From Kamptonema sp. UHCC 0994 (GTDB lineage: Bacteria; Cyanobacteriota; Cyanobacteriia; Cyanobacteriales; Microcoleaceae): a stretch of 64,000 nt of DNA. Positions 1 to 64,000 of this stretch are shown here, piece by piece. How positions within the stretch are numbered: position 1 is the stretch's first letter; each line of letters begins with the position of its first letter. The notes beneath the pieces were generated by a model. It was not told the origin of the DNA and searched no databases. It saw only the letters and a program-made list of their open reading frames with translations. A program made the translations under genes and the position numbers. The stretch spans positions 62,001-126,000 of the forward strand of contig NZ_JARFTR010000194.1 in assembly GCF_029167235.1 (NCBI RefSeq), written 5' to 3'.

Positions 1-223
1 TTGCCTCACCAGTTTCAAATTTTACCCGCGTAATTTTGTCCATATTCAGGTGAAATTCAAAGCCTTCTGTGTGCATATTTGCATATTTACCTTTCGGTAA
101 CTCTGCGTAGAAAAGCTTTTGAATTTTACCCCGCGCTTCTAGTACAGCCGCACTACTTGTAACAATTAAACGCAGTGTGCCGAGTTTTTCGCATTCTTCC
201 AGAAATTCTTTAAGATTAGACAT
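1..223 (-). CDS. Conserved hypothetical protein, 3' part missing (possibly ChuX/HutX-like)
   Basis: An open frame begins at the ATG complementary to 221-223 and runs off the left edge, giving at least 74 residues that start MSNLKEFLEECEKLGTLRL and include the segment LPKGKYANMHTEGFEFHLN. The wording resembles small cyanobacterial proteins that I associate with the ChuX/HutX haem-utilisation fold, but this is from memory of family style and no haem ligand can be assigned from the fragment. It is the last minus-strand gene seen, 43 bp downstream of the next gene's stop, and could be the tail of the same transcript. Confidence 0.5.
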   Translation of the reverse strand, partial: MSNLKEFLEECEKLGTLRLIVTSSAAVLEARGKIQKLFYAELPKGKYANMHTEGFEFHLNMDKITRVKFETGEA

Positions 224-265
224 GATTTTGTGAGTTGTTAAGTAACTAGACAAAAAAAACAAAAA

Positions 266-679
266 TTAAAGGTGTTGATTTCTTACAGGAAATACAACAT
301 ACCAATTTTTGTCAAATACAGGCTCAGGTTCTGGGCAATTTAGATTTATAGCTCGCCATGTAGCAATAGAGGCTGCCGTTCTTACAGCATCTTCTGTAGT
401 ATCAGCTTCAAGTCCAATAACTTTAATAAGTTTAACATCGTATTTGTTGATTTCATCTAATTGCTTGATGTGTTTTAAAGTGTAGTTTGCACCTTCAATT
501 GCTGCATTAATCCAGTCTTTATGTGTTTCTGCATTAACCTCACATTCATTCCTATTGATCTGATGACCTATGGCATTTATTACCAATTCTTTTTCAGAAA
601 AAAGCATAGCTTCTACTACAACACGAGCGAAATAACCAATCCCATTTTTTACGCTTGACAATTTGTAGTCACTAATCAT
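266..679 (-). CDS. Hypothetical protein, possibly a lone EF-G domain IV-like fold
   Basis: The protein has 137 residues from the ATG at 679. This start is chosen because AGAGAGG lies 7 nt upstream; an in-frame GTG at 697 overlapping the previous stop is the alternative. I do not recognise a named family. By eye, the order of FARVVVEAMLF, WINAAIEGANYTLKHIK and AVRTAASIATWRAIN resembles translation elongation factor G domain IV (VVI-strand, AAI-helix, LAASIAFKEA-helix), but without any GTPase domain. That is a weak remote-homology guess. It is the third gene of the kinase operon and is probably translationally coupled to the 109-residue gene upstream. Confidence 0.6.
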   Translation of the reverse strand: MISDYKLSSVKNGIGYFARVVVEAMLFSEKELVINAIGHQINRNECEVNAETHKDWINAAIEGANYTLKHIKQLDEINKYDVKLIKVIGLEADTTEDAVRTAASIATWRAINLNCPEPEPVFDKNWYVVFPVRNQHL

Positions 680-696
680 TTTTTTACCTCTCTGCA

Positions 697-1026
697 CTAA
701 AAATTATTGTAAAACAACGGAAATACATCTTTCTCAAAATAATGCTCTGCACCTGAGTTTGTCATTCTTATAACATACTGATAGTTGTGCGGGCGGCCTT
801 GTCCGTAAAGAGAAGATTGTAGTTCTAGCCATTCATTCACTATTTCATCAGATATTGGAGGCCTTAAGTCTAATCTTCTTAATTTCTTAAGGTTGCCATT
901 GGAAATTCGGTTGGCATTGGTCAAGATGGAGAACAGTGGGTAAATTATCTCGAACGCCATAGTAGACTCTGACAAAGGAGTGCTACCAGAATGCGTTAGT
1001 AGCGAGTGTAAATGCTCAGATTTCAT
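697..1026 (-). CDS. Hypothetical protein in the kinase/phosphatase operon
   Basis: This is a 109-residue protein with no signal peptide, membrane span or motif I recognise; it contains RLDLRPPISDEIVNEWLEL and GQGRPHNYQYVIRM. Its ATG follows the TAA of the giant kinase gene with no spacer (TAAATG), so translation is almost certainly coupled to the kinase. Its stop sits just before the ribosome-binding site of the next small gene. The tight packing implies that the two small proteins act with the kinase/phosphatase, as substrates or output partners. The sequence is not STAS-like, so it does not look like a classical SpoIIE anti-anti-sigma target. Confidence 0.65.
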   Translation of the reverse strand: MKSEHLHSLLTHSGSTPLSESTMAFEIIYPLFSILTNANRISNGNLKKLRRLDLRPPISDEIVNEWLELQSSLYGQGRPHNYQYVIRMTNSGAEHYFEKDVFPLFYNNF

Positions 1027-4000
1027 TTATTGTTTTTTCAAAACAACTAAAGTTATATCATCAAATACCTTTTGTTCTTGAATAAAATCGCGGACATTGG
1101 CAATCACTACATCTTTAATTTCTGATACAGATTTGGCTCTATTGTCTGTGACTATTTCAACTAATCGTTCTAAGCCATATAGCTGTTTTGCCATGTTTTC
1201 CGCTTCCGTAATCCCATCAGTATATAACACCACAACATCCCCAGAATTTAACGATACTTTTTCCGTCGCCACAAAATCAGTAATATCTTCTTCTAAACCA
1301 ATGGGAAAACCTAAAGTTTCTGTATCAATTTGTTCCACTTCACCATTAGTACGCACAACAATTACATTCTCATGTTGACCAGTTATTTGCAAAATTCCAT
1401 CTTCATAATTCAGAAAAGAGAGACTTAAATTTTTGTCAGAATTAATCCGTTCTATATTACGATAAAGAGTGCGGTTGAGCACATTCAGAAATGTGATGGG
1501 ATTGCTTTCCTGACTTTCTTGTAAAGTTCTAGCGGCGGTTTGAGTCATTAACATTAATAACCCACTTTCTAAACCGTGACCCGTCACATCTCCGATCCCG
1601 ATCGTTACCTTACCATCAGCGGACAACACATCATAATAATCACCACCAACTTCATCCGCTGGTTCCATAAAGCCGACAATATCTAAACCCTCTATTGATT
1701 GTAACTCTGACTCTTTAGGTAATACCATTTGTTGCAATTTTCTCGTAATATCTAACTCTGCGCTCATCCGCATATTTTCAGCTTTCAGGCGTTTATTTAA
1801 ACCAATAATTTCTTGATTAGCTTCGGCTAATTCTGCCGTTCTTTCTTGGACTTTATCTTCTAAATTTTGATAAAGTCTGGCATTTTCAATAGAAATCGCA
1901 GCTTGTCCTGATAACACTTTTAATAGTTCGACTCTTTCTGGAGTAAAAGCTCCCGCTGTCAGATTATTTTCCAGGTAAACAATACTAACGAGTTGAGATT
2001 GGTTAATCAGCGGCACGCATAAAATTGATTTAGGCTGATGATTTTGGATATATAAGTCATTGGTAAATTGTCCCTCTTGAACAGCATCATCCAGTACCAC
2101 GCTTAGTTGAGTACGGGCTACATAATTAACAATTGCGGAGGAAAGTTCTTGACAATCTTCAACTAGAATTGACTGCAACACGGTGACTTGTTCTGAATTT
2201 ATTGTACCTTCAGCTTCAATAAATAGTTTGCCCTGGCTTGATAAAATCAGATAGCCTCTTTGCGCCCCCGCATTTTCAATCAAAATTTTCATTATGCTAG
2301 ACAGTAACTTATCTAGCATAATTTCGCCGGAAATTGCCTGATAAGCTTTCAGCACTGTGGTGATATCTAAGTTATTAGTCGAACCAGTAGTCGTCACTGT
2401 TGTGGTAGTTTTAGTGTTTTTATTTCCTGGTTGAATTGCCTTCAATAACTGGGGATATCGCGTTTCTAAATCTTTTACCTTCGCAGTTGCTCCCCATTGG
2501 ACATAACAATAATAGGCATCAATCATATAGACTTGAGCAATTTTTTCTTTTCCCCAGTCTAAATAGAACTTGGCGGCTAGTTCGTTAGCTAGGGCTTCTT
2601 CATTGAGAAATTGATTTTCTTTAGCGAGGGAGATGGCGGAAGTGTACAAGTCGATGGCATCGGCTTTATTGCCTAAAATCCGCTGCCTTTCTGCCTCCAC
2701 TAAATACCATTTATGTAGATAATTCATGGGAGCATTTTGCGCCCATTTGTGCAGAGTGGTTTGATGGGTTTCCACCTGGATGAGAATTTCTGCTTGTTCA
2801 ATTTCTGGGTAGGTGAAAAGAAGTGCTAAGTGTGTCAGGGCCGCATAGAAATGGAAAATGGGGAAAAAAACTATTCCCGATACTGACATTAAATACGGCT
2901 TTATTTGGGCAATGTAGCTTAGGGCAGCCGGATAATTGCCAAAGAAGTAAGCAAGCATCAGTTTATATGTGTAGACAATAGCAATCATCGTTAAGTTATT
3001 GTCCTGATGATGTTTAGGAATCATCTCTGTTTCATTGTAAGCAGTTCCGATTAGACAATCCGGTGTACTCACAGTTTCTCTCAAGTTTTTCGTCGTCTGC
3101 CACGTTATATCCAAAATAATCTGGGCAGAATATTGCTTTATTTGAGCAAATGCAGCATTGTAAATTTCCAGTTCGGCTTCCCAAGTATCTATTTCTACTC
3201 CACCACACAAATTGCCCTCAAAGTAAACAAGTATGCTGTAGCTCGCATATAGAAAATCGCCAGTTTCCATACCAGCTATATACCCGTCTTTACTCATTGG
3301 TATCCTTGCCCTGATAGCCTCTTGGTGATGCTGAATCCAGGCAGTAAAGACAGCCAGAATTTGGGACTTAAATTCTGTTGCATTAAACAGATCGAGTAAA
3401 TTCAGTGCTAATTTACCAAAGCGATAGCCAGTTTTGACATCTCCCAAAAAGTTACACAGCACCACACTATGAATCAAATACCCTACCGTCGATACGGGTG
3501 CATTTCCAAATTGAAGCGATAAACTCACCATCGTAGAGCTCAGTAGGGGCAGTAAACTCGGGATGGTTTGATTAATGGCTGAAAATAATATTCCTAAGAG
3601 TTGCATGGCGGCTTGAGTGTCAATATCGGTCATCACAGGCAAGTTCACCAGTTCCTCAATGCTTCTGTCTTGAAGTTGTATAGCAAGGCTCTGTAGGGCT
3701 TGATCTGTCTTGACTTCATCAGCTTCGGTAGGGAGTGCAACTCCCAATTGCGCCAGTGCATCTCTGGCTATTTCGAGCGCTTTTAAGCCCTGAGTCTGGG
3801 CTACCTGGGAAATAATTAAAATTTCGTAAGTTTTAACTTTATCTAAAATTGTTCGTGCTTCTTGGAAAACTTCTGCTGCTATCTGCTCCATACCATCAAA
3901 ATCAGCATTCAAATAAGCAACTTCAGTAGCTATAACATAGAGATTAAGCGTCAATTCATATTGACTTTGCCAACGGTTATCTGTTAGTAAATCAATCCCT

Positions 4001-6372
4001 ATTTGCAAATAAACTTTTGCCGCAGCGTAGGCAGTAGAATTTCTAGCTTTCTGCCCAGCTTTTAAGTTGAGTTGTGCTAAGGCTTCCCTCTCTTTTGCTT
4101 GGGCGATCAACTCCTTGCCTAGATTCAAATGCTCGACAATATCAAACAGTTTTTCTTCTCTTTCCATCTCCGAGGCATTTTGTAAAAGTAGCTGTCCAAC
4201 TTTGAGATGAGTAGCTGGTTTCTGGTACTCAGGAATCAATGAATAAGCCGCTTGTTGGACGCGATCGTGTAGAAACCGATAAGTGGGATTAGTAATAGAC
4301 TCGATATTAAATTTAGCGTCTGTTTGAATAAAGTTTTTGTAGCCTTCTGTAATCGGTAAAATCAGTTCTTCCTGCAAAGCGTTCCACAGTGATAATGCCG
4401 TTTTTTCTGGCAATTCTTCACTAACTACTGCCAATGTATTTAAATCAAACTGCGCCCCAATACAAGCCGCCAACTTGAGGACATTCTGAGTTTCTTCGGG
4501 CAACTTCTGCAATTGTACCGCCATAAACTCCACCACATCATCAGCGTGAGTCAATCTAGCTTGAGCAATATCGCACTGCCACCCCCCTTTTACCCCCCTC
4601 TGTCCCCCCTTGGTAAGGGGGGATGAAAGGGGGGTGGGTGACTGAGGGGGATCAAAAGTAATCAGCCCATCGTCATGTAATGCCTTCAGGAATTGAGTGG
4701 AGAAAAAGGGATTACCCTGAGTTTTTTGATAAACTAATTCTGTCAAAGGTTGAGCCAAGGATAAATTGCAAATCAGCGTATCTGCCACCAATTGATTCAT
4801 ATCTGCTAAACTTAATGGTTGCAGCGTAATACTATTAACCACTGCCCCAGACTTAATAATTTCATCTACCGTCAACATAAACGGATGAGTAGGTGATACT
4901 TCATTATCTCGATAAGCACCTAACACCAATAGATTCCCCTTATCCTCCATCAATAGTTGTAGCAACTTCAAAGATGCCGAATCTGCCCACTGCAAATCAT
5001 CTAAAAACATTACTAAAGGATGTTCGGCAGTGGTAAATACTTGCACAAACTTTTGCATCAGCAAATTAAAGCGATTTTGGGCAGCAGTACCCGATAATTC
5101 TAGTGCGGCTGGTTGAGCGCCAATAATACGTTCTAAATCAGGAATCACATCAATTAAGACTTGCCCACTTTCGCCTACTGTGCTGATAATTTTAGTTTTC
5201 CATATTTGTAATTGGGCATCGGATTCTGATAATAATTGCCCCATTAAATCTCGAAAAGCTTGAACAAATGCCGAGAAAGGAATATTTCGCTGAAATTGGT
5301 CATATTTGCCTTTAATAAAATAGCCCCGTTGTTTGGCAATTGGCTTATGAACTTCGTTGACGATAGCAGTTTTACCAATACCAGAAAAGCCGGCAACTAG
5401 CATCATTTCAGTGTGACCTTCACTGACTCTTTTAAATGCGGCTAATAGATTAGAAACTTCATTTTCTCTACCATAAAGCTTTTCAGGAATTAAAAAACGG
5501 TTGGTAATATCCCGGGTTCCCAAGCTAAATTCCGCAATATTACCTGTAGTTTGTAATTGAACCAAACAAGTCTCTAAATCGTGCTTTAAACCTAATGATG
5601 TTTGATAGCGATTTTCGGCATTCTTCGCCATCAATTTATTGACGATTTGAGAGAGAATTAGGGGAATTTCTGCCTCAATTTCGTGGGGAGGAACTGGCTG
5701 TCTGGCAATGTGGTAGTGAACTAACTCTAAAGCGTCTTCTGTCTCAAAAGGCAATTTTTCTGTCAGCAATTCATAAAATGTGACACCAAGGGAATAAAAA
5801 TCAGCCCGATAATCAAGAGTGCGATTCATCCTACCTGTTTGTTCGGGAGAAATATAGGCTAATGTGCCTTCTAAAATATTGGGGTTTTTCAGTGTGGGTG
5901 TTTCTCGTGTTAGCTGACTAGAAATGCCAAAGTCGATGATTTTTAATTGTTCCGTTTCTGGGTTGTAAACAATATTAGATGGGTTAATATCTTTATGAAT
6001 AATATTGGCAGCGTGAATTTGCCCTAAAGTTTCAGTAGTAGCAATGGCAATTTTTAGAAATTCCTCTAGGATAAACCTATTGTTTTGCCTCCAAATCTTC
6101 AAAGATTCACCGCCAAAGTCCTCAATTGACATGATGAGAGTGTTTTGATATTTTTGCAAGTCATAAACTTTGACAACCCCTGGTAAATTCAGGGATTTAG
6201 TAATTTGATATTCAGTGCGGTAGCGCGTAAGTTCTTCCGGTGTGGGATAATCTTCTTTAAGAACTTTGAGAATTACAGCTTGATTGTCATTGTTTCGTGT
6301 AGCACGATAAACGAGGGAGTTAGCGCTTTCATAGATTTGAGTCAGAACTTGATAATTAGTAAGATCGATCAT
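1027..6372 (-). CDS. Ser/Thr kinase - AAA ATPase - GAF - SpoIIE/PP2C phosphatase fusion
   Basis: This 1781-residue cytoplasmic signalling protein carries an N-terminal Hanks-type kinase (residues 10-270) with catalytic loop HKDINPSNIVYN, DFGIS, and an activation segment ending GTLAYISPEQTGRMN. An AAA/STAND-type ATPase follows at about 300-560, with Walker A GFSGIGKTAIV and Walker B MFLDDLQWADS. A long helical TPR-like middle, a GAF domain (about 1370-1510), a coiled coil (1515-1560) and a C-terminal SpoIIE/PP2C phosphatase (1570-1781; GGDYYDV, GIGDVTGHGLESGLL, VVLYTDGITEAEN) complete it. It is the HstK-type layout with a phosphatase in place of a histidine kinase, so it can both add and remove Ser/Thr phosphates. 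Residues near 575-600 are encoded by a G/C-run palindromic repeat. The ATG overlaps the TGA of a transposase remnant. Confidence 0.93.
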   Translation of the reverse strand: MIDLTNYQVLTQIYESANSLVYRATRNNDNQAVILKVLKEDYPTPEELTRYRTEYQITKSLNLPGVVKVYDLQKYQNTLIMSIEDFGGESLKIWRQNNRFILEEFLKIAIATTETLGQIHAANIIHKDINPSNIVYNPETEQLKIIDFGISSQLTRETPTLKNPNILEGTLAYISPEQTGRMNRTLDYRADFYSLGVTFYELLTEKLPFETEDALELVHYHIARQPVPPHEIEAEIPLILSQIVNKLMAKNAENRYQTSLGLKHDLETCLVQLQTTGNIAEFSLGTRDITNRFLIPEKLYGRENEVSNLLAAFKRVSEGHTEMMLVAGFSGIGKTAIVNEVHKPIAKQRGYFIKGKYDQFQRNIPFSAFVQAFRDLMGQLLSESDAQLQIWKTKIISTVGESGQVLIDVIPDLERIIGAQPAALELSGTAAQNRFNLLMQKFVQVFTTAEHPLVMFLDDLQWADSASLKLLQLLMEDKGNLLVLGAYRDNEVSPTHPFMLTVDEIIKSGAVVNSITLQPLSLADMNQLVADTLICNLSLAQPLTELVYQKTQGNPFFSTQFLKALHDDGLITFDPPQSPTPLSSPLTKGGQRGVKGGWQCDIAQARLTHADDVVEFMAVQLQKLPEETQNVLKLAACIGAQFDLNTLAVVSEELPEKTALSLWNALQEELILPITEGYKNFIQTDAKFNIESITNPTYRFLHDRVQQAAYSLIPEYQKPATHLKVGQLLLQNASEMEREEKLFDIVEHLNLGKELIAQAKEREALAQLNLKAGQKARNSTAYAAAKVYLQIGIDLLTDNRWQSQYELTLNLYVIATEVAYLNADFDGMEQIAAEVFQEARTILDKVKTYEILIISQVAQTQGLKALEIARDALAQLGVALPTEADEVKTDQALQSLAIQLQDRSIEELVNLPVMTDIDTQAAMQLLGILFSAINQTIPSLLPLLSSTMVSLSLQFGNAPVSTVGYLIHSVVLCNFLGDVKTGYRFGKLALNLLDLFNATEFKSQILAVFTAWIQHHQEAIRARIPMSKDGYIAGMETGDFLYASYSILVYFEGNLCGGVEIDTWEAELEIYNAAFAQIKQYSAQIILDITWQTTKNLRETVSTPDCLIGTAYNETEMIPKHHQDNNLTMIAIVYTYKLMLAYFFGNYPAALSYIAQIKPYLMSVSGIVFFPIFHFYAALTHLALLFTYPEIEQAEILIQVETHQTTLHKWAQNAPMNYLHKWYLVEAERQRILGNKADAIDLYTSAISLAKENQFLNEEALANELAAKFYLDWGKEKIAQVYMIDAYYCYVQWGATAKVKDLETRYPQLLKAIQPGNKNTKTTTTVTTTGSTNNLDITTVLKAYQAISGEIMLDKLLSSIMKILIENAGAQRGYLILSSQGKLFIEAEGTINSEQVTVLQSILVEDCQELSSAIVNYVARTQLSVVLDDAVQEGQFTNDLYIQNHQPKSILCVPLINQSQLVSIVYLENNLTAGAFTPERVELLKVLSGQAAISIENARLYQNLEDKVQERTAELAEANQEIIGLNKRLKAENMRMSAELDITRKLQQMVLPKESELQSIEGLDIVGFMEPADEVGGDYYDVLSADGKVTIGIGDVTGHGLESGLLMLMTQTAARTLQESQESNPITFLNVLNRTLYRNIERINSDKNLSLSFLNYEDGILQITGQHENVIVVRTNGEVEQIDTETLGFPIGLEEDITDFVATEKVSLNSGDVVVLYTDGITEAENMAKQLYGLERLVEIVTDNRAKSVSEIKDVVIANVRDFIQEQKVFDDITLVVLKKQ
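4578..4652. repeat. G/C-run palindromic repeat inserted in-frame in the kinase gene
   Basis: Runs of C (CCCCCC, ACCCCCC, GTCCCCCC) are followed by their complements (AAGGGGGG, AAAGGGGGG), forming a long imperfect palindrome. Read in the kinase frame it encodes a proline/serine stretch followed by PLTKGGQRGVKGG, the recurring translation of a dispersed cyanobacterial repeat. A related copy (PPLAKGG) lies in smc at about 31043-31077. It inserts a disordered loop after the Walker B region of the ATPase without breaking the frame. Confidence 0.75.
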
Positions 6373-6482
6373 GATTTTCTTAAATGTTGACGATTTATTA
6401 AGTTGAGAGAAACTGCAATTATTGTATCAATCATAGACGTGGTAGCTGGACTAAACCTCCGCAAAAAAGATTTGAGTTGTGA
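6369..6482 (-). pseudogene. IS630-type transposase remnant, C-terminal part
   Basis: Minus-strand translation in one open frame gives QLKSFLRRFSPATTSMID followed by TIIAVSLNLINRQHLRKS and a TGA. This matches the C-terminal tail style of IS630/Tc1-like transposases (WSKLKNFLRR..P.T...L). The frame is the continuation of the fragment at 6776-6871 once the MITE between them is removed. The TGA overlaps the ATG of the giant kinase gene (ATGA), so the remnant forms the whole immediate upstream region of that gene. Confidence 0.75.
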
Positions 6483-6775
6483 TACCAAATCCGGGTTAGT
6501 CATCCCCTTTATTAGTAATTATCCGTCGTCATTGCGAGCCAAGCGCAGCGCGTCAAGCGAAGCGCAGTTGCGAGCCAAGCGAAGCGCAGTTGCGAGGGTA
6601 CGAAGCAAGCCCGAAGCAATCTGAGGTACGAAGCAAGCCCGAAGCAATCTGAGGTACGAAGCAATCCCGAAGCAATCGCAGAGACTAGGCGATTGCTTCA
6701 CTTCCCGCCACGCTTCGCTCGCGGCTTCGGCTTTTCGCAATGACAATAAAGGGGGTAGTAAACCCGGATTTGGTA
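6483..6775. mobile_element. 293-bp MITE with terminal inverted repeats and TGA target duplication
   Basis: The termini are inverted repeats of about 29 bp: TACCAAATCCGGGTTAGTCA on the left against TACCAAATCCGGGTTTACTA read inward from the right, both followed by CCCCTTTA. The flanking trinucleotide TGA (6480-6482 and 6776-6778) is duplicated. The interior (about 6523-6745) is a second palindromic repeat, CATTGCGAGC...GCGAAGCGCAG...GAAGCAATC, also found at 8944-9043. It encodes nothing credible. Excising it with one TGA restores a continuous IS630-type transposase frame, so this is a genuine transposition event. Confidence 0.85.
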
Positions 6776-6871
6776 TGACCACCATAGTTCAATATGATTA
6801 AAATCTGGAGAGTAGGGGGATAAACAAATAACACTCGCACCTACAGCTTCAATCATTCGTAGTAGTGGCTT
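6776..6871 (-). pseudogene. IS630-type transposase remnant, DDE-proximal part
   Basis: Minus-strand translation gives PLLRMIEAVGASVICLSP then YSPDFNHIELWWS. The phrase PPYSPD.NPIE..W is the hallmark around the last catalytic acidic residue of IS630/Tc1-mariner transposases. The frame stops being transposase-like upstream of 6871, and the MITE interrupts it downstream, directly after the WWS codons. The N-terminal two thirds of the gene are absent. It is the other half of the remnant at 6369-6482. Confidence 0.8.
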
Positions 6872-6872
6872 G

Positions 6873-6903
6873 ACGCGCTTTCTTTGTAGAAGAAAGCGCT
6901 ACT
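6873..6903. repeat. Hairpin after phoH
   Basis: GCGCTTTCTT and AAGAAAGCGC form a perfect 10-bp stem with a five-base loop just beyond the phoH stop codon. There is no U-run on the minus strand, so it is a possible mRNA-stabilising or processing hairpin rather than a clear intrinsic terminator. It also resembles repeat ends (GTAGTAG...CTACTAC) seen near 18876-18925. Confidence 0.5.
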
Positions 6904-6910
6904 ACAATGA

Positions 6911-7864
6911 TTATTTTTCGTGCTGTTCATAAGCAGCGACAATTCGCTGTACTAAAGGATGTCGCACAACATCCGCCTGAGAAAATTCGCAGAAAGCAAT
7001 ACCTTCAACGTGACGCAGAATATGATGTGCCACTGATAATCCAGACTGTTGATTATAGGGCAAATCGGTCTGAGTTAGATCGCCAGTAACTACCATTCGG
7101 GAACGAAAACCCAAACGAGTTAATACCATTTTCATCTGGGCTGGTGTAGTATTTTGGGCTTCATCTAAAATCACAAACGCATTGCTAAGAGTGCGACCGC
7201 GCATATACGCTAAAGGAGCTACTTCTATAGTACCTTTTTCCATTAAATCAGACATTTTTTCTGGTTCAATCATTTCGTATAAAGCGTCATACAGAGGCCG
7301 CAAATAAGGATTGACTTTCTGCTGCAAATCACCAGGTAGAAATCCTAATTTTTCGCCTGCTTCCACTGCTGGTCGTGTTAAAATCAGCCGTTCGTACTGC
7401 TTAGAAAGAAGCGCTTGCACTGCCAGAATTGCTGCTAAATAGGTCTTGCCAGTACCCGCAGGGCCGATGCAAAATGTGAGGTCGTGGGTGCGTAGAGCTT
7501 GGACGTATTGCCGCTGTCGAAAGGTTTTGGCTCTAATTTCTTCGCCTCGTCGGGTTTTGGCGAATACGTCGCGCTGCAAGTCTTGTAAATCCTCTTGGCG
7601 GTTGGTGTCTAAGGCGTGGCGTGCGGTGAGGATATCTACTCCAGAAATGCTTTTACCAGTTTTCCAATATTGGGTAAGCGATCGCACTAATTTCTCGCAC
7701 AATTTTACTTGATTTTCTGTCCCAGAAATCAATAGTTCTTGCCCTCGCAAGACTACATTAGCCCCAGTTTGTTTGGTCAAGACTTTGAGATTTTCTTCTT
7801 GATAACCCGCGATCGCGATCGCGCTGTCAATACTCGGTAATTCAATGGTTAATATTTCTGTCAT
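6911..7864 (-). CDS. phoH: PhoH-like ATPase
   Basis: The protein has 317 residues from the ATG at 7864 (MTEILTIELPSIDS), with GGAGGG 11-13 nt upstream; a TTG at 7885 would add seven residues. An N-terminal KH-like/RNA-binding segment (to about residue 115) precedes the P-loop ATPase domain, with Walker A GPAGTGKTYLAA, Walker B FVILDEAQN and sensor MVVTGDLTQTDLP. PhoH proteins are cytoplasmic ATPases linked to RNA metabolism. It is the last gene of the conserved cyanobacterial ffh-rpsP-KH-phoH series, but an intrinsic terminator separates it from the KH gene, so it probably has its own promoter. Confidence 0.93.
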   Translation of the reverse strand: MTEILTIELPSIDSAIAIAGYQEENLKVLTKQTGANVVLRGQELLISGTENQVKLCEKLVRSLTQYWKTGKSISGVDILTARHALDTNRQEDLQDLQRDVFAKTRRGEEIRAKTFRQRQYVQALRTHDLTFCIGPAGTGKTYLAAILAVQALLSKQYERLILTRPAVEAGEKLGFLPGDLQQKVNPYLRPLYDALYEMIEPEKMSDLMEKGTIEVAPLAYMRGRTLSNAFVILDEAQNTTPAQMKMVLTRLGFRSRMVVTGDLTQTDLPYNQQSGLSVAHHILRHVEGIAFCEFSQADVVRHPLVQRIVAAYEQHEK

Positions 7865-7908
7865 GCTAACATAAGCTCCCTCCAATTAAAACTCTCAATT
7901 GCCAAGGC

Positions 7909-8000
7909 AGTTAGGACATTCTGAATTCCTAAAACCTGATTCTCAACCCTTCTTCCCTCTTCTCTCTTCCCTAGCCCCTAGCCCCTAGCCCCTCTTAAAT
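7909..8000. repeat. Partial copy of the TATAGCAACC element with TAGCCCC repeats
   Basis: GCCAAGGCAGTTAGGACATT, then CTGAATTCC, a CTTC-rich tract and three CCTAGCCC units repeat the body of the elements at 18926, 22259 and 32106. Both terminal inverted repeats are missing or degraded here, so this is an old fragment. Confidence 0.6.
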
Positions 8001-8032
8001 AAAAAAGCTAGGGGCTTAGCGTAAGCCCTAGC
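8001..8032 (-). terminator. Intrinsic terminator downstream of the KH-protein gene
   Basis: On the minus strand GCTAGGGCTTA-CGC-TAAGCCCCTAGC forms a stem of about 11-12 bp with one bulge, followed at once by TTTTTTATTT. It lies 70 bp after the stop of the KH gene and 137 bp before the phoH start, in the right orientation to end the ffh-rpsP-KH transcript. Confidence 0.8.
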
Positions 8033-8103
8033 ATTCAAGGGGGCAACGCGGCCTTCCTCAACAGATATATATGATGGAGAGACTGCCGACCACCCTAAAA
8101 TTG

Positions 8104-8601
8104 CTAACCGAAGTCTGGATTGCTTCTGTTAGGTTTAATTGGGGGCAGACTTGAACGGCGGGACGGTTCTCTCGGCGGTCTGCCGCCGATATCTCTACTC
8201 CGGGGTCTGCTGTCGCGGCTGTCGCGATCGCCCCTAGCACTTCCATAGCGCGAATCGCTCTTAGGATTGGAATAGCGAGGATCGCCATCTTGAGCGTCGT
8301 ATATATCTAAATACACGAATTCGCTTGCTGTTTTTGCCACCGTTTCCAGTACAGTCCGAATTGCCTGAATATTGCGTCCACCTCTGCCATACACGCGCCC
8401 CTTATCTGGCTCGTCAAAGGCCAGCCGAATCCACGTCCGGGATTGGCGCGGGTGTAGTTCGCAATCAACTCGCAAAGACCCAGGTGACTCTAAAAAAGGC
8501 TCGATTAAAAAGCGCACCAGCCCCACATAATCAGGACTAGCTGGCGATCGCTGGATTACTGGACTCAAGGTTAGCTCCTGCTCCGACTTGTTCAAAAACA
8601 T
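8104..8601 (-). CDS. KH-domain RNA-binding protein
   Basis: The protein has 165 residues. Residues 20-100 form the short KH domain of the KhpA/YlqC type, with the loop [19 protein letters not shown] (GxxG). The C-terminal 60 residues are an Arg/Asp/Ser/Pro-rich disordered tail, an added RNA-binding-like extension. The predicted ATG at 8601 overlaps the rpsP coding end by 65 nt; an in-frame TTG (ACC TTG AGT) about 33 nt further in would shorten the overlap. It lies directly after rpsP and is presumably co-translated with it. The role is probably as an RNA chaperone or in ribosome-linked RNA binding, by family. Confidence 0.88.
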
Positions 8602-8824
8602 TAGCTTTTCTTAGTAGGTCGCGCACAGTGTCAGTAGGCTGAGCACCTTCTTGGAGACGCTTGACAATCCCTGGGATATTCAGCCTGGTTTCGTCTGTTC
8701 TGGGGTTATAGAAGCCTAGTTCTTCAAGAGGGCGGCCGTCCCGACGAGAGGTGCTATTCATCGCTACAATCCGGTAGCTTGCCTCCCGTTTTTTACCGTA
8801 TCGTTTCAATCGCAGTTTGATCAT
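8537..8824 (-). CDS. rpsP: 30S ribosomal protein bS16
   Basis: This 95-residue protein starts [20 protein letters not shown] and contains [15 protein letters not shown], the diagnostic S16 segments. Its C-terminal extension ([12 protein letters not shown]) is encoded over the start of the KH gene. It belongs to the small subunit body and is needed for assembly. It lies between ffh and the KH gene, as in other cyanobacteria. The gap to ffh is filled by a long palindromic repeat cluster. Confidence 0.97.
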
Positions 8825-8877
8825 GTTCGTGCAAAATAATCCTTGATCGATTGTAAGCTATTTCAGAAAGAAGGAAT

Positions 8878-9113
8878 AGGGGAGCGGGGGAGATGGGGAG
8901 CGGGGGAGAATTTATCTTAATTTCCGGCAAATTAGTCGCGCTCTGTCATTGCGAGCGAAGCGAAGCAATCGCAAAGTGTTGGGATTGCTTCGGGATTGCT
9001 TCGCTTCGCTCGCAACTGCGCTGCGCTTGGCTCGCAATGACAAGTATTTAACTGGACATGACATTATCTCCCCTGCTCCCCATCTCCCCATCCTCCCCCG
9101 CTCCCCATCTCCC
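8878..9113. repeat. Nested inverted-repeat cluster between ffh and rpsP
   Basis: The outer arms GGGGAGATGGGGAGCGGGGG (about 8886-8906) and its reverse complement (about 9094-9113) flank an inner CATTGCGAGC...GCTCGCAATG palindrome (8947-9040). The inner palindrome carries GCGAAGCGAAGCAATC units and is the same family as the interior of the MITE at 6483-6775. Open frames here are artefacts of these repeats. The cluster sits in a transcribed gap of a housekeeping operon. Confidence 0.75.
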
Positions 9114-10565
9114 CTAAAGCTGCCCAAAACCCTTTTTCTTCTTCTCTTTTTTCTTCTTCTTAGCGGGAGCACCGCCGCGCCAACCGGGTTGACCGGGACG
9201 GCTACCCATTCCTGGCATACCCGCCATTCCCGGCATTCCTGGCATACCACCCATGCCCGGAAAGCCACCCCCTTGACCTAATTGCTGCATCATATTTCGC
9301 ATTTTCTGGAAATCACTCACCAGTTTTGCTACATCCGCCTCAACGAAGCCAGAACCCTTGGCAATTCTCCGGCGACGGGAAGGAGAACTCGAAAGCAGTT
9401 CGGGGTTGCGTCTCTCCTCTGTGGTCATCGAGTTAATCATTGCCTCAGTCCGCCGCAGTTGCACTTCTCCCTTCCGCATATCGTCGTCGGACATCTTATT
9501 GAGTCCGGGAATCATCTTCAAAATGCCACCGAGAGAACCCATATTCTTCAGCAGGCGCATTTGTTTGAGGAAGTCGGTAAAGTCAAACTTTGCTGTCAGG
9601 ATTTTTTCCTGCATTTGTTCAGCGTCGGTGATGTCGATTTCCTCTTGGGCCTTCTCTACCAAGGTGAGGACATCGCCCATGCCTAAAATCCGAGATGCCA
9701 TGCGATCGGGATAAAATGGTTGCAAGGCTTCCACTTTTTCGCCAACGCCGACAAATTTAATCGGTGCGCCAGATATTTGTCGCACGGAAAGGGCCGCGCC
9801 GCCGCGACTGTCGCCGTCCATTTTTGTTAAAATCGCGCCGGTAATGCCGATTTGGTCGTGGAATGTGCGCGTCAGGTTGGCGGCTTCCTGACCGGTCATT
9901 GCGTCTACGACTAAGAGGGTTTCGTGAGGTTGAATTGTCTCTTTAATCCTCGCTAACTCGGCCATCATGTCTTGGTCGATTTGCAGGCGGCCGGCGGTAT
10001 CAACAATCACTGTATCTACACCAAGTTCTCTGGCGCGATTGATACCTTGACGGGCAATTTCTACGGGGTCAATATCTTTACCTAATTCAAACACGGGCAC
10101 GTCGATTTGTTTGCCCAGAGTTACTAACTGATCGATCGCGGCGGGCCGGTAAATATCGGTAGCGACTAATAAAGTGCTACGGTTTTGCTTGCGGAGTTGC
10201 AATGCTAATTTGGCGGAGGCGGTAGTTTTGCCCGTACCTTGCAAACCCGCCATTAAGACAATTGTGGGGGCGCTGTCTGCGATCGCCAGAGGTGAGTTGG
10301 TTTCTCCCATCACCCGCACCAGTTCGTCGTAGACGATTTTGATAAACTGTTGGTCAGGCCGGACACCAGAAATTACTTCGGCTCCTTGAGCCTTGACTGC
10401 TACTTCTGCGATAAAATCTTTAACTACTTGCAGGTTGACATCTGCCTCTAAGAGGGCGCGGCGGACTTCCCGCAGAGCTTCTTGAATATTGGCATCGGAA
10501 ATTTTATCCTGGCCGCGCAGTTTTTTCCAGGCGGATTCTAAGCGATCGGCAAGTGCGTCAAACAT
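9114..10565 (-). CDS. ffh: Signal recognition particle protein Ffh (SRP54)
   Basis: This 483-residue GTPase binds SRP RNA and signal peptides and targets nascent membrane proteins. The N domain covers residues 1-90. The G domain has LMAGLQGTGKTTASAKLA (G1), VIVDTAGRLQID (G3) and TKMDGDSRGGAAL (G4). The methionine-rich M domain covers about 300-430. The tail is unusual: a GGMPGMPGMAGMPGMGS run followed by a lysine cluster (AKKKKKEKKKKGFGQL), typical of cyanobacterial Ffh. It heads the minus-strand block with rpsP, the KH gene and phoH. Confidence 0.98.
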   Translation of the reverse strand: MFDALADRLESAWKKLRGQDKISDANIQEALREVRRALLEADVNLQVVKDFIAEVAVKAQGAEVISGVRPDQQFIKIVYDELVRVMGETNSPLAIADSAPTIVLMAGLQGTGKTTASAKLALQLRKQNRSTLLVATDIYRPAAIDQLVTLGKQIDVPVFELGKDIDPVEIARQGINRARELGVDTVIVDTAGRLQIDQDMMAELARIKETIQPHETLLVVDAMTGQEAANLTRTFHDQIGITGAILTKMDGDSRGGAALSVRQISGAPIKFVGVGEKVEALQPFYPDRMASRILGMGDVLTLVEKAQEEIDITDAEQMQEKILTAKFDFTDFLKQMRLLKNMGSLGGILKMIPGLNKMSDDDMRKGEVQLRRTEAMINSMTTEERRNPELLSSSPSRRRRIAKGSGFVEADVAKLVSDFQKMRNMMQQLGQGGGFPGMGGMPGMPGMAGMPGMGSRPGQPGWRGGAPAKKKKKEKKKKGFGQL

Positions 10566-10707
10566 AATTTGTTAGTTGTTAGATGTTATTTGTTAACGGT
10601 CTGTGGTTTTTTCATAATTAAGGTATTATAGCTGTCGGTGTCCCAATTCGCAAGTAAATCTGTTGGTTCTGGTGGCGATCGCGTTACTATTACTATCGTT
10701 GTACCGT

Positions 10708-10751
10708 CGCCCTCTGGGCAGTAAGAAACCGCCCAGAGGGCGGCGTTACGT
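10708..10751. repeat. REP palindrome (TAACGCCGCC family)
   Basis: CGCCCTCTGGGC...GCCCAGAGGGCGGCGTTACG is an inverted pair of the repeat that surrounds the RAYT gene at 25814-26608. It lies 2 bp from the stop of the RTX gene. An apparent 60-residue frame across it (10586-10768) is a shadow of the repeat. Confidence 0.8.
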
Positions 10752-11534
10752 CTAAGGAAGATAGGCAAATTGAGTGCCGTTGATGCCTAACACGGCTTGA
10801 TTTGCGGTTTCAAATGTATCTATCAGGTCAAAGTTATCAGCATTTAAAACTATGCCCAGAATTTCTCCAGTGCGGCTAATCCGCACTACCATATCATCAA
10901 ATTCTCCGTCGCTGTCAAAATCGATCCGATCCTCATCATTAAAACGTAAGTCTAGCTGTGTTAACCCATCAGTAAGTCCAATGCGATCGCCTTCTCTAAA
11001 CTGAAAATCAGTGATGACATCTACCTGATTAATATTAAATCCAGCCTCATCTCTTCTGAAGACAAACGTATCAGCACCCTCACCGCCCGTTAGGAGATCG
11101 ATACCGCGATCGCCTACTAAAAAATCATTCCCAAAATCTCCGCTTAAACGGTCATTTCCTTGGCCTCCCCGCAATATATCATCGCCAGAGCCCCCAAATA
11201 GGAAATCATCGCCGGAGTCGCCTCTAACTACATCATTGTTGTCGTTTCCGTCTAAGCGATCGCTATCTTTCCCACCGAACAATATATCATTACCTCCCGC
11301 ACCTCCGATAATATCTTCGCCATCATTACCGAATAGCCGCTCGTTAGAGTCAGAAGACCCCGCTATGGTATCATTGCCACTGAGACCCCAAACTCCGCCG
11401 GAAAAACTAAATAAGTTTCCCGATCCCAATTGAATATCATCGTTTGTAGGATAGGCTAGAAGACGAGGCCCCCCGCCTACAAATACAGGAAATCCAGTCG
11501 GATCGTTAATCAGATTATTAATGAATAAAGGCAC
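10752..11534 (-). CDS. RTX-type calcium-binding repeat protein
   Basis: The protein has 260 residues. Residues 60-165 hold about eight GGxGxDxLx/U nonapeptides (GGKDSDRLDGNDNND, GGSGDDILRGGQGNDRL, GGEGADTFVF) that form a Ca2+-binding parallel beta roll. They are followed by the usual cap segment VDVITDFQFREGDRIGL. There is no N-terminal signal peptide, as expected for type I secretion, and no catalytic domain. It is probably secreted or cell-surface; its function is unknown. No secretion genes are adjacent. Confidence 0.88.
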   Translation of the reverse strand: MPLFINNLINDPTGFPVFVGGGPRLLAYPTNDDIQLGSGNLFSFSGGVWGLSGNDTIAGSSDSNERLFGNDGEDIIGGAGGNDILFGGKDSDRLDGNDNNDVVRGDSGDDFLFGGSGDDILRGGQGNDRLSGDFGNDFLVGDRGIDLLTGGEGADTFVFRRDEAGFNINQVDVITDFQFREGDRIGLTDGLTQLDLRFNDEDRIDFDSDGEFDDMVVRISRTGEILGIVLNADNFDLIDTFETANQAVLGINGTQFAYLP

Positions 11535-11914
11535 AATTACTCCTCGGCAGAATGTAGATAACTATTTTCTATATTTAAGATTGCAATTGACCAAATGTCA
11601 ACCCTGCCTTGACCAGAAAAGCGGTAAAGACATATTTTATTAGCAAGTGTTTTCACATTTACTAATTAATTCGAGTTAATTAAACGTAAGTAGAAATTAG
11701 GTATTGAGAACAGAAACCCGATTTCTTAATAGATACATAACTTTGTTAACAATCAGGTACAATATTAAAATCCGTAATTATTCTACTGATTGTTGTTACT
11801 GTACCTGTCGATCGCGCAAAGTGCTGTATATAGTTGAGAATCTTTGATTCTTCTCCAGAAACCGGGTTTCTCTGCATAAATCATGCAAATTTTTCTTCCC
11901 ATTCTTTCTTATAC
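11535..11914. other. Intergenic stretch, no gene
   Basis: This AT-rich spacer lies upstream of the RTX gene and downstream of the PEP-CTERM gene. It contains two related short palindromic fragments, AGAAACCCGATTTCTT (about 11719) and AGAAACCGGGTTTCTCTGC (about 11858), of a type common between cyanobacterial genes. No coding frame or RNA gene is visible. Confidence 0.6.
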
Positions 11915-12556
11915 TTATCGGCGTTTGTGCCGTAAAAAAGTTAAGAAACCGATAAATCCCAATGTCCCAAAAATCTCAGCGGGTTCCGGGATGGGTTCTG
12001 GTTCTGAGGTACTTTCAGTATACACCACATCGTCTAGGGAATAACTTTCGCGATCGTCAGGTTGAAGCCCTTGAGAGCCCTTTGAAAGTTTCACCGTATT
12101 AAATGGGCTATCTGTAACTAACCCCCAAAACTCGCCTGCCAAGGTGTTAGAAATTTCGCCTACAAAATAGTTATCCCCTAGCAAATCCGCAACTGTCACT
12201 GCAATACCTGTACCTGGATCTAGTACATCAGCTAGATTGAAATTTCCACCCCAAGCAAATATAGGTTTTGCAAAGTTCCAAGTATTTGTTTGTTCATCAC
12301 TTACTTGATCTTCCCAAACTCCATTATTGATTACTCCTAGGGAATTGACGCTGACTCCTAGGGGCAAATTAGGGCCATTGAATTCTTCTGTTTGGAATGG
12401 TTGACCATTGAGAGCATTTTGCCACTCAGTTTGATTCGCGTACAAGGTGAAGCTAAAAGCCTCAGCCGTTTCTGGGAAGCTAAAAGCCGATAAGCCAATA
12501 AATGCCGATCCGGCCACAGCCATTGACAGGTTTTTGATTGTAGTTGATGTACCCAT
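11915..12556 (-). CDS. PEP-CTERM anchored exported protein
   Basis: The protein has 213 residues. A signal peptide covers about 1-33 (AVAGSAFIGLSAFSFPETAEA). A beta-rich middle follows, with no recognised catalytic motif. The C-terminus is a sorting signal: PIPEPAEIFGTLGFIGFLTF then RHKRR, that is PEP motif, hydrophobic helix and basic tail. Exosortase is expected to remove the tail and release or attach the protein to exopolysaccharide. No exosortase is in the window. The gene has a 5' leader of about 170 nt or more that can fold. Confidence 0.85.
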   Translation of the reverse strand: MGTSTTIKNLSMAVAGSAFIGLSAFSFPETAEAFSFTLYANQTEWQNALNGQPFQTEEFNGPNLPLGVSVNSLGVINNGVWEDQVSDEQTNTWNFAKPIFAWGGNFNLADVLDPGTGIAVTVADLLGDNYFVGEISNTLAGEFWGLVTDSPFNTVKLSKGSQGLQPDDRESYSLDDVVYTESTSEPEPIPEPAEIFGTLGFIGFLTFLRHKRR

Positions 12557-12609
12557 AACACTGGTTCCTCAAAAAAAGTGAGTATTCACAGTGACTCTCC
12601 TGACTCGGT

Positions 12610-12694
12610 GTCCTTGGCTGGCAGAGTAGTTAGGCTTACAAACAGCTACATCTTCCCTAGCTTGCGAGTGCGGGCAAAAGCTTTGCCCAAGGAC
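12610..12694 (-). promoter_or_regulatory. Structured 5' leader of the PEP-CTERM gene (candidate regulatory RNA)
   Basis: In the transcript, GUCCUUGG (12694-12687) pairs perfectly with CCAAGGAC (12617-12610), closing a domain of about 85 nt. Inside are the palindrome GGGCAAA-GCU-UUUGCCC (12688-12672) and a smaller AGCUA/UAGCU hairpin (12662-12644). The outer stem and the palindrome share two bases (12687-12688), so they could compete. The domain ends 54 nt before the ATG. It does not match the c-di-GMP-I or glutamine aptamer consensus that I can recall. Confidence 0.45.
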
Positions 12695-12856
12695 TGCCGT
12701 CTCAGTAAAATCCACATCCTGATACGGATAATTTTACTTCATTTCTTTATTCTGTAGTTGAAATTACTTAAAAATTATCGTTTTAGATGGCAATATTGCA
12801 AAAAAAGTTATCTTACTTACGTAATATTACGGAGAAAGGTAAAGATATGATTAAGT

Positions 12857-12893
12857 TAACAGTTAACCGTTAACTGTTAACCGTTAACTAAAC
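12857..12893. repeat. GTTAAC(A/G/C) heptamer-type repeat
   Basis: Alternating GTTAACAGTTAACCGTTAACT units form a short palindromic repeat tract; a second tract of the same kind lies at 13926-13970 upstream of the M48 gene. They belong to the short tandemly repeated repetitive sequences common in filamentous cyanobacteria. Confidence 0.7.
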
Positions 12894-12966
12894 TTTGGTG
12901 TTGGGTTACGCTAAGCTCAACCCAACCTACTAGCTAGATACATATCAGATTTGAATTTATTTTTAG

Positions 12967-13048
12967 TGGGCGAGGAGAGAATCGAACTCTCATACCTTTC
13001 GGTGCCACATTTTGAGTGTGGTGCGTCTACCAGTTTCGCCACCCGCCC
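12967..13048 (-). tRNA. tRNA-Leu(CAA)
   Basis: The 82-nt cloverleaf has acceptor GGGCGGG pairing with CTCGCCC, anticodon stem CCACA/TGTGG with loop CTCAAAA (anticodon CAA), a class II variable arm (GCACCGAAAGGTAT), and T arm GAGAGTTCGATTCTCTC. CCA is not encoded. Its first 22 nt overlap the 3' end of the M48 peptidase gene on the same strand, whose stop codon is the TAG of the D-loop GGTAG. Confidence 0.95.
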
Positions 13049-13902
13049 TTGGGGTTAACTTTCTTATTATACACAGAAGATCGATTTTGCACAAGAGATT
13101 GATAATTTTCTGTGCTGCCCCAGCGATCGATCTCTCGCGCCCTTAACACAGGCACAGGATGGGTCAAGTTAGCTGTCTGAGCTTGCTTGAGCAAATCTCC
13201 CAACTGAGTGTTACTGATGTCGTCGTAGGCGCGAGCTTGAGCCAAAAACGCATCCACATTTAGGGAAGGAGCCAAACTTGGCGAACCTCCAGCCAACTTC
13301 ATCAATAGTGATACTACCACCTTTGGGTCTTGAGTAGCAAGTAAAGCGGCGCGATCGCACGTAAATTCCGCACAACGCAGCCACTCCAAAATCTGAGCCT
13401 GCAACCCCTGCACGATCAAAGCACCAATTGGCGAAACCTGACCTGCTGCCAATACAATCAAATTAGCCAAAGTCAAGTAAACCCCATGTTCGCACTTCAG
13501 ATGACCCAATTCATGGGCAATCACCGCCTGAACTTCCTCCAGAGTCAGCAAATCGATCAGAGAAGTATGCAGAACCACAAAAGGCTGTCTCCCTCGCATT
13601 GCAAAAGTATAAGCATTGGGTACCGGATTCTGGCGCACGTATAACTGCGGGGGTTCCAAATCCAGAGTTTTGCAGGCATCCAAAAGCAATTGGTGCAAAT
13701 GGGGCAACTGATTTTCCCCTACTAAAACCCCAGAAGCCAAATTCTCCAGCAGAAAAAACTGCTCGCCAACTGGCCCCAAGAGTTGCCGGACAATCAAATC
13801 CAAACCAGGCAGTTGCTTGAGAGCATTAGTCGCTTCCAAATCCAGGGGATGGCGAAATTGGTCTGCTTTCAAGCCGATCAGCGGTGTATGTGAGAAACCC
13901 AT
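13027..13902 (-). CDS. M48-family zinc metallopeptidase
   Basis: This 291-residue protein has the zinc-binding motif VIAHELGHLKCEHG (HExxH at about residue 134). A hydrophobic segment TLANLIVLAAG follows, and the third zinc-ligand region is around FTCDRAALLA (about 182-190). It is HtpX/Ste24-like and probably membrane-associated with proteolytic quality control, by family; the substrate is unknown. The last nine residues (NPKGGWRNW) and the stop are read through the tRNA-Leu 5' half, so mRNA and tRNA maturation compete for the same bases. It is followed upstream by murA after 68 bp with a repeat. Confidence 0.9.
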   Translation of the reverse strand: MGFSHTPLIGLKADQFRHPLDLEATNALKQLPGLDLIVRQLLGPVGEQFFLLENLASGVLVGENQLPHLHQLLLDACKTLDLEPPQLYVRQNPVPNAYTFAMRGRQPFVVLHTSLIDLLTLEEVQAVIAHELGHLKCEHGVYLTLANLIVLAAGQVSPIGALIVQGLQAQILEWLRCAEFTCDRAALLATQDPKVVVSLLMKLAGGSPSLAPSLNVDAFLAQARAYDDISNTQLGDLLKQAQTANLTHPVPVLRAREIDRWGSTENYQSLVQNRSSVYNKKVNPKGGWRNW

Positions 13903-13970
13903 ATTGCCTATTTAAAGAGGAAGACAGTTAACAGTTAACGGTTAACAGTTAACCGTTAACAATTAACAGT

Positions 13971-15380
13971 TTAGTAGTTTAATCCCGATTGCACAGGATT
14001 GGGTAGGGCAGGAGCGCTGGGTGCCTCTTCTCCCTCATCTACGCGGTGCAATTGAGCTCCGAGTTTTTGCAATTTTACCTCTAGCTGCTCGTAACCGCGA
14101 TCGAGATGCTGCAAGCCGCGAATAGAAGTTGTGCCTTGTGCGGCAAGGCCTGCAAGCACTAAAGCTGCTGAAGCTCGTAAATCAGTAGCAACTACAGGAG
14201 CACCGGACAGCATTGGCACACCCCTGACAATGGCGACATTGCCTTTAACTCGAATGTCGGCACCCATGCGATTTAACTCAGCTACGTGGCGTAAGCGGTT
14301 CTCAAAGACCGTTTCTTTAATCATGCTGTCCCCTTCGCTCAGGGTTAGCAAGGCCATAAACTGAGCCTGCATATCAGTCGGAAAACCCGGATAGGGCAGA
14401 GTTTCAATATCTGTAGCCAGATGAGTCATACCAGGAATTATCCGCAGACAGTCCGGTGCTTCGATGATTATCTTGGCTCCCATTGTCTGCAACTTGGAAA
14501 TTACCGCAGTCATCTGATCTGGTATGACTGGGGATAAACTGATTTCGGAGTGGGTGATTGCCCCTGCAACTAAAAATGTCCCTGCTTCAATGCGATCGGG
14601 AATAATTGAATAGTCTACGGAATGCAGGCTGGGTACGCCTGAAATGATGATGGTATTGCTGCCCGCGCCCTGGATTTTTGCTCCCATCGCGCGGCAGAAA
14701 TTCGCTAAGTCTGCAACTTCTGGCTCTTGAGCGGCATTTTCGATGATTGTTTCCCCCTCAGCGAGGGTAGCCGCCATCATCAAGGTCTCAGTCGCTCCCA
14801 CGCTGGGGTAGTCGAGATAAATTTTTCCTCCTTTTAAGCGGCGGTTGGTTCCGGGGACGTAGGCGTGAACCATTCCATGTTCGATGTGGACTTCTGCGCC
14901 GAGAGCTTGGAGGCCTCGGACGTGGAGTTCTACGGGCCTGGCACCGATCGCGCATCCACCTGGCAAAGGTACTCTGGCAACTCCTAGACGAGCCAATAGG
15001 GGGCCAATGATGAAGAAACTAGCTCTGAGTTGGCTGACCAACTCGTAGGGGGCTTGATATTCTCCTAGGTGGCTGGCGTTGATGTCCATAACATCGCCGT
15101 GTCGCTCTAGTTTTACTCCCACTGCGGACAGGATTTGGCTCATGCGAGCTACGTCAACGAGAGAGGGAACGTTGCGGATGCGGCAATCTGCGGGACAGAG
15201 TAAGGCACCGGCCATCGCTACTAAAGCTGAGTTTTTGGCTCCGCTAATTTTGACGTGCCCGTGCAGGGGGGCTCGACCCCTGATTTGCAGCACGGCACTG
15301 TCGGTTTCGGATGATGTTGAGAGATTTGATGTGTTCAGAGCGCGTGTAATAGGTTTATCCTCCTGAATTGGTCGGTTCAT
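13971..15380 (-). CDS. murA: UDP-N-acetylglucosamine 1-carboxyvinyltransferase MurA
   Basis: This 469-residue enzyme commits UDP-GlcNAc to peptidoglycan synthesis by adding enolpyruvate from PEP. It has the N-terminal substrate lysine/asparagine segment [14 protein letters not shown], the catalytic cysteine loop [17 protein letters not shown] (fosfomycin target), and the C-terminal segment [17 protein letters not shown]. An extra N-terminal stretch of about 30 residues precedes the usual start. The C-terminal tail ([16 protein letters not shown]) is a short extension. The 3' end abuts a GTTAACAG repeat tract. Confidence 0.97.
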
Positions 15381-15947
15381 TTAGATTATTTAATTTTGGT
15401 TTCGATTTTACCGGAAAGATTTGAAATGTCTAGGGGGTAGTTAAGAATTATAAATTAAAAATTAAAAATTAAAAACTGAAATTTTCAATTTTCAGATTGG
15501 GTTTTTGCTAGAGGGTAAAGGGTTTCAGTTGGACGGGTTTAACTTTTTTGTTGGCGATCGCTCTTAAAAGAGCATAATTTTTAATTTTAAAGTTTTAACT
15601 TTTTTGGGTTGGCGGCGATCGCACCTTCTCCCAGAGATTGATTCCTAAGTCAATTCCCACTGCTTCAGTAACGGCATGAAAAAGTGGTGGTATTTTTTCG
15701 GCTTTGATGGCAAAGGATACATACCATTTTTAATTAGGCATTACTAAAAAAATCATTCTTTGGAGAGATGCTGGCCCCCCCCACAATCAAGTATACAATG
15801 TTCTACTAAAGTAAATAGGCTGTGAGAACGAGGGGAAACAGGGAAATTTTGACATTGCTTTGTTGAACTCGCAGCGCTAAACCCTGCAAGCAGGCTACGG
15901 CAACGCGACTTTGAGTTAGAAAAGTAAAGAAGTTTTCCCCGCTAAAG
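15381..15947. other. 567-bp intergenic region with a TnpB remnant
   Basis: The region between murA and the divergent histidine kinase contains ATTAAAAATT direct repeats near 15446, the TnpB fragment described separately, and a tract near 15870-15910 (AGCGCTAAACCCTGCAAGCAGGCTACG) resembling short dispersed repeats. I see no intact gene. Confidence 0.6.
15622..15731 (-). pseudogene. IS200/IS605 TnpB (OrfB) fragment
   Basis: One minus-strand frame reads KWYVSFAIKAEKIPPLFH then AVTEAVGIDLGINLWEKV. KWY(V/I)S followed some 25 residues later by VGIDLGI is the signature of TnpB just before and at the first RuvC acidic residue (the D of GIDLG). Everything before and after is missing, so this is a decayed leftover. 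It shows past activity of an IS605-type element at this site. Confidence 0.75.
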
Positions 15948-18353
15948 ATGATAAATAAGTTGAAGTTAAAAATAGACTCGCGATCGCGACCCTACGGCGT
16001 TGCTATATTCACGGTAGCCGTAGCATTTGTGCTGACACTCGCTCTCAGGCCGCTGTTGCAAGGAAGCATTTTCGGTATATTTTTCGGTGCTGTGGCGATA
16101 AGTGTCTGGTATGGAGGCATCGGGCCAGGACTCCTAGCATCGCTTCTGTCAGCAATACTTAGCATTTACTTCTTTTTACCACCAGTCTTTTCTGTCACCC
16201 TCAGCGGTTTAGCTGCCATTGTCCGACTGAGTATGTTCTTAGTGGTAACGCTGACGATCAGTGCTTTGAGTGGGGAACTACGAACAGCGAAGCAGCAGGT
16301 AGAGCTTGCGCTCTCAAAGCTACAAATAAGCGAGGAACGCTACCGTTACCTACTGGACACTGCTAGTGAAGGTATCTTGACAATCGACAATTTGGGACGT
16401 ACAGACTATGTTAACCAGCGGATGGCAGAAATGCTGGGTTATAGCAGGGAAGAAATGGTCGGTCGATACGTTTTCGAGTTTGCCGATGAAGTAGCAAAAG
16501 TGGAAGTGGTGGAGCATTTGGAGCGAGTTAAGCAAGGAAAGAGCGATCGCGCCGAGTTGCGGTTTCGCCGCCGCGATAGTTGCGAATTGTGGACACTTGT
16601 ATCTAGCAGTCCCATTGAGAGCGATACTGGTGGTTTCAAAGGCGCATTTGCCGCGATCGCAGATATCACAGAACTTAAGCAAACATCAGAAGCACTCAGA
16701 GAGAGCGAAGAACGGTTTCTTCAGGTGACAGAAAATATAGCAGATGTCTTTTGGATCGCTGACCTCACAAAGCCAGAGTTAGTTTATATCAGTCCCGCCT
16801 ACGAAGAAATCTGGGGACAGACTTGCGAAAGTTTGCAAGCTAATTTCATGGAATGGATCGAGGGTATTCATCCAGAAGATCGCGATCGCGTCCAAGCAAA
16901 ATTCTTCGAGACAGTGCTTCAGGGACAATATAACGAAGAATTTCGCATTGTTCGACCAGACGGCTCATTGCGCTGGGTGCGCGATCGCGGCTTTCCTGTT
17001 AAGAATAAACACGGAAAAACCCTCCGCGCCGCTGGCATTGTTGAAGATATCACCGAGCGCAAGCAAGCCGAATCCGAACTTAAAAACCAGCAAAAGTGGC
17101 TCGAAGAAATGCTCAACTTTCTGCCATCTCCAATGCTACTGATCGAACCAGGAACGGCAAAAGTAAAATTTGCCAACATCGCCGCGAACCAAATGGCCGG
17201 CGGAGAATTCCCCAAGGATCTACCAGCAGAAAAATATCACACCATTTATTACTGCACTGACGCATCAGGAGAGCAAATTCCTGATAGTCAAATGCCAGGA
17301 GTACGAGTAGCACAGGGGGAACGCATTGACGGCTTTGAGTTCGACTGGCATACCCCAGGAGGCATCCGCTCGATCATCGCTTTTGGTGATACTTTGCCTG
17401 CAATGCACGGTCATCCGCCTACTTGCGCCTTATTGTTCCAAGATATTACTAAGCTTAAAGTTGCAGAAATAGAAATTCGTAAGTTCAATGAAAAACTAGA
17501 AGCAGAAGTCAAAGATCGTACCCTGCAATTGCAAACAGCTAACTCCGAACTCGAATCTTTCTGCCATTCCGTTTCCCACGATTTGCGAGCTCCGCTGCGT
17601 CATATCAGCGGTTTTGTAGAATTGCTACTAAAGCGCAACAACTCAAATCTAGATGAAACTAGCCAGCGCTATCTTAATACTATAGCTCAGACAGCCAAAC
17701 AAGCAGGAATTCTCGTCGATGACTTATTAGCTTTTTCCCGTATGGGCCGCACCGAAATGCACTACATGGGTGCGAATATGGAGCTACTGATTCAAGAAGT
17801 GAGGCAGGAACTTGCACTCGAAACAAATGGCAGAGATATTGAGTGGCAAATACAGCCTAATTTACCTCAAGTCAATGGTGATATTTCCATGCTGCGTTTA
17901 GCATTAAGAAATTTGATTGAAAATGCGTTAAAATATACTCGAAGACAGCCTCAAGCTATTATTGAAATCGGTCATGTATCTGATTTCTGTAAATTGCCAA
18001 TTTCTGATTTAAGTACGGAGGCATTAGCTGAACATCTAAAATATTCTGATATTGATATGGAGCGAGAAACCGAGCGTCTAAAATCTATTCAAAATCCAAA
18101 ATACCAGGAGGATATGGCTATTTTTTCAATCCGTGATAATGGCGTGGGATTTGATATGCGATACGCTCACAAACTCTTTGGTGTGTTTCAAAGACTTCAC
18201 GGCGAACAAGAGTTTGAGGGTACTGGCATTGGTCTAGCTAATGTTAAGAGAATCGTTTCCCGACACGGGGGTGAAATCTGGGCAAAAGGTGTTGTAGGTG
18301 GTGGAGCAACTTTCTACTTTTCCCTACGAAGGTTACAGAAAGAGAGGGAATAA
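15948..18353 (+). CDS. Membrane histidine kinase, DUF4118-PAS-HisKA-HATPase
   Basis: This 801-residue sensor kinase has an N-terminal DUF4118 membrane unit (residues 15-105, several helices including FGIFFGAVAISVWYGG). Three PAS segments lie at about 130-245, 250-375 and 385-505. The HisKA dimerisation domain has SVSHDLRAPLRHISGF (phospho-acceptor His near 545). The ATPase domain has the N box NLIENALKYT and G boxes DNGVGFD and GTGIGLA. Between the N box and G1 box is an unusual insert of about 45 residues. The stop overlaps the start of the response regulator (TAATG), so the pair is a two-component system. Confidence 0.92.
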   Translation: MINKLKLKIDSRSRPYGVAIFTVAVAFVLTLALRPLLQGSIFGIFFGAVAISVWYGGIGPGLLASLLSAILSIYFFLPPVFSVTLSGLAAIVRLSMFLVVTLTISALSGELRTAKQQVELALSKLQISEERYRYLLDTASEGILTIDNLGRTDYVNQRMAEMLGYSREEMVGRYVFEFADEVAKVEVVEHLERVKQGKSDRAELRFRRRDSCELWTLVSSSPIESDTGGFKGAFAAIADITELKQTSEALRESEERFLQVTENIADVFWIADLTKPELVYISPAYEEIWGQTCESLQANFMEWIEGIHPEDRDRVQAKFFETVLQGQYNEEFRIVRPDGSLRWVRDRGFPVKNKHGKTLRAAGIVEDITERKQAESELKNQQKWLEEMLNFLPSPMLLIEPGTAKVKFANIAANQMAGGEFPKDLPAEKYHTIYYCTDASGEQIPDSQMPGVRVAQGERIDGFEFDWHTPGGIRSIIAFGDTLPAMHGHPPTCALLFQDITKLKVAEIEIRKFNEKLEAEVKDRTLQLQTANSELESFCHSVSHDLRAPLRHISGFVELLLKRNNSNLDETSQRYLNTIAQTAKQAGILVDDLLAFSRMGRTEMHYMGANMELLIQEVRQELALETNGRDIEWQIQPNLPQVNGDISMLRLALRNLIENALKYTRRQPQAIIEIGHVSDFCKLPISDLSTEALAEHLKYSDIDMERETERLKSIQNPKYQEDMAIFSIRDNGVGFDMRYAHKLFGVFQRLHGEQEFEGTGIGLANVKRIVSRHGGEIWAKGVVGGGATFYFSLRRLQKERE

Positions 18354-18817
18354 TGGAAGAATTAAAGCGAATTTTGCTAGTTGAAGACAGTGGAAATGAT
18401 GTAGAATTAACTCTGGTGGCACTGGCAGAAAGTCATCTTGCTAATGAGGTTATAGTTGTACGTGATGGTGAAGAAGCACTTGATTATCTTTATCGACGGG
18501 GGATTTTTAAGCTAAGGATGGGCGGCCATCCTGTTGTAGTGTTGTTGGATTTGAAGTTGCCGAAAATTGACGGTTTAGAAGTGCTAGCAAACATCAAATC
18601 CGACCCGGAATTGAAGAGAATTCCTGTAGTAATGGTAACATCTTCTGGTGAGGAGAAAGATGTAATTAAAAGTTACGATTTGGGGGCTAATGCTTATATT
18701 GTAAAACCAGTTGATTTTCGCGAGTTTGTTGATGCTATTAAAGAGGTGGGACTGTTTTGGGCTGTGGTTAATGAGCCACCTCCCGGAGCTGTACTTGGTC
18801 GCAGAAGTAATTGTTAA
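18353..18817 (+). CDS. Rcp1-type single-domain response regulator
   Basis: This 154-residue REC-only protein has the acidic pair in LLVEDSGNDVEL, phospho-acceptor Asp in VVVLLDLKLPKIDG, the Thr/Ser switch in PVVMVTSSGEEKD and Lys in AYIVKPVDF. The long insert DYLYRRGIF is characteristic of the Rcp1/phytochrome-partner regulators. It is translated from a start overlapping the kinase stop, so the upstream kinase is its likely phosphodonor. There is no output domain, so it probably works by protein contact. Confidence 0.93.
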   Translation: MEELKRILLVEDSGNDVELTLVALAESHLANEVIVVRDGEEALDYLYRRGIFKLRMGGHPVVVLLDLKLPKIDGLEVLANIKSDPELKRIPVVMVTSSGEEKDVIKSYDLGANAYIVKPVDFREFVDAIKEVGLFWAVVNEPPPGAVLGRRSNC

Positions 18818-18925
18818 CTGTTGCCGATCGAGTAAAATGCTAAAATCAAAGGCAAAATGTCTAGCTTAGTCGTAGTAGTGGCGAAAGTCGCTCTATTGTA
18901 GAATTTAGAAAGCGGCTAAAGCCAC

Positions 18926-19105
18926 TATAGCAACCTTCTTGGTGGTTAGGACGTTCTGAGTTCCACCAAACTAGCTGATTCTATTCCCTTCTTTCCCTTC
19001 TTTCCTAACCCCTCTTCTCTTCTTCCCTAGCCCCTAGCCCCTAGCCCCTAGCCCCTCTTCTCTTCTTCCCTAGCCCCTAGCCCCTCTTCCCTAGCCCCTA
19101 ACCGA
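18926..19105. mobile_element. TATAGCAACC mini-element copy 1 (right end lost)
   Basis: It starts TATAGCAACCTTCTTGGTGG, carries the shared body GGACGTTCTGAGTTCCACC and GCTGATTCTATTCCC, then an expanded TAGCCCC/CTTC tract. It stops at CCCTAACCG without the right terminal repeat. It lies immediately upstream of the hybrid kinase start. Confidence 0.7.
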
Positions 19106-19113
19106 AGAAAATC

Positions 19114-22100
19114 GTGAAAATGCTAAGTATCCTGTTATTAGAAGATAGCATTCTGGATGCAGAATTAATTCAAACACACTTAATTGACGGCAAAATCAAG
19201 TGCTATTTAACACGGGTAGAAACGCGACTTGATTTCCTAGCTGCCATTGAAAAACAATCTTTTGACCTAATTCTGGCTGATTATTCCTTGCCTTCCTTTG
19301 ATGGGATTTCAGCCTTAGAAATCGCGCAAGCAAAATGCCCAGATGTGCCGTTTATTTTCGTTTCTGCTACCTTGGGCGAGGAACTAGCAGTTGAAATGCT
19401 CAAAAGTGGCGCGACTGATTACGTTGTTAAAGAAAGGCTGGGGCGACTTGTGCCTGCGGTAAAGCGGGCGCTGCGGGAAGCACAAGAGCGACGCGATCGC
19501 GCCTTAGCTGAAGTAGCAAAACAGGAAAGCGAAGAGCGATTTGAGATCATGGCAGATACGGCTCCGGTAATGATTTGGATGTCTGATACCGATAGGCTCT
19601 GCTATTATTTTAACAAGCCCTGGTTAGAGTTTACGGGCAGAACTTTAGCAGAAGAAACGGGAAATGGCTGGGTCGAAGGCTTTCATCCCGACGATTTTGA
19701 TTGCTGTCTAGATATTTACAAAACTGCCTTTGACGCAAGGCTTGAGTTTCGGATGGAGTACCGCTTAAAGCGCTTTGACGGTGAATACCGCTGGCTTTTA
19801 CATACGGCAGTTCCCCGGTTTAACACTAACGGCACCTTTGTCGGCTACATTGGTTCTTGTATAGATATTAGCGATCGCATTCAGGCAGAGTATGAACGGG
19901 AAAACGCTCTAGCCGTTGCCCAAGCAACAGCAAAAGCTCTGGCTGACTCGGAAGCACGCTACCGCGCCATCGGCGAGTCAATCCCTTTCGGAGTCTGGAT
20001 TTGCAACCCCAACGGTAGCATCAGCTACCTCAGCGACTCATTTCTAGAGTTGATTGGGATGACTCTAGAAGAGTGTCAGCAATCGGGCTTATCAGGTAAA
20101 CTACCGCCGGAAGATATAGAGCGCACTTGCTCAGATTGGAAGCACTGCATTAATAGCGGTAGCGTTTGGGACTACGAACACAAATTCTTAGGCATTGATG
20201 GCAATTACCACACGATCTTAAGCCGAGGAGTCCCCGTTCGTGACACTTCCGGCGCGATCGCCAACTGGGTAGGAATCAACCTCGATATCACCGAGCGCAA
20301 GCAAACAGAGGCGGCGCTACAAAAAGCTAGCCAGCAAATTATCAACATTCTCGAAAGCATTGGCGACGGTTTTGCCAGCTTCGATGGAGAGTGGCGCTAC
20401 ACTTACATTAACCGCAAAGGCGAAGAGATTTTAGGCAAGGAGCGATCGCAACTTCTAGGTCAAATTTTGTGGGAAGTGTTTCCAGAGTTAGAAAATACAC
20501 CCTACTACCAGCAAATCCTACAAGGAAAAGCCGACGGCGTAAACTTCGAGTACGAACACTTCTTCCCACCCTTAGACAACAGGTGGTTTGCAGTACGTTG
20601 GCATCCAACTCCAGAAGGTATGTGCGTTTATTTCCAAGATATAACAGAGCGCAAACTGACAGCAGCAGCCCTGAGAGCAACTGAGGAAAAGCTGAAGAGT
20701 TTTGTAGATACTGCCTCTATTGGCATTATATTTGGCAACATTCATGGCGACATCACCGAGGCTAATGATGAATTTTTGCGGATAGTTGGCTATACCCGCC
20801 ATCAGTTGCACCCCGGCGAACTAGGGTGGATTGACATCACGCCCCCAGAATACCTACCCCTAGACGTAGAACACATCCAGGAAGCACAGAAGAAGGGAGT
20901 TTCCACTCCCTACGAAAAGGAATATATCCGTCCCGACGGTAGCAGAGTATGGGTTTTAGTCGGTTTTATCTTGGTGGGGCAAAAACGCGAAGACACAGTT
21001 GCTTTCATTCTCGATTTGACTGAGCGCAAGCAGTTAGAAGCGGCGTTACACCAAAGGGCGGAAGAATTAGTACAAGCAAATCGGATCAAGGATGAGTTTC
21101 TGGCAACTTTATCTCACGAGTTGCGAACCCCTTTGAATGCGATGCTGGGTTGGACTCAATTACTGCGATCGCGAAAATTCGACGAACACAAGACGGCCCG
21201 CGCCTTAGAAACAATTGACCGCAACACAAAATCACTGGCGGCGCTGATCGAGGATTTGCTCGACGTTTCACGGATTATTACTGGTAAATTACGCCTGAAT
21301 TTGCGGCCAGTGGAACTAATCTCAGTGGTGGAGGCGGCGATCGAAACGGTAATCCCTGCGGCGGAAGCAAAGTCAATTCAAATCATACCTTTACTGGATG
21401 GAGGCATTGGCAGGATCTCTGGCGATAGCAACCGTTTACAGCAAGCGATCTGGAATTTGCTCTCCAATGCGATCAAGTTTACTCCTAGCGGTGGTCGGGT
21501 GACGATCGCGCTCCGCAAAGTTGGCGCTGAGGTAGAAGGGAATTTCTGCGCCGAGATTGAGATTAGAGATACGGGACAAGGTATTAACCCTGAATTTTTG
21601 CCTCACGTTTTTGACCGTTTTAGCCAAGCTGACAGCACTACTACGCGATCGTACAGCGGATTAGGGCTGGGATTGGCCATCGTCCGTCACTTGGTGGAAC
21701 TACACGGCGGTACTGTCAAAGCTGATTCTCAAGGAAGCGGAAAAGGGGCAGCATTTACAGTTAGGTTGCCACTTTTTGAGAGGTACAGGGTAGAAAGGAT
21801 AGGAGTGGAGGGAGAAACTGCCCCCCTATTTGGCTTTGGCGATCCTCAATCTTCAGTCTACGGCCCTCTGGAAGGGCTACGGGTGCTAGTTGTGGAAGAT
21901 GAGGTAGATTCGCGGGAGTTTGTACGTACAGTGCTGGAAGATTCTGGGGCAGAGGTGATGGCTGCTGCATCCGCACGGGAGGCCCTGGAGGCGATTAAAA
22001 TTTTGAAGCCAGATGTAATGTTGAGCGATATTGGGATGCCTTTAGAAGACGGGTATACTTTGATCCGTCAAGTAAGGGCACTCTCTGGTGGGGCTGATAT

Positions 22101-22257
22101 CCCGGCGGCGGCACTGACGGCTTATGCTAGGGCTGAGGATCGGGCGCGATCGCTACGGGAAGGTTTTCAGATCCACTTGCCCAAACCTGTCGATCCTGAT
22201 GAATTGGTGGCAGTGGTAGCAAGTCTTGCAGGCCGTTCAAAAGGTAGTAATTGTTAG
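19114..22257 (+). CDS. Hybrid sensor kinase REC-PAS(x4)-HisKA-HATPase-REC
   Basis: This 1047-residue cytoplasmic protein has an N-terminal receiver (LLLEDSILDAELIQ, Asp in LILADYSLPSFDG). Four PAS/PAC repeats follow at about 145-270, 285-400, 405-525 and 530-650, each ending in an ITERK-like linker. HisKA has FLATLSHELRTPLNAMLGW, the ATPase has NLLSNAIKFTPSGG, DTGQGI and GLGLAIVRHL, and the C-terminal receiver has LVVEDEVDSREF and DVMLSDIGMPLEDG. The start may be GTG at 19114 or ATG at 19120; no strong ribosome-binding site is visible because a repeat ends here. The stop lies one base before a mini-element. Confidence 0.93.
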   Translation: MKMLSILLLEDSILDAELIQTHLIDGKIKCYLTRVETRLDFLAAIEKQSFDLILADYSLPSFDGISALEIAQAKCPDVPFIFVSATLGEELAVEMLKSGATDYVVKERLGRLVPAVKRALREAQERRDRALAEVAKQESEERFEIMADTAPVMIWMSDTDRLCYYFNKPWLEFTGRTLAEETGNGWVEGFHPDDFDCCLDIYKTAFDARLEFRMEYRLKRFDGEYRWLLHTAVPRFNTNGTFVGYIGSCIDISDRIQAEYERENALAVAQATAKALADSEARYRAIGESIPFGVWICNPNGSISYLSDSFLELIGMTLEECQQSGLSGKLPPEDIERTCSDWKHCINSGSVWDYEHKFLGIDGNYHTILSRGVPVRDTSGAIANWVGINLDITERKQTEAALQKASQQIINILESIGDGFASFDGEWRYTYINRKGEEILGKERSQLLGQILWEVFPELENTPYYQQILQGKADGVNFEYEHFFPPLDNRWFAVRWHPTPEGMCVYFQDITERKLTAAALRATEEKLKSFVDTASIGIIFGNIHGDITEANDEFLRIVGYTRHQLHPGELGWIDITPPEYLPLDVEHIQEAQKKGVSTPYEKEYIRPDGSRVWVLVGFILVGQKREDTVAFILDLTERKQLEAALHQRAEELVQANRIKDEFLATLSHELRTPLNAMLGWTQLLRSRKFDEHKTARALETIDRNTKSLAALIEDLLDVSRIITGKLRLNLRPVELISVVEAAIETVIPAAEAKSIQIIPLLDGGIGRISGDSNRLQQAIWNLLSNAIKFTPSGGRVTIALRKVGAEVEGNFCAEIEIRDTGQGINPEFLPHVFDRFSQADSTTTRSYSGLGLGLAIVRHLVELHGGTVKADSQGSGKGAAFTVRLPLFERYRVERIGVEGETAPLFGFGDPQSSVYGPLEGLRVLVVEDEVDSREFVRTVLEDSGAEVMAAASAREALEAIKILKPDVMLSDIGMPLEDGYTLIRQVRALSGGADIPAAALTAYARAEDRARSLREGFQIHLPKPVDPDELVAVVASLAGRSKGSNC

Positions 22258-22258
22258 T

Positions 22259-22400
22259 TATAGCAACCTTCTTGGCAGTTAGAACGTTCTGAGTTCCACC
22301 AAACTCGCTGATTCTATTCCCTTCTTCCCCTTCTTCCCATTCTTTCCCTAGCCCCTAGCCCCTAGCCCCTAGCCCCTAACCGCTGAAAGCGGTTGCTATA
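22259..22400. mobile_element. TATAGCAACC mini-element copy 2 (complete, 142 bp)
   Basis: The terminal inverted repeats TATAGCAACC...GGTTGCTATA enclose the shared body (GTTCTGAGTTCCACCAAACT, CCCTAGCC repeats, AACCGCTGAAAGCGGTT hairpin at the right end). It has no coding capacity. It begins one base after the stop codon of the hybrid kinase gene. Confidence 0.82.
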
Positions 22401-22417
22401 TGATGGGATTGACAAGT

Positions 22418-23524
22418 TTAATCCGCGATCGCGACATTTTGAAATGCCTTGGTTTGGGGAACGTAAATGTCAATCGCATTAACACCTTCAGGTACGCGCA
22501 ACCACACATAGGCATCTGCTGAAGCGCCGGTCGCAATCTCTCCTAAAAAAACGTTTCCTGTCGATTGTTCGCCGCCTAAAGATTTGTAAACTTGACTGGT
22601 TTTGCGATCGCGAGCAGTTGTACTACTCACACTCAGACTTTCCACAAATCCCCGATCCTCAGTCAAGCGTCGAATTCGCATTTGTACGTTCACCACATCA
22701 GGTTTACCCGTCTGTGGATCTTGAATCCGCTTCACCGAAAGCAATTCTACTTGTGCTTTATTCCCATAAGCGAGGTTCACAAATTTACCTGGCTTAATTA
22801 CCTGGCTATTAGTAGCAAATTTAACCTTCTTACTCGGTACTGCAACTATTTTAGACTCCGTTGGTTTCGGAGTAGCAGAAGGAACTGAACTAGCGGTAGA
22901 ATTGGAAGCTGCGATCGGGATATTTCTAAATGGCATAGCATTCGGAATAAAAATGTCGATCGCATTCATCCCTGAAGGTACTTTTAGCGCTACATAAGCA
23001 TTCACTCTTTCCTCTGGACGCATTTCTAATAGAGAAATCGGGTTTGATGCTCCCTGAAAAGGATCAACTGCTGTATATGTTTCGCTAGTATTTGGGTTGC
23101 GAGCTTCTATCGCACCGGGATCGATAATATCACTCGCTTCTACATTATTTTCTGCAATTCTGCCGATCCGCATTTCTACAGTAACTTCGTCAGGTTTGCC
23201 TTGTAATCGATAGACAGAAAGTATCTTGATTGTGGCCTTACCTCCAAAAGCAGGCTGCACGGAAGAATCGGCTTGATTTTGAACAGCAGGGGATTGATTT
23301 GATTGAGTGTTTACATTACTATTTTTGACCTGACTTTGATAGTATGATAAGTCTTTTGCCTGCTTAGATTCTAACTTTTGATAGATCAAGAATCCGCCGC
23401 CAGCTAAACCCAATGTTGTGAGTACGCTTGCTACGAGAATCCCCAGGTTTGTGCTCATGCTATCGCGCTCGTGCAATCTTGTTGATCTAACTGGTCTATT
23501 TAAAGTTTGTTCTTGGATCTTCAC
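22418..23524 (-). CDS. Membrane-anchored protein with two copies of an unknown beta domain
   Basis: The GTG at 23524 is chosen because GGGAG lies 8 nt upstream; an ATG at 23458 is the alternative. One membrane helix (LGILVASVLTTLGLAGGGFLI) follows a short cytoplasmic tail, then a linker. Two homologous domains come next: TIKILSVYR...VTVEMRIGRI...PSGMNAIDIFIPNAMPFRNIPIA and VELLSVKRI...VNVQMRIRRL...PEGVNAIDIYVPQTKAFQNVAIA. A Pro/Ser/Thr linker separates them. The domains resemble DUF4352-like Ig folds only in length and strand pattern. Probably periplasmic; function unknown. Confidence 0.75.
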   Translation of the reverse strand: MKIQEQTLNRPVRSTRLHERDSMSTNLGILVASVLTTLGLAGGGFLIYQKLESKQAKDLSYYQSQVKNSNVNTQSNQSPAVQNQADSSVQPAFGGKATIKILSVYRLQGKPDEVTVEMRIGRIAENNVEASDIIDPGAIEARNPNTSETYTAVDPFQGASNPISLLEMRPEERVNAYVALKVPSGMNAIDIFIPNAMPFRNIPIAASNSTASSVPSATPKPTESKIVAVPSKKVKFATNSQVIKPGKFVNLAYGNKAQVELLSVKRIQDPQTGKPDVVNVQMRIRRLTEDRGFVESLSVSSTTARDRKTSQVYKSLGGEQSTGNVFLGEIATGASADAYVWLRVPEGVNAIDIYVPQTKAFQNVAIAD

Positions 23525-23682
23525 GGTTATTTCTCCCAAAACTGTATTAACGGCTTGGTCAAAAACTTTAGCTCTGTATGATATGATCCAATTTTACTTA
23601 AAAGTACCAAGCATAAATTCTATCTGAGGAGCTATATTATTAATTTTCCCTCTCAGTCTAAAGAAATGAATTAATCAGCAAA

Positions 23683-24096
23683 TTAATAACTAGCAATTTG
23701 ACGTTGATTTACATCTACCTGCCTCTCCGTTATTTTGTATTTACTGAGAGCTGTCTTAACAGCATTACGAAGTTCTGAGTCAGTAGCCGGCTTGCTGATA
23801 AATGCCGCTGCTCCCATTGTTAAACAATAAAGGCGAGTAATTTCTTGCATGGCAGATGAATATACTATTACTGGAATCTTTACTGATTGATTAAACAAAG
23901 TTTCCAGCACTTCAAAACCATCTTTTTCTGGCATTTCAATGTCGAGGATAACACAGTCAGGATGATAGACGCTAATCATTTCTAGGCATTCTCTACCATT
24001 GTTAGCTTCTACTGTTTGATAGTTCTCTGCGATCATTGCTTTTCGAGTTAAATCCCGCCAATTTTGGCGATCGTCGGCGATTAAAATTAAGCTCAC
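23683..24096 (-). CDS. Single-domain response regulator
   Basis: This 137-residue receiver domain has the acidic pair LIADDRQNWR, phospho-acceptor in CVILDIEMPEKDGFEVL, Ser switch in PVIVYSSAMQE and Lys in AAFISKPATDSEL. There is no output domain apart from a short polar tail. No kinase is adjacent on its strand; the clustered hybrid kinases 1.5-6 kb away are possible donors, but that is inference. Confidence 0.9.
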   Translation of the reverse strand: MSLILIADDRQNWRDLTRKAMIAENYQTVEANNGRECLEMISVYHPDCVILDIEMPEKDGFEVLETLFNQSVKIPVIVYSSAMQEITRLYCLTMGAAAFISKPATDSELRNAVKTALSKYKITERQVDVNQRQIASY

Positions 24097-24262
24097 TTTC
24101 CTGCTCCTTTAAAGCGCACAATTGTTTTTCAAACTTACTTCTGTGTACTTATACTCACGAGGGGTATTACCCTACAATATATAGTAAGCTTGATTTTATC
24201 TAAGCTCCATCAACCTTTAGACTGATTTGTAAGTAAGCTTATGGCGCAGATATAATTACGAA

Positions 24263-25693
24263 ATGAAAGGAATTGTAGTTAGTTTGTTACTGGTATTAAC
24301 AGGGTGGCCGCTGGCGGCTGTTGCTCAGACACAAGCTGCTGAGAATATTTGTCCTGCTCAGCTAGGTACAGCAGTGGATGCGATCGCCAATCGCGCTCAA
24401 TTTCGCCGCTCTCGCTGGGGAATTTTGATTCAAACTTTATCTACGGCGGCGACTCTTTACAGTCGGGATGCTCAGCAATATTTCATTCCCGCCTCAAATG
24501 TAAAATTGTTGACAACAGCGGCGGCTTTGCAGAAACTCGGCCCTCAATTTCGGATAATAACTTCTGTTTATGGGAGTCAAAAGGGACGTTTATACATTGT
24601 AGGAAGAGGCGATCCGAGCATTGGGGAAACTCAATTAAAAGATTTAGCTAAACAGTTGAAACAGCGGGGAGTTAATCAAGTTAGCGAGTTGATTGCTGAT
24701 GATAGTTATTTTCCCGGAGATTCAGTAAATCCGAATTGGGAATGGGAAGATGTGCAAGCAGGCTACGGAGCACCAATTAATAGTTTAATTTTCAATGAAA
24801 ATGCGATAAAATTAGTGTTATCGCCGCAATCTATCGGTCAACCATTGCGAGTTGCATTTGCCGATGTAACACAAGCAAATCAGTGGCGAATTGAGAATAA
24901 TTCTGCAACTGTAGGAAAGGATGAATCAGAATTTGTGGAAGTTGGGAGAGATTTATGGCAACCTGTAATTCGAGTTAGGGGAAAATTGAGATTTGGTTCT
25001 GAGTCTGAATTTGCTTATGTGTCAGTTGTCAATCCAGCTAATAATTTTCTTCAACGCTTTCGCCAGGTACTTAATGCGGAGGGAATTACTGTTACTAAGG
25101 CGTTGGTTGCATCTAATTCTCAACCACAAACTCAGGAATTAGCAGCAGTTGAATCTCCGCCGCTGGCAGATTTAGTCAGAGAAACTAACCAGGAAAGCGT
25201 TAATATTTATGCTGAGGTCTTATTAAGATTAATTGGTAAAATAGCACCTATCCCACGAAACAATAAATATGAATTTGGATTGCAGGAGTTAGGAGTAACT
25301 TTAAATCAATTAGGGGTTAATCCTAATGGGTATGTATTAGTTGATGGTTCTGGTTTATCTCGTCAGAATTTAGTTAGTCCAGAGGCCTTGGTGCAAACTT
25401 TAAGATTGATGGCTAATTCACCATTAAAATCTATTTATCGTGATTCTTTGCCGATTGCAGGTAAGAGCGGTACATTAAAGAATCGTTTCAATAATACATC
25501 AGCGCAAGGAATTGTACAAGCTAAAACGGGAACTTTAACTGGTGTTTCGGCCTTGTCAGGATATGTAGCAGTTGCAAATTTTGAACCCTTGGCTTTTAGT
25601 ATTATTATCAACCAATCTGATTTGTCTGCCGAGGATTTACGGGAAGCGATAGATGAGATTGTCTTGGTATTAACTCGGTTAAAGAGGTGTTAA
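24263..25693 (+). CDS. dacB: D-Ala-D-Ala carboxypeptidase/endopeptidase, PBP4 (S13) family
   Basis: This 476-residue exported enzyme trims and opens peptidoglycan cross-links. A signal peptide covers about 1-21 (VVSLLLVLTGWPLAAVAQ). The active-site SxxK is in ASNVKLLTTAAAL, SxN in ESVNIYAEVLL and KTG in QAKTGTLTGVSALSGY. The class C-like insert between SxxK and SxN, typical of S13, is present. It is monocistronic; a REP cluster follows the stop at once. Confidence 0.93.
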   Translation: MKGIVVSLLLVLTGWPLAAVAQTQAAENICPAQLGTAVDAIANRAQFRRSRWGILIQTLSTAATLYSRDAQQYFIPASNVKLLTTAAALQKLGPQFRIITSVYGSQKGRLYIVGRGDPSIGETQLKDLAKQLKQRGVNQVSELIADDSYFPGDSVNPNWEWEDVQAGYGAPINSLIFNENAIKLVLSPQSIGQPLRVAFADVTQANQWRIENNSATVGKDESEFVEVGRDLWQPVIRVRGKLRFGSESEFAYVSVVNPANNFLQRFRQVLNAEGITVTKALVASNSQPQTQELAAVESPPLADLVRETNQESVNIYAEVLLRLIGKIAPIPRNNKYEFGLQELGVTLNQLGVNPNGYVLVDGSGLSRQNLVSPEALVQTLRLMANSPLKSIYRDSLPIAGKSGTLKNRFNNTSAQGIVQAKTGTLTGVSALSGYVAVANFEPLAFSIIINQSDLSAEDLREAIDEIVLVLTRLKRC

Positions 25694-25702
25694 GTATCAT
25701 TC

Positions 25703-25776
25703 CGTAACGCCGCCATCCTGGCGGTAATCCCGTAACGCCGCCTTCCAGGCGGTACCGCCCAGAGGGCGGCGTTACG
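25703..25776. repeat. REP cluster upstream of the RAYT gene
   Basis: Three units occur: CGTAACGCCGCCATCCTGGCGGTAA, CGTAACGCCGCCTTCCAGGCGGTAC, and an inverted unit ACCGCCCAGAGGGCGGCGTTACG. Each contains a short GCCGCC(N)GGCGG palindrome flanked by TAAC, and the second and third face each other as a BIME-like pair. They lie 38 bp before the RAYT start. Confidence 0.88.
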
Positions 25777-25813
25777 ATATAATTATTCGTAAAATTCATG
25801 CCCTAGTATTAGC

Positions 25814-26608
25814 ATGGAAACCAAACCTAATTATAATGCCCCCGTCCCAGCGATACTTTCAAATCATGACAACAAGAGTGAAAAATTACCTAGTACCCAG
25901 GATGGAGATTTAGGAAATTACCGCCTGGAAGGCGGCGTTACGGTATTACCCAGAGGGAAAGGTTACGATATTGGGGAGAAAGTGGCGTTAGGTGATGTCA
26001 AAATTCGCCAGCGACGACTACCACACTTGGAAATGAGTAATGGTATTTATTTTATCACCTTTCGGCTTGCCGACTCTATACCCCAATCAGTTCTAAGAGA
26101 AATTGAAATAGAACGGCAAAACTTTCTAGCTAAAATAAAGAAATTAAATCGCGAACTTACTCCCGCAGAAAACTTGCGTGCCAATCAATTATTTAGCGAT
26201 CGCATTGAATTATTTTTAGACAAAGGCATCGGTTCTTGCCATTTAGCCAACCCTGAGATCGCAGAAGTAGTGGCAAAAGCCCTGCAACACTTCAACGGTA
26301 AACGCTATCAGCTTTATGCTTGGTGTATAATGCCAAATCATGTCCACGTTATTGTTCGCCTCTTCCCAGAGCAAAACTTAGCAAAGACTCTCCACTCTTG
26401 GAAATCCTTTACTGCCAATATTATTAACAAGATTCTGCGAACCCAAGGTCAATTTTGGCAGAGGGAGTATTACGATCGCTTAATTCGGGATGAAGCCGAA
26501 TTTTATCGAATTGTTCAGTATGTTACTGACAATCCCGCAAAAGCCAACTTGTCAGATTGGCAGTGGGTTGAACTCTGTAACTGGGAAGATCCCAACACTA
26601 TCCCGTAA
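25814..26608 (+). CDS. REP-associated tyrosine transposase (RAYT)
   Basis: This 264-residue protein is a Y1/HUH single-strand nuclease of the IS200-like REP-associated family. The core starts near residue 65 with RRLPHLEMSNGIYFITFRL. The HUH pair is in YAWCIMPNHVHVIVRL, and the helix with the nucleophilic Tyr is in IVQYVTDNPAKANL, with FWQREYYDRLIRDE before it. The first 65 residues are atypical: 25918-25942 is a REP copy translated as YRLEGGVTVL. The stop codon TAA is part of the first downstream REP (CCCGTAACG). REPs flank both sides, as expected of a RAYT and its substrate. Confidence 0.92.
   Translation: METKPNYNAPVPAILSNHDNKSEKLPSTQDGDLGNYRLEGGVTVLPRGKGYDIGEKVALGDVKIRQRRLPHLEMSNGIYFITFRLADSIPQSVLREIEIERQNFLAKIKKLNRELTPAENLRANQLFSDRIELFLDKGIGSCHLANPEIAEVVAKALQHFNGKRYQLYAWCIMPNHVHVIVRLFPEQNLAKTLHSWKSFTANIINKILRTQGQFWQREYYDRLIRDEAEFYRIVQYVTDNPAKANLSDWQWVELCNWEDPNTIP
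25918..25942. repeat. REP copy inside the RAYT coding region
   Basis: TTACCGCCTGGAAGGCGGCGTTACG is a full inverted REP unit read in-frame in the N-terminal extension of the RAYT. Confidence 0.85.
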
Positions 26609-26704
26609 CGCCGCCTTCCAGGCGGTAATTCCGTAACGCCGCCTTCTAGGCGGTAATTCCGTAACGCCGCCTTCTAGGCGGTACCGCCTGGAAGGCGGCG
26701 TTAC
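26603..26704. repeat. REP cluster downstream of the RAYT gene
   Basis: Three direct units (CGTAACGCCGCCTTCCAGGCGGTAA and two with TTCTAGGCGG) are followed by an inverted unit CCGCCTGGAAGGCGGCGTTAC. The first supplies the TAA stop of the RAYT. The last ends one base from the stop of the convergent PRC-barrel gene. Confidence 0.9.
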
Positions 26705-26705
26705 A

Positions 26706-27698
26706 TTAATAACCCGATTCCTCCTCATACTCAGGAGCCTTTTTCTTCTCAGGGATATTCACCCGCGTAGGCTTATAAGGCTTCGGAGATTCATCATCAC
26801 CCCAAGCATCCGCCTCCACATCATCCTCATACTCCAAGACCATTTTCTTTTCCAAAGAACGAACTGGAGCCGGATAATCCCTCTCTACATACTCCTCCTC
26901 ATAATCCCCTCCATCGTCCCAGTTATTATCTTCGTCATAATCATCATAAATTGGCTCCGGCTGCGGCGGACGTACAGGGGGGCGCACTACCGGCCTTTGC
27001 CATTGTTCGTCCTCATCCCAAGCTTCCTCAACCGCTGGCGCAACAGTCTTTCTTCTGTTTTCCACAGGTCTAACTATCTCTCCAGTACCTAATTGATTTC
27101 CAGGACTAATCATTGTGGGGAGAGTATACCCATCATCTTCGCGCTCCCAAGGTGCTTGTCCTAGACCAATACGCTCTAAAATCCCTACTGTTAGCTGACG
27201 CAGCCTTTCCTCCGATCCTTCAAACACAATTAGGCGATTAGGGCCGCTGCTGACAATTTCCTCTATGGGGAGCTCGTAAGTGCTGAGAATTTGCTCAGGG
27301 ATTTGGGGGATTCCTAGGGAGGCGATGATTAAAGATACAAGTTTACCTGTCTCGCCATCGAACCTAAAACTCCGTACCCGGCCTAAAAGTTCTCCAGTTT
27401 CGGTAATAACTTCGCTGTTAATTAAGCTGCTGTAGGCTTCTACGTCTACATCGTCTTCGATCGCATTTTCGTCTTCCACCAATATTACATCACCAATTTC
27501 GCGAACGTTGGTGAGAAACATAAACTTTGGCATCCCAGCGATCGCCAGTATATTCTCTCGCAAGCCGATAGCCACAACCTCTCGTCGGTCAATATCTACC
27601 CACAATTGACTCACCACCCCTAAGCGTTTACCTCTGTCGCGGGTGATAACCTGAGTACCTAGAAGGTCGGAGCGTTGGCGGATTTGTTCAGATGTCAT
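26706..27698 (-). CDS. PRC-barrel domain protein with acidic tail
   Basis: This 330-residue protein has two PRC-barrel units: residues 5-85 (LGTQVITRDRGKRLGVVSQLWVD) and 88-175 (INSEVITETGELLGRVRSFRFD). The family of photosynthetic reaction-centre H-subunit-like barrels is often a scaffold or RNA/assembly factor. Residues 185-330 are low-complexity, rich in Asp, Glu, Tyr and Pro (YDDYDEDNNWDDGGDYEEEY) and likely disordered. It is upstream of smc on the other side by only 67 bp, so smc and this gene may share a transcript. The role is unknown. Confidence 0.85.
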   Translation of the reverse strand: MTSEQIRQRSDLLGTQVITRDRGKRLGVVSQLWVDIDRREVVAIGLRENILAIAGMPKFMFLTNVREIGDVILVEDENAIEDDVDVEAYSSLINSEVITETGELLGRVRSFRFDGETGKLVSLIIASLGIPQIPEQILSTYELPIEEIVSSGPNRLIVFEGSEERLRQLTVGILERIGLGQAPWEREDDGYTLPTMISPGNQLGTGEIVRPVENRRKTVAPAVEEAWDEDEQWQRPVVRPPVRPPQPEPIYDDYDEDNNWDDGGDYEEEYVERDYPAPVRSLEKKMVLEYEDDVEADAWGDDESPKPYKPTRVNIPEKKKAPEYEEESGY

Positions 27699-27765
27699 TC
27701 TAGCTCTAATCCTGATTTCTTAAATATACATACTACTTAACACAGCGCTAAACCTTGACTCCGGG

Positions 27766-30700
27766 TTACAATTTCAGTCCTAGGACTTGAGTATAAGCTC
27801 CCCGTGCCTGTGTTACGCCAATTGTGCGCTCAGCCGATTGAATCATAGGACGGCGCAAACTGACAACAATAAATTGAGCTTGTTCTGCCTGTCTTTTGAT
27901 CATTCTAGCTAATCGCTCCACATTTGCCCCATCTAAAAACATATCTACTTCATCAAAAGCATAGAAGGTTGACGGGCGATAGCGTTGTAGTGCAAAAATA
28001 AAGCTTAGTGCTGTCAGGGATTTTTCGCCCCCAGACATGGAAGCTAAGCGCTGTACGGGTTTGCCTTTGGGGTGAGCAACTAGATTCAGGCCGCTGATGA
28101 AGGGATCTTCGGGGTCATCTAGCTGGAGATAGCCGTCACCTTCGGAAAGTTCGGCAAAAATGACTTGAAAGTTTTGGTTAACTGCGTCAAAGGCTTCTTT
28201 AAAAGCACGTCGCCGCAAGGTTGTAAAGTTCTCAATTCTTAATAACAGTTCGGTGCGTTCTCCTTCTAATGTTGCCAATTTTTGACTCAATTCTTGGAGA
28301 CGTTCTTGAGTGCGATTGTATTCTTCTAAGGCTAACATATTTACGGGTTCTAAGGCTTGAATCCGTTTAGTTAGGGATTTTACTTCTTGCTGTAATTCGG
28401 CTAAATCTACTTTTTCCAGATGTTCGGGAATTTCTGGCGCGGGATCTGGCAATTCTCCGCGCTGGGTTTCTAGCTGAGTGCGAATAGTGGTTAACTGTTC
28501 CCGTCGCTCGTGTTGAGTTTCTTGCAGCTTTTGCAGTTGCCATTCTAGCTGTTGTTTGGCTAGGTGGCGCTCTCTGAGGTGAGATTCAGCGCGATCGCGC
28601 TCTTCTTTTTCTGCACCCAATTTTTCCTCTATTTGAGCTAACAGTACCTTAGTTTCGGTAATTTGTTCGCTAATGGTAGACAAATCGCTTTTCAGAGTTA
28701 ACTGTTGACTGTCTACTGTTAACTGCTGATGGTGATATTCCTCTAACTTTTTGTTGCTGTCTTTGATTTTTTCTTGTAGGCGCTGGCTTTGATTTCCTAA
28801 TTCTGCTAAGCGTTGCTGGTCATTTCGCAACGCTAATTCTCGCTCTTGCAAATTAGTTTCTAAACTGCGGAGATTTGTTTGCATTTGTTGCCATTCGCTA
28901 TGGCGATTTGACTCTTCTAATTGTGCTAAAGTTTCGCGATATTGCTGTAATTCTGTTTCTTTTCCTGGCAATTCTAGCTCCAGCAATTGCAAGCGAGTTT
29001 CAGCATTAGCTAATTCTTGAGTATTCTTAGCGAGTTGAATTTTTACCTGTTCTTGCTGCGAGGTTAAATTCTTGATTTCCGCTTCTAACTGTTCTAATTT
29101 TAACTGACTTTCTCGTTGATTTTGTCTGGCTTCTACTAACTCTCGCTCGTGAGATTTCACAGCCGCCGCAGCTTGGACAATTGCAGTTTTGCACCGCTCT
29201 AAAATTCGCTCAATTTCTTGTAATCGTTCCTGCAAAGATGCAATTACTCTAGTTTCGATCGCAGAATCGCTAGCATCAACATTGCCAAAATGCAAGGAAG
29301 AGCGCGTGACAATACTACCGCCACTCATCGCGCCGCTAGTCTCTAAAATTTCCCCATCTAAAGTTACAATTCTGTAAATGCCTAAGTGTCTGCGAGCATC
29401 GCTAAGATTGGCAAAGACAACAGTATTGCCAAACACATAAGCAAAGATTTCTCGATAGCGGGAATCGCAATCAATTAAATTCACCGCCGCATCAATAAAT
29501 CCAGCAGCGCGACGCAAAACATCGGGGGGAGAGAATCGCGAGCCGCGAATTTTGTTCAGCGGCAAAAACGTCATTCTTCCGGCTCTTGTTCTTTTCAAAA
29601 CTTCAATTGCGGCCGCTGCTACACTATCATCATCTACCACCATATTTGTCATCCGTGCACCAGCGGCAATTTCTAAAGCTAACTGATAGCGCGGTTCCAC
29701 TCTTCCCAATTGTGCGACTAAGCCGCAAATGCCGTTAATGCCACTTTGGACTATAACTTTAGTTGCCGCAGTTCCGGTAGTTTCTTGAATAGCTTGAGCT
29801 TGCGCTTCTAGCTTATCTAATTTTCGCTGTCTTTCCCGTTGTTCTTCCAGCAGGCGGGTTTGAGTATCCTGTTGTAGTTGCAATTCTTGTTCGGCGGATG
29901 CTACAATTTGAGTTAAAGATTCTACTTGCAGTGAGGCGAAAGCTTTAGTTTCAACCGAGCGGGTGAGTTGATTTTGTTTATCTGCAACTTCCTGTTCTAA
30001 ATTCTGCAAAGACTCGTTTTGCTCTTGAATTTTCCGCTGCAATTGATCGGCACGTTCCCTTACAGTTGCTTGTTCCGTGCGTTGCGGATTGATGGTTTTT
30101 TGCAGAATTTCTATTTGGTGGTGGAGTTCTGTTTGTTGCTGCACCCAAGCTTCAGCAGTAGACGCGATCGCATTCACAACTTCCCGGTTTTGGTCGAGAA
30201 TTCGTTGCGCTTCATCCCGCTGTTGCTGCAAAATTCCATGTTGAGAATTGGTATAGGATATTTCTACCTCTACCTGTTCTAAGGTTTGCCGATGTTGGCG
30301 AATTTGTTGGTCAGTTTGTGCTATTTGTACCGCCGTTTGTTGCGCTGCTGTTTCTAGTTCTTGCTTGCGGTTTAGCAGTTGCCGTTGTTCTGCTTCCTGA
30401 GTAACTAAAGTAGATTGCAAAGCTATGAGTTCCGATTCTCCTAAAGCTTTGACCCGCGCATTTAATCGATCGAGTTCAGCGGTTGCTTGTTGAATTTGGG
30501 TTTCGAGGGATTGGAGTTGACTATTTAAGTCAGTTAAAGTGCGATCGCCTGCTTCGATTTGTTCCCGCAATTTCCACTCTTGTTGTTGCAGGCGGCGATA
30601 TTTGAGTATGGCTTCAAACTGCGATTTTTCTTGCAATTCAGCACGCAGTTTTTGATATTTTTCAGCTTTCACGCGGTCAGCAGAAAGGCGATCGCGTTGT

Positions 30701-31584
30701 GTAATTAGTTCTTTCTCAACAATGCGCGATCGCTCTTCGTGGCCTTTTACCTCATCTAACTTATTTTTAGCTAAGACTATTTTGCGATCGAATTGCGCCA
30801 CACCCGCCAATTCGTCAATAATTTCGCGACGTTCCTTCGCATTCATGGAAATAATGCTAGTAACATCGCCTTGGAGTACGACATTATAGCCTTCTGGATA
30901 AATCCGCAGGCGGTTTAACTGTTCGTGGAGTTCTGTCAGCGTACAGGGGTCGCCGTTGATGTAATAATTTGAGGTGTAAGTGCCTTGTTTTGTCACCCGC
31001 AGCTTACGAGTTACACTCCACTCCGCAAATTTTGACTGTTTGTTCCCCCCCTTAGCAAGGGGGGGTTGGGGGGGTTCTAAAGTTGGGTTATCAGGCTGGG
31101 AGTGTCCGTTATTTTCGTGAAGTGCGATCGCTTCGGCGCGGCGTTTCGCGATCGCATCAATTTCCTCATTCTCTGCAACAGATAACTCATCCGTTACATC
31201 CGTTTCCTCATTCTCTGCAACAGATAACTCATCTTTTACATCATTTTCCTCACCATCTGCAACCGATAACTCATCTTTTACATCAATGTCGTCACCATCT
31301 GCTAACCATTTTTCGGCCTCAGCTTCCAAATGAAAAGTCGCCGTCACGCTAGCTTCAACAGTACCGCGCTTATTTTGAGCATTATTAACCAAATCCGGCA
31401 AACGTTCGGCCCGCATTCCTTTGGAGGTGGAAAGTCCCAGACAAAATAGCAAAGCATCGAGGATATTGGACTTACCGGAACCATTGGGCCCGGAAACCAC
31501 AGTAAACCCCGGCAGCAAGGGAATGGCCGTTGTGCCGCCAAAGGACTTAAAATTTGTCAGTTCAACTCGCTTGATGTGAACCAT
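27766..31584 (-). CDS. smc: Chromosome segregation protein SMC
   Basis: The protein has 1272 residues. The N-terminal head has TVVSGPNGSGKSNILDAL (Walker A), coiled coil covers about 270-530, the hinge about 545-690 (INGICGLVAQLGRVEPRYQL; GAMSGGSI), and the second coil about 715-1080. The C-terminal head has SMSGGEKSLTALSF (signature) and STFYAFDEVDMFLDGANV (Walker B). It condenses and organises DNA as a dimer with ScpA/ScpB. Residues about 85-185 of the N-terminal head carry two additions: a triplicated 14-residue repeat (DVKDELSVA-type) and a PPLAKGG insert from a dispersed repeat. Both keep the frame and sit before the conserved EWSVTRKLR strand. Confidence 0.96.
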   Translation of the reverse strand: MVHIKRVELTNFKSFGGTTAIPLLPGFTVVSGPNGSGKSNILDALLFCLGLSTSKGMRAERLPDLVNNAQNKRGTVEASVTATFHLEAEAEKWLADGDDIDVKDELSVADGEENDVKDELSVAENEETDVTDELSVAENEEIDAIAKRRAEAIALHENNGHSQPDNPTLEPPQPPLAKGGNKQSKFAEWSVTRKLRVTKQGTYTSNYYINGDPCTLTELHEQLNRLRIYPEGYNVVLQGDVTSIISMNAKERREIIDELAGVAQFDRKIVLAKNKLDEVKGHEERSRIVEKELITQRDRLSADRVKAEKYQKLRAELQEKSQFEAILKYRRLQQQEWKLREQIEAGDRTLTDLNSQLQSLETQIQQATAELDRLNARVKALGESELIALQSTLVTQEAEQRQLLNRKQELETAAQQTAVQIAQTDQQIRQHRQTLEQVEVEISYTNSQHGILQQQRDEAQRILDQNREVVNAIASTAEAWVQQQTELHHQIEILQKTINPQRTEQATVRERADQLQRKIQEQNESLQNLEQEVADKQNQLTRSVETKAFASLQVESLTQIVASAEQELQLQQDTQTRLLEEQRERQRKLDKLEAQAQAIQETTGTAATKVIVQSGINGICGLVAQLGRVEPRYQLALEIAAGARMTNMVVDDDSVAAAAIEVLKRTRAGRMTFLPLNKIRGSRFSPPDVLRRAAGFIDAAVNLIDCDSRYREIFAYVFGNTVVFANLSDARRHLGIYRIVTLDGEILETSGAMSGGSIVTRSSLHFGNVDASDSAIETRVIASLQERLQEIERILERCKTAIVQAAAAVKSHERELVEARQNQRESQLKLEQLEAEIKNLTSQQEQVKIQLAKNTQELANAETRLQLLELELPGKETELQQYRETLAQLEESNRHSEWQQMQTNLRSLETNLQERELALRNDQQRLAELGNQSQRLQEKIKDSNKKLEEYHHQQLTVDSQQLTLKSDLSTISEQITETKVLLAQIEEKLGAEKEERDRAESHLRERHLAKQQLEWQLQKLQETQHERREQLTTIRTQLETQRGELPDPAPEIPEHLEKVDLAELQQEVKSLTKRIQALEPVNMLALEEYNRTQERLQELSQKLATLEGERTELLLRIENFTTLRRRAFKEAFDAVNQNFQVIFAELSEGDGYLQLDDPEDPFISGLNLVAHPKGKPVQRLASMSGGEKSLTALSFIFALQRYRPSTFYAFDEVDMFLDGANVERLARMIKRQAEQAQFIVVSLRRPMIQSAERTIGVTQARGAYTQVLGLKL
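31043..31077. repeat. G/C-run repeat fragment in smc
   Basis: GTTCCCCCCCTTAGCAAGGGGGGGTTGGGGGGG encodes EPPQPPLAKGGN on the minus strand. It is the same family as the kinase insertion at 4578-4652. Confidence 0.7.
31161..31304. repeat. 42-bp tandem repeat inside smc
   Basis: Three consecutive 42-bp units (31161-31202, 31203-31244, 31245-31286) plus a degenerate partial fourth unit encode 14-residue acidic repeats of the form ELSVAENEE-DVKD. The first two differ at only a few positions, so the expansion is recent. Confidence 0.88.
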
Positions 31585-32279
31585 TATGCTCGGCTTAGCT
31601 GTAGCGCTGATCTAGTCTGGATTACGTTCACTGCTCTAGGGTAACACTTCGACAGTCGAAGGAAGAAGGCAGAAGGCAGAAGGCAGAAGGCAGAAGGAAG
31701 AAGGCAGAAGGCAGAAGGCAGAAGGCAGAAGGCAGAAGGAAGAAGCTTTAGTTATCTAGGAGAGAAGGAAAATGCGATCGCAGTAAGGATTTCAGTAATT
31801 AACAATGTCCTAACCGTCTTGGCGGTTGCTATACCTCGACTTGCCTGGTTTCTCTTTCCCCAACTTCTCCAAAATTTGGACGATCGCACTGCATTTCCTT
31901 TGTCCTTTTCATAGTCTACTCCCAAGATAGCTCAAGTTAGGGAAGCGATCGCTTCTAGGAGTCTAGTTGAGGACATCCTAATTTTCAGTAAATTCACCTA
32001 ATTAACAATGTAAAATACGGATGGCTAAAAAGCTTGCTGTATAAGCATTCTTCCCTCTTCCCTCTTCCTTCTTCCTTCCTTCTACGTTATAAGTTAAATT
32101 CGATGTATAGCAGTCGCCAAGGCGATTAGGACGTTCTGAGTTCCACCAAACTCGCTGATTCTATTCCCTTCTTCCCCTTCTTTCCCTAGTCCCTAGCCCC
32201 TAGCCCCTAGCCCCTAACCGCTGAAAGCGGTTGCTATAACTATTATCCGCGATCGCGTTAACTTCGCAAAGGTTTAAGT
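31585..32279. other. 695-bp intergenic region made of repeats
   Basis: The region contains a heptamer array of GAAGGCA/GAAGGAA units (31659-31746, about 12 copies), a fragment of the TATAGCAACC element (31807-31834, CCTAACCGTCTTGGCGGTTGCTATA), CTTCCCTCTT tracts near 32048, and the full mini-element at 32106-32238. No gene is visible. It separates divergent smc and haloperoxidase genes, so their promoters must lie among these repeats. Confidence 0.7.
32106..32238. mobile_element. TATAGCAACC mini-element copy 3 (complete, 133 bp)
   Basis: It starts TATAGCAGTCGCCAAGGCGATTAGG and ends AACCGCTGAAAGCGGTTGCTATA, with the shared body GACGTTCTGAGTTCCACC, GCTGATTCTATTCCC and CCTAGCCC repeats. The left-end hairpin (GTCGCCAAGGCGAT) and right-end hairpin (AACCGCTGAAAGCGGTT) differ in sequence from copy 2 while keeping the fold. 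Confidence 0.82.
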
Positions 32280-34010
32280 ATGGTAATTAATGGTAATTCA
32301 AGTTTTGACTATCTCCAAGGAACGGCAGAATCAGACAGCCTTGTGGCTTTTGAAGGGAATGATATAGTTTACGGCCGAAAGGGAGACGATGCGATCGCAG
32401 GCGGCGATGGCAAAGACAAGCTCAACGGCGGTCAAGGTAACGATGCCATCTACGGTGGCGCAGACGATGATATCATCTGGGGAGCAAAAGGCAACGACCG
32501 AATTTTTGGCGAAGTCGGCAATGATACTCTCATTGGTGGCAAAGGTAGCGATACCCTCACTGGCGGAGAAGGAAATAATATTTTCGGTATTGCGATCGAA
32601 GGCTGCGGCTGCCAAACTATCACCAAAGCCGATTACATTACCGACTTTAAAAGTGGTAGCGATACCCTGCGCTTACTCAATGGAGTTAAGTATGAAGATT
32701 TAAACATCTTTCAAGGCACGGGCGCTAACAGTAATAATACCATTATTCGCGACAAACTCACAGGCGAATATATGGCAGTATTGCAAGGAGTTAATGTCAG
32801 TACCATTACCCAAAATGACTTTGTAACTTTTACCTCTGGTAAAGTCGTAACTGACTGGAATGCAACGCTACTAGATGCAGTGCGAACAGGTGGCACTCCG
32901 CCTCCCGTAGCGGCCAGGAATATGGCAATGGTTCACACTGCTATTTATAACGCTGTGAATGCGATCGATGGAAGCCACAGTGCTTACAAACTGGAATTAG
33001 AAGCGCCTGCGGGAGCCTCTGAGGAAGCAGCGGTGGCAGCCGCCGCAAGCCGGATATTAACAAGTTTGTACCCTGCACAAAAAGCAAAATTTGATGCTGC
33101 GATCGCATCATCTTTAGCCACAATTCCTAACAACCAGGCGAAAACCGACGGTATTGCAGTTGGAGTATCTTCCGCCGACCAAATTATTGCTTTAAGGAGT
33201 AAAGATGGCACAAGTACGGCAGTGAATTTTACATCAACAACTGACCCTGGCGACTGGGTTCCAACTCCACCAGCCTTTGCAAATGCGTTGTTACCTCAAT
33301 GGCCTAAAGTTGATTGTTTTGCGATGACTAGCGGTTCCCAGTTTCAGCCGTCAGGGCCACCAGATTTAGATAGCGCTAAATACGCAGATGATGTTAATTT
33401 TGTTAAGGAAATAGGCGCAAAAGATAGCTTGATGAGATCGCCAGATCAAACAGCAATTGCTAAATTCTGGGAAGATGGTTCCAACACTTTTACCCCTCCT
33501 GGACACTGGAACCAAATCGCGGAACAAGTATCTACACTAGCGGAAAATTCCCTAGAAGAAAATGCTCGGCTGTTTGCAATGCTAAATATTGGCTTAGCTG
33601 ATGCCGGTATTTGTGCCTGGGATGCCAAGTATAAATACGATCTCTGGCGACCACTAACAGCAATCCAGCAAGCTGATAAAGACGGCAATCCAGATACAGT
33701 TGCCGATCCAAATTGGCAGCCATTGTTAACTACTCCCCCTTTCCCTGAGTACATATCTGGACACAGTACATTTAGCGGTGCAGCCGACTCAATCTTGAGT
33801 TATTTCTTTGGAAATGATTTCAGTTTTGTAGATACAGGAGAGCCATCTATAAATAGTTCTTTACGAAAGTTTGACAGCTTTGGAAATGCAGCAGATGAAG
33901 CTGGAATGAGCCGCCTTTACGGAGGTATTCATTTTATGAGTGCTAATCAAGACGGTTTGGCGGCGGGGAGAGATTTAGGTAACTATGTCGTCCAGAATTT
34001 TTTGATTTGA
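32280..34010 (+). CDS. RTX repeats fused to a vanadium-dependent haloperoxidase
   Basis: The protein has 576 residues. Residues 15-125 are RTX calcium-binding nonapeptides (GGDGKDKLNGGQGNDAIYGG) with the cap TKADYITDFKSGSDTLRLL. Residues 195-576 form an all-helical PAP2/vanadium-peroxidase domain. Vanadate ligands and phosphate-pocket residues are visible: KYKYDLWRP (Lys, Arg), PEYISGHSTFSG (Ser-Gly-His) and SRLYGGIHFM (Arg, axial His). Such enzymes oxidise halides with H2O2. The RTX part and lack of a signal peptide suggest type I secretion and an extracellular site. Whether it prefers Cl, Br or I cannot be read. Confidence 0.9.
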   Translation: MVINGNSSFDYLQGTAESDSLVAFEGNDIVYGRKGDDAIAGGDGKDKLNGGQGNDAIYGGADDDIIWGAKGNDRIFGEVGNDTLIGGKGSDTLTGGEGNNIFGIAIEGCGCQTITKADYITDFKSGSDTLRLLNGVKYEDLNIFQGTGANSNNTIIRDKLTGEYMAVLQGVNVSTITQNDFVTFTSGKVVTDWNATLLDAVRTGGTPPPVAARNMAMVHTAIYNAVNAIDGSHSAYKLELEAPAGASEEAAVAAAASRILTSLYPAQKAKFDAAIASSLATIPNNQAKTDGIAVGVSSADQIIALRSKDGTSTAVNFTSTTDPGDWVPTPPAFANALLPQWPKVDCFAMTSGSQFQPSGPPDLDSAKYADDVNFVKEIGAKDSLMRSPDQTAIAKFWEDGSNTFTPPGHWNQIAEQVSTLAENSLEENARLFAMLNIGLADAGICAWDAKYKYDLWRPLTAIQQADKDGNPDTVADPNWQPLLTTPPFPEYISGHSTFSGAADSILSYFFGNDFSFVDTGEPSINSSLRKFDSFGNAADEAGMSRLYGGIHFMSANQDGLAAGRDLGNYVVQNFLI

Positions 34011-34066
34011 TTGTTCTTATACCAACCACCAAAATGGTTAGGAAATTTTGTTTCTTTGATAACTTA

Positions 34067-34117
34067 CGTAACGCCGCCCTCTGGGCGGTAATATACCGCC
34101 CAGAGGGCAGCGTTACG
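34067..34117. repeat. REP pair (BIME-like)
   Basis: CGTAACGCCGCCCTCTGGGCGG and its inverted partner CCGCCCAGAGGGCAGCGTTACG form a near-perfect 51-bp palindrome with spacer TAATATA. It belongs to the RAYT-associated family and lies 57 bp after the haloperoxidase stop. Confidence 0.88.
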
Positions 34118-34262
34118 GTTGCTAATTCTAAGTTATGACTCCTGCTTTTATTAATTTTTAAAGTCTTTGACATTTTCAGAAAAATCTTTTAGAATATTGA
34201 TAGGTAGTCAAATGCTGGAAAGCTCATCAAGCTTAATCCCTCACACAGCGCTAATTTTTTCT

Positions 34263-35039
34263 ATGAAATACCAAGCCTCAGAAAGCTACTCCTCAACCCT
34301 CCAAGACGAACTCAACCAAGAATTAGAAAAACCTGTCATTATCGGCTTAGAAAATGTCACTAAAGTTTATGGTATCGGCGATCTGGAAGTTCGGGCTTTA
34401 AACGGTGTCAGCTTGATAGTAAAGAAAGGGGAGTATTGCGCGATTATGGGAGCATCTGGATCGGGTAAATCTACAGCCATGAATATTATCGGCTGTCTGG
34501 ATCGGCCCAGCAGTGGCCGTTATTATTTAGACGGGGTGGATGTCGCACAAATGCCAGAGGATGATTTGGCTGGTATTCGCAATTTAAAGCTGGGCTTTGT
34601 GTTCCAGCAATTTCATCTGCTAGCGCAGTTAACAGCATTAGAAAATGTGATGTTACCGATGGTTTATGCGAGCGTTCCTCCAGCGGAAAGAAAAGAAAGA
34701 GCAACTATTGCTTTAACGCGGGTAGGTTTGGAAAGTCGGCTATATAATAAACCCAACCAACTATCAGGAGGACAACAGCAGCGGGTGGCGATCGCGCGTG
34801 CCATAGTCAACCGTCCCGTCCTATTATTAGCAGATGAACCTACAGGGGCTTTAGATAGCAAAACTACTCAAGAAGTGATGAATATTTTCACAGAACTAAA
34901 TGACAGTGGGATGACTGTTGTGATGGTGACACACGAGTCAGAGGTAGCGCGTCAAACTCGTCGAATTGTCGTATTTCGTGATGGCAAAGTGATACATGAT
35001 GACCTCACGCCAGATGACCTTCACAGTGCTGGATTTTAA
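34263..35039 (+). CDS. ABC transporter ATP-binding protein, MacB/LolD type
   Basis: This is a 258-residue ATPase if translation starts at the ATG at 34263 ([11 protein letters not shown]); in-frame ATGs at 34167 and 34212 would add a non-conserved N-terminus. It has Walker [20 protein letters not shown] loop FVFQQFHLL, signature [15 protein letters not shown], Walker [14 protein letters not shown] and H loop [10 protein letters not shown]. It energises export of lipoproteins, peptides or drugs in complex with a MacB/FtsX-like permease, but no permease gene is next to it in this window, so the partner is elsewhere. Confidence 0.93.
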
Positions 35040-35048
35040 CTGATTAAT

Positions 35049-35157
35049 CGGTAATTGGTAATTGGTAATTGGTAATTGGTAATTGGTAATTGGTAAGCAG
35101 ATTAACAGTTAACAGTTAACAGTTAACAGTTAACAGTTAACAGTTAACAGTTAACTG
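35049..35157. repeat. Two adjacent heptamer arrays (GGTAATT)n and (AACAGTT)n
   Basis: About six copies of GGTAATT (35049-35094) are followed after 10 bp by about eight copies of AACAGTT (35103-35157). They lie between convergent genes. The unit length of seven and the uniform copies are typical of cyanobacterial short tandemly repeated sequences. There are no spacers, so this is not a CRISPR. Confidence 0.9.
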
Positions 35158-35162
35158 CTAGC

Positions 35163-35837
35163 TCATTTTTCTTGCAATTGCTTGACAGCGCGAGTTAGAC
35201 GCTGCAAATATGGTTTGATAATTTCTCTATTCTGGTGCTGTAACTGAGAAACCTGGTCTTGCAAGTGGTTAATCTGGGTTTCCAGTGCTGTCAAGTCTTT
35301 TACGGGTTGACTTGTCAAATTTTCCAATTGATTTAGGGAAGCTTTAACCTCACTAAAATCAGAAGTTTCACCGCTACGATGATGCAAATCTGCGGTATTA
35401 TTTTTAATCTCAGTTAACTTTTCATCCATTAGCAAAAAACGCACATTCACAGTTTCCCAATCTTGCTGTCCAAGTACATTAGTTTCCAAGCTGCGGAGTT
35501 TCTGTTGCAAGTCAGAGAGGATAGCATCGATATCCTGGGAATTTTCGGGGAGTGCGTGGACTTCGCGGTGGATCGATTCTACAACTGTATGGATGTCCGC
35601 GATCGCGGAACTCGCGTTTTCCCGAACCTGTTCCTCAAAGCGTTGCCGATTGGCCAAATTCAGCGATAAAGCTAGAGTTAAAGGAGCAGCGGCATAGATA
35701 AGTTGACCTGATAGTGCTGCCGCCAACGTACCAATGGCAGAACCAGCAACAGAGGCGTATTCTGCCAATTCTAGCCAATTCCGCTGGTTCAAGGGGTGGC
35801 TTACAGTTTTAAATGATGTGTTCTCAACTTTCTGCAT
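35163..35837 (-). CDS. Hypothetical membrane protein with coiled coil
   Basis: The protein has 224 residues from the ATG at 35837 (MQKVENTSFK); 25 further upstream codons lack conserved character. Two hydrophobic segments (VAGSAIGTLAAALSG, YAAAPLTLALSLNLA) form a probable membrane hairpin. A long heptad-like helix follows to the end (IHREV, LQQKLRSLETNV, LQDQVSQLQHQN). I do not recognise a named family. The 3' end meets a heptamer array. Confidence 0.7.
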   Translation of the reverse strand: MQKVENTSFKTVSHPLNQRNWLELAEYASVAGSAIGTLAAALSGQLIYAAAPLTLALSLNLANRQRFEEQVRENASSAIADIHTVVESIHREVHALPENSQDIDAILSDLQQKLRSLETNVLGQQDWETVNVRFLLMDEKLTEIKNNTADLHHRSGETSDFSEVKASLNQLENLTSQPVKDLTALETQINHLQDQVSQLQHQNREIIKPYLQRLTRAVKQLQEK

Positions 35838-35980
35838 GGGTTGATATTCTGGTAGATTGCAATATGGATATGATAGAGGCAATTTTGGAAGGAAGAAGGG
35901 CGATCGCGTCAAGGTTCAACTATAGCGATCGCTCCCATCCCTGAAATCGCCTCAGTAGTTACTAACTAGGTAGAAATAAA

Positions 35981-36313
35981 ATGGGTCTGAAAATTATCGA
36001 AAGCTTTGATGGCAATTTTACCCTAGAAGCGGAGGCTAAAGCAGAACTATTTACATTGTTAACGGGTGAAAACTTCCTCAAACAAGTAACAGAACAATTG
36101 CAGTGCGATCGCGCCGAGTTTGCCGAACTACTTTTCCAGCCAGTTCCTTATAGTACAGCAACACCGAAAGGGATGCCTCCTGAATTTGAGAAGTATCGGG
36201 AATCGAAGGATTATGAAATTATTAACGTCCCCCCTAACTTTATGTTCAAAGCTAAAATATTTAAACCCAGTCGTCTCTGTGCCATTTATCGAGTTTTCAA
36301 CAATGAAGAGTAA
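35981..36313 (+). CDS. Hypothetical protein
   Basis: This 110-residue soluble protein has no motif I can name; it contains LFTLLTGENFLKQVTEQLQCDRAEFAEL and a segment near the end with IFKPSRLCAIYRVFNNEE. Codon use resembles its neighbours, with a HIP1 site (GCGATCGC) inside, which argues for a real gene. It stands upstream of the GIY-YIG gene on the same strand, with about 140 bp of repeat-like sequence between. Confidence 0.6.
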   Translation: MGLKIIESFDGNFTLEAEAKAELFTLLTGENFLKQVTEQLQCDRAEFAELLFQPVPYSTATPKGMPPEFEKYRESKDYEIINVPPNFMFKAKIFKPSRLCAIYRVFNNEE

Positions 36314-36344
36314 GAGAAAGAGAAATAAATAAGACTCACGGTTT

Positions 36345-36400
36345 ACGTAACGCCGCCAACAGGCACGGTTTCTTGACGCGCTGCGCTTGCCAAGCAATGA
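36345..36400. repeat. Composite of half REP and CAAGCAATGACA fragment
   Basis: ACGTAACGCCGCC (a REP half-site, without its inverted partner) is followed by GACGCGCTGCGCTTGCCAAGCAATGACA, an end of the CATTGCGAGC palindrome family. Both are truncated, showing stacking of repeat debris. Confidence 0.6.
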
Positions 36401-36452
36401 CATAGTTATGTCTTTTCCTTCTTCCTTCTTCCTTCTTCCTTCATTATCAACA

Positions 36453-36992
36453 ATGACAACTGAAATACCATCCCTCAATAGCTTAGAATTTATCCCCTAC
36501 ATTGACACTGAGGGTTTAGTCCCTAATAGCGTACAGGGAAAAATCGGAGTTTATGCAATTTTTGACAGCCAAAAAGTTTTGCAATTTGTAGGTTATTCTC
36601 GCGATATGTATCTCAGCCTCAAACAGCATTTAGTGCGCCAATCACAAGGCTGTCACTGGTTAAAATTCCAAACTATTGAACGGCCAAATCGCACCATCTT
36701 AGAAAGCATTCGAGATGCTTGGATTGCCGAGAATGGTTCAATACCTAGTGGCAATGATGCTGACCAAGCTAAGTGGAACGATCCGATCGATGTTAAACCT
36801 GCGATGACAGTTGAAGAATTGGCTAATTACGAAAGTATAGTAATTGATGAAATTGCGAAAGATAAGTTGTTGAAAAATGTCGCGCGGCGAGTAGAGGCGG
36901 AAATTTTATCGTCCCTAAAATCGCGGGGCGTGACAGAGGAAATTCGCTTCAATCCTAAGTTGAAAACCAGCGGTTTACTGGATTTGAAGTAA
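36453..36992 (+). CDS. GIY-YIG domain protein
   Basis: The protein has 179 residues from the ATG at 36453 (MTTEIPSLNSLEF), chosen because the preceding 22 codons are CTTCCTTCT repeat sequence. The N-terminal half has the GIY-YIG fold cues KIGVYAIFDSQKVLQFVGYSRD (GVY and VGY in place of GIY and YIG) and a catalytic-like Arg further on. The C-terminal helix region has VRRVEAEILSSLK-like charge. It is a possible nuclease, but similar cyanobacterial proteins are uncharacterised. Confidence 0.75.
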   Translation: MTTEIPSLNSLEFIPYIDTEGLVPNSVQGKIGVYAIFDSQKVLQFVGYSRDMYLSLKQHLVRQSQGCHWLKFQTIERPNRTILESIRDAWIAENGSIPSGNDADQAKWNDPIDVKPAMTVEELANYESIVIDEIAKDKLLKNVARRVEAEILSSLKSRGVTEEIRFNPKLKTSGLLDLK

Positions 36993-37012
36993 TGCGTGAA
37001 GCACTTTACTTC

Positions 37013-37060
37013 AGTCCGCGTAGGCGGACTTTGTTTGTATAGCCGCGATTTCTAATCGCC
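37013..37060 (+). repeat. 48-nt two-hairpin element, copy 1
   Basis: AGTCCGC-GTAG-GCGGACT is followed by TTTGTTTGTATAGCC-type spacer and GCGATT-TCT-AATCGC. The same architecture in a different sequence occurs at 44313-44360 (minus strand), where both stems are conserved by paired changes. Confidence 0.75.
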
Positions 37061-37063
37061 CAG

Positions 37064-37082
37064 AAAAAAGTGCGATCGCACT
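37064..37082 (-). terminator. Possible terminator after treY (HIP1-containing)
   Basis: On the minus strand AGTGC-GATC-GCACT is followed by TTTTTT, about 40 bp after the treY stop. The stem is only 5 bp and centres on a HIP1 motif, so this is tentative. Confidence 0.35.
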
Positions 37083-37123
37083 GTCTAAAAAGTGCGATCG
37101 CCTTCTAATTCCGCTACATCTAT

Positions 37124-39916
37124 CTATTGGCTAATCAGTAAAGCCACAGGAAAATTTTTAAGAGCCTCACCAATTGCTAACTTACCATCTGTTTTAATCA
37201 TCTGCTCAGTAATAACATTTTTCCAGACAGACGGTATTTCCTGCGAAAACTCAAGGCTAGTATCTCCCCATACCTGTTCACCAAGTGGCAATTCTTCTGG
37301 CTGAATCAGTTTTGTTAAAAAGCGGGGAGCGACAGTAACAACTGTTCGATCGCCATAGCTTCTAGCAAAAGCTACAACACAATCCTTAAACTTGCCAATT
37401 ACCTCTAGTGGTTGATAGCTTCCTTCCTGAAAAACTTGCTGATATTTTTTCCTAGCCTCCAGAACTCTAGTAATCAAAAATAGCTTAATTCTGGCATCTT
37501 CTCGTGTCAAAATTAGCTCCTCAATCAGTGGCAAAATATCTGCCTTAGCTTTCTCCTTAATCTCCCGCAAAACCTCAACTCGCCGCTCAAAATTAACTGG
37601 CCGACGATTATCTGGATCTACATGACTCAAATCCCAGAATTCACTACCCTGATAAATATCAGGTACACCGGGAGCAGTCGCTTTCAGCAGTGTTTGAGAT
37701 AAAGAATTAAAAATTCCATATTGAGCAACCCGCTTCCAAAAAGGCATAACTTCTTGGATAAATTGATTTTGTTCGGAAGGCTCCAGAACATTATCAACAA
37801 AAGCCATAAAATCTGCCTCATAATCATTATCTGGCCTTAACCAAGCCGTGTGAACTTTAGCCTCACGGACGGCCTTAATCATAAAATTTTTCATCCGCTC
37901 GATAAAATCAGTATTTTCAATTCCCTCAAAAGGTAAACTTCCAACAAGTGTTTGGTAAAAGAAGTATTCATCATTAGGAGCAGGAACCATTTGACCATTG
38001 AGACTTTTTCTTTGGGAACGGTTGATATCGCTCCAAGTTTTCACCTGTTTTTCCCATTCTTCCGGGATTTCAGAAAGCACGTTAATTCGCGCTCGCACAT
38101 CTTCCCCCCGTTTAGTATCGTGAGTAGCCGTAGCATTCATTTTATGGGGCCAGACTTCCTGTTGCTTGCGGTTAAACTCGTGAAAATCAGCTAAGGAAAT
38201 ACCAAAATGACTGGGACTACCACCAACTTCATTAAGAGATAAAAGACGATTATAGACATAGAAAAGAGTGTCCTCAATTCCCTTGGCCATCAAAGGGCCA
38301 GTCAACTGCTGAAGCTTCATTACAAAGTGACGTTGTTCCTCTCTTTGTAATGCTGTTAAACTTTCCTCTTCTTCTAGTAAGAGTAAATTTTCGATAAAGT
38401 CTAGTTCTTTCAGCAATTGCGGTTCTTGTTGCTTAGCTTTGGCAATCGCATCTTTTACATAAGTACGATCTGATTCCCTCAACCCATCCTGATTTATATA
38501 GGTTCGATAAACTGGAAAAATTGTTAAAACGGCACTAAGTGCTCTTGCCAAACCTAGCCGAGTAAAGTCATTTCCGTGTCGAGATTTACCCGATATTTTT
38601 TTCAGAAGTTGAGCTAAATTGTCTACATCTCCCGCTAAATTCTTTTCAACGATCAGTGCTTTCTTTTCCTTAAAAAGCTGCTCGTAATTAATATTTGCTC
38701 GTGTAAATCTCAAGTAGATATCAGTGAACTGTTGCTCGTTATCACAACAGCAAAAAATGCCGTTAACGTAGTTCAAAAAGTCGTAGCCACTCGTTCCCTG
38801 AATCGGCCAATAAGAGGGCAAGTCTTCTTTTTGTTCAAGAATTTTTTCAACTGTGATGTAAATATCTCCGGTTCTATCTCTGAGTCTTTTTAGATATTCT
38901 GTTGGGTCATAAAGTCCATCAATGTGATCGATTCTCAGTCCAGTAAATTTCCCCTCTTCCACCATCTGAAATATCAGAGCATGAGTTTTGTGAAAAACTT
39001 TAAGTTCTTCGACTTTTACAGAAATCAATTCATTAACAGTAAAAAATCGTCTATAGTTAATTTCTTCTGCTCCTACCTTCCAGAAAGATAGGCGATAGAA
39101 CTGATCCGCAAGCAAAGTATCCAGCCAGTTAAAACTTTCTGAATTGCCATTTTCCCCATTAAAAAAATTGATGTTTTTATCAATAAACTCCTTAACTGAT
39201 GGATTTTGAGTATAAAGTTCCCACAGAAGACCTTTAACAAAAGCGATCTGATCGTATCGTTCTTTGCCTTTTGTTTCGGAAGGCGCACTTTTAATCAGGT
39301 ACAGAATACCCAGTAATTTGATAAAATCAGGATGCTGTCTTCCTAATTCTCTGGCAAGCTGTCCCAAATTATGAGTAATAAATTTGGCATAAGATGCAAG
39401 ACAAACGGGCAATTTTAGGCTATAATAATTAACGCTCAAACCACCTTCGTCATAATTGAGTTGAATCTCTCCATTTTCCAGGCAATCTCCATAAAAATTG
39501 CCCAGCATCGGGGTAAGTATTCGCCCTTTTAGATTTTCATCAGGATGATTCCATTCAATATCAAAGTAGTCAAAATAGTCGGAATCATTACCGTTTTCTA
39601 GTACGTCCATGAGGAACTGATTTTGAGAATCATAAGCCATGTGGTTAGGAACAATATCCTGTACCCATCCCATGCCGTGTTCCTGGATTGTCCTCACCAA
39701 TTCTTCAAAGTTTTCTGAGGTTCCTAGTTCGGGATTGAGGTGATTTGAATCAACAACATCATAGCCGTGAGTGCTACCCTTTCTGGCTTTAAAAACGGGT
39801 GAAGCATAAACATCAGTAATTCCTAATTCTGCTAGATAACTAATTATGTCGTTGGCGGATTTAAAGTCAAAACCTGCATGGAATTGAATTCGGTAGGTGG
39901 TTGTGGGAATCTGCAT
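37124..39916 (-). CDS. treY: Maltooligosyltrehalose synthase TreY
   Basis: This 930-residue GH13 enzyme isomerises the terminal alpha-1,4 bond of maltodextrins to alpha,alpha-1,1, giving maltooligosyltrehalose. The barrel starts with TYRIQFHAGFDFKSANDIISYL. Conserved blocks are SPVFKARKGSTHGYDV, VQDIVPNHMAYD, FTGLRIDHIDGLYDP (nucleophile Asp), ITVEKILEQKE (acid Glu) and ATATHDTKRGEDVRARI (third acid block). It lies downstream of treZ on the same strand with a 143-bp gap that holds a palindromic element, so the two probably form one operon. Confidence 0.96.
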   Translation of the reverse strand: MQIPTTTYRIQFHAGFDFKSANDIISYLAELGITDVYASPVFKARKGSTHGYDVVDSNHLNPELGTSENFEELVRTIQEHGMGWVQDIVPNHMAYDSQNQFLMDVLENGNDSDYFDYFDIEWNHPDENLKGRILTPMLGNFYGDCLENGEIQLNYDEGGLSVNYYSLKLPVCLASYAKFITHNLGQLARELGRQHPDFIKLLGILYLIKSAPSETKGKERYDQIAFVKGLLWELYTQNPSVKEFIDKNINFFNGENGNSESFNWLDTLLADQFYRLSFWKVGAEEINYRRFFTVNELISVKVEELKVFHKTHALIFQMVEEGKFTGLRIDHIDGLYDPTEYLKRLRDRTGDIYITVEKILEQKEDLPSYWPIQGTSGYDFLNYVNGIFCCCDNEQQFTDIYLRFTRANINYEQLFKEKKALIVEKNLAGDVDNLAQLLKKISGKSRHGNDFTRLGLARALSAVLTIFPVYRTYINQDGLRESDRTYVKDAIAKAKQQEPQLLKELDFIENLLLLEEEESLTALQREEQRHFVMKLQQLTGPLMAKGIEDTLFYVYNRLLSLNEVGGSPSHFGISLADFHEFNRKQQEVWPHKMNATATHDTKRGEDVRARINVLSEIPEEWEKQVKTWSDINRSQRKSLNGQMVPAPNDEYFFYQTLVGSLPFEGIENTDFIERMKNFMIKAVREAKVHTAWLRPDNDYEADFMAFVDNVLEPSEQNQFIQEVMPFWKRVAQYGIFNSLSQTLLKATAPGVPDIYQGSEFWDLSHVDPDNRRPVNFERRVEVLREIKEKAKADILPLIEELILTREDARIKLFLITRVLEARKKYQQVFQEGSYQPLEVIGKFKDCVVAFARSYGDRTVVTVAPRFLTKLIQPEELPLGEQVWGDTSLEFSQEIPSVWKNVITEQMIKTDGKLAIGEALKNFPVALLISQ

Positions 39917-39978
39917 AGTTTTACCTTAATTTTAAGAGCGCTAAAGCGCAACTACGTACCTTTACTTAGACTATCTGT

Positions 39979-40046
39979 ATGGTGGGCGCTCGCCACACAA
40001 AGCTTGTAACTTATAGCTAGAAATTATTGAGGCGAGCGCCCACCTT
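39979..40046. repeat. GGTGGGCGCTCGCC inverted-repeat element, copy 1
   Basis: GGTGGGCGCTCGCC (39981-39994) and GGCGAGCGCCCACC (40031-40044) are perfect 14-bp inverted repeats around an AT-rich core containing CTTGTAACTTATAGCTA. The same element, expanded, is at 58066-58172. It sits between treZ and treY. Confidence 0.8.
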
Positions 40047-40059
40047 ACTCCTATAGCTT

Positions 40060-41883
40060 TTATAGCTCATAAAGTGCAAAAGTATGCGGTTTTACGGTCA
40101 ATTCCTGTCCAGGTATTATCTTTTCAGGCAATTGAGAACCAGCACCCATCCATTTTTTATCGGCAGAGTCTAAAATCTTCTTCCAGTTGCCTTGGGGAAG
40201 TGCGATCGTAAAGGTGACATTGCTATCGTTGAAGTTTAAGATGCAGAATATCTGACTGTCATCACTCCAGCGACGTAGAAATAAGATTTTTTCATCTTCG
40301 TTGCTAGACACCTCTAGATTTTTCTTATCCAGTTTTTTCAAGGCGGGAATTGTACGGCGTAGCTGAATTAGTTTTTGATACCATTCCCGTAGAATTTTGT
40401 GCTTTCCTTCTTGCTGTTTTTCCCAGTTGAGTTTGCAGTTATAGAAGGTGTCATAACTCTGGGGATCTTGAAATTCACCTCGACCTTCAAAGGCTTTAAA
40501 TTCTTCTTGTTTGTCTTTCCGTATTGCTTCAATCAAGCCTGCATCGGAATGGGAAACAAAGTACAAGAATGGTGCTTCTTCCCCGTATTCTTCTCCCATA
40601 AAGAAGAATGGTATATAGGGAGAAATTAAGACAGTGCCAGCGGCGAGTTTCAATCCTTCAAAAGAGACTATTTTAGATAATCTATCCCCCAAAATTCGGT
40701 TGCCGATTTGGTCGTGAGTTTGCGAAAACACTACGAATTGATGACCCGGTTCTTCTTTAGATGAATTGCCATGCTTTCGCTTTCTGTGAGGGGCGTATTG
40801 TCCAGAGTAAACAAAGCTTTCTCTAAAGGATTTTTCTAGATGTTCGCACCTACCAAAATCTTGGTAATACCTGTCATTTTCTCCCGTGAGTAAGGCGTGT
40901 AATGAATGATGGAAATCGTCGCACCATTGGGCATCTAATCCAACGCCACCTAACTCTTTTGGACGCACAACTCTGACATCATTTAAGTCACTTTCTGCGA
41001 TTAGATAAAGTTTTCGCCCTAGTTGTTGAGAAATTTCAGCAGTTACATCTGTGAGTTCTTCCAAGAATGGTCTCGCACTTACCTCAAAAATTGCTTGAAT
41101 GGCATCTAAACGCAGAGCATCAATGTGATATTCCTGGAACCAATAAATAGCATTTTCGTGAAAATAATTGCGGACTCCATCGCTATATTGATCGTCAAAA
41201 TTTAGAGCATCTCCCCAAATAGGATGATATTTATCTGTAAAGTAGGGGGCAAATTTAGAGAGGTAATTGCCTTCGGGGCCGAGGTGATTGTAGACGACAT
41301 CTAGAATTACTGAAATGCCATGTTCGTGACAGGCATTCACAAGTTTTTTGAACCCTTCCGGCCCACCATAGGAGTTTTGCACTGCGTAGGGATAGACACC
41401 ATCATAGCCCCAGTTCCGTTCGCCGGGAAATTGGGAAACTGGCATAACTTCTATGGCATTAATTCCCAAATCTCTTAGTTCTTCCAGTCTGGGAATTATG
41501 GCTTCAAATGTACCTTCAATGGTGAAAGTCCCGACGTGCAATTCATAGATAATCATTTCCTCTAAAAGAACGCCTTTCCACTCTGAATCTGTCCAGATAA
41601 ATGTACTTCTATCGATGACTTCAGAGGGCCCATGTACGCCTTGTGGTTGATGTCTGGATGCTGGATCTGGCTTGTCGGTGATTCCTTCGAGTTGGTAATA
41701 GTAAAGCGTTCCATGTTTGATGTCTGTAGCTGTTACTTCCCAGTAACCTTCTTCGGATTTTTTTTCCATTGGAATGAGGCGTTGTTCTGGGGAAACAATT
41801 TGTACGGCTACCTCTTTAAGAGTGGGGGCCCAAACTGTAAATTTACACTTTCCTAACCCGATATATTCTGCACCAACTTTCAC
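40060..41883 (-). CDS. treZ: Malto-oligosyltrehalose trehalohydrolase TreZ
   Basis: This GH13 enzyme of 607 residues from a GTG at 41883 (MKVGAEYIGLGKCKFTVWAP) hydrolyses maltooligosyltrehalose to release trehalose. That start has AGAGGA 10 nt upstream and matches where TreZ proteins normally begin; an ATG at 42000 adds 39 unlike residues. It has an N-terminal CBM48-like domain, then IDALRLDAIQAIF (Asp nucleophile), LYLIAESDLND (Glu) and VVFSQTHDQIGNR (third block). The gene is divergent from the glycogen debranching gene and upstream of treY. Confidence 0.95.
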   Translation of the reverse strand: MKVGAEYIGLGKCKFTVWAPTLKEVAVQIVSPEQRLIPMEKKSEEGYWEVTATDIKHGTLYYYQLEGITDKPDPASRHQPQGVHGPSEVIDRSTFIWTDSEWKGVLLEEMIIYELHVGTFTIEGTFEAIIPRLEELRDLGINAIEVMPVSQFPGERNWGYDGVYPYAVQNSYGGPEGFKKLVNACHEHGISVILDVVYNHLGPEGNYLSKFAPYFTDKYHPIWGDALNFDDQYSDGVRNYFHENAIYWFQEYHIDALRLDAIQAIFEVSARPFLEELTDVTAEISQQLGRKLYLIAESDLNDVRVVRPKELGGVGLDAQWCDDFHHSLHALLTGENDRYYQDFGRCEHLEKSFRESFVYSGQYAPHRKRKHGNSSKEEPGHQFVVFSQTHDQIGNRILGDRLSKIVSFEGLKLAAGTVLISPYIPFFFMGEEYGEEAPFLYFVSHSDAGLIEAIRKDKQEEFKAFEGRGEFQDPQSYDTFYNCKLNWEKQQEGKHKILREWYQKLIQLRRTIPALKKLDKKNLEVSSNEDEKILFLRRWSDDSQIFCILNFNDSNVTFTIALPQGNWKKILDSADKKWMGAGSQLPEKIIPGQELTVKPHTFALYEL

Positions 41884-42064
41884 GTTTAATTTTCCTCTTT
41901 CAAATTTAATTTTACTTTTTGATGATGGCGATGGCAATTGTTGGGGTGAAGCAAATAGATGTAAAAATTTTAGCTTTGCTCCGATCGCCCATTGTGTCAA
42001 GGTGAGTTTAACTTTAAAACGCCTATTTTGAAAGTAACTAGAGTTAAAGTTATAAACAACTAAC

Positions 42065-42092
42065 TTTAGACAGAGTAAACAAGTGCTATAAT
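42065..42092 (+). promoter_or_regulatory. Candidate sigma70-type promoter for the debranching gene
   Basis: TATAAT at 42087-42092 is preceded by TGC (extended -10, TGnTATAAT), with a weak -35-like TTTAGA 16 nt upstream. It lies 95 bp before the ATG of the debranching enzyme in the divergent region shared with treZ. Confidence 0.45.
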
Positions 42093-42187
42093 TGTAACTG
42101 AAAAAACAGCAAAAAATCGCAAAATCTGCATTGTAGCTTGCACCAATTTGGTGAGCATAATTAAACGTAATGTGAGCCTACTTTTTT

Positions 42188-44254
42188 ATGGTCATTGCCT
42201 TTGGACGGGAAATCTGCGGGAATCTCGACTCGGTAGAGTCTCGCGAGTGGTTGGTAACAAACGGTATCGGCGGTTATGCTTCGGGAGCGATCGCGAATCT
42301 GCTCACTCGCCGCTATCATGGTATGCTGGTGGCAGCTCTCAAACCGCCGCTGGGCCGCACTTTGATGCTGGCAAAGTTGGACGAAACCGCATTATACAAT
42401 AATTATACTTATCCGCTTTATACAAATCGTTGGGCTGACGGCACTGTGGAACCGCACGGCTACAAGCACATCGAACGCTTTCACCTCGAAGGTACTACAC
42501 CCGTCTGGAGCTTTGCTTGTGCTGATGCTCTCCTAGAAAAGCGGATTTGGATGCAGCAAGGTGCTAACACAACCTATACTCGCTACTACCTGCGCCGCGC
42601 CACAAAACCCCTAACCCTCGCGATTAAAGCCTTAGTCAATTATCGCGACTACCACCACATCACTAACGCCGACGATTGGCGGATGAGCATCGATCCTATA
42701 GAAAAAGGAGTCTGCGTGACTGCTTTTCCTAGAGCTGTACCCCTCTATCTGCTCACAGATGCCTCACCAGATGCTAAATTTCACCTTTCTCTACCCGCTT
42801 ATGATTGGCATTACGGTTTTGACTTGGCAGTAGAAAAATATCGCGGCATGGATTATTGTGAGAATCATCTGCACGCAGCGACTTTTCACGTCACGATTGA
42901 ACCGGGAGGCTTTCTCACTTTCATAGCTAGCACTGAGAAAAATCCCGATTTAAACGGTGAAGCCGCCTTAGAATTGCGTCGCACTTACGAGGAACAATTG
43001 CTGCAAACATGGTCAAAAGTGAGTGATAACCCTGAGTGGGTGAACCATTTAGTGTTAGCCGCCGACCAGTTTATTGTCAACCGTCCCCTACCTGACGAAC
43101 CCGACGGCAAAACGATCATCGCTGGATATCCTTGGTTTAGCGATTGGGGTCGCGATACCATGATTAGCCTACCAGGTCTCACAATCTGTACTGGGCGTTA
43201 CGACGTAGCGCGGTCGCTTCTTCGCACTTTTTCTCGCTATGTAGATCGGGGAATGTTGCCAAATCGCTTTCCTGATACGGCGGATGTTCCTGAATATAAT
43301 ACTGTGGACGCGACGCTGTGGTATTTTGAGGCAATCCGTGCTTATTGTGAGGCGACTGGGGACGACCAACTTCTAGGGGAACTCTGGCCTGTCTTGGCAG
43401 AAATTATTGACTGGCATCGGCAGGGGACTCGCTATAATATACATCTCGACCCTGATGATGGTTTAATTTATGCTGGTGAAACGGGCGTACAGCTCACTTG
43501 GATGGATGCAAAGGTTGATGATTGGGTGGTGACTCCTCGGATGGGCAAGCCGATTGAGATTAGCGCTCTTTGGTACAATGCTCTACAGGCTATGGTGTAT
43601 TTTGCTCAAAGGCTGGGCAAGTCTCACATAGAGTATGAGAGATTGGCTGAGGGGACGGCAAAGGGTTTTGCTCGTTTCTGGAATGATGGGGTGGGTTATT
43701 GTTACGATGTTTTGGACGGGCCCGGCGGCCATGATGCCTCACTTAGGCCTAATCAGTTATTCGCGGTTTCGTTGCAGATTTCTCCAGCTTCTTCTCCATC
43801 TCCCCAAGCTGCTAACCCTTTCTTGGCACTGGCGGGGAGTAAAAAAATGACTGGTTATCCCTCCTTACTCACGCCAATTCAGCAACGGTGTGTAGTGGAT
43901 GTTTGTGCTCAACATCTTCTCACTTCTCACGGTGTGCGAAGTCTCTCCCCGGAAGATCCGCAATATCAAGGTATTTATGGAGGCGATCGCTTACAACGAG
44001 ACGGTGCTTATCATCAGGGTACTGTGTGGGGCTGGTCGATCGGCTCCTTTGCTTTAGCTCACTTACAGGTATACAAAGATCCGGCGCTAGTTAGGGAATT
44101 TCTGGAACCTATGGCTAATCATCTATTGGCGCACGGGGTTGGGAGTTTAAGTGAGATTTTTGATGGGGATGCCCCCATGCAGCCGAGGGGTTGTATTGCC
44201 CAGGCGTGGACGGTGGCTGAGGTGCTTCGGGCTTGGGCGATCGCGCAATGTTAA
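42188..44254 (+). CDS. Glycogen debranching enzyme (amylo-alpha-1,6-glucosidase family)
   Basis: The 688-residue protein has an N-terminal beta domain (FGREICGNLDSVESREWLVT, GGYASGAIANLLTRRYHG) and a C-terminal (alpha/alpha)6 barrel of the GDE_C type. The barrel has GYPWFSDWGRDTMISLPGL, PEYNTVDATLWYFEAI, QLTWMDAKVDDWVVTPR and YHQGTVWGWSIGSFALAH. It removes alpha-1,6 branches of glycogen, supplying linear maltodextrins. It is divergent from treZ-treY, which use exactly such dextrins, so the locus links glycogen breakdown to trehalose formation. Confidence 0.93.
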   Translation: MVIAFGREICGNLDSVESREWLVTNGIGGYASGAIANLLTRRYHGMLVAALKPPLGRTLMLAKLDETALYNNYTYPLYTNRWADGTVEPHGYKHIERFHLEGTTPVWSFACADALLEKRIWMQQGANTTYTRYYLRRATKPLTLAIKALVNYRDYHHITNADDWRMSIDPIEKGVCVTAFPRAVPLYLLTDASPDAKFHLSLPAYDWHYGFDLAVEKYRGMDYCENHLHAATFHVTIEPGGFLTFIASTEKNPDLNGEAALELRRTYEEQLLQTWSKVSDNPEWVNHLVLAADQFIVNRPLPDEPDGKTIIAGYPWFSDWGRDTMISLPGLTICTGRYDVARSLLRTFSRYVDRGMLPNRFPDTADVPEYNTVDATLWYFEAIRAYCEATGDDQLLGELWPVLAEIIDWHRQGTRYNIHLDPDDGLIYAGETGVQLTWMDAKVDDWVVTPRMGKPIEISALWYNALQAMVYFAQRLGKSHIEYERLAEGTAKGFARFWNDGVGYCYDVLDGPGGHDASLRPNQLFAVSLQISPASSPSPQAANPFLALAGSKKMTGYPSLLTPIQQRCVVDVCAQHLLTSHGVRSLSPEDPQYQGIYGGDRLQRDGAYHQGTVWGWSIGSFALAHLQVYKDPALVREFLEPMANHLLAHGVGSLSEIFDGDAPMQPRGCIAQAWTVAEVLRAWAIAQC

Positions 44255-44312
44255 AATGTTAAAAGGAATGTTAAAAGGAATGTTAAAAGGGCGGTTAAGA
44301 GGGGATTAAGAG

Positions 44313-44360
44313 GGCGGTTAGAAACCGCGTCTACACAAACAAAACCCGCCTGCGCGGGTT
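44313..44360 (-). repeat. 48-nt two-hairpin element, copy 2
   Basis: On the minus strand AACCCGC-GCAG-GCGGGTT, spacer TTGTTTGTGTAGAC, then GCGGTT-TCT-AACCGC. Against copy 1 (37013-37060) the spacer is nearly unchanged while both stems vary in complementary fashion. It lies 58 bp after the debranching gene, following three short AATGTTAAAAGG repeats. Confidence 0.75.
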
Positions 44361-44471
44361 AAATTTATACAGTTTCGCGTTGCTCGGTCAAGCCACCTGT
44401 TAAAATTAGTAAATCTTCTCTTGCCTAAAATTGGCGATCGCCAACATCTTCATCAACCCATCAAAAATACT

Positions 44472-44678
44472 ATGAAATCGAGTAGTGCAGCACAAATCTT
44501 CTGGTCGATATTGAGCAGTTTTATTTTTGTGTCTCTCATTCCAATTTTAGCTACTTTCTATTGGTTTGGTCAGAAAGTAGGTATCCTTATCACTTTTTTA
44601 TTCTCGCTTTGTTTTTTATGGCTATTGTCCTATATTAAATCTAAACTGTACGGATTCACTATCCAGATATTAGTTTAG
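44472..44678 (+). CDS. Small two-helix membrane protein (possibly 5' part of a frameshifted gene)
   Basis: The protein has 68 residues from the ATG at 44472 (MKSSSAAQIFWSIL). Two hydrophobic helices, FWSILSSFIFVSLIPILATF and VGILITFLFSLCFLWLL, are joined by a short loop and followed by YIKSKLYGFTIQILV. I recognise no family. The next gene starts 6 bp later with AGAGGA before its ATG. In that gene's frame the bases before its ATG still read YPDISLEE, so the two may be one gene split by an indel. Confidence 0.55.
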   Translation: MKSSSAAQIFWSILSSFIFVSLIPILATFYWFGQKVGILITFLFSLCFLWLLSYIKSKLYGFTIQILV

Positions 44679-44683
44679 AGGAA

Positions 44684-44920
44684 ATGTTGCAGAAACATTT
44701 AGAATTTCGCCAGCGGATGATTGGCGATTTAGGCATTAAAGTATTGACAGATGTTTCGTGGGAAAATTACGTTAAGATAGTGCAGGAATCAGTCATTTAT
44801 CGCAAGCGATCGCTAAAGAGAAAAAATTTATTATTGGCAATGATAGAAGTCACGCTGTTTGAACTAAATCCTAAGTCAGAATGGTTGGGTGATTATGCTA
44901 AGTTTGCCCGACAAAGATGA
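44684..44920 (+). CDS. Small hypothetical protein (possibly 3' part of a frameshifted gene)
   Basis: This 78-residue basic helical protein contains LEFRQRMIGDLGIKVLTD, VSWENYVKIVQESVIYRK and YAKFARQR. No family is recognised. AGAGGA lies 3 nt before the ATG, close for a ribosome-binding site. See the preceding entry for the argument that both derive from one membrane protein with a cytoplasmic tail. Confidence 0.55.
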   Translation: MLQKHLEFRQRMIGDLGIKVLTDVSWENYVKIVQESVIYRKRSLKRKNLLLAMIEVTLFELNPKSEWLGDYAKFARQR

Positions 44921-44931
44921 ACTCTTAGCAA

Positions 44932-47900
44932 TTACCCAATTAGCGTAAAATTATCTTGAGTAATCAGATTAGCTTGCACTCCACTAATGGTGGCTAAGAC
45001 TTGACCAGTTGTAGCGATCGCGATTAAACTTCCACCAACATCTTGACTAACACTTAATTGCTCAAAAGTCAAGCCACCCGTTAAAATCAATAAATCCTCG
45101 CCAACGGTAAAATCTGCGATCGCATCACTTCCCCCTAAACCCAAAACAAAGCGATCGCTACCACTCCCACCCACAAGTACATTATCCCCCAAATCCCCGC
45201 AAAGCCAATCATTACCACTTCCCCCCGTCAAAGTATCATTATCTTTGCCACCGTAGAGAGTATCATTACCTTCATCGCCGTCTAGCTTATCGTCACCCTC
45301 ACCGCCAAAAATCAAATCATTGCCATTTCCACCGCAGATACAATCTTGTTCACCATCAGAAGCGAGTGCGATCGCGCTGCCAGTATCACCAAAAATCGTA
45401 TCATCCCCATCGCCACCACAGATACTATCATCACCGCGATCGCCCCACAACAAATCATCGCGATCGCCACCCAAAATCACATCATTATCCTTGCCGCCTT
45501 GTATAGTATCATTATCCTCACCCCCCACAAGCGTATCTTCCCCTTCTTGTCCACTCAAAAAGTCATTTCCCGTACCACCAAATAGCAAATCGCGACCATT
45601 CAAATCAGGATCGAAGGGGTTGAAAGTGCCTCCAAATAGGCTATCTGCACCCTCATCGCCAAGTATAGTATCATTACCGCGATCGCCCCAGACTAAATCA
45701 TCATCCTTACCCGCGATCGCCACATCATTATCCTTACCTCCAAAGATAGTATCATTGCCAGCATTACCATTAATATAATCATTACCCTCATTACCTAGAA
45801 GTAAGTCGCGATCGCTTTCCGAACCAATAGGAAATTCGCTAGCAAATCCCCCATAAATATTATCATTTCCCGGCTGACCAAATAAGATGTCACTACTGCC
45901 AAAACCATCGATCGCATCATTGCCGTTGCTACCTATAATGCTGTCATCGCTATCAGTACCAATGAGAGTGCGATCGGTCGAATTAGGGCCAAGAATAGAA
46001 CTCAGACTTGCTAAGCTAATCTGTTTGCAAATACAATCATTTTCCTCAAAATGCGAAGGAATTAATGTCAGAGTTGGAGTTGCTGATGGAATCGGAGTTG
46101 CTGATGGAATTGGCGTAACTGATGGAATCGGTGTAATTGATGGAATTGGCGTTTCTGATGAAATAGGAGTTACTGATGGAATTGGTGTTGCTGATGGAAT
46201 TGGTGTTGGTGTTGGAGTTCCTGATAGAATTGGTATTGGTGTTGGAATTGGAGTTGCTGATGGAATTGGAGTTGCTGATGGAATCGGTGTAATTGATGGA
46301 ATCGGAGTTGGTGTTGGAGTTCCTGATAGAATTGGTATTGGTGTTGGAATTGGAGTTGCTGATGGAATTGGAGTTGCTGATGGAATCGGTGTAATTGATG
46401 GAATTGGAGTTACTGATGGCGTTGGAGTTGGGGTAACTGATGGTGTCGGTGTAACTGATGGAATTGGTGTTGGTGTTGGCGTTGGAGTCGGTTCTGGTGT
46501 TGGTGTTGGTGTAACTGATGGAATTGGCGTATTTGATGGAATTGGTGTTGGTGTTGGGGTAACTGATGGTGTAGGTATTGGCGTGGGAACAGGTGTCGGC
46601 GTTGGAGTAGTATCTACAATAGTCAAAACAGCCTGAGAAGTCGCGCCCAAAGTTCCACCATTTGTGGGAGAATTTAAACTTAAATTGACCGTTTCATCTC
46701 CTTCTACTAAAGGATCATCAGTAATAGGAATAGTGAAAGTTTTACTATTTTCGCCAATCCCAAAACTTAAAGAACCATTGACAGCCGTATAGTCACTCCC
46801 TGTATTCGCACTACCATCAGAAGTGGTATAACTAACATTAGCAGCAACATTAGCACTACCTGTACGATTTACCGTAATAGTAGCAGTTGCACCATTTTCA
46901 TTAACACTGTAAGTGGGATTGCTGAAATTGAATGTACCAGGGTCAGCAAAATCATCATCGTTAATTGTTAATGTCGCTATATTTTGCACTCCCAAAGTTG
47001 CACCATTTGTAGGAGAACTTAAACTTAAATCAACTGTCTCATTCCCTTCTACTAAAGTATCATTAGTAATTGGAATAGTGAAAGTTTTATTGATTTCGCC
47101 AATGCTAAAACTTAAAGTACCATTGACAGTAGTATAGTCACTACCTGCATTCGCACTACCATCAGAAGTGCTATAATTAACATCAGCCACTACATTACCG
47201 CTACCAGTGCGTTCAACAGTAATAGTAGCAGTTGCACCATTTTCATTAACACTGTAGGTGGGAGCGCTGAAATGGAATGTGCCAGGGTCATCAACCTTGA
47301 CAGTAAAGGGAGTAAGTAAACTTGTAGCGGTGTCATTATTAGAAACTTCCTTTGATGTAGCAGTGACATTCAAATTAATTGAACCGATCGCACTAGAAGT
47401 TAGCGTTAAACCTGTCAAATCATTATAAGTAAGTGTCCAAATACCACCGCCATTGTTAGTTCCTGCTGATAAAGATGCTGTCGCAGGAACCCCAGAAATC
47501 TCAATAGAATCAATGACTTCTGAACCATCATAATCTACCAAAATAGGTGTAATATTAAGAGCGATCGCATTATTAACCACACCCGCAGCATCGTTAGCCG
47601 CCACAGTTGGCACGTCAGCTACCGCAGTGATAGTAATTGGTATGGTTTCTGTATCAGTTAAAATACCCCCACCAGTATTGCCATTATCCTTGACTTGGAT
47701 CTCTACATAAGTATTGCCGCTGTAATGGAGATTGGGCAAATATGTTAATCCATTAGCAGCAGAAAAAGTGGTATTAATCTCATTAAGAGTGCCATTCAAG
47801 GTGATACCACCTACCCCATTAAAAATGTTCGTTACCCCGCCAGGAACAAATTTAGCAATGGGTTGGCCGAAGGGACTTGACACAACGACAGTAATGTTGT

Positions 47901-50703
47901 TATTGCCCGCGTCAACATCAGTAATACGGACATCTGTAATCGGCAATTCTGTGTCTTCATTCACCGTTAAAGTGCTGAAAGGAGAAGTGAAAGGTGGGTT
48001 AGAAACTACCGAAATATTGCCGATATTTACATTAGCTTGTGCAGCCGTAGTAGTATCACCCAAGAAAATCAAATTAGGGGTTTCATAAGGATCTGGAAAG
48101 CCTGATTGGGGAACAAAAGCCGTATAATCCCTCAGTTTGCCGCTGAGAAGAGGAACGCCGCCACTAAAAAGTGTGTAGTTGTTGCCAAAGACAGTAAGAT
48201 CGTAGGAGGTTAAATTTGTAGTGTTAAAGTTAACACCTTCAGCTTGAGTAAAAAGGGTGCGAAAATTGCTAGGAGGGAAACCGACTGTATCTGGTTCTAA
48301 GAAAGGACTGAATTGAGTTGTGCCATCATCCTGTGCCCAAATGCGATCGCTCCAGAAATCTAACTCAATCCCTTTTTTATCACTACTGAGGACAATAACA
48401 CTAAAGCCTGCGCGATCGTCCTTGCCATCATTATTTTTATTAGCACTAGCTGTGCGAGATTCTGATATAATTTGGGCATTGAAACTGACAGTATAGCCGT
48501 AGAAGCGATCGAGAGTTGTTGCGGTATTACTAAAGCCTGCTTGATCGGCAGAGGAAGTAGTAGTATTAAGGTTAGTCAAGCCGCTGCTAATTGTCGGCGT
48601 TACCGTACTGGGTGGCAAATTTTGATACAACCATCCCTGAGTCTGCGGTAAAGTATTTAAAGAAGCATCATAAAGAGTCGTTAGCTTGTCAATTACAGGT
48701 GAATCATTGCTATTACTAACGTAGAAATCTTGTGTTGCTTCATTGCTTGCGCCGCCGTCGCCACCACTAAGCACAAAGCGGACAGTTCTAATACCATTTG
48801 TAGGGTTTTCCGAGACATTTTCATAGGTGATATTTTCGATCAGAGCTTTGGTAATATAGTTTGTGGGGTTGACATAGAAAGTAATAACTAGAGGGTCAGT
48901 ACCGATACCACCCGTATAAGTAGCAATAGGAATACCACTATATTTAATAATTCTGCCGTCTAGCCCAATTTGACCCCCACCATTGCCTTGATTGCGAATA
49001 GATAAACGGTCATTGGTCGTCCCGTTAGCAGAGAAATCTACGGTGAGATTGCCGGCATTTACTTTGGGTGAGTCAAAATTATCAACGAACACTCCATTAA
49101 AGGTTACAGGCGGGGAATTTTCAGTATAACCAGTGCTAAGTGGGATCAAAACCAGATTAGGTTGTTGGTTGGGAGTGAATGCTAAACCTCGGAAAACGGT
49201 GTTTGTAGCCGCAGTTGCTACCGTGTTAAAAGAACCAAAAATAGGTTGATTAAAGGCATTTGTATCGGTAATCTTAACGATTTGATTGCCAGGATTCTTG
49301 CCAGAAGTTGCATACAATTCAACTTGTCCGCTGGTGTTTATATATCCAGTTAAACCAGTGAGATCGCCAAGGATATTTCCTGTGGCCATCCAGGTTGTTC
49401 CAGTAAAGAAAAACTTTTGTAAGCCTTGGCCACCTTGATCTGCCACATAAAGAGTATCAGGGCCGGGAGTCTCAAAGTCGCGATCGAGCAATACATAAGC
49501 ATAAGAATTGTCAGTATTTGTTAGGCCTGGTAACAGTGTAGTAGACTGCCCAACAGTAGTTGGTAATCCTGTACCGACGGTGTTAATTCCTACGTTGCTA
49601 CCAGCACTGGAAGATGTATAAAGTTGATCCTTGAAAATATTGATAACGCGAGTATTAGGCAAAGGGGTGCTAATCATGGTACTTGCACCCGTGCTGCCTA
49701 AAGTGACGTAGCGCGTGCCGCTGATTGCATCTTCCCCACCTGTCCAGAAGGCATTACCGTCAACAGTTACGGCGCTGCGAATATTGCGATTGATGCTGAT
49801 AGTACCGCTGTAAGCGTCATCGATCGCAGTGGTTGTATCAATATTACCTGCGAGATCGACTCTGCCGACGATCCGATTCACTGTCACGCTGTCTGTATTG
49901 GCAATGTCCGTTGTAGCGACATTGGCATCATAACCTGCAACGGTGAGAAACTGCCCATTAGCTGAACGGTTTAGTGCTCCCTCAGACAATGCTGTACCAC
50001 TCATTGTCAAGCGGCGGTTGCTACCAGAAATAGCGGTGGGAAGTGCGATCGATTGTACTGGTAGTGGTAAGAAACCTGAAGTTGGAAATTCATCTAGGAA
50101 GACAGGGTTAGCATCAGGTGAAAGTGTGCCGCTACCGTCGCCAATTCTTACTACTACTAAATTTCCAGGCGTGAATGGTGCTAAGATTCCCTGAAAATTC
50201 TGTTGTGCCTCCAAGGTGAAGGCTAGAGGTGTATCAATCTCGCCGGTTGTGACTTCTAAATCCCAGTCACCACCTAATGCTTTATTTCCCGTCAAACTAA
50301 CCGAAGCCGCAACATCCACCCCTATTAACTGACTAACTTGTTGTACAAAAGCTTTTCCCTTCTTCCCTGCGGCCACCGCGCACCCATACAAAAGGATCTC
50401 TGCATCATCTGCCAACGCCGCTGACCACTTTTGCAAATCCTGAGTATAGGTGTCTAAATTATTAGAATTCAGCCAAATTGACCCTAGCTGCAAACTTCCA
50501 GGGCTACCGTGAGAGACAATGTGAATACTTTTAATACTTTGGCGACTTGCTAAGGCTGCGGTAATTTGCTCTATACCGTCCCGTGATGAATCTATTACAA
50601 TTGCTTCTGTGCCTGAGTCTACGCCGTTGAGGAGAGATTGAAAGTCAGGAATCGCCGCGTCTATAAATGCGATCGCTTTGACTGAAGTTGCAGAGATTAG
50701 CAT
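44932..50703 (-). CDS. Giant surface protein: DUF4347 - Calx-beta x2 - Pro/Thr linker - RTX repeats
   Basis: The protein has 1923 residues. Residues 8-165 are a DUF4347 domain ([47 protein letters not shown]). A long beta-rich middle contains lectin- and cadherin-like strands. Two closely similar Calx-beta domains (about 1140-1255 and 1258-1365; [29 protein letters not shown]) follow. A TPIPS/TPTP tandem linker covers about 1365-1545, and RTX calcium repeats with the cap [19 protein letters not shown] finish it (about 1575-1923). It has no signal peptide. It is probably an adhesin or sheath protein exported by a type I system. Stop and C-terminus are convergent with the small gene upstream, 11 bp apart. 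Confidence 0.92.
46078..46612. repeat. Minisatellite coding the Pro/Thr/Ser linker
   Basis: Degenerate 18-bp units (GTTGCTGATGGAATTGGA) and 12-bp GTTGGTGTTGGA-type units are arrayed for about 530 bp. A block of roughly 110 bp containing GTTCCTGATAGAATTGGTAT is duplicated (46217 and 46317). The plus-strand frame across it (GVADGIG repeats) is a shadow. The array will vary in length between strains by slippage. Confidence 0.85.
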
Positions 50704-50894
50704 AGCACACCTGATAGAGACTAATATTGTTTAAATTATTCTGCACCTACTAATTTTAGGATAAGTTTCCCTAATTTCAGGTGACAGAAACTCTCATTTC
50801 CAATATTTTACTTTACCAAAATCAGAATTTTATCCTGATTTCTCCGCAAACCCAGGATATATAAAGCGACCTTCCTGATGCCCCGATCGGAGGT

Positions 50895-51329
50895 ATGCCG
50901 CCAAAAGCTCACATAGAACCTCACCTCACAATTTGCGAACTCAAAACTCGCTACCGACAGACCCAAGATGCCACTGAATCCCGTCGGTGGCATCTCCTGC
51001 TGTTGGTTGCTAGGGATTGGACTATCAAGCACTCGGCCGCAGTCGTAGGTATTAACTACGATTACGCCAAAGAAATAGTCCAACGCTACAATCGCGAAGG
51101 GCCGAGTTCTGTCAGAAACCGCAGCGCAGAACGTCAGCCGCCGCCCGCAAAATCCTTGCTGACACCTGCCCAGAAAGAGGAATTGCGGCAAGCACTGCAA
51201 GGCCCTGCACCCGATGGTAAGGCATGGTCAGGCCCCAAAGTAGCTCGCTGGATCGCAGAAAAAACTGGCAGCGATCATGTTTGGCCTCAGCGTGGTTGGG
51301 ACTATCTCAAACGGTTAGGCGTTAACTGA
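50895..51329 (+). CDS. Orphan IS630-like helix-turn-helix protein
   Basis: The protein has 144 residues. The N-terminal HTH (AAVVGINYDYAKEIVQRYNREG) is followed by a linker and a second winged-helix segment (LRQALQGPAPDGKAWSG, PKVARWIAEKTGSDHVW, GWDYLKRLGVN), exactly the N-terminal DNA-binding half of IS630-family transposases. No DDE domain follows: the frame closes with TGA and the next 200 bp are unrelated. It is either a truncated transposase or, as in other cyanobacteria, a free-standing DNA-binding protein. Intact codons throughout favour the latter. Confidence 0.75.
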   Translation: MPPKAHIEPHLTICELKTRYRQTQDATESRRWHLLLLVARDWTIKHSAAVVGINYDYAKEIVQRYNREGPSSVRNRSAERQPPPAKSLLTPAQKEELRQALQGPAPDGKAWSGPKVARWIAEKTGSDHVWPQRGWDYLKRLGVN

Positions 51330-51539
51330 CCCACAGGAAAAAATAGATACATAACTTACGCACTATTTTCTATTCTCAATTTATTTCCGGATCTTTTTAT
51401 AAAACATGGAGAGATGGTACGAGGGTTGCGGATGGAAGAAATAATAACTTTAGAAAGTTTAATTTTTTCTAGAAGGTATCATTTTCACCTTTGACGCAAC
51501 TATCTATTTAACCTAAAATACCGAACTTGATACCTAAAA

Positions 51540-52334
51540 ATGAAACTGCAAGTCTTGACAAAAATGCTGATGGTAACTGCGCTCGCCTTCAGCCTTACCA
51601 CTGCCGCAAGCCAGCCCAGTTCTGCAAGTCGAACTGAATATCAAAATCGCTGTAATACTGACGAAAACAGGAACAATTGCAACAACAATCGTCGAGATGT
51701 TTGCAATGAGCATCGTCCAAATGATTGTAACAACAATCATCGAGATGTTTGCAATGACGACCGCCCCAATAATTGCTCTGAGACAAAGGTAGAATCTTGT
51801 CACAATCAACATCCCAATACTTGTCAGCAAGAGCCGAAGGCTGAGGAGATGAAACCTCCTCAAATTACTCATCGTTTCTTCTGCGGTGATAATAACGGTG
51901 TTCCTACAACCTTTGTGGAAACACAAAAAGGTACTTCTCCTGTGATTCGCTGGGTTTCTAATCACTTCTCCGATCATGGCTATGAACCTCTAACACGGTG
52001 TCGCCAAGTATCTTCTAAATTTCAGCAGTTCTTCAATAATGGTTCGCTGAATTACATTACAACTGGTACTGTCAACCGTCAACCTGTGATCTGTGTTTCT
52101 AATACCAAAGGTGGCCCTTGTACGGGGGTATTATTTACACTCAAACAAGGTGAAGATGCTAACCGGGTAATGCAAAACCTTTTTGACATCCGTTCTGGTG
52201 CTGCTGGCCCACTAGAAGAAAGTGGATCTCGCCTCTATTTTGACATGAATAATTACCTGAAAAGCATCGCAGGTGTTTCTCACTCTCCCAATTCTAGATA
52301 TTCTGGTTCCCAGCGGAGTAGTGGACATTGGTAG
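51540..52334 (+). CDS. COP23-domain exported protein with cysteine-octad repeat
   Basis: The protein has 264 residues. A signal peptide covers 1-29 (TALAFSLTTAASQPSSAS). Residues 34-92 contain eight Cys, the last seven at regular 8-residue steps (CNNNRRDVCNEHRPNDC and so on), partly from a 48-bp duplication. The C-terminal COP23 (circadian oscillating protein) domain has HRFFCGDNNGVPTTFVET, VIRWVSNHF, CRQVSSKFQQF, PVICVSNTKGGPC and LFTLKQGEDANRVMQNL. COP23 is known as a membrane-bound clock-output protein of unknown function. An intrinsic terminator follows, and two protease genes come next. Confidence 0.88.
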   Translation: MKLQVLTKMLMVTALAFSLTTAASQPSSASRTEYQNRCNTDENRNNCNNNRRDVCNEHRPNDCNNNHRDVCNDDRPNNCSETKVESCHNQHPNTCQQEPKAEEMKPPQITHRFFCGDNNGVPTTFVETQKGTSPVIRWVSNHFSDHGYEPLTRCRQVSSKFQQFFNNGSLNYITTGTVNRQPVICVSNTKGGPCTGVLFTLKQGEDANRVMQNLFDIRSGAAGPLEESGSRLYFDMNNYLKSIAGVSHSPNSRYSGSQRSSGHW

Positions 52335-52357
52335 TATTAAGTTAAGACTTAAACGGT

Positions 52358-52408
52358 CAGAATTCAGAAGTTAGAAATGATTGATTCTATATTCTGAATT
52401 CTGTTTTT
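52358..52408 (+). terminator. Intrinsic terminator after the COP23 gene
   Basis: CAGAATTCAGAA (52358-52369) and TTCTGAATTCTG (52392-52403) form a perfect 12-bp stem followed by TTTTTAT. It ends 24 bp after the COP23 stop and about 50 bp before the protease start, so the protease gene needs its own promoter or read-through. Confidence 0.75.
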
Positions 52409-52458
52409 ATAATGTCTGATTTTCTGATTTTTATTTGGCGATAATGGAGGTAGCAATT

Positions 52459-53466
52459 TTGATTTGGTATTATTTAAGATGGTTTATCTATCGGGTATAT
52501 AGCAAAACAAATCAAGCTAAAAGGACAAATATTAATTCTAAAATCTTGTTGCTTTTGCCAGTTTTTTTGTGCCTTTTTTCTTTCCAAAAACAGGCTTTTT
52601 CTAAAAGCTTTTCTGACCTTAAAGGCTCCAGTTTTAGATTGGAACATTCGCTAGCTTGTGAAAAAATAACTTGTGGCGTTTATCAAGGCTTGTATCTGGA
52701 TCGAGTTGCCAAATCGATCACTGTAAAGGTGCTTTCAGGCAATACTTGGGGCTCAGGAATTTTGCTGCAAAGGCAAGGCAAAGTTTATACAGTAGTTACC
52801 AACCGTCACGTCTTGAATTTAGGCGAAAAACCCTATATTATCCAAACTCCTGATGGTCAAATTTATGAGGCTAATTTACCTTCGAGAAATATGCCATTTG
52901 GCGGTAATGATTTGGCTATTTTGCAGTTCCGCAGCCAAGATAAATCCTATGCAGTTGCATCTCTAAAAAGTTCGAGAACGCTATCAGAAGGCGATCGAGT
53001 TTTTGCAGCGGGTTTTCCCTTTGATGGGCATGGGTTTATATTAACAAAGGGGCGGGTTTCGCTATTGCCAGATCGAGCTTTAGAACAAGGCTATAAAATT
53101 GGTTATACGAACGATATTCAAAAAGGCATGAGTGGCGGGCCTCTGCTAAACCGTCAGGGGGAAGTTGTGGGGATTAATGGGATGCACGCTTATCCTCTGT
53201 GGGGCGATCCTTATGTGTATAAGGATGGTTCTTTACCTAGTGCGGATGTCCGCGATCGCATGATTGCTTTAGCTTTCGCAATTCCTATTGATACTTTTGC
53301 ACAATTAGCTCCTCAATTCGCATCTCTTCCTGATAGTTTTCCGACTCGTTCTGGGGCTGAAAATCGCTGGACTTTAGCTTTATTTCTGGATTTATTTAGC
53401 TTAAAGCCTTCTCCGCCGATTGTACTTCCTAAACCTGTAAGTCTTGATTCAGTTTTTGTTGAATAA
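52459..53466 (+). CDS. Trypsin-like serine protease, exported
   Basis: The protein has 335 residues from the TTG at 52459, which has GGAGG 8 nt upstream; an ATG at 52444 is the alternative, five codons earlier. An N-terminal basic stretch and hydrophobic helix (ILLLLPVFLCLFSF) form a signal or anchor. The chymotrypsin-fold triad is visible: His in VVTNRHVLNL, Asp in GGNDLAILQF and Ser in KGMSGGPLLNRQG. It lies after a COP23 gene and before a second protease, an association seen in other cyanobacteria as I recall it. The substrate is unknown. Confidence 0.87.
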   Translation: MIWYYLRWFIYRVYSKTNQAKRTNINSKILLLLPVFLCLFSFQKQAFSKSFSDLKGSSFRLEHSLACEKITCGVYQGLYLDRVAKSITVKVLSGNTWGSGILLQRQGKVYTVVTNRHVLNLGEKPYIIQTPDGQIYEANLPSRNMPFGGNDLAILQFRSQDKSYAVASLKSSRTLSEGDRVFAAGFPFDGHGFILTKGRVSLLPDRALEQGYKIGYTNDIQKGMSGGPLLNRQGEVVGINGMHAYPLWGDPYVYKDGSLPSADVRDRMIALAFAIPIDTFAQLAPQFASLPDSFPTRSGAENRWTLALFLDLFSLKPSPPIVLPKPVSLDSVFVE

Positions 53467-53480
53467 TTCGTGTTTATTTT

Positions 53481-53554
53481 TAGGTACGTTGTTGCGCTTC
53501 AGCGCATCTTAATTCAGCGCATCTTAAGAGCGATAAAGCGCAACAACGTACCTA
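53481..53554. repeat. 74-bp perfect-ended palindromic element
   Basis: TAGGTACGTTGTTGCGCTT (53481-53499) and AAGCGCAACAACGTACCTA (53536-53554) are perfect 19-bp inverted ends around AGCGCATCTTAA direct repeats. A degenerate half (AAAGCGCAACTACGTACC) is at about 39943-39960 upstream of treY. It lies between the two protease genes. Confidence 0.8.
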
Positions 53555-53591
53555 ATATAAGTCATATCAAAAATAATGTGATGTAAAACAA

Positions 53592-55268
53592 ATGAATTTT
53601 TATTCTGGAATTTCGGCAGCGCTGACAGGTGCAGCTATTGTGCTAGTTCAGCCCCAAATGGCAATGGCTTTAACTGCCAATCAAGTTAACCAAATTGCTT
53701 CAGAGATTACAGTATTAATTGATGGGATTAATCCTGGTTCTGGGGTGATTGTAGCCAAAAATGGTAATACTTATTATGTTCTTACAGCTAAGCACGTTGT
53801 CGCAACAGAAGATGAATATGGGATCGCTACCAATGACGGACGGCGATATTCTTTAAACTACCGTAATGTCAGAAAATTACCTGGTTTAGACTTAGCTTTG
53901 TTGCAGTTTACCAGCGACCAAAGTTATAGAGTTGCAACTTTAGCTAATTACGATTATGATGCTAAATTTAAGTATGTTTTCGTTTCTGGCTGGCAACAGT
54001 CAAAATTGCGTATCGCCAATAGGCGGCGGTTCTTTAATGCTGGATTATTGATTAGCGATGATTACAAGTTGGCTTTTATTAAAGACCCTGTTTCTGATGG
54101 TTACGATCTTTTCTATACTAATATTACTGAGGTGGGAATGAGCGGTGCTCCTGTGTTAGATACTCAGGGGCGAGTGATTGGCATTCATGGACAGTCTGAA
54201 GGTGAGAAAATATATGATGCTAAGTCTAGAGAGATTTATCGCGTTAAGCTTGGTTTCAGTTCTGGCATACCTACAAATAGGTTTTTGATGGCTGTTCAGC
54301 AGTCAGGAATTAAGTTAAGTTTAAAAGTAGAAAATTCGCCACCTTTGGAGTTGACTCAACAAGAGTCTCGCTCGATAGAACCTTTTTTACAAGCTTCTAC
54401 TATTGCAGGTAGTTATAATGCGGTTGATTGGTCAAATCGCGGTAATGAATTGTATCGTCTAGAGCGATTTGAAGAGGCGCTTTTAGCTTTTGATAAGGCG
54501 ATTAAGATTAATTCAGATTTTTATCCAGCTTGGTATGGTCGCGGCAATGTGTTATCTTCAATGGAGCGGTATCGAGAGGCGATCGCGGCTTATGACCGGG
54601 CAACTAAAATTAAGCCTGATTTCCATTTAGCTTGGCGCGATCGCGGTGCTTTGCTAGCTTTTTTGAAGCAAGATAGAGAAGCTTTGGCATCTTTCGATAA
54701 AGCAATTCAATTCAAACCTGATGACTATGTTGCTTGGTATATTCGGGGTGATTTATTAGCAGGAAATTTGCAGCGTTACGAGGATGCGATCGCGTCTTAT
54801 GACAAAGCAATTAAAATTAAACCAGATTTTGCACCCGCCTGGACTGGTCGAGGCGAGGCGCTTTACGATTTGAGGCGCTATCAAGATGCGATCGCATCTT
54901 TAGACAAGGCAATTCAAATCGATCCCAAGCAAGGGGAAGCCTGGACTCTTAAAGGAACGCTGTTACTGGAGTTGGAACGTTATTCTGAAGCACTCTTAGC
55001 TTACGATCGTAGCATTGCGATCGCGCCTGATAACTATCAATTGTGGATGCTAAGAGCGGCGGCGCTTGTGGGCCTCAAACGCGAGTCTGAAGCGAGAAAA
55101 TCTGCACAACAAGCTCTGAAACTGAAGCCTAATGACCGTGATATTTTAAACTTTATTAATGCCGTAGGCCCAAGAGGTTCAACTTCAGACTCGGCTAATT
55201 CTGTATTGAATCGGCCGCGCTATGAAAGACCAAATCCTTCTAAACCGGCACCTGGTTTGCTTTGGTAA
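53592..55268 (+). CDS. Trypsin-like protease with C-terminal TPR repeats
   Basis: The protein has 558 residues. A signal peptide covers about 1-27 ([16 protein letters not shown]). The protease domain (30-245) has His in [10 protein letters not shown], Asp in GLDLALLQF and Ser in [14 protein letters not shown]. Seven TPR units cover about 275-515 (for example [38 protein letters not shown]). The TPR scaffold suggests partner-guided proteolysis in the periplasm or lumen. It is related to the protease directly upstream by domain order but is not a copy. Confidence 0.9.
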
Positions 55269-55348
55269 ATGGGAGCTATTTGATTTTTGATGCCAGAATT
55301 TTGCATAATGGAATTGGATATTTTTCTTTCTCCCCAGTCCCAATTTTT

Positions 55349-55873
55349 ATGGTTGCAAAATTCATTAAATCAATTTTACACCGTTTGCTCAGCCTGATAG
55401 TAATTTTATTTCTGGCTTGTATGTGGGTGATGCTGAGTGCTACTCCCGCCTTTGCGTTGCCGAAAACAATTGTTAATTACACTAATATTAATTTGTCGAA
55501 TCGGGATTTTTCCAACGCTGATTTAGCAGGAGGAACTTTTGTTGCCGCTGAGATGCGAAATACCAATTTTCAAGGCGCTGATTTGACTAACGCAATTTTA
55601 ACTAAGGGAGTTTTGCTGAATGCCAATTTGTCAAGTGCAAATCTCTCCGGCGCTTTGGCAGATAGGGTGACATTTGATGGCGCAAATCTGACTAATGCTA
55701 ATTTTACAGAGGCTATTTTGACTCGGACTAGATTTTACGATACTGCAATTTTTGGTGCTGATTTTACTGATGCGATTATTGACCCGTATCAAGTTAATTT
55801 ACTGTGCGAGAAAGCAGAGGGCGTAAATTCAGTGACGGGGGTTTCTACGCGAGAAAGTTTAGGATGTCAGTAA
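55349..55873 (+). CDS. Pentapeptide-repeat exported protein
   Basis: The protein has 174 residues from the ATG at 55349 ([15 protein letters not shown]); the 29 codons before it overlap the preceding gene's end and are not conserved in character. A signal peptide covers about 1-36 ([21 protein letters not shown]). A(D/N)LxX pentapeptides ([34 protein letters not shown]) follow, giving a right-handed beta helix. The C-terminal [10 protein letters not shown]...[11 protein letters not shown], with two Cys, is typical of thylakoid-lumen pentapeptide proteins. Function unknown. Confidence 0.85.
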
Positions 55874-55940
55874 AAGCTATGGGCTAATAGCTAATAGCTT
55901 TTCTATCTCTATAAGTTATAAAAACTATTCTTTGATAACT

Positions 55941-55973
55941 TACGTAATGCCTCCCAGAGGGAGGAGTTACGTA
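55941..55973. repeat. REP-like palindrome, divergent core
   Basis: TACGTAATGCCTCCCAGAGGGAGGAGTTACGTA is a palindrome with CCTCCCAGAGGGAGG in the centre, where the RAYT REPs have GCCGCCCTCTGGGCGG. The flank TTTGATAACTTACGTAA is identical to that of the REP at 34067, so this is a diverged family member. Confidence 0.65.
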
Positions 55974-55999
55974 ATCTGTCCTAATCATCTTGGTAGTTG

Positions 56000-57229
56000 T
56001 TATATTAGCCGCCATGCAATTAAAGCTGCCGTTTTACCTTTAGCTACTATCGGTTCGCAAGGTTCAACTTGTAGATGTTGTGACATCGCTTGATAGACAG
56101 CATCGGAAATAGTAATCGCACCACCAGGCGTGGCACTTTCCAATCGCTTAGCCGTGTTGACTGCATCTCCAATAACTGTGTAAGTGCGAACATCCTCACC
56201 ACCAAATAGCCCTTCAATCACACTCCCGCAATGCACGCCACATCCCGCCCCAATTCCATAAATTTCAAGCAGTTTAAATACCGCTTTATTCATAGATTTA
56301 GCCGCAGCAATTCCTTGTTGGGGTGTTGCATAAATTACCATAATTTCATCACCTGTAAAGGTTATTCTTAAAGGCTGAAACTGAGCAGCTAATGGCTCAA
56401 CACACCGGTAATATTCATTAAGTATGGTAGCAACTCGAGCGGGAGAAGTTTTTTCGCACCAACTTGTAAAACCGCGAATATCCATAAATAAAATCGTGCG
56501 ATCGCACGCTTGAAAAGCCAAAGCTTCCGGATTATTAAGTGCTGTTTCTACTACATGACTTCCCATGCCCCATTCTGCCATATTTCCTAGTAGTTGGGCT
56601 GTTGCTTGTAGTTGCTGCTGCTGTTTGGCAACCTGTTGCGACTGCAAACCTAAAAGTAAACCAATAAATACCATACTCCAAGTAAGAAAACCGTGCATTG
56701 CAGTCCGCGAAAATGTCACGATTAATTCTGGATTAATCATTAAAGACTGAGATTTAATCCCAACAACAACATAAAAAGCTACCACCATTAGAGCTCGCAC
56801 CAAGCTTTCTAGTGGAATCAGCCAATAATCGACACTTTTAACCCAAAGGAATCGCAGTCCTTGCAAAGTAGCAATCATCAGGGAAAATAACCAAAAGACT
56901 GCATGAGAGGGGTCTTGGAAAAAATCTAGCCCATCTAGGGGTACATCAATCAGCGTATATATACTTACGTTGATCAGGTTGCCCCAAAAACGGTTGCAGT
57001 TAGATTTCGAGAGATACCAAGCTTGAACTAACATTCCAACTACCAGTACATATATAGCTGGATCGGTGATAAATTTGAACCAATCAGCGAATATGAGACT
57101 TGATAAGCTCTTAAGAATAAAAAAGTGTCCACTGTTGCTCAATATCTCAGTTAAAAAGGCACTCGTGCGGTTTCCTTTTAGCTGATTTTTCCATACATTT
57201 TTTGATTGTTGATGAGTTTGCTTTGTCAT
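56000..57229 (-). CDS. Membrane class III adenylate/guanylate cyclase
   Basis: The protein has 409 residues. Five or six N-terminal helices (for example ITDPAIYVLVVGMLVQAW, AVFWLFSLMIATLQGLRF, HGFLTWSMVFIGLLLGL) come first. A short coiled coil, then the catalytic domain, with metal Asp in TILFMDIRGFTSW and FTGDEIMVIY, and the transition-state Asn/Arg in DAVNTAKRLESATPGG. It makes cAMP or cGMP; base specificity cannot be settled by eye. A REP-like palindrome lies 27 bp after the stop. Confidence 0.92.
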   Translation of the reverse strand: MTKQTHQQSKNVWKNQLKGNRTSAFLTEILSNSGHFFILKSLSSLIFADWFKFITDPAIYVLVVGMLVQAWYLSKSNCNRFWGNLINVSIYTLIDVPLDGLDFFQDPSHAVFWLFSLMIATLQGLRFLWVKSVDYWLIPLESLVRALMVVAFYVVVGIKSQSLMINPELIVTFSRTAMHGFLTWSMVFIGLLLGLQSQQVAKQQQQLQATAQLLGNMAEWGMGSHVVETALNNPEALAFQACDRTILFMDIRGFTSWCEKTSPARVATILNEYYRCVEPLAAQFQPLRITFTGDEIMVIYATPQQGIAAAKSMNKAVFKLLEIYGIGAGCGVHCGSVIEGLFGGEDVRTYTVIGDAVNTAKRLESATPGGAITISDAVYQAMSQHLQVEPCEPIVAKGKTAALIAWRLI

Positions 57230-57362
57230 AGCATTTGATCAAGGCTTGGCTAAAATAGCCATTTTTGTGATACATCAATCTTCACTTGCCAGTAAGTCCA
57301 AGGTCAAGGAAATCACCAAACCAAAACTAAAAATCTAATTATTTTGATTCTAGTAGAACAAG

Positions 57363-57947
57363 CTAGCTATTGTCATCTGTTTGTGACTGCCGTTTTTTGC
57401 GAAAAATTCCAGTCATATTGATTCCACTGATTAGCATCAATATAGCTCCCAAACCAACCAAAAGTACATAGATTGGCATCAGAAACTCTCCTAGGTATTC
57501 TCCTTGGTGGATATTTAGTAAAATCTCTCCTGTCCTGTCGGAAATATTAAACCAAGTTATGCCAATTGTGTGGAGTAAACCTGTCAGCGCACTGACTGTC
57601 AAAGGCAAGAAAATAATCGGTGCAACTATACGATGAACTTTACGAAAATCAAGTTTTGCTCCTTGTCGTTCGGGACGGTTCCCACCAAAGAGTTTGGTCA
57701 TCGTTAGCCCACTGACAATTATTCCAATCGTTCCTAAAGCAACCATAAACACATAAATTGGTACGAGTCGGTCTCCGAGAAATTTTCCTTGGTGAATCTT
57801 TATAAAAATTTCTGATGCGTCGCCTTCTATGCCAAACCAATTTTCTGCCAGCCGATAGGCAACTCCCGTTAAGGCTGTTAATAGTAAAGGTAGGAAGATA
57901 ATCGGTGCAATTTGGCGGTGAAGTTTACGAAAGTTGGCGGTAGCCAT
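57363..57947 (-). CDS. PepSY-like membrane protein made of two duplicated halves
   Basis: The protein has 194 residues. Residues 6-85 (FRKLHRQIAPIIFLPLLLTA, IHQGKFLGDRLVPIYVFMV) and 100-180 (FRKVHRIVAPIIFLPLTVSA, IHQGEYLGEFLMPIYVLLV) are clear repeats of one unit with two helices each, giving four membrane spans. His residues in LHR and IHQG recur at the same place in both halves and could bind haem or metal. This resembles PepSY_TM proteins; function unknown. Confidence 0.8.
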   Translation of the reverse strand: MATANFRKLHRQIAPIIFLPLLLTALTGVAYRLAENWFGIEGDASEIFIKIHQGKFLGDRLVPIYVFMVALGTIGIIVSGLTMTKLFGGNRPERQGAKLDFRKVHRIVAPIIFLPLTVSALTGLLHTIGITWFNISDRTGEILLNIHQGEYLGEFLMPIYVLLVGLGAILMLISGINMTGIFRKKRQSQTDDNS

Positions 57948-58250
57948 CTATTAACTCCTATTTGTTAGTTTTTTTGTTGTTGAAAAATCAGACGAGGATG
58001 CTGATATCGAATAACTTAGCAATTGCTAAATAGCAATTAGCAATTAGCAATTAAACGTAACATAAGGTGGGCGCTCGCCGCCACAACACTTGTAAACGTA
58101 AACGTAAGGTGGGCGCTCGCCGCCACAACACTTGTAACTCATAGCTAATTTGGTTGTCGGCGAGCGCCCACCCTACAAGCAGAGAAGCGTTTATTTATGT
58201 TTACCTAATTAGCAATTAGCAATTAGCAATTAGCAATTAGCAATTAGCAA
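57948..58250. other. 303-bp intergenic repeat region
   Basis: The region holds the AATTAGC heptamer tracts (58029-58052 and 58206-58260) and the GGTGGGCGCTCGCC element between them. No gene is visible. The promoter of the PepSY-like gene lies on the other side, so this spacer is mainly repeats. Confidence 0.7.
58066..58172. mobile_element. GGTGGGCGCTCGCC inverted-repeat element, copy 2 (expanded)
   Basis: The left arm GGTGGGCGCTCGCC occurs twice (58066-58079 and 58108-58121) through a 42-bp tandem duplication that includes CCACAACACTTGTAA. The right arm GGCGAGCGCCCACC is at 58159-58172. Copy 1 at 39979-40046 has the same arms and CTTGTAACT core. It is flanked by AATTAGC heptamer arrays on both sides. 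Confidence 0.8.
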
Positions 58251-58260
58251 TTAGCAATTA
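58206..58260. repeat. AATTAGC heptamer array overlapping the SGNH gene end
   Basis: About eight copies of AATTAGC occur. The last two codons before the stop of the SGNH gene (Asn-Cys) and the TAA itself are written by the array. Confidence 0.85.
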
Positions 58261-58964
58261 GTAATTTTTTGTTTGGCAATCTGGTCAAGGGGTTCCCAGT
58301 TGAGGACATCTTGCAGTAAAGATTGATAACCAACTACGTTAGGATGAATGCCATCTGAAGAGAGACGACAATTACACCAATCATTACCTCGATTTAGCCA
58401 TTTTTCAAAGATATCTAAATAGGGGATTTGGCGTTCCAAACACGCTAGGCGAGTTGCTTCCTTATATTTATACTGGTCTGCCTGGTTGTAGTACAAACAA
58501 TTCTGAAATGGCATTTTGCTTTCATCAACAGGAACCATGCCGACAAATAGGACTGGACAAAGTTGATGGGCCTGGTCTAATAAGTGATGCAAAACTGTTT
58601 TAAAATGCTCGAATTCAGTATAGTTGCGACCGTGAGGTAACTGAACTCTGGGGGAATCGTTAACGCCTACGGAAAGAATGATGGCATCTGGAAGACGATT
58701 TCTCAATTCTCCTCGATGGCGAAATTCGTTTTCGAGGCGTTGAGCCACTTGATAAACGCGATCGCCTCGTACTCCTAAATTGTAAAGGACATGGCCCGGA
58801 CTATCACTATCGGGTAACATCCACAACCGCCGCAGTCGCTCTACCCAGCCGCCACCTTCGTGATCGCCAAAGCCGTAAACTAAGCTGTCCCCCAAGGCTA
58901 CGAGTTTGAGGGGATGAGGATTTACTTGATGCAACCGAGGAAATGAATAGGCTACTGCTGCCAT
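58251..58964 (-). CDS. SGNH/GDSL-family hydrolase
   Basis: The protein has 237 residues. Block I is VALGDSLVYGFGDHEGGGW (catalytic Ser in GDS), block II has Gly in the LYNLGVRGDRVYQV segment, block III is LSVGVNDSPR (Asn), and block V is LSSDGIHPNVVGY (Asp and His). These enzymes are esterases or acylhydrolases; the substrate is unknown. There is no signal peptide. The C-terminal residues TNC and the stop are supplied by the AATTAGC heptamer array, so the natural C-terminus has probably been replaced. Confidence 0.88.
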   Translation of the reverse strand: MAAVAYSFPRLHQVNPHPLKLVALGDSLVYGFGDHEGGGWVERLRRLWMLPDSDSPGHVLYNLGVRGDRVYQVAQRLENEFRHRGELRNRLPDAIILSVGVNDSPRVQLPHGRNYTEFEHFKTVLHHLLDQAHQLCPVLFVGMVPVDESKMPFQNCLYYNQADQYKYKEATRLACLERQIPYLDIFEKWLNRGNDWCNCRLSSDGIHPNVVGYQSLLQDVLNWEPLDQIAKQKITNC

Positions 58965-59109
58965 AATCTAAAAAAAGTGAGTAAAAGAATTTACAGAACT
59001 ATTTCCCGAACTGAGTACAGCGTTGTCCGCGCTTTGAGGTCTGAACGGCATTGGATGGGACTAGCAGATGTTATACTTTTGCGTAATGCCGTTGGCAGTG
59101 TCAAGAATC

Positions 59110-59136
59110 TTGACATAATAAAATAGAATGTAACAT
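59110..59136 (+). promoter_or_regulatory. Candidate promoter of rpoZ
   Basis: TTGACA (59110-59115) and TAACAT (59131-59136), spacer 15 nt, stand 22 bp before the rpoZ ATG. The spacing is short, so the -10 assignment is uncertain. Confidence 0.4.
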
Positions 59137-59157
59137 TAATGTAAGGTGGTTAGTCTC

Positions 59158-59388
59158 ATGCTTAAGCGTCCAACGTTCGATTCAACTCAGTTAACCCGTC
59201 GGGCGGAGGAGTTGATCAATGCAGCTTCTAATCGCTACCGAATTACGGTACAAGTGGCAAACCGGGCGAAACGCCGTCGCTATGAAGATTTTGATAATAT
59301 GGATGACCATCAGATGAAGCCTGTGATGCGGGCGATTTTCGAGATGTCGGATGAGCTGACACAACCGGAAATTATTGGGGATTTGTAA
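59158..59388 (+). CDS. rpoZ: RNA polymerase omega subunit
   Basis: The protein has 76 residues from the ATG at 59158 ([20 protein letters not shown]); four in-frame upstream codons are not part of the conserved start. It contains the omega helix [19 protein letters not shown] and the cyanobacterial tail [12 protein letters not shown]. Omega aids assembly and stability of RNA polymerase and sigma exchange. The genes downstream on the same strand are packed closely, ending with a DUF1818 gene. Confidence 0.95.
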
Positions 59389-59414
59389 GTAGGTTAGGGG
59401 TTCTGTCGAAAACT

Positions 59415-60047
59415 GTGAGAAATTTTAAGCTAGTTTTAGGTTTTGCGATCGTCGCTCTGAGTGTGGCGTGTCTCACTGTTTTGGGGGGGATTTTTGAATC
59501 AGGGGAATTGAGTGTTTCGGCGCGATCGCCTTTAACTCTGGCAAGTCCCCAGCCAACCCAGGTGCAGCGGTTGGCTCAGCAACCTCTACAGGAGTTACGG
59601 GTGAGTGAGGCATGGCGGTTGGTTTATCAACAGTTGCCTGATTTTCCAAAGGAAAATAGTTATGTGTCAAGGGAGACTGGGAAAGTCGATCCGAACAATA
59701 CTTTGGTGGGGCGGTTGATTCGCTATCATTTATTTGTGAAGGGTCGCCCTGGTAATTATCGTCTGGATTGGAAGCTAACTTTAGCTGACTATTTGGGGGC
59801 GACTCCTGAGTATTTGGAGGAATCGGTGTATCCAGGGGGTGATGTGTTGCGGGTAAATCCAATGGAGGGCGATCGCACTGTGATTCAATGCCTCAACCGC
59901 GCTCAGCGGGATGCTTTGATTCAAGCTTTGGTGGATATTTTTAATGGGAATGCTCCGAGCGTACCTGCTGTGGGTAGTCAAGAGCGATCGCCTTCTGAAG
60001 TACCACCAGCACCGCAACCAGGGGATGCCAAGCTATTGATGCCGTAA
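59415..60047 (+). CDS. Hypothetical exported or membrane-anchored protein
   Basis: The protein has 210 residues from a GTG. One N-terminal hydrophobic segment (LVLGFAIVALSVACLTVLG) contains a Cys that could be a lipobox but lacks the usual L-A-G-C form. A conserved-looking middle (VGRLIRYHLFVKGRPGNYRLDWKLTLADYLG; NPMEGDRTVIQCLN) and a Pro-rich end follow. I do not know the family, but its place between rpoZ and DUF1818 is typical of cyanobacteria. Possibly translationally linked to the next gene, 2 bp away. Confidence 0.78.
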   Translation: MRNFKLVLGFAIVALSVACLTVLGGIFESGELSVSARSPLTLASPQPTQVQRLAQQPLQELRVSEAWRLVYQQLPDFPKENSYVSRETGKVDPNNTLVGRLIRYHLFVKGRPGNYRLDWKLTLADYLGATPEYLEESVYPGGDVLRVNPMEGDRTVIQCLNRAQRDALIQALVDIFNGNAPSVPAVGSQERSPSEVPPAPQPGDAKLLMP

Positions 60048-60049
60048 GC

Positions 60050-60415
60050 ATGGAGCGCGTAATTAAGACTGGTGCTGGTTGGCGTTTAGGATGGAACCCC
60101 AAGGCAGTAGAATTTAAGGGTTTAGTGGGTGGAGACGATTGGGCGATCGAGTTAACAGAAGCGGAGTTGAATGATTTTTGCAGGTTGTTGGGGCAGTTAG
60201 CCCAAACGATGAGTCTGATGGCTGCTGAGTTAATGGATGAGGAGAAAATCGCCTGCGAACTGGAAAGCGATTTGCTATGGATGCAAGCCGAAGGCTATCC
60301 CGAAGCTTACAGCATAAAATTGATTTTGAATACGGGGCGGCGGTGCGAAAGTTCTTGGGAGGCGGCGGCGGTTCCTGGTTTAGTACAGGCTGCACAGGTT
60401 TTAAAAGTTTTTTGA
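60050..60415 (+). CDS. DUF1818 protein
   Basis: The protein has 121 residues and begins MERVIKTGAGWRLGWNP, with LVGGDDWAIELTEAELNDFC and YSIKLILNTGRRCE, the DUF1818 pattern. It is cyanobacterial, cytoplasmic and of unknown function. Its start is 2 bp after the previous stop, so it is part of the rpoZ transcript. Confidence 0.9.
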   Translation: MERVIKTGAGWRLGWNPKAVEFKGLVGGDDWAIELTEAELNDFCRLLGQLAQTMSLMAAELMDEEKIACELESDLLWMQAEGYPEAYSIKLILNTGRRCESSWEAAAVPGLVQAAQVLKVF

Positions 60416-60422
60416 ATTTTAT

Positions 60423-60451
60423 TTGACTTTCCTTGATATTGATGATATATT
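60423..60451 (+). promoter_or_regulatory. Sigma70-type promoter of tRNA-Pro
   Basis: TTGACT (60423-60428), a 17-nt spacer and TATATT (60446-60451) lie 12 bp before the tRNA 5' end. This is a near-consensus housekeeping promoter. Confidence 0.75.
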
Positions 60452-60463
60452 GGAGAAATGTGT

Positions 60464-60537
60464 CGGGGCGTAGCGCAGCTTGGTAGCGCACTACTTTGGG
60501 GTAGTAGGGGTCGTGGGTTCAAATCCCGCCGCTCCGA
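60464..60537 (+). tRNA. tRNA-Pro(GGG)
   Basis: The 74-nt cloverleaf has acceptor CGGGGCG/CGCTCCG, D arm GCGCAGCTTGGTAGCGC, anticodon stem CTACT/AGTAG with loop TTGGGGT (anticodon GGG), and T arm GTGGGTTCAAATCCCGC. CCA is not encoded. It carries its own promoter and terminator. The tyrosine integrase begins 132 bp downstream, so its 3' half is a candidate attachment site. Confidence 0.97.
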
Positions 60538-60540
60538 TAG

Positions 60541-60575
60541 GCGAAATCCTTTTAAATTAAGGATTTCGCTATTTT
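60541..60575 (+). terminator. Terminator of tRNA-Pro
   Basis: GCGAAATCCTT and AAGGATTTCGC form an 11-bp stem with a 7-base loop, followed by TATTTTAA, starting 3 bp after the tRNA. Confidence 0.75.
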
Positions 60576-60669
60576 AATGGTTATTTTAGACAGTTTGCCA
60601 TTCTCAATAAGGGGTGACAGAATATGACAAGCACAAACAACGAGTGCGATAAAACTGCGATACTGCGAT

Positions 60670-61698
60670 ATGCCCAAAGGCTCCGTAAATATAGAGGTTT
60701 TCAAGAATCGGCTAAGGCTGGTTTGGTCGTGGCAGGGTAAGCGCTTTTACCTATACATAGGATTGCCGGATTCCCAGGCAAACCGAAAGGTGGCCCAAAT
60801 AAAAGCCCATCAGATTGAGTTGGATATTGCTGGTGGGAATTTCGACTCGTCTTTGGTGAAGTATAAGCCGCCGCAGAAAGAGGAATCGCTAACAGTATTT
60901 GAGCTATTTGCTGAGTTTGTCAAATACAAACAGCGTCAGATTACCCGTCCGACTCTGGCTAAATATGTCGGGTTTCAAAGTTACATAACCCAATTTTTCA
61001 GGGCTTCATCAGCGATCGCAGTGACGGAATCTCTGGCACAAGACTTTCAGGAATGGCTCAGCCAGAGACTAGAGCCGATTACGGTGCGAGAGCGGATTGT
61101 TATGCTCAATGCCTGCTGGAAATGGGCAATTAAGAAAAAATTACTCAGGGAAAACCCCTGGTCAGAAGTCAAATCTCCCGTACCGCCAAAACAGCCTCCT
61201 CAACCTTTCACTAAAGAAGAAATCGCTTATATTTGCGCTAAGTTCCGGTCTGATAACAGACTTCAGCACTACGCTGATTATGTAGAGTTTAAATTCGGTG
61301 TCGGACTTCGCACCGGGGAAGCGGCGGCGCTGTTGTGGCGGCATTGTTCTCCAGAGTGCGATCGCATCTGGATTGGTGAAAGTGTCAGCAATGGTAATCG
61401 CAAAGCTGCTAAACGTAACAAGTCGCGCACTGTGCCGCTTACACCTAAACTTCAGCAACTCCTTAAAAATCGCCGACCGGATTTACCTGAACCCCATCAC
61501 CCCATTTTTACTAGCATCGAGGGGGGACTGATTAATTCTAAGAATTTCTGTCGCCGTTATTGGAAGCCCGCTCTTGCAGAGTTGGGAATCGCTAACATCG
61601 CATCCAGAAATGAAGCAACCAATGTTAAGAACGCTGTGCTGACCATTCATTTGTTTTCTACGCTTGGCTCCCATATTTTTCTCACCTCAATCAATTAA
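60670..61698 (+). pseudogene. Tyrosine-recombinase integrase, C-terminally truncated
   Basis: The frame has 342 residues. An N-terminal arm-binding domain (VNIEVFKNRLRLVWSWQGKRF) and SAM-like core-binding domain (about 75-165) come first. The catalytic domain starts with the first Arg in FGVGLRTGEAAALLW and the Lys region in KRNKSRTVPL. After WKPALAELGI (about residue 305) the sequence stops being integrase-like, so the HxxR, second His and nucleophilic Tyr are all absent. The last 30 residues run over an unrelated gene on the other strand. It is almost certainly inactive. Its position behind tRNA-Pro marks an integration site. Confidence 0.85.
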
Positions 61699-62058
61699 TA
61701 TTTTCTCTAAATCCGATACTTTTATCTCCCCTAACTCCCACTTCTCCCAGATGCTTAACTCCGCTTCTAATAAATCCCACTTCTCCCAAATAAGCAAGTT
61801 TAAAAGCCTCTCTGCATCTCCAATTCTTACTTGAATTGAATCCCAAAAAATATTGCCAACATAAGGTGTCCAGGTTTGGATTGTCAATAAACAAATGCCA
61901 ATCTTAGCGATATTGGCACTCGGTTTTATTTCGCACGGTAATCCTATTTCAGATTCAACATTGATGACATCATCAATCTGAATTCTAGTGCAGCGACCCG
62001 TAAAATTACCATTGTTATCGTTCACGGCGACCATAATATTAACGAATGTTTCAGTCAT
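61687..62058 (-). CDS. Hypothetical protein of the phage-like cassette
   Basis: The protein has 123 residues. The N-terminal half has strand-like wording (MTETFVNIMVAVNDNNGN, CTRIQIDDVINVE). The C-terminal part has a repeated IWEKWxLLE/IWEKWELGE. The start overlaps the previous gene by 8 bp. The 3' end overlaps the truncated integrase end by 12 bp, so the recombination junction lies near. Not recognised. Confidence 0.6.
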   Translation of the reverse strand: MTETFVNIMVAVNDNNGNFTGRCTRIQIDDVINVESEIGLPCEIKPSANIAKIGICLLTIQTWTPYVGNIFWDSIQVRIGDAERLLNLLIWEKWDLLEAELSIWEKWELGEIKVSDLEKILID

Positions 62059-62413
62059 ATCTTTTGTCTGGATAAATTGGTATCATTCCCCGTTCCCATC
62101 GATAGGGAATTCGCCAAACGTCAAAAATGGAACATAGAAATTCGGCGGTATTTGAATCAGTAACTTGAAGTGTATAATCAGACTCAATTCGGCTTCCAGA
62201 CAGCAGCGCAATTAAGCGAACCGCAGAGCGCCTTGTATTTACTCTGACGAATTCCGCGCCCACCCAATCACCGTGAAATATCAAACAAATCGGCAACATT
62301 GGGATTAGGCAAATGTGCAAATATAAATCCGCATATTTGTAATCCCAATAAACCCCAATCCATAAATCTCTCGGTTCAAATTTTAACTCGCATTTGAATT
62401 TCGATTCACTCAT
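62051..62413 (-). CDS. Phage-type hypothetical protein
   Basis: The protein has 120 residues and contains RDLWIGVYWDYKYADLYLHI, CLIPMLPICLIFHG and RWERGMIPIYPDKRYD. The W-IGVYW...CLIP-LPI wording is common in small phage and prophage proteins, from memory. Function unknown. It follows nblA by 43 bp on the same strand and is coupled to the next gene. Confidence 0.65.
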   Translation of the reverse strand: MSESKFKCELKFEPRDLWIGVYWDYKYADLYLHICLIPMLPICLIFHGDWVGAEFVRVNTRRSAVRLIALLSGSRIESDYTLQVTDSNTAEFLCSIFDVWRIPYRWERGMIPIYPDKRYD

Positions 62414-62456
62414 TTTTACACCTCACTACAACAGTAATTGAATGGAGCCATTGGTA

Positions 62457-62684
62457 TCAAATTCCTTCTTTCATCCAATGCTTGTATAGGTTTTCTCTCA
62501 CCATGCTCTGTCTGAGCACTTCAACTAGATACTCTTGCGCTTGTTCAAGGCTCAATTGTTTAACTTCCTCGCGCAAAACTTGCAGTTTGAATTGTTGCTC
62601 TAACGTTAAACCCGAATCGTTTTTCATAAAAACCTCGCTTAGTAAGTGGGATGAACAAGTCTTGATTGTTTGAATGGTGTTCAT
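62457..62684 (-). CDS. nblA: NblA-family phycobilisome degradation protein
   Basis: The core LTLEQQFKLQVLREEVKQLS and EQAQEYLVEVLRQSMVREN followed by LYKHWMKEGI matches NblA (ELSLEQQF..., S.EQAQEFLV, MM.RE..Y...). NblA is a small two-helix adaptor that binds phycobiliproteins and brings Clp protease to dismantle the light-harvesting antenna. The canonical 56-residue form starts at the ATG at 62627, with AGCGAGG 6 nt upstream. A longer 75-residue form starts at 62684, where ATGA overlaps the oxygenase stop and GAGGTGG gives a second ribosome site. It lies in a phage-like cassette, not beside phycobilisome genes. Confidence 0.92.
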   Translation of the reverse strand: MNTIQTIKTCSSHLLSEVFMKNDSGLTLEQQFKLQVLREEVKQLSLEQAQEYLVEVLRQSMVRENLYKHWMKEGI

Positions 62685-63571
62685 ACTTCCACCTCATTAA
62701 TTGGGGTACAATGGTGAGCATAAACATCCTCTATTGAGCCATCTGAGCAGCTAACTTTGACTCCTGTTAGCCCTGAGCAAGCCGTGTTTTCCTCAGTTAT
62801 TTTTGTAATTTCTCCGACTTTTTTATCAAGAGCGATAAAAACTTTCATTCCTACTGTAGGGTTCCAGTTTATGTCCCAATGATTATGTGTCTTTATGGTA
62901 GTAGATGAAACTGAAAACCTTTTATCCCATCCCTCAATGTCGTCATTGTCATCATCGTAATAAAAGAGTGCGTGGGGCAGAGTCTCAACTGGTTTTTCCG
63001 TCTCGAACAAACTTAATTGTTTGACTTCGGTGCAATTTAAAACCTCCGGCTTGAGATAAAAAAAGCAGATACAACAGCGCTCTTGCTGGACATAATCTAT
63101 GCCGTGCGGTTGCTTGTTATCGAATTGAAAGCAGTCGCCTTCTCCTATTTGAAATTCCTCTAAATTGTCGGCACTCTGGCAATTAGAAATCCGAAAAATG
63201 CAGTTGCCAATGACGTTGATTTGTGCTGCCAAACCTTGACTTTTGCCTTTAATAAGAGCGTAAGCTGGGGCATCGCGATGAACGCTTATGCGAGTTCCTT
63301 TGGGATACCAGAGAATCAAGCCTTGATGAAATCCCGGTAATAGTTTTTCGCCAATTTCTTCAACTGGTTTGGTGATGTTGCTGATAATTTTGCCGACAGG
63401 GGTTGCTGTTGGTTTTTTTCCTAACCCGACGCGAAGGCGGACTGGCATCTCTAATCTACCTTTGGCGTAAGAGGATAAAGAGGGGGCCATTATTTTTTTA
63501 TTTGCCCGACACCAGTTCTGAATTTCTTTTAATCCCGCCCCTTCAATTCGAGGTAGTTTAGTGATGCTCAT
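62681..63571 (-). CDS. 2OG-Fe(II) dioxygenase-like protein (AlkB-like style)
   Basis: The protein has 296 residues from the ATG at 63571, which overlaps the Bro-N stop as ATGA. A double-stranded beta-helix core is suggested by HxD in TRISVHRDAPAYALIKG and the downstream His and Arg in GDCFQFDNKQPHGIDYV and QQERCCICFFYL, the order of Fe and 2-oxoglutarate ligands. It may repair, demethylate or hydroxylate nucleic acid or protein; the substrate is unknown. About 90 C-terminal residues (from FYYDDDNDDIEGWDK) form a separate small domain. The annotation is by motif only. Confidence 0.72.
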   Translation of the reverse strand: MSITKLPRIEGAGLKEIQNWCRANKKIMAPSLSSYAKGRLEMPVRLRVGLGKKPTATPVGKIISNITKPVEEIGEKLLPGFHQGLILWYPKGTRISVHRDAPAYALIKGKSQGLAAQINVIGNCIFRISNCQSADNLEEFQIGEGDCFQFDNKQPHGIDYVQQERCCICFFYLKPEVLNCTEVKQLSLFETEKPVETLPHALFYYDDDNDDIEGWDKRFSVSSTTIKTHNHWDINWNPTVGMKVFIALDKKVGEITKITEENTACSGLTGVKVSCSDGSIEDVYAHHCTPINEVEV

Positions 63572-64000
63572 GCCACCACCTCCGCAAGCTTGATAATGTC
63601 GTGTTCGCACTCTCTGTCCAGATATCGAATGGCTGCGTGATTGGCCAAAAGCATTAGTATTTTTGCTTCTCTATCACCGTTCTGTGAAAGCTTGATTATC
63701 TGTCCCAGTTTGAACGCTGGGTTGGGCGGCTGCTGAATTAAAGCTGGCAGATTGTCAAACAATTGCCCCAATTCTCCCAGGGGCATTTCACCCTGGTAAC
63801 GCCCGTTACGCCTGATACTCGGTAACACTTCCTCCAGCACCCATTCCTGAAAATGCTGTGCGGCGGGCAATTGCGATCGCATAATTAACTGATAAAGTCC
63901 GGGTTCGCTGATGAATTTCGGCTTTGAACCCCGCCGCCGTAAGTCTATCTCGCAGATATACTTAGGGCTAACGTTATCGCTCAGGGTTTGTGAGGGATTT
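63568..64000 (-). CDS. Bro-N phage antirepressor-like protein (5' end outside window)
   Basis: The open frame runs in from beyond 64000 and closes at 63568. Its visible start reads SPKYICEIDLRRRGSKPKFI, SEPGLYQLIMRSQLPAAQHF and QEWVLEEVLPSIRRNGRY, a clear BRO N-terminal domain as in phage antirepressors. A helical tail with NHAAIRYLDRECEHDIIKLA follows. Such proteins regulate lysogeny or bind DNA. Its TGA overlaps the next ATG, so it heads or sits high in the cassette's transcript. Confidence 0.88.
   Translation of the reverse strand, partial: NPSQTLSDNVSPKYICEIDLRRRGSKPKFISEPGLYQLIMRSQLPAAQHFQEWVLEEVLPSIRRNGRYQGEMPLGELGQLFDNLPALIQQPPNPAFKLGQIIKLSQNGDREAKILMLLANHAAIRYLDRECEHDIIKLAEVVA

Follow-up and report, generated by a model that had tools for sequence, protein, structure and literature searches.

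NblA is an adaptor of the Clp protease. Genes encoding it have been reported in the cyanophages LMM01, MaMV-DC, and PaV-LD and in marine phages; they are expressed during infection and are active in other cyanobacteria (PMC9602691). It has been suggested that phage nblA contributes to the supply of amino acids (PMC5780444). Phage-encoded NblA as such is already known, with most discussion so far devoted to lytic cyanophages. In Synechococcus elongatus PCC 7942, pigmentation is reported to be under the control of a resident prophage, via genes other than nblA (PMC9239245). No paper on nblA next to an integrase in integrated prophages was found in a literature search that most subscription journals lay outside.

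The locus described here belongs to a window of 64,000 nucleotides (G000:C111:62001-126000) from a 6.6-Mb genome assembled in 319 contigs. Its nblA gene lies in a prophage of the contractile-tailed type, integrated in tRNA-Pro(GGG) (Table 1). It is likely that this gene is auxiliary to the prophage, remains silent in the lysogen, and serves to degrade the antenna upon induction.

Table 1. Features of the nblA locus and of two related elements (plain numbers are window positions)
Feature	Position	Strand	Basis or remark
tRNA-Pro (GGG), integration target	60463..60538	+	ARAGORN
attL core, 48 bp	60491..60538	+	identical to attR at G000:C54:9335-9382
Tyrosine integrase, truncated	60670..61698	+	Pfam Phage_integrase E 1.1e-6; homology stops at residue 307 (about 61590)
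ORF-A, 123 aa, last gene of operon	61687..62058	-	no family match
ORF-B, 120 aa	62051..62413	-	no family match
nblA	62457..62684	-	75 codons from ATGA-overlap start; Pfam NblA and PHROG 23930 matches
nblA, 56-codon form	62457-62627	-	inner ATG
AlkB-like 2OG-Fe(II) oxygenase	62681..63571	-	likely ATG 63571; GTG 63610 possible
Bro-N antirepressor	63568..64000	-	runs past window end; full gene L004:3568-4104
G012 element (L236/L254/L255)	G012:C103:3877-52340		perfect tRNA-Pro repeats
G068 element (L246/L256/L257)	G068:C42:about 4000-43720		perfect tRNA-Pro repeats

The nblA gene and the prophage that carries it

The open reading frame that a sequence-only reading had named NblA is borne out in coordinates and strand. 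Residues 26-73 of its product match Pfam NblA (PF04485) with an E value of 2.6e-21 and 76.2 bits against a curated cut-off of 25; the match spans profile positions 2-49 of 50 and hence the whole domain. PHROG 23930 is matched with an E value of 3e-18. Because Pfam NblA and solved NblA structures (PDB 3cs5, E 6e-9) both match, a chance reading frame is ruled out. Of the 56- and 75-residue products proposed earlier, both are possible, since GAGG is located 5-7 bases 5' of each of the two ATGs. The start of the host NblA aligns with the 56-residue start, and the 19 extra, in-frame residues of the longer form are without a counterpart among the NblAs aligned here. The 56-residue protein is favored as the NblA unit, although the 75-residue form may also be made.

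The earlier reading had also placed the gene in a phage-like cassette beside a tRNA-Pro and taken it for another NblA of a prophage, and the surroundings agree on both points. Beyond the right end of the window, the contig goes on to encode a terminase large subunit, tail tube, portal, tail sheath, baseplate wedge, and neck proteins, as well as a 1007-aa protein of tape-measure size, an M23/endolysin-type protein, antirepressors, Dcm, and a Mom-like protein. The sheath and tube genes point to a contractile tail. Since terminase, sheath, and portal are only about 24-32% identical to those of the phages in our collection, this phage type is absent from that collection; no relatives of the terminase turned up when viral contigs were scanned.

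The integration site is defined at both ends. The attL core forms the 3' end of tRNA-Pro(GGG) and recurs without a mismatch as attR on another contig of the genome (C54), where it has phage-like genes on its left side and host genes, among them purB, on its right. A genome of the same genus (G002) retains the empty site: its left flank (94% identity) runs via the tRNA into the right flank of C54 (94.8%, 116 bp), beyond which the gene contents of the two differ. Integration was thus directed at the tRNA, the 3' end of which is duplicated at both ends of the insertion, and nblA sits just inside the attL side. Just past its empty tRNA-Pro site, G002 carries a gene pair, named by eye, for an AAA ATPase and an RloB-like protein (L253:2281-4208), which is possibly a defense system. 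C111 contributes 30.0 kb and C54 9.4 kb of prophage sequence. The contig ends inside the prophage (right end of C111, L005; left end of C54, L044) share a 127-bp inverted match resembling the end of an insertion sequence, and the middle of the prophage is therefore incompletely assembled.

Origin of the gene and its maintenance

A search for further chromosomal nblA genes in the host, as suggested by the sequence-only reading, revealed two: one on contig C35 (55 aa, 81% identical to the window NblA over 52 residues) and one on C311 (65 aa, 47%). The C35 gene adjoins phosphate-transport (pst) and phycobilisome-linker-type genes. Phage NblAs of the collection are 41-43% identical to the window protein, and the best of 49 NblA matches in viral contigs reaches about 64%. 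In trees of 46 and 76 rows, the window NblA groups with the C35 type of the same genus (support 95/90 in the smaller tree and 96/65 in the larger one). NblA offers only about 55 alignable columns, and AU tests accordingly did not reject groupings with the NblAs of PaV-LD, LMM01, or the elements described below (p 0.15-0.35). In the larger tree, viral NblAs are spread over at least four positions amid those of hosts, which suggests that viruses captured nblA several times.

Grouping with vertically inherited host NblA had been named in advance as evidence against a phage gene if the neighbors proved to be chromosomal housekeeping genes. The grouping was indeed found, and it is what would be expected of an ordinary chromosomal paralogue that happens to have a tRNA and the remains of a phage close by. 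However, the neighbors on the same contig are viral, the gene lies just inside the attL of a defined insertion for which an empty site exists, and the true chromosomal copies are elsewhere, those of relatives being located beside cpcS/linker-type genes. This explanation is refuted by the paired attL and attR together with the empty site, and it retains next to no probability. Together, the host-type grouping and the viral neighbors argue for a prophage gene captured from the host lineage.

Between the window gene and its C35 counterpart there are 19.5 synonymous and 10.5 non-synonymous differences, giving pN/pS 0.13 (bootstrap 0.05-0.22), dN 0.09, and dS of about 1.6, which is near saturation. 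By comparison, two species of the genus show dS 0.23 between their C35 genes and not a single amino-acid change. From the dS values we infer that the divergence of the phage nblA from the chromosomal one predates the split of these species; the low pN/pS indicates that the phage gene was probably kept under purifying selection for most of its history.

Three candidates were discarded during these comparisons. L008, the sole viral-contig match in a single-protein scan, proved to be a coiled-coil stretch within a longer, unrelated phage protein, and L049 and L050 (77%) are chromosomal copies adjoining a cpcS-type gene rather than phage genes. Tandem nblA copies occur in two genomes of the order (G034:C141:4449-4807 and G041:C1:1966645-1966994).

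Operon context, integrase, and expected expression

The window nblA belongs to a leftward series of about twelve tightly packed genes, of which it is the tenth. The series begins with a 58-aa reading frame (L004:7245-7421) and continues with Mom, a winged-helix-like 74-aa protein, Dcm, three unknown genes, Bro-N, the AlkB-like oxygenase, and nblA, followed, after 43 bp, by ORF-B and ORF-A. Apart from this spacing, the genes overlap or are a few bases apart. The start-stop overlaps noticed earlier are true ATGA overlaps, both between Bro-N and the oxygenase (with the oxygenase start at 63571) and between the oxygenase and nblA. Bro-N is well assigned (PHROG 130, E 7.9e-30; Pfam Bro-N, E 1.3e-22); ORF-A and ORF-B found no family in Pfam or PHROG-type profile searches. 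The label of 2OG-Fe oxygenase has indirect support: H-x-D...H...R is invariant in an alignment with five relatives, and phage relatives match PF13532 weakly, below the cut-off (E 7.5e-5 and 2.5e-4), but the putative oxygenase itself has no Pfam match. Relatives are present in Aphanizomenon and Nodularia phages, and a scan of viral contigs found none; a structure predicted without an alignment (pLDDT 31) was set aside. The Mom-like DNA-modification protein (Pfam Mom, E 6.5e-13) and the C5 cytosine methyltransferase encoded in the same operon (L004:5290-7248, corresponding to C111:127290-129248) are likely to form an anti-restriction pair in this cyanobacterial prophage.

At the start of the operon, an HTH_3/CI-like gene lies on the opposite strand, its likely start being an internal Met near L004:7574. 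The gap contains one 11/12 match to TTGACA-18-TATGAT, located 28 bp upstream of the first gene of the operon; 0.6 such sites are expected in shuffled sequence. Because the operon starts opposite a CI-like repressor gene, nblA is probably made upon induction: this layout indicates that the leftward operon is probably repressor-controlled, with expression on induction as the likeliest reading. The CI-like repressor would keep nblA silent in the lysogen, and upon induction the gene would be read from the leftward operon. As an adaptor of Clp, NblA would then feed phycobiliproteins to degradation, which could release amino acids and cut light absorption while the phage replicates. Antenna degradation by this particular protein is a prediction.

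Alternatively, the resident prophage might express nblA and thereby alter the pigment level of the host or its bleaching under nutrient stress. Prophage cargo genes often sit near the integration module, as nblA does here. A precedent for pigment control by a prophage is reported in S. elongatus PCC 7942, through other genes (PMC9239245). However, the position of nblA as the tenth gene of an operon facing a CI-like repressor suggests repression in the lysogen, and no promoter of its own stands out upstream of nblA; such lysogenic conversion is therefore considered unlikely.

The window integrase is collinear with five homologues as far as residue 307 and lacks the C-terminal catalytic box. The lost stretch, ...RRPYTTRHTLISH...TGH...YENY, comprises the second arginine (Arg-II), the histidine, and the nucleophilic tyrosine, so that the R..H-x-x-R..Y set present in the five homologues is incomplete. 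A motif search of the prophage pieces on C111 and C54 did not find the missing end. Because the catalytic Arg/His/Tyr box is lost, excision by its own integrase is unlikely, and the prophage should not excise by itself unless another recombinase acts. The break may be an assembly error at that point.

The prophage may not be inducible at all, given the broken integrase and the insertion-sequence-like repeats, and it is probably stranded, with nblA itself still intact. The same two features would fit a decaying prophage that no longer uses its nblA, as would a locus in G062 that combines a decayed integrase with a truncated nblA. On the other hand, the nblA reading frame, its overlaps, and its operon neighbors are all open. 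The pN/pS of 0.13 reflects long-term constraint and is uninformative on the time since the integrase was lost. A relic is rather doubtful on this evidence, if a little less so than lysogenic conversion. With a host-derived, selected nblA in an integrated prophage and under a repressor-type operon, it becomes testable in a filamentous cyanobacterium whether the antenna is shut down by temperate phages when they are induced, and the host's own nblA provides an internal control for that question.

Recurrence beside this integrase family and comparison with known systems

The gene neighborhood had been called unusual, but it is less so than claimed because integrase and nblA adjoin in several other elements. 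A search with the integrase led to four genomes of the same family (Microcoleaceae) in which an extra NblA is encoded directly behind a homologous integrase (60-66% identity): G012 (L236), G068 (L246), G076 (L239), and G066 (L237). In each, the tRNA is followed by the integrase gene, then by an oppositely oriented gene for an excisionase-like HTH protein, and then by nblA, which faces the integrase. The target is tRNA-Pro(GGG) in three elements and tRNA-Val in G066; a VapE-like helicase gene precedes nblA in three, and other genes do so in G076. Exact ends were established for G012 (99-bp perfect repeats 48.4 kb apart) and G068 (98-bp repeats 39.6 kb apart), which have much gene content in common. 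No terminase was found among the proteins scanned in these two elements; both encode proteins of the 909-aa and 465-aa types, for which no Pfam family is convincing. ATPases recognized by eye as FtsK/HerA-like are encoded toward the attR end of the window's prophage (L044:3333-4799) and of the G012 element (L255:5505-7295), and a pair of proteins encoded next to them is 39% identical between the two.

The element NblAs cluster in a single clade (100/99) that excludes the window NblA, to which they are about 50% identical; compared with the first element copy, they reach 47-65%. This divergence and the adjacent excisionase-like gene, together with the role of NblA as a Clp adaptor, could mean that element NblAs, above all the divergent copies, bring another protein, such as a repressor or a host defense factor, to Clp. 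However, the two element NblAs examined retain the NblA motif, with Pfam scores far beyond the cut-off, and the window copy shares 81% identity with host NblA, which makes such repurposing very unlikely.

Beyond these elements, 14 of 51 viral nblA loci, belonging to two groups of near relatives, have this integrase family in the retrieved flanks, all in convergent orientation. The distance between the two genes is 1.5-2.4 kb in PaV-LD and its viral-contig relatives and 5-5.5 kb in L167/L168. Among 58 genomic nblA loci with flanks of up to 6 kb, one has this integrase, namely, the G012 element. Related integrases without nblA are found in elements of G148, G144, G127, and G191, and the G062 locus mentioned above (L265, C166), where interrupted integrase and excisionase-like genes lie beside the truncated nblA, is a decaying copy of the module. 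A viral-contig scan with an alignment of element-type NblAs found only distant NblAs, without this integrase. Tentatively, nblA may be a recurring cargo of the integration module in a tRNA-Pro-directed element family of filamentous cyanobacteria; host nblA would have been captured more than once facing this integrase family, which would tie antenna dismantling to prophage induction or excision, beyond lytic infection. For integrated elements, the recurring location of nblA within the integration module appears to be new, and the repeated neighborhood offers a marker for finding more such elements.

Apart from a few genes, the remainder of the four elements (L236, L237, L239, and L246) is unrelated to the window prophage. 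The Planktothrix phage PaV-LD resembles the window in encoding both NblA (ORF022L) and an integrase; the two genes are convergent, with about 1.85 kb between them, and among phages its integrase comes closest to that of the window (45%). However, its NblA is only 43% identical to the window protein, and its nblA neighbors are thymidine kinase and PAPS reductase genes, unlike those of the window. With a genome of 95 kb, PaV-LD was isolated as a free virus and was not seen here as an integrated prophage; the best matches of the window-prophage terminase, sheath, and portal stay below about 32% identity, and PaV-LD is not among them. The Microcystis phages Ma-LMM01, MaMV-DC, and their relatives share the NblA domain with the window but are lytic myoviruses in which nblA lies beside nrdA; their NblAs are 41-43% identical to the window protein, and no such integrase is found within the retrieved flank. 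Chromosomal nblA of the C35 type, in turn, is similar to the window gene in encoding 55-56 residues from the inner ATG, whereas the window gene differs from it in its in-frame extension of 19 codons and its location in a phage operon.
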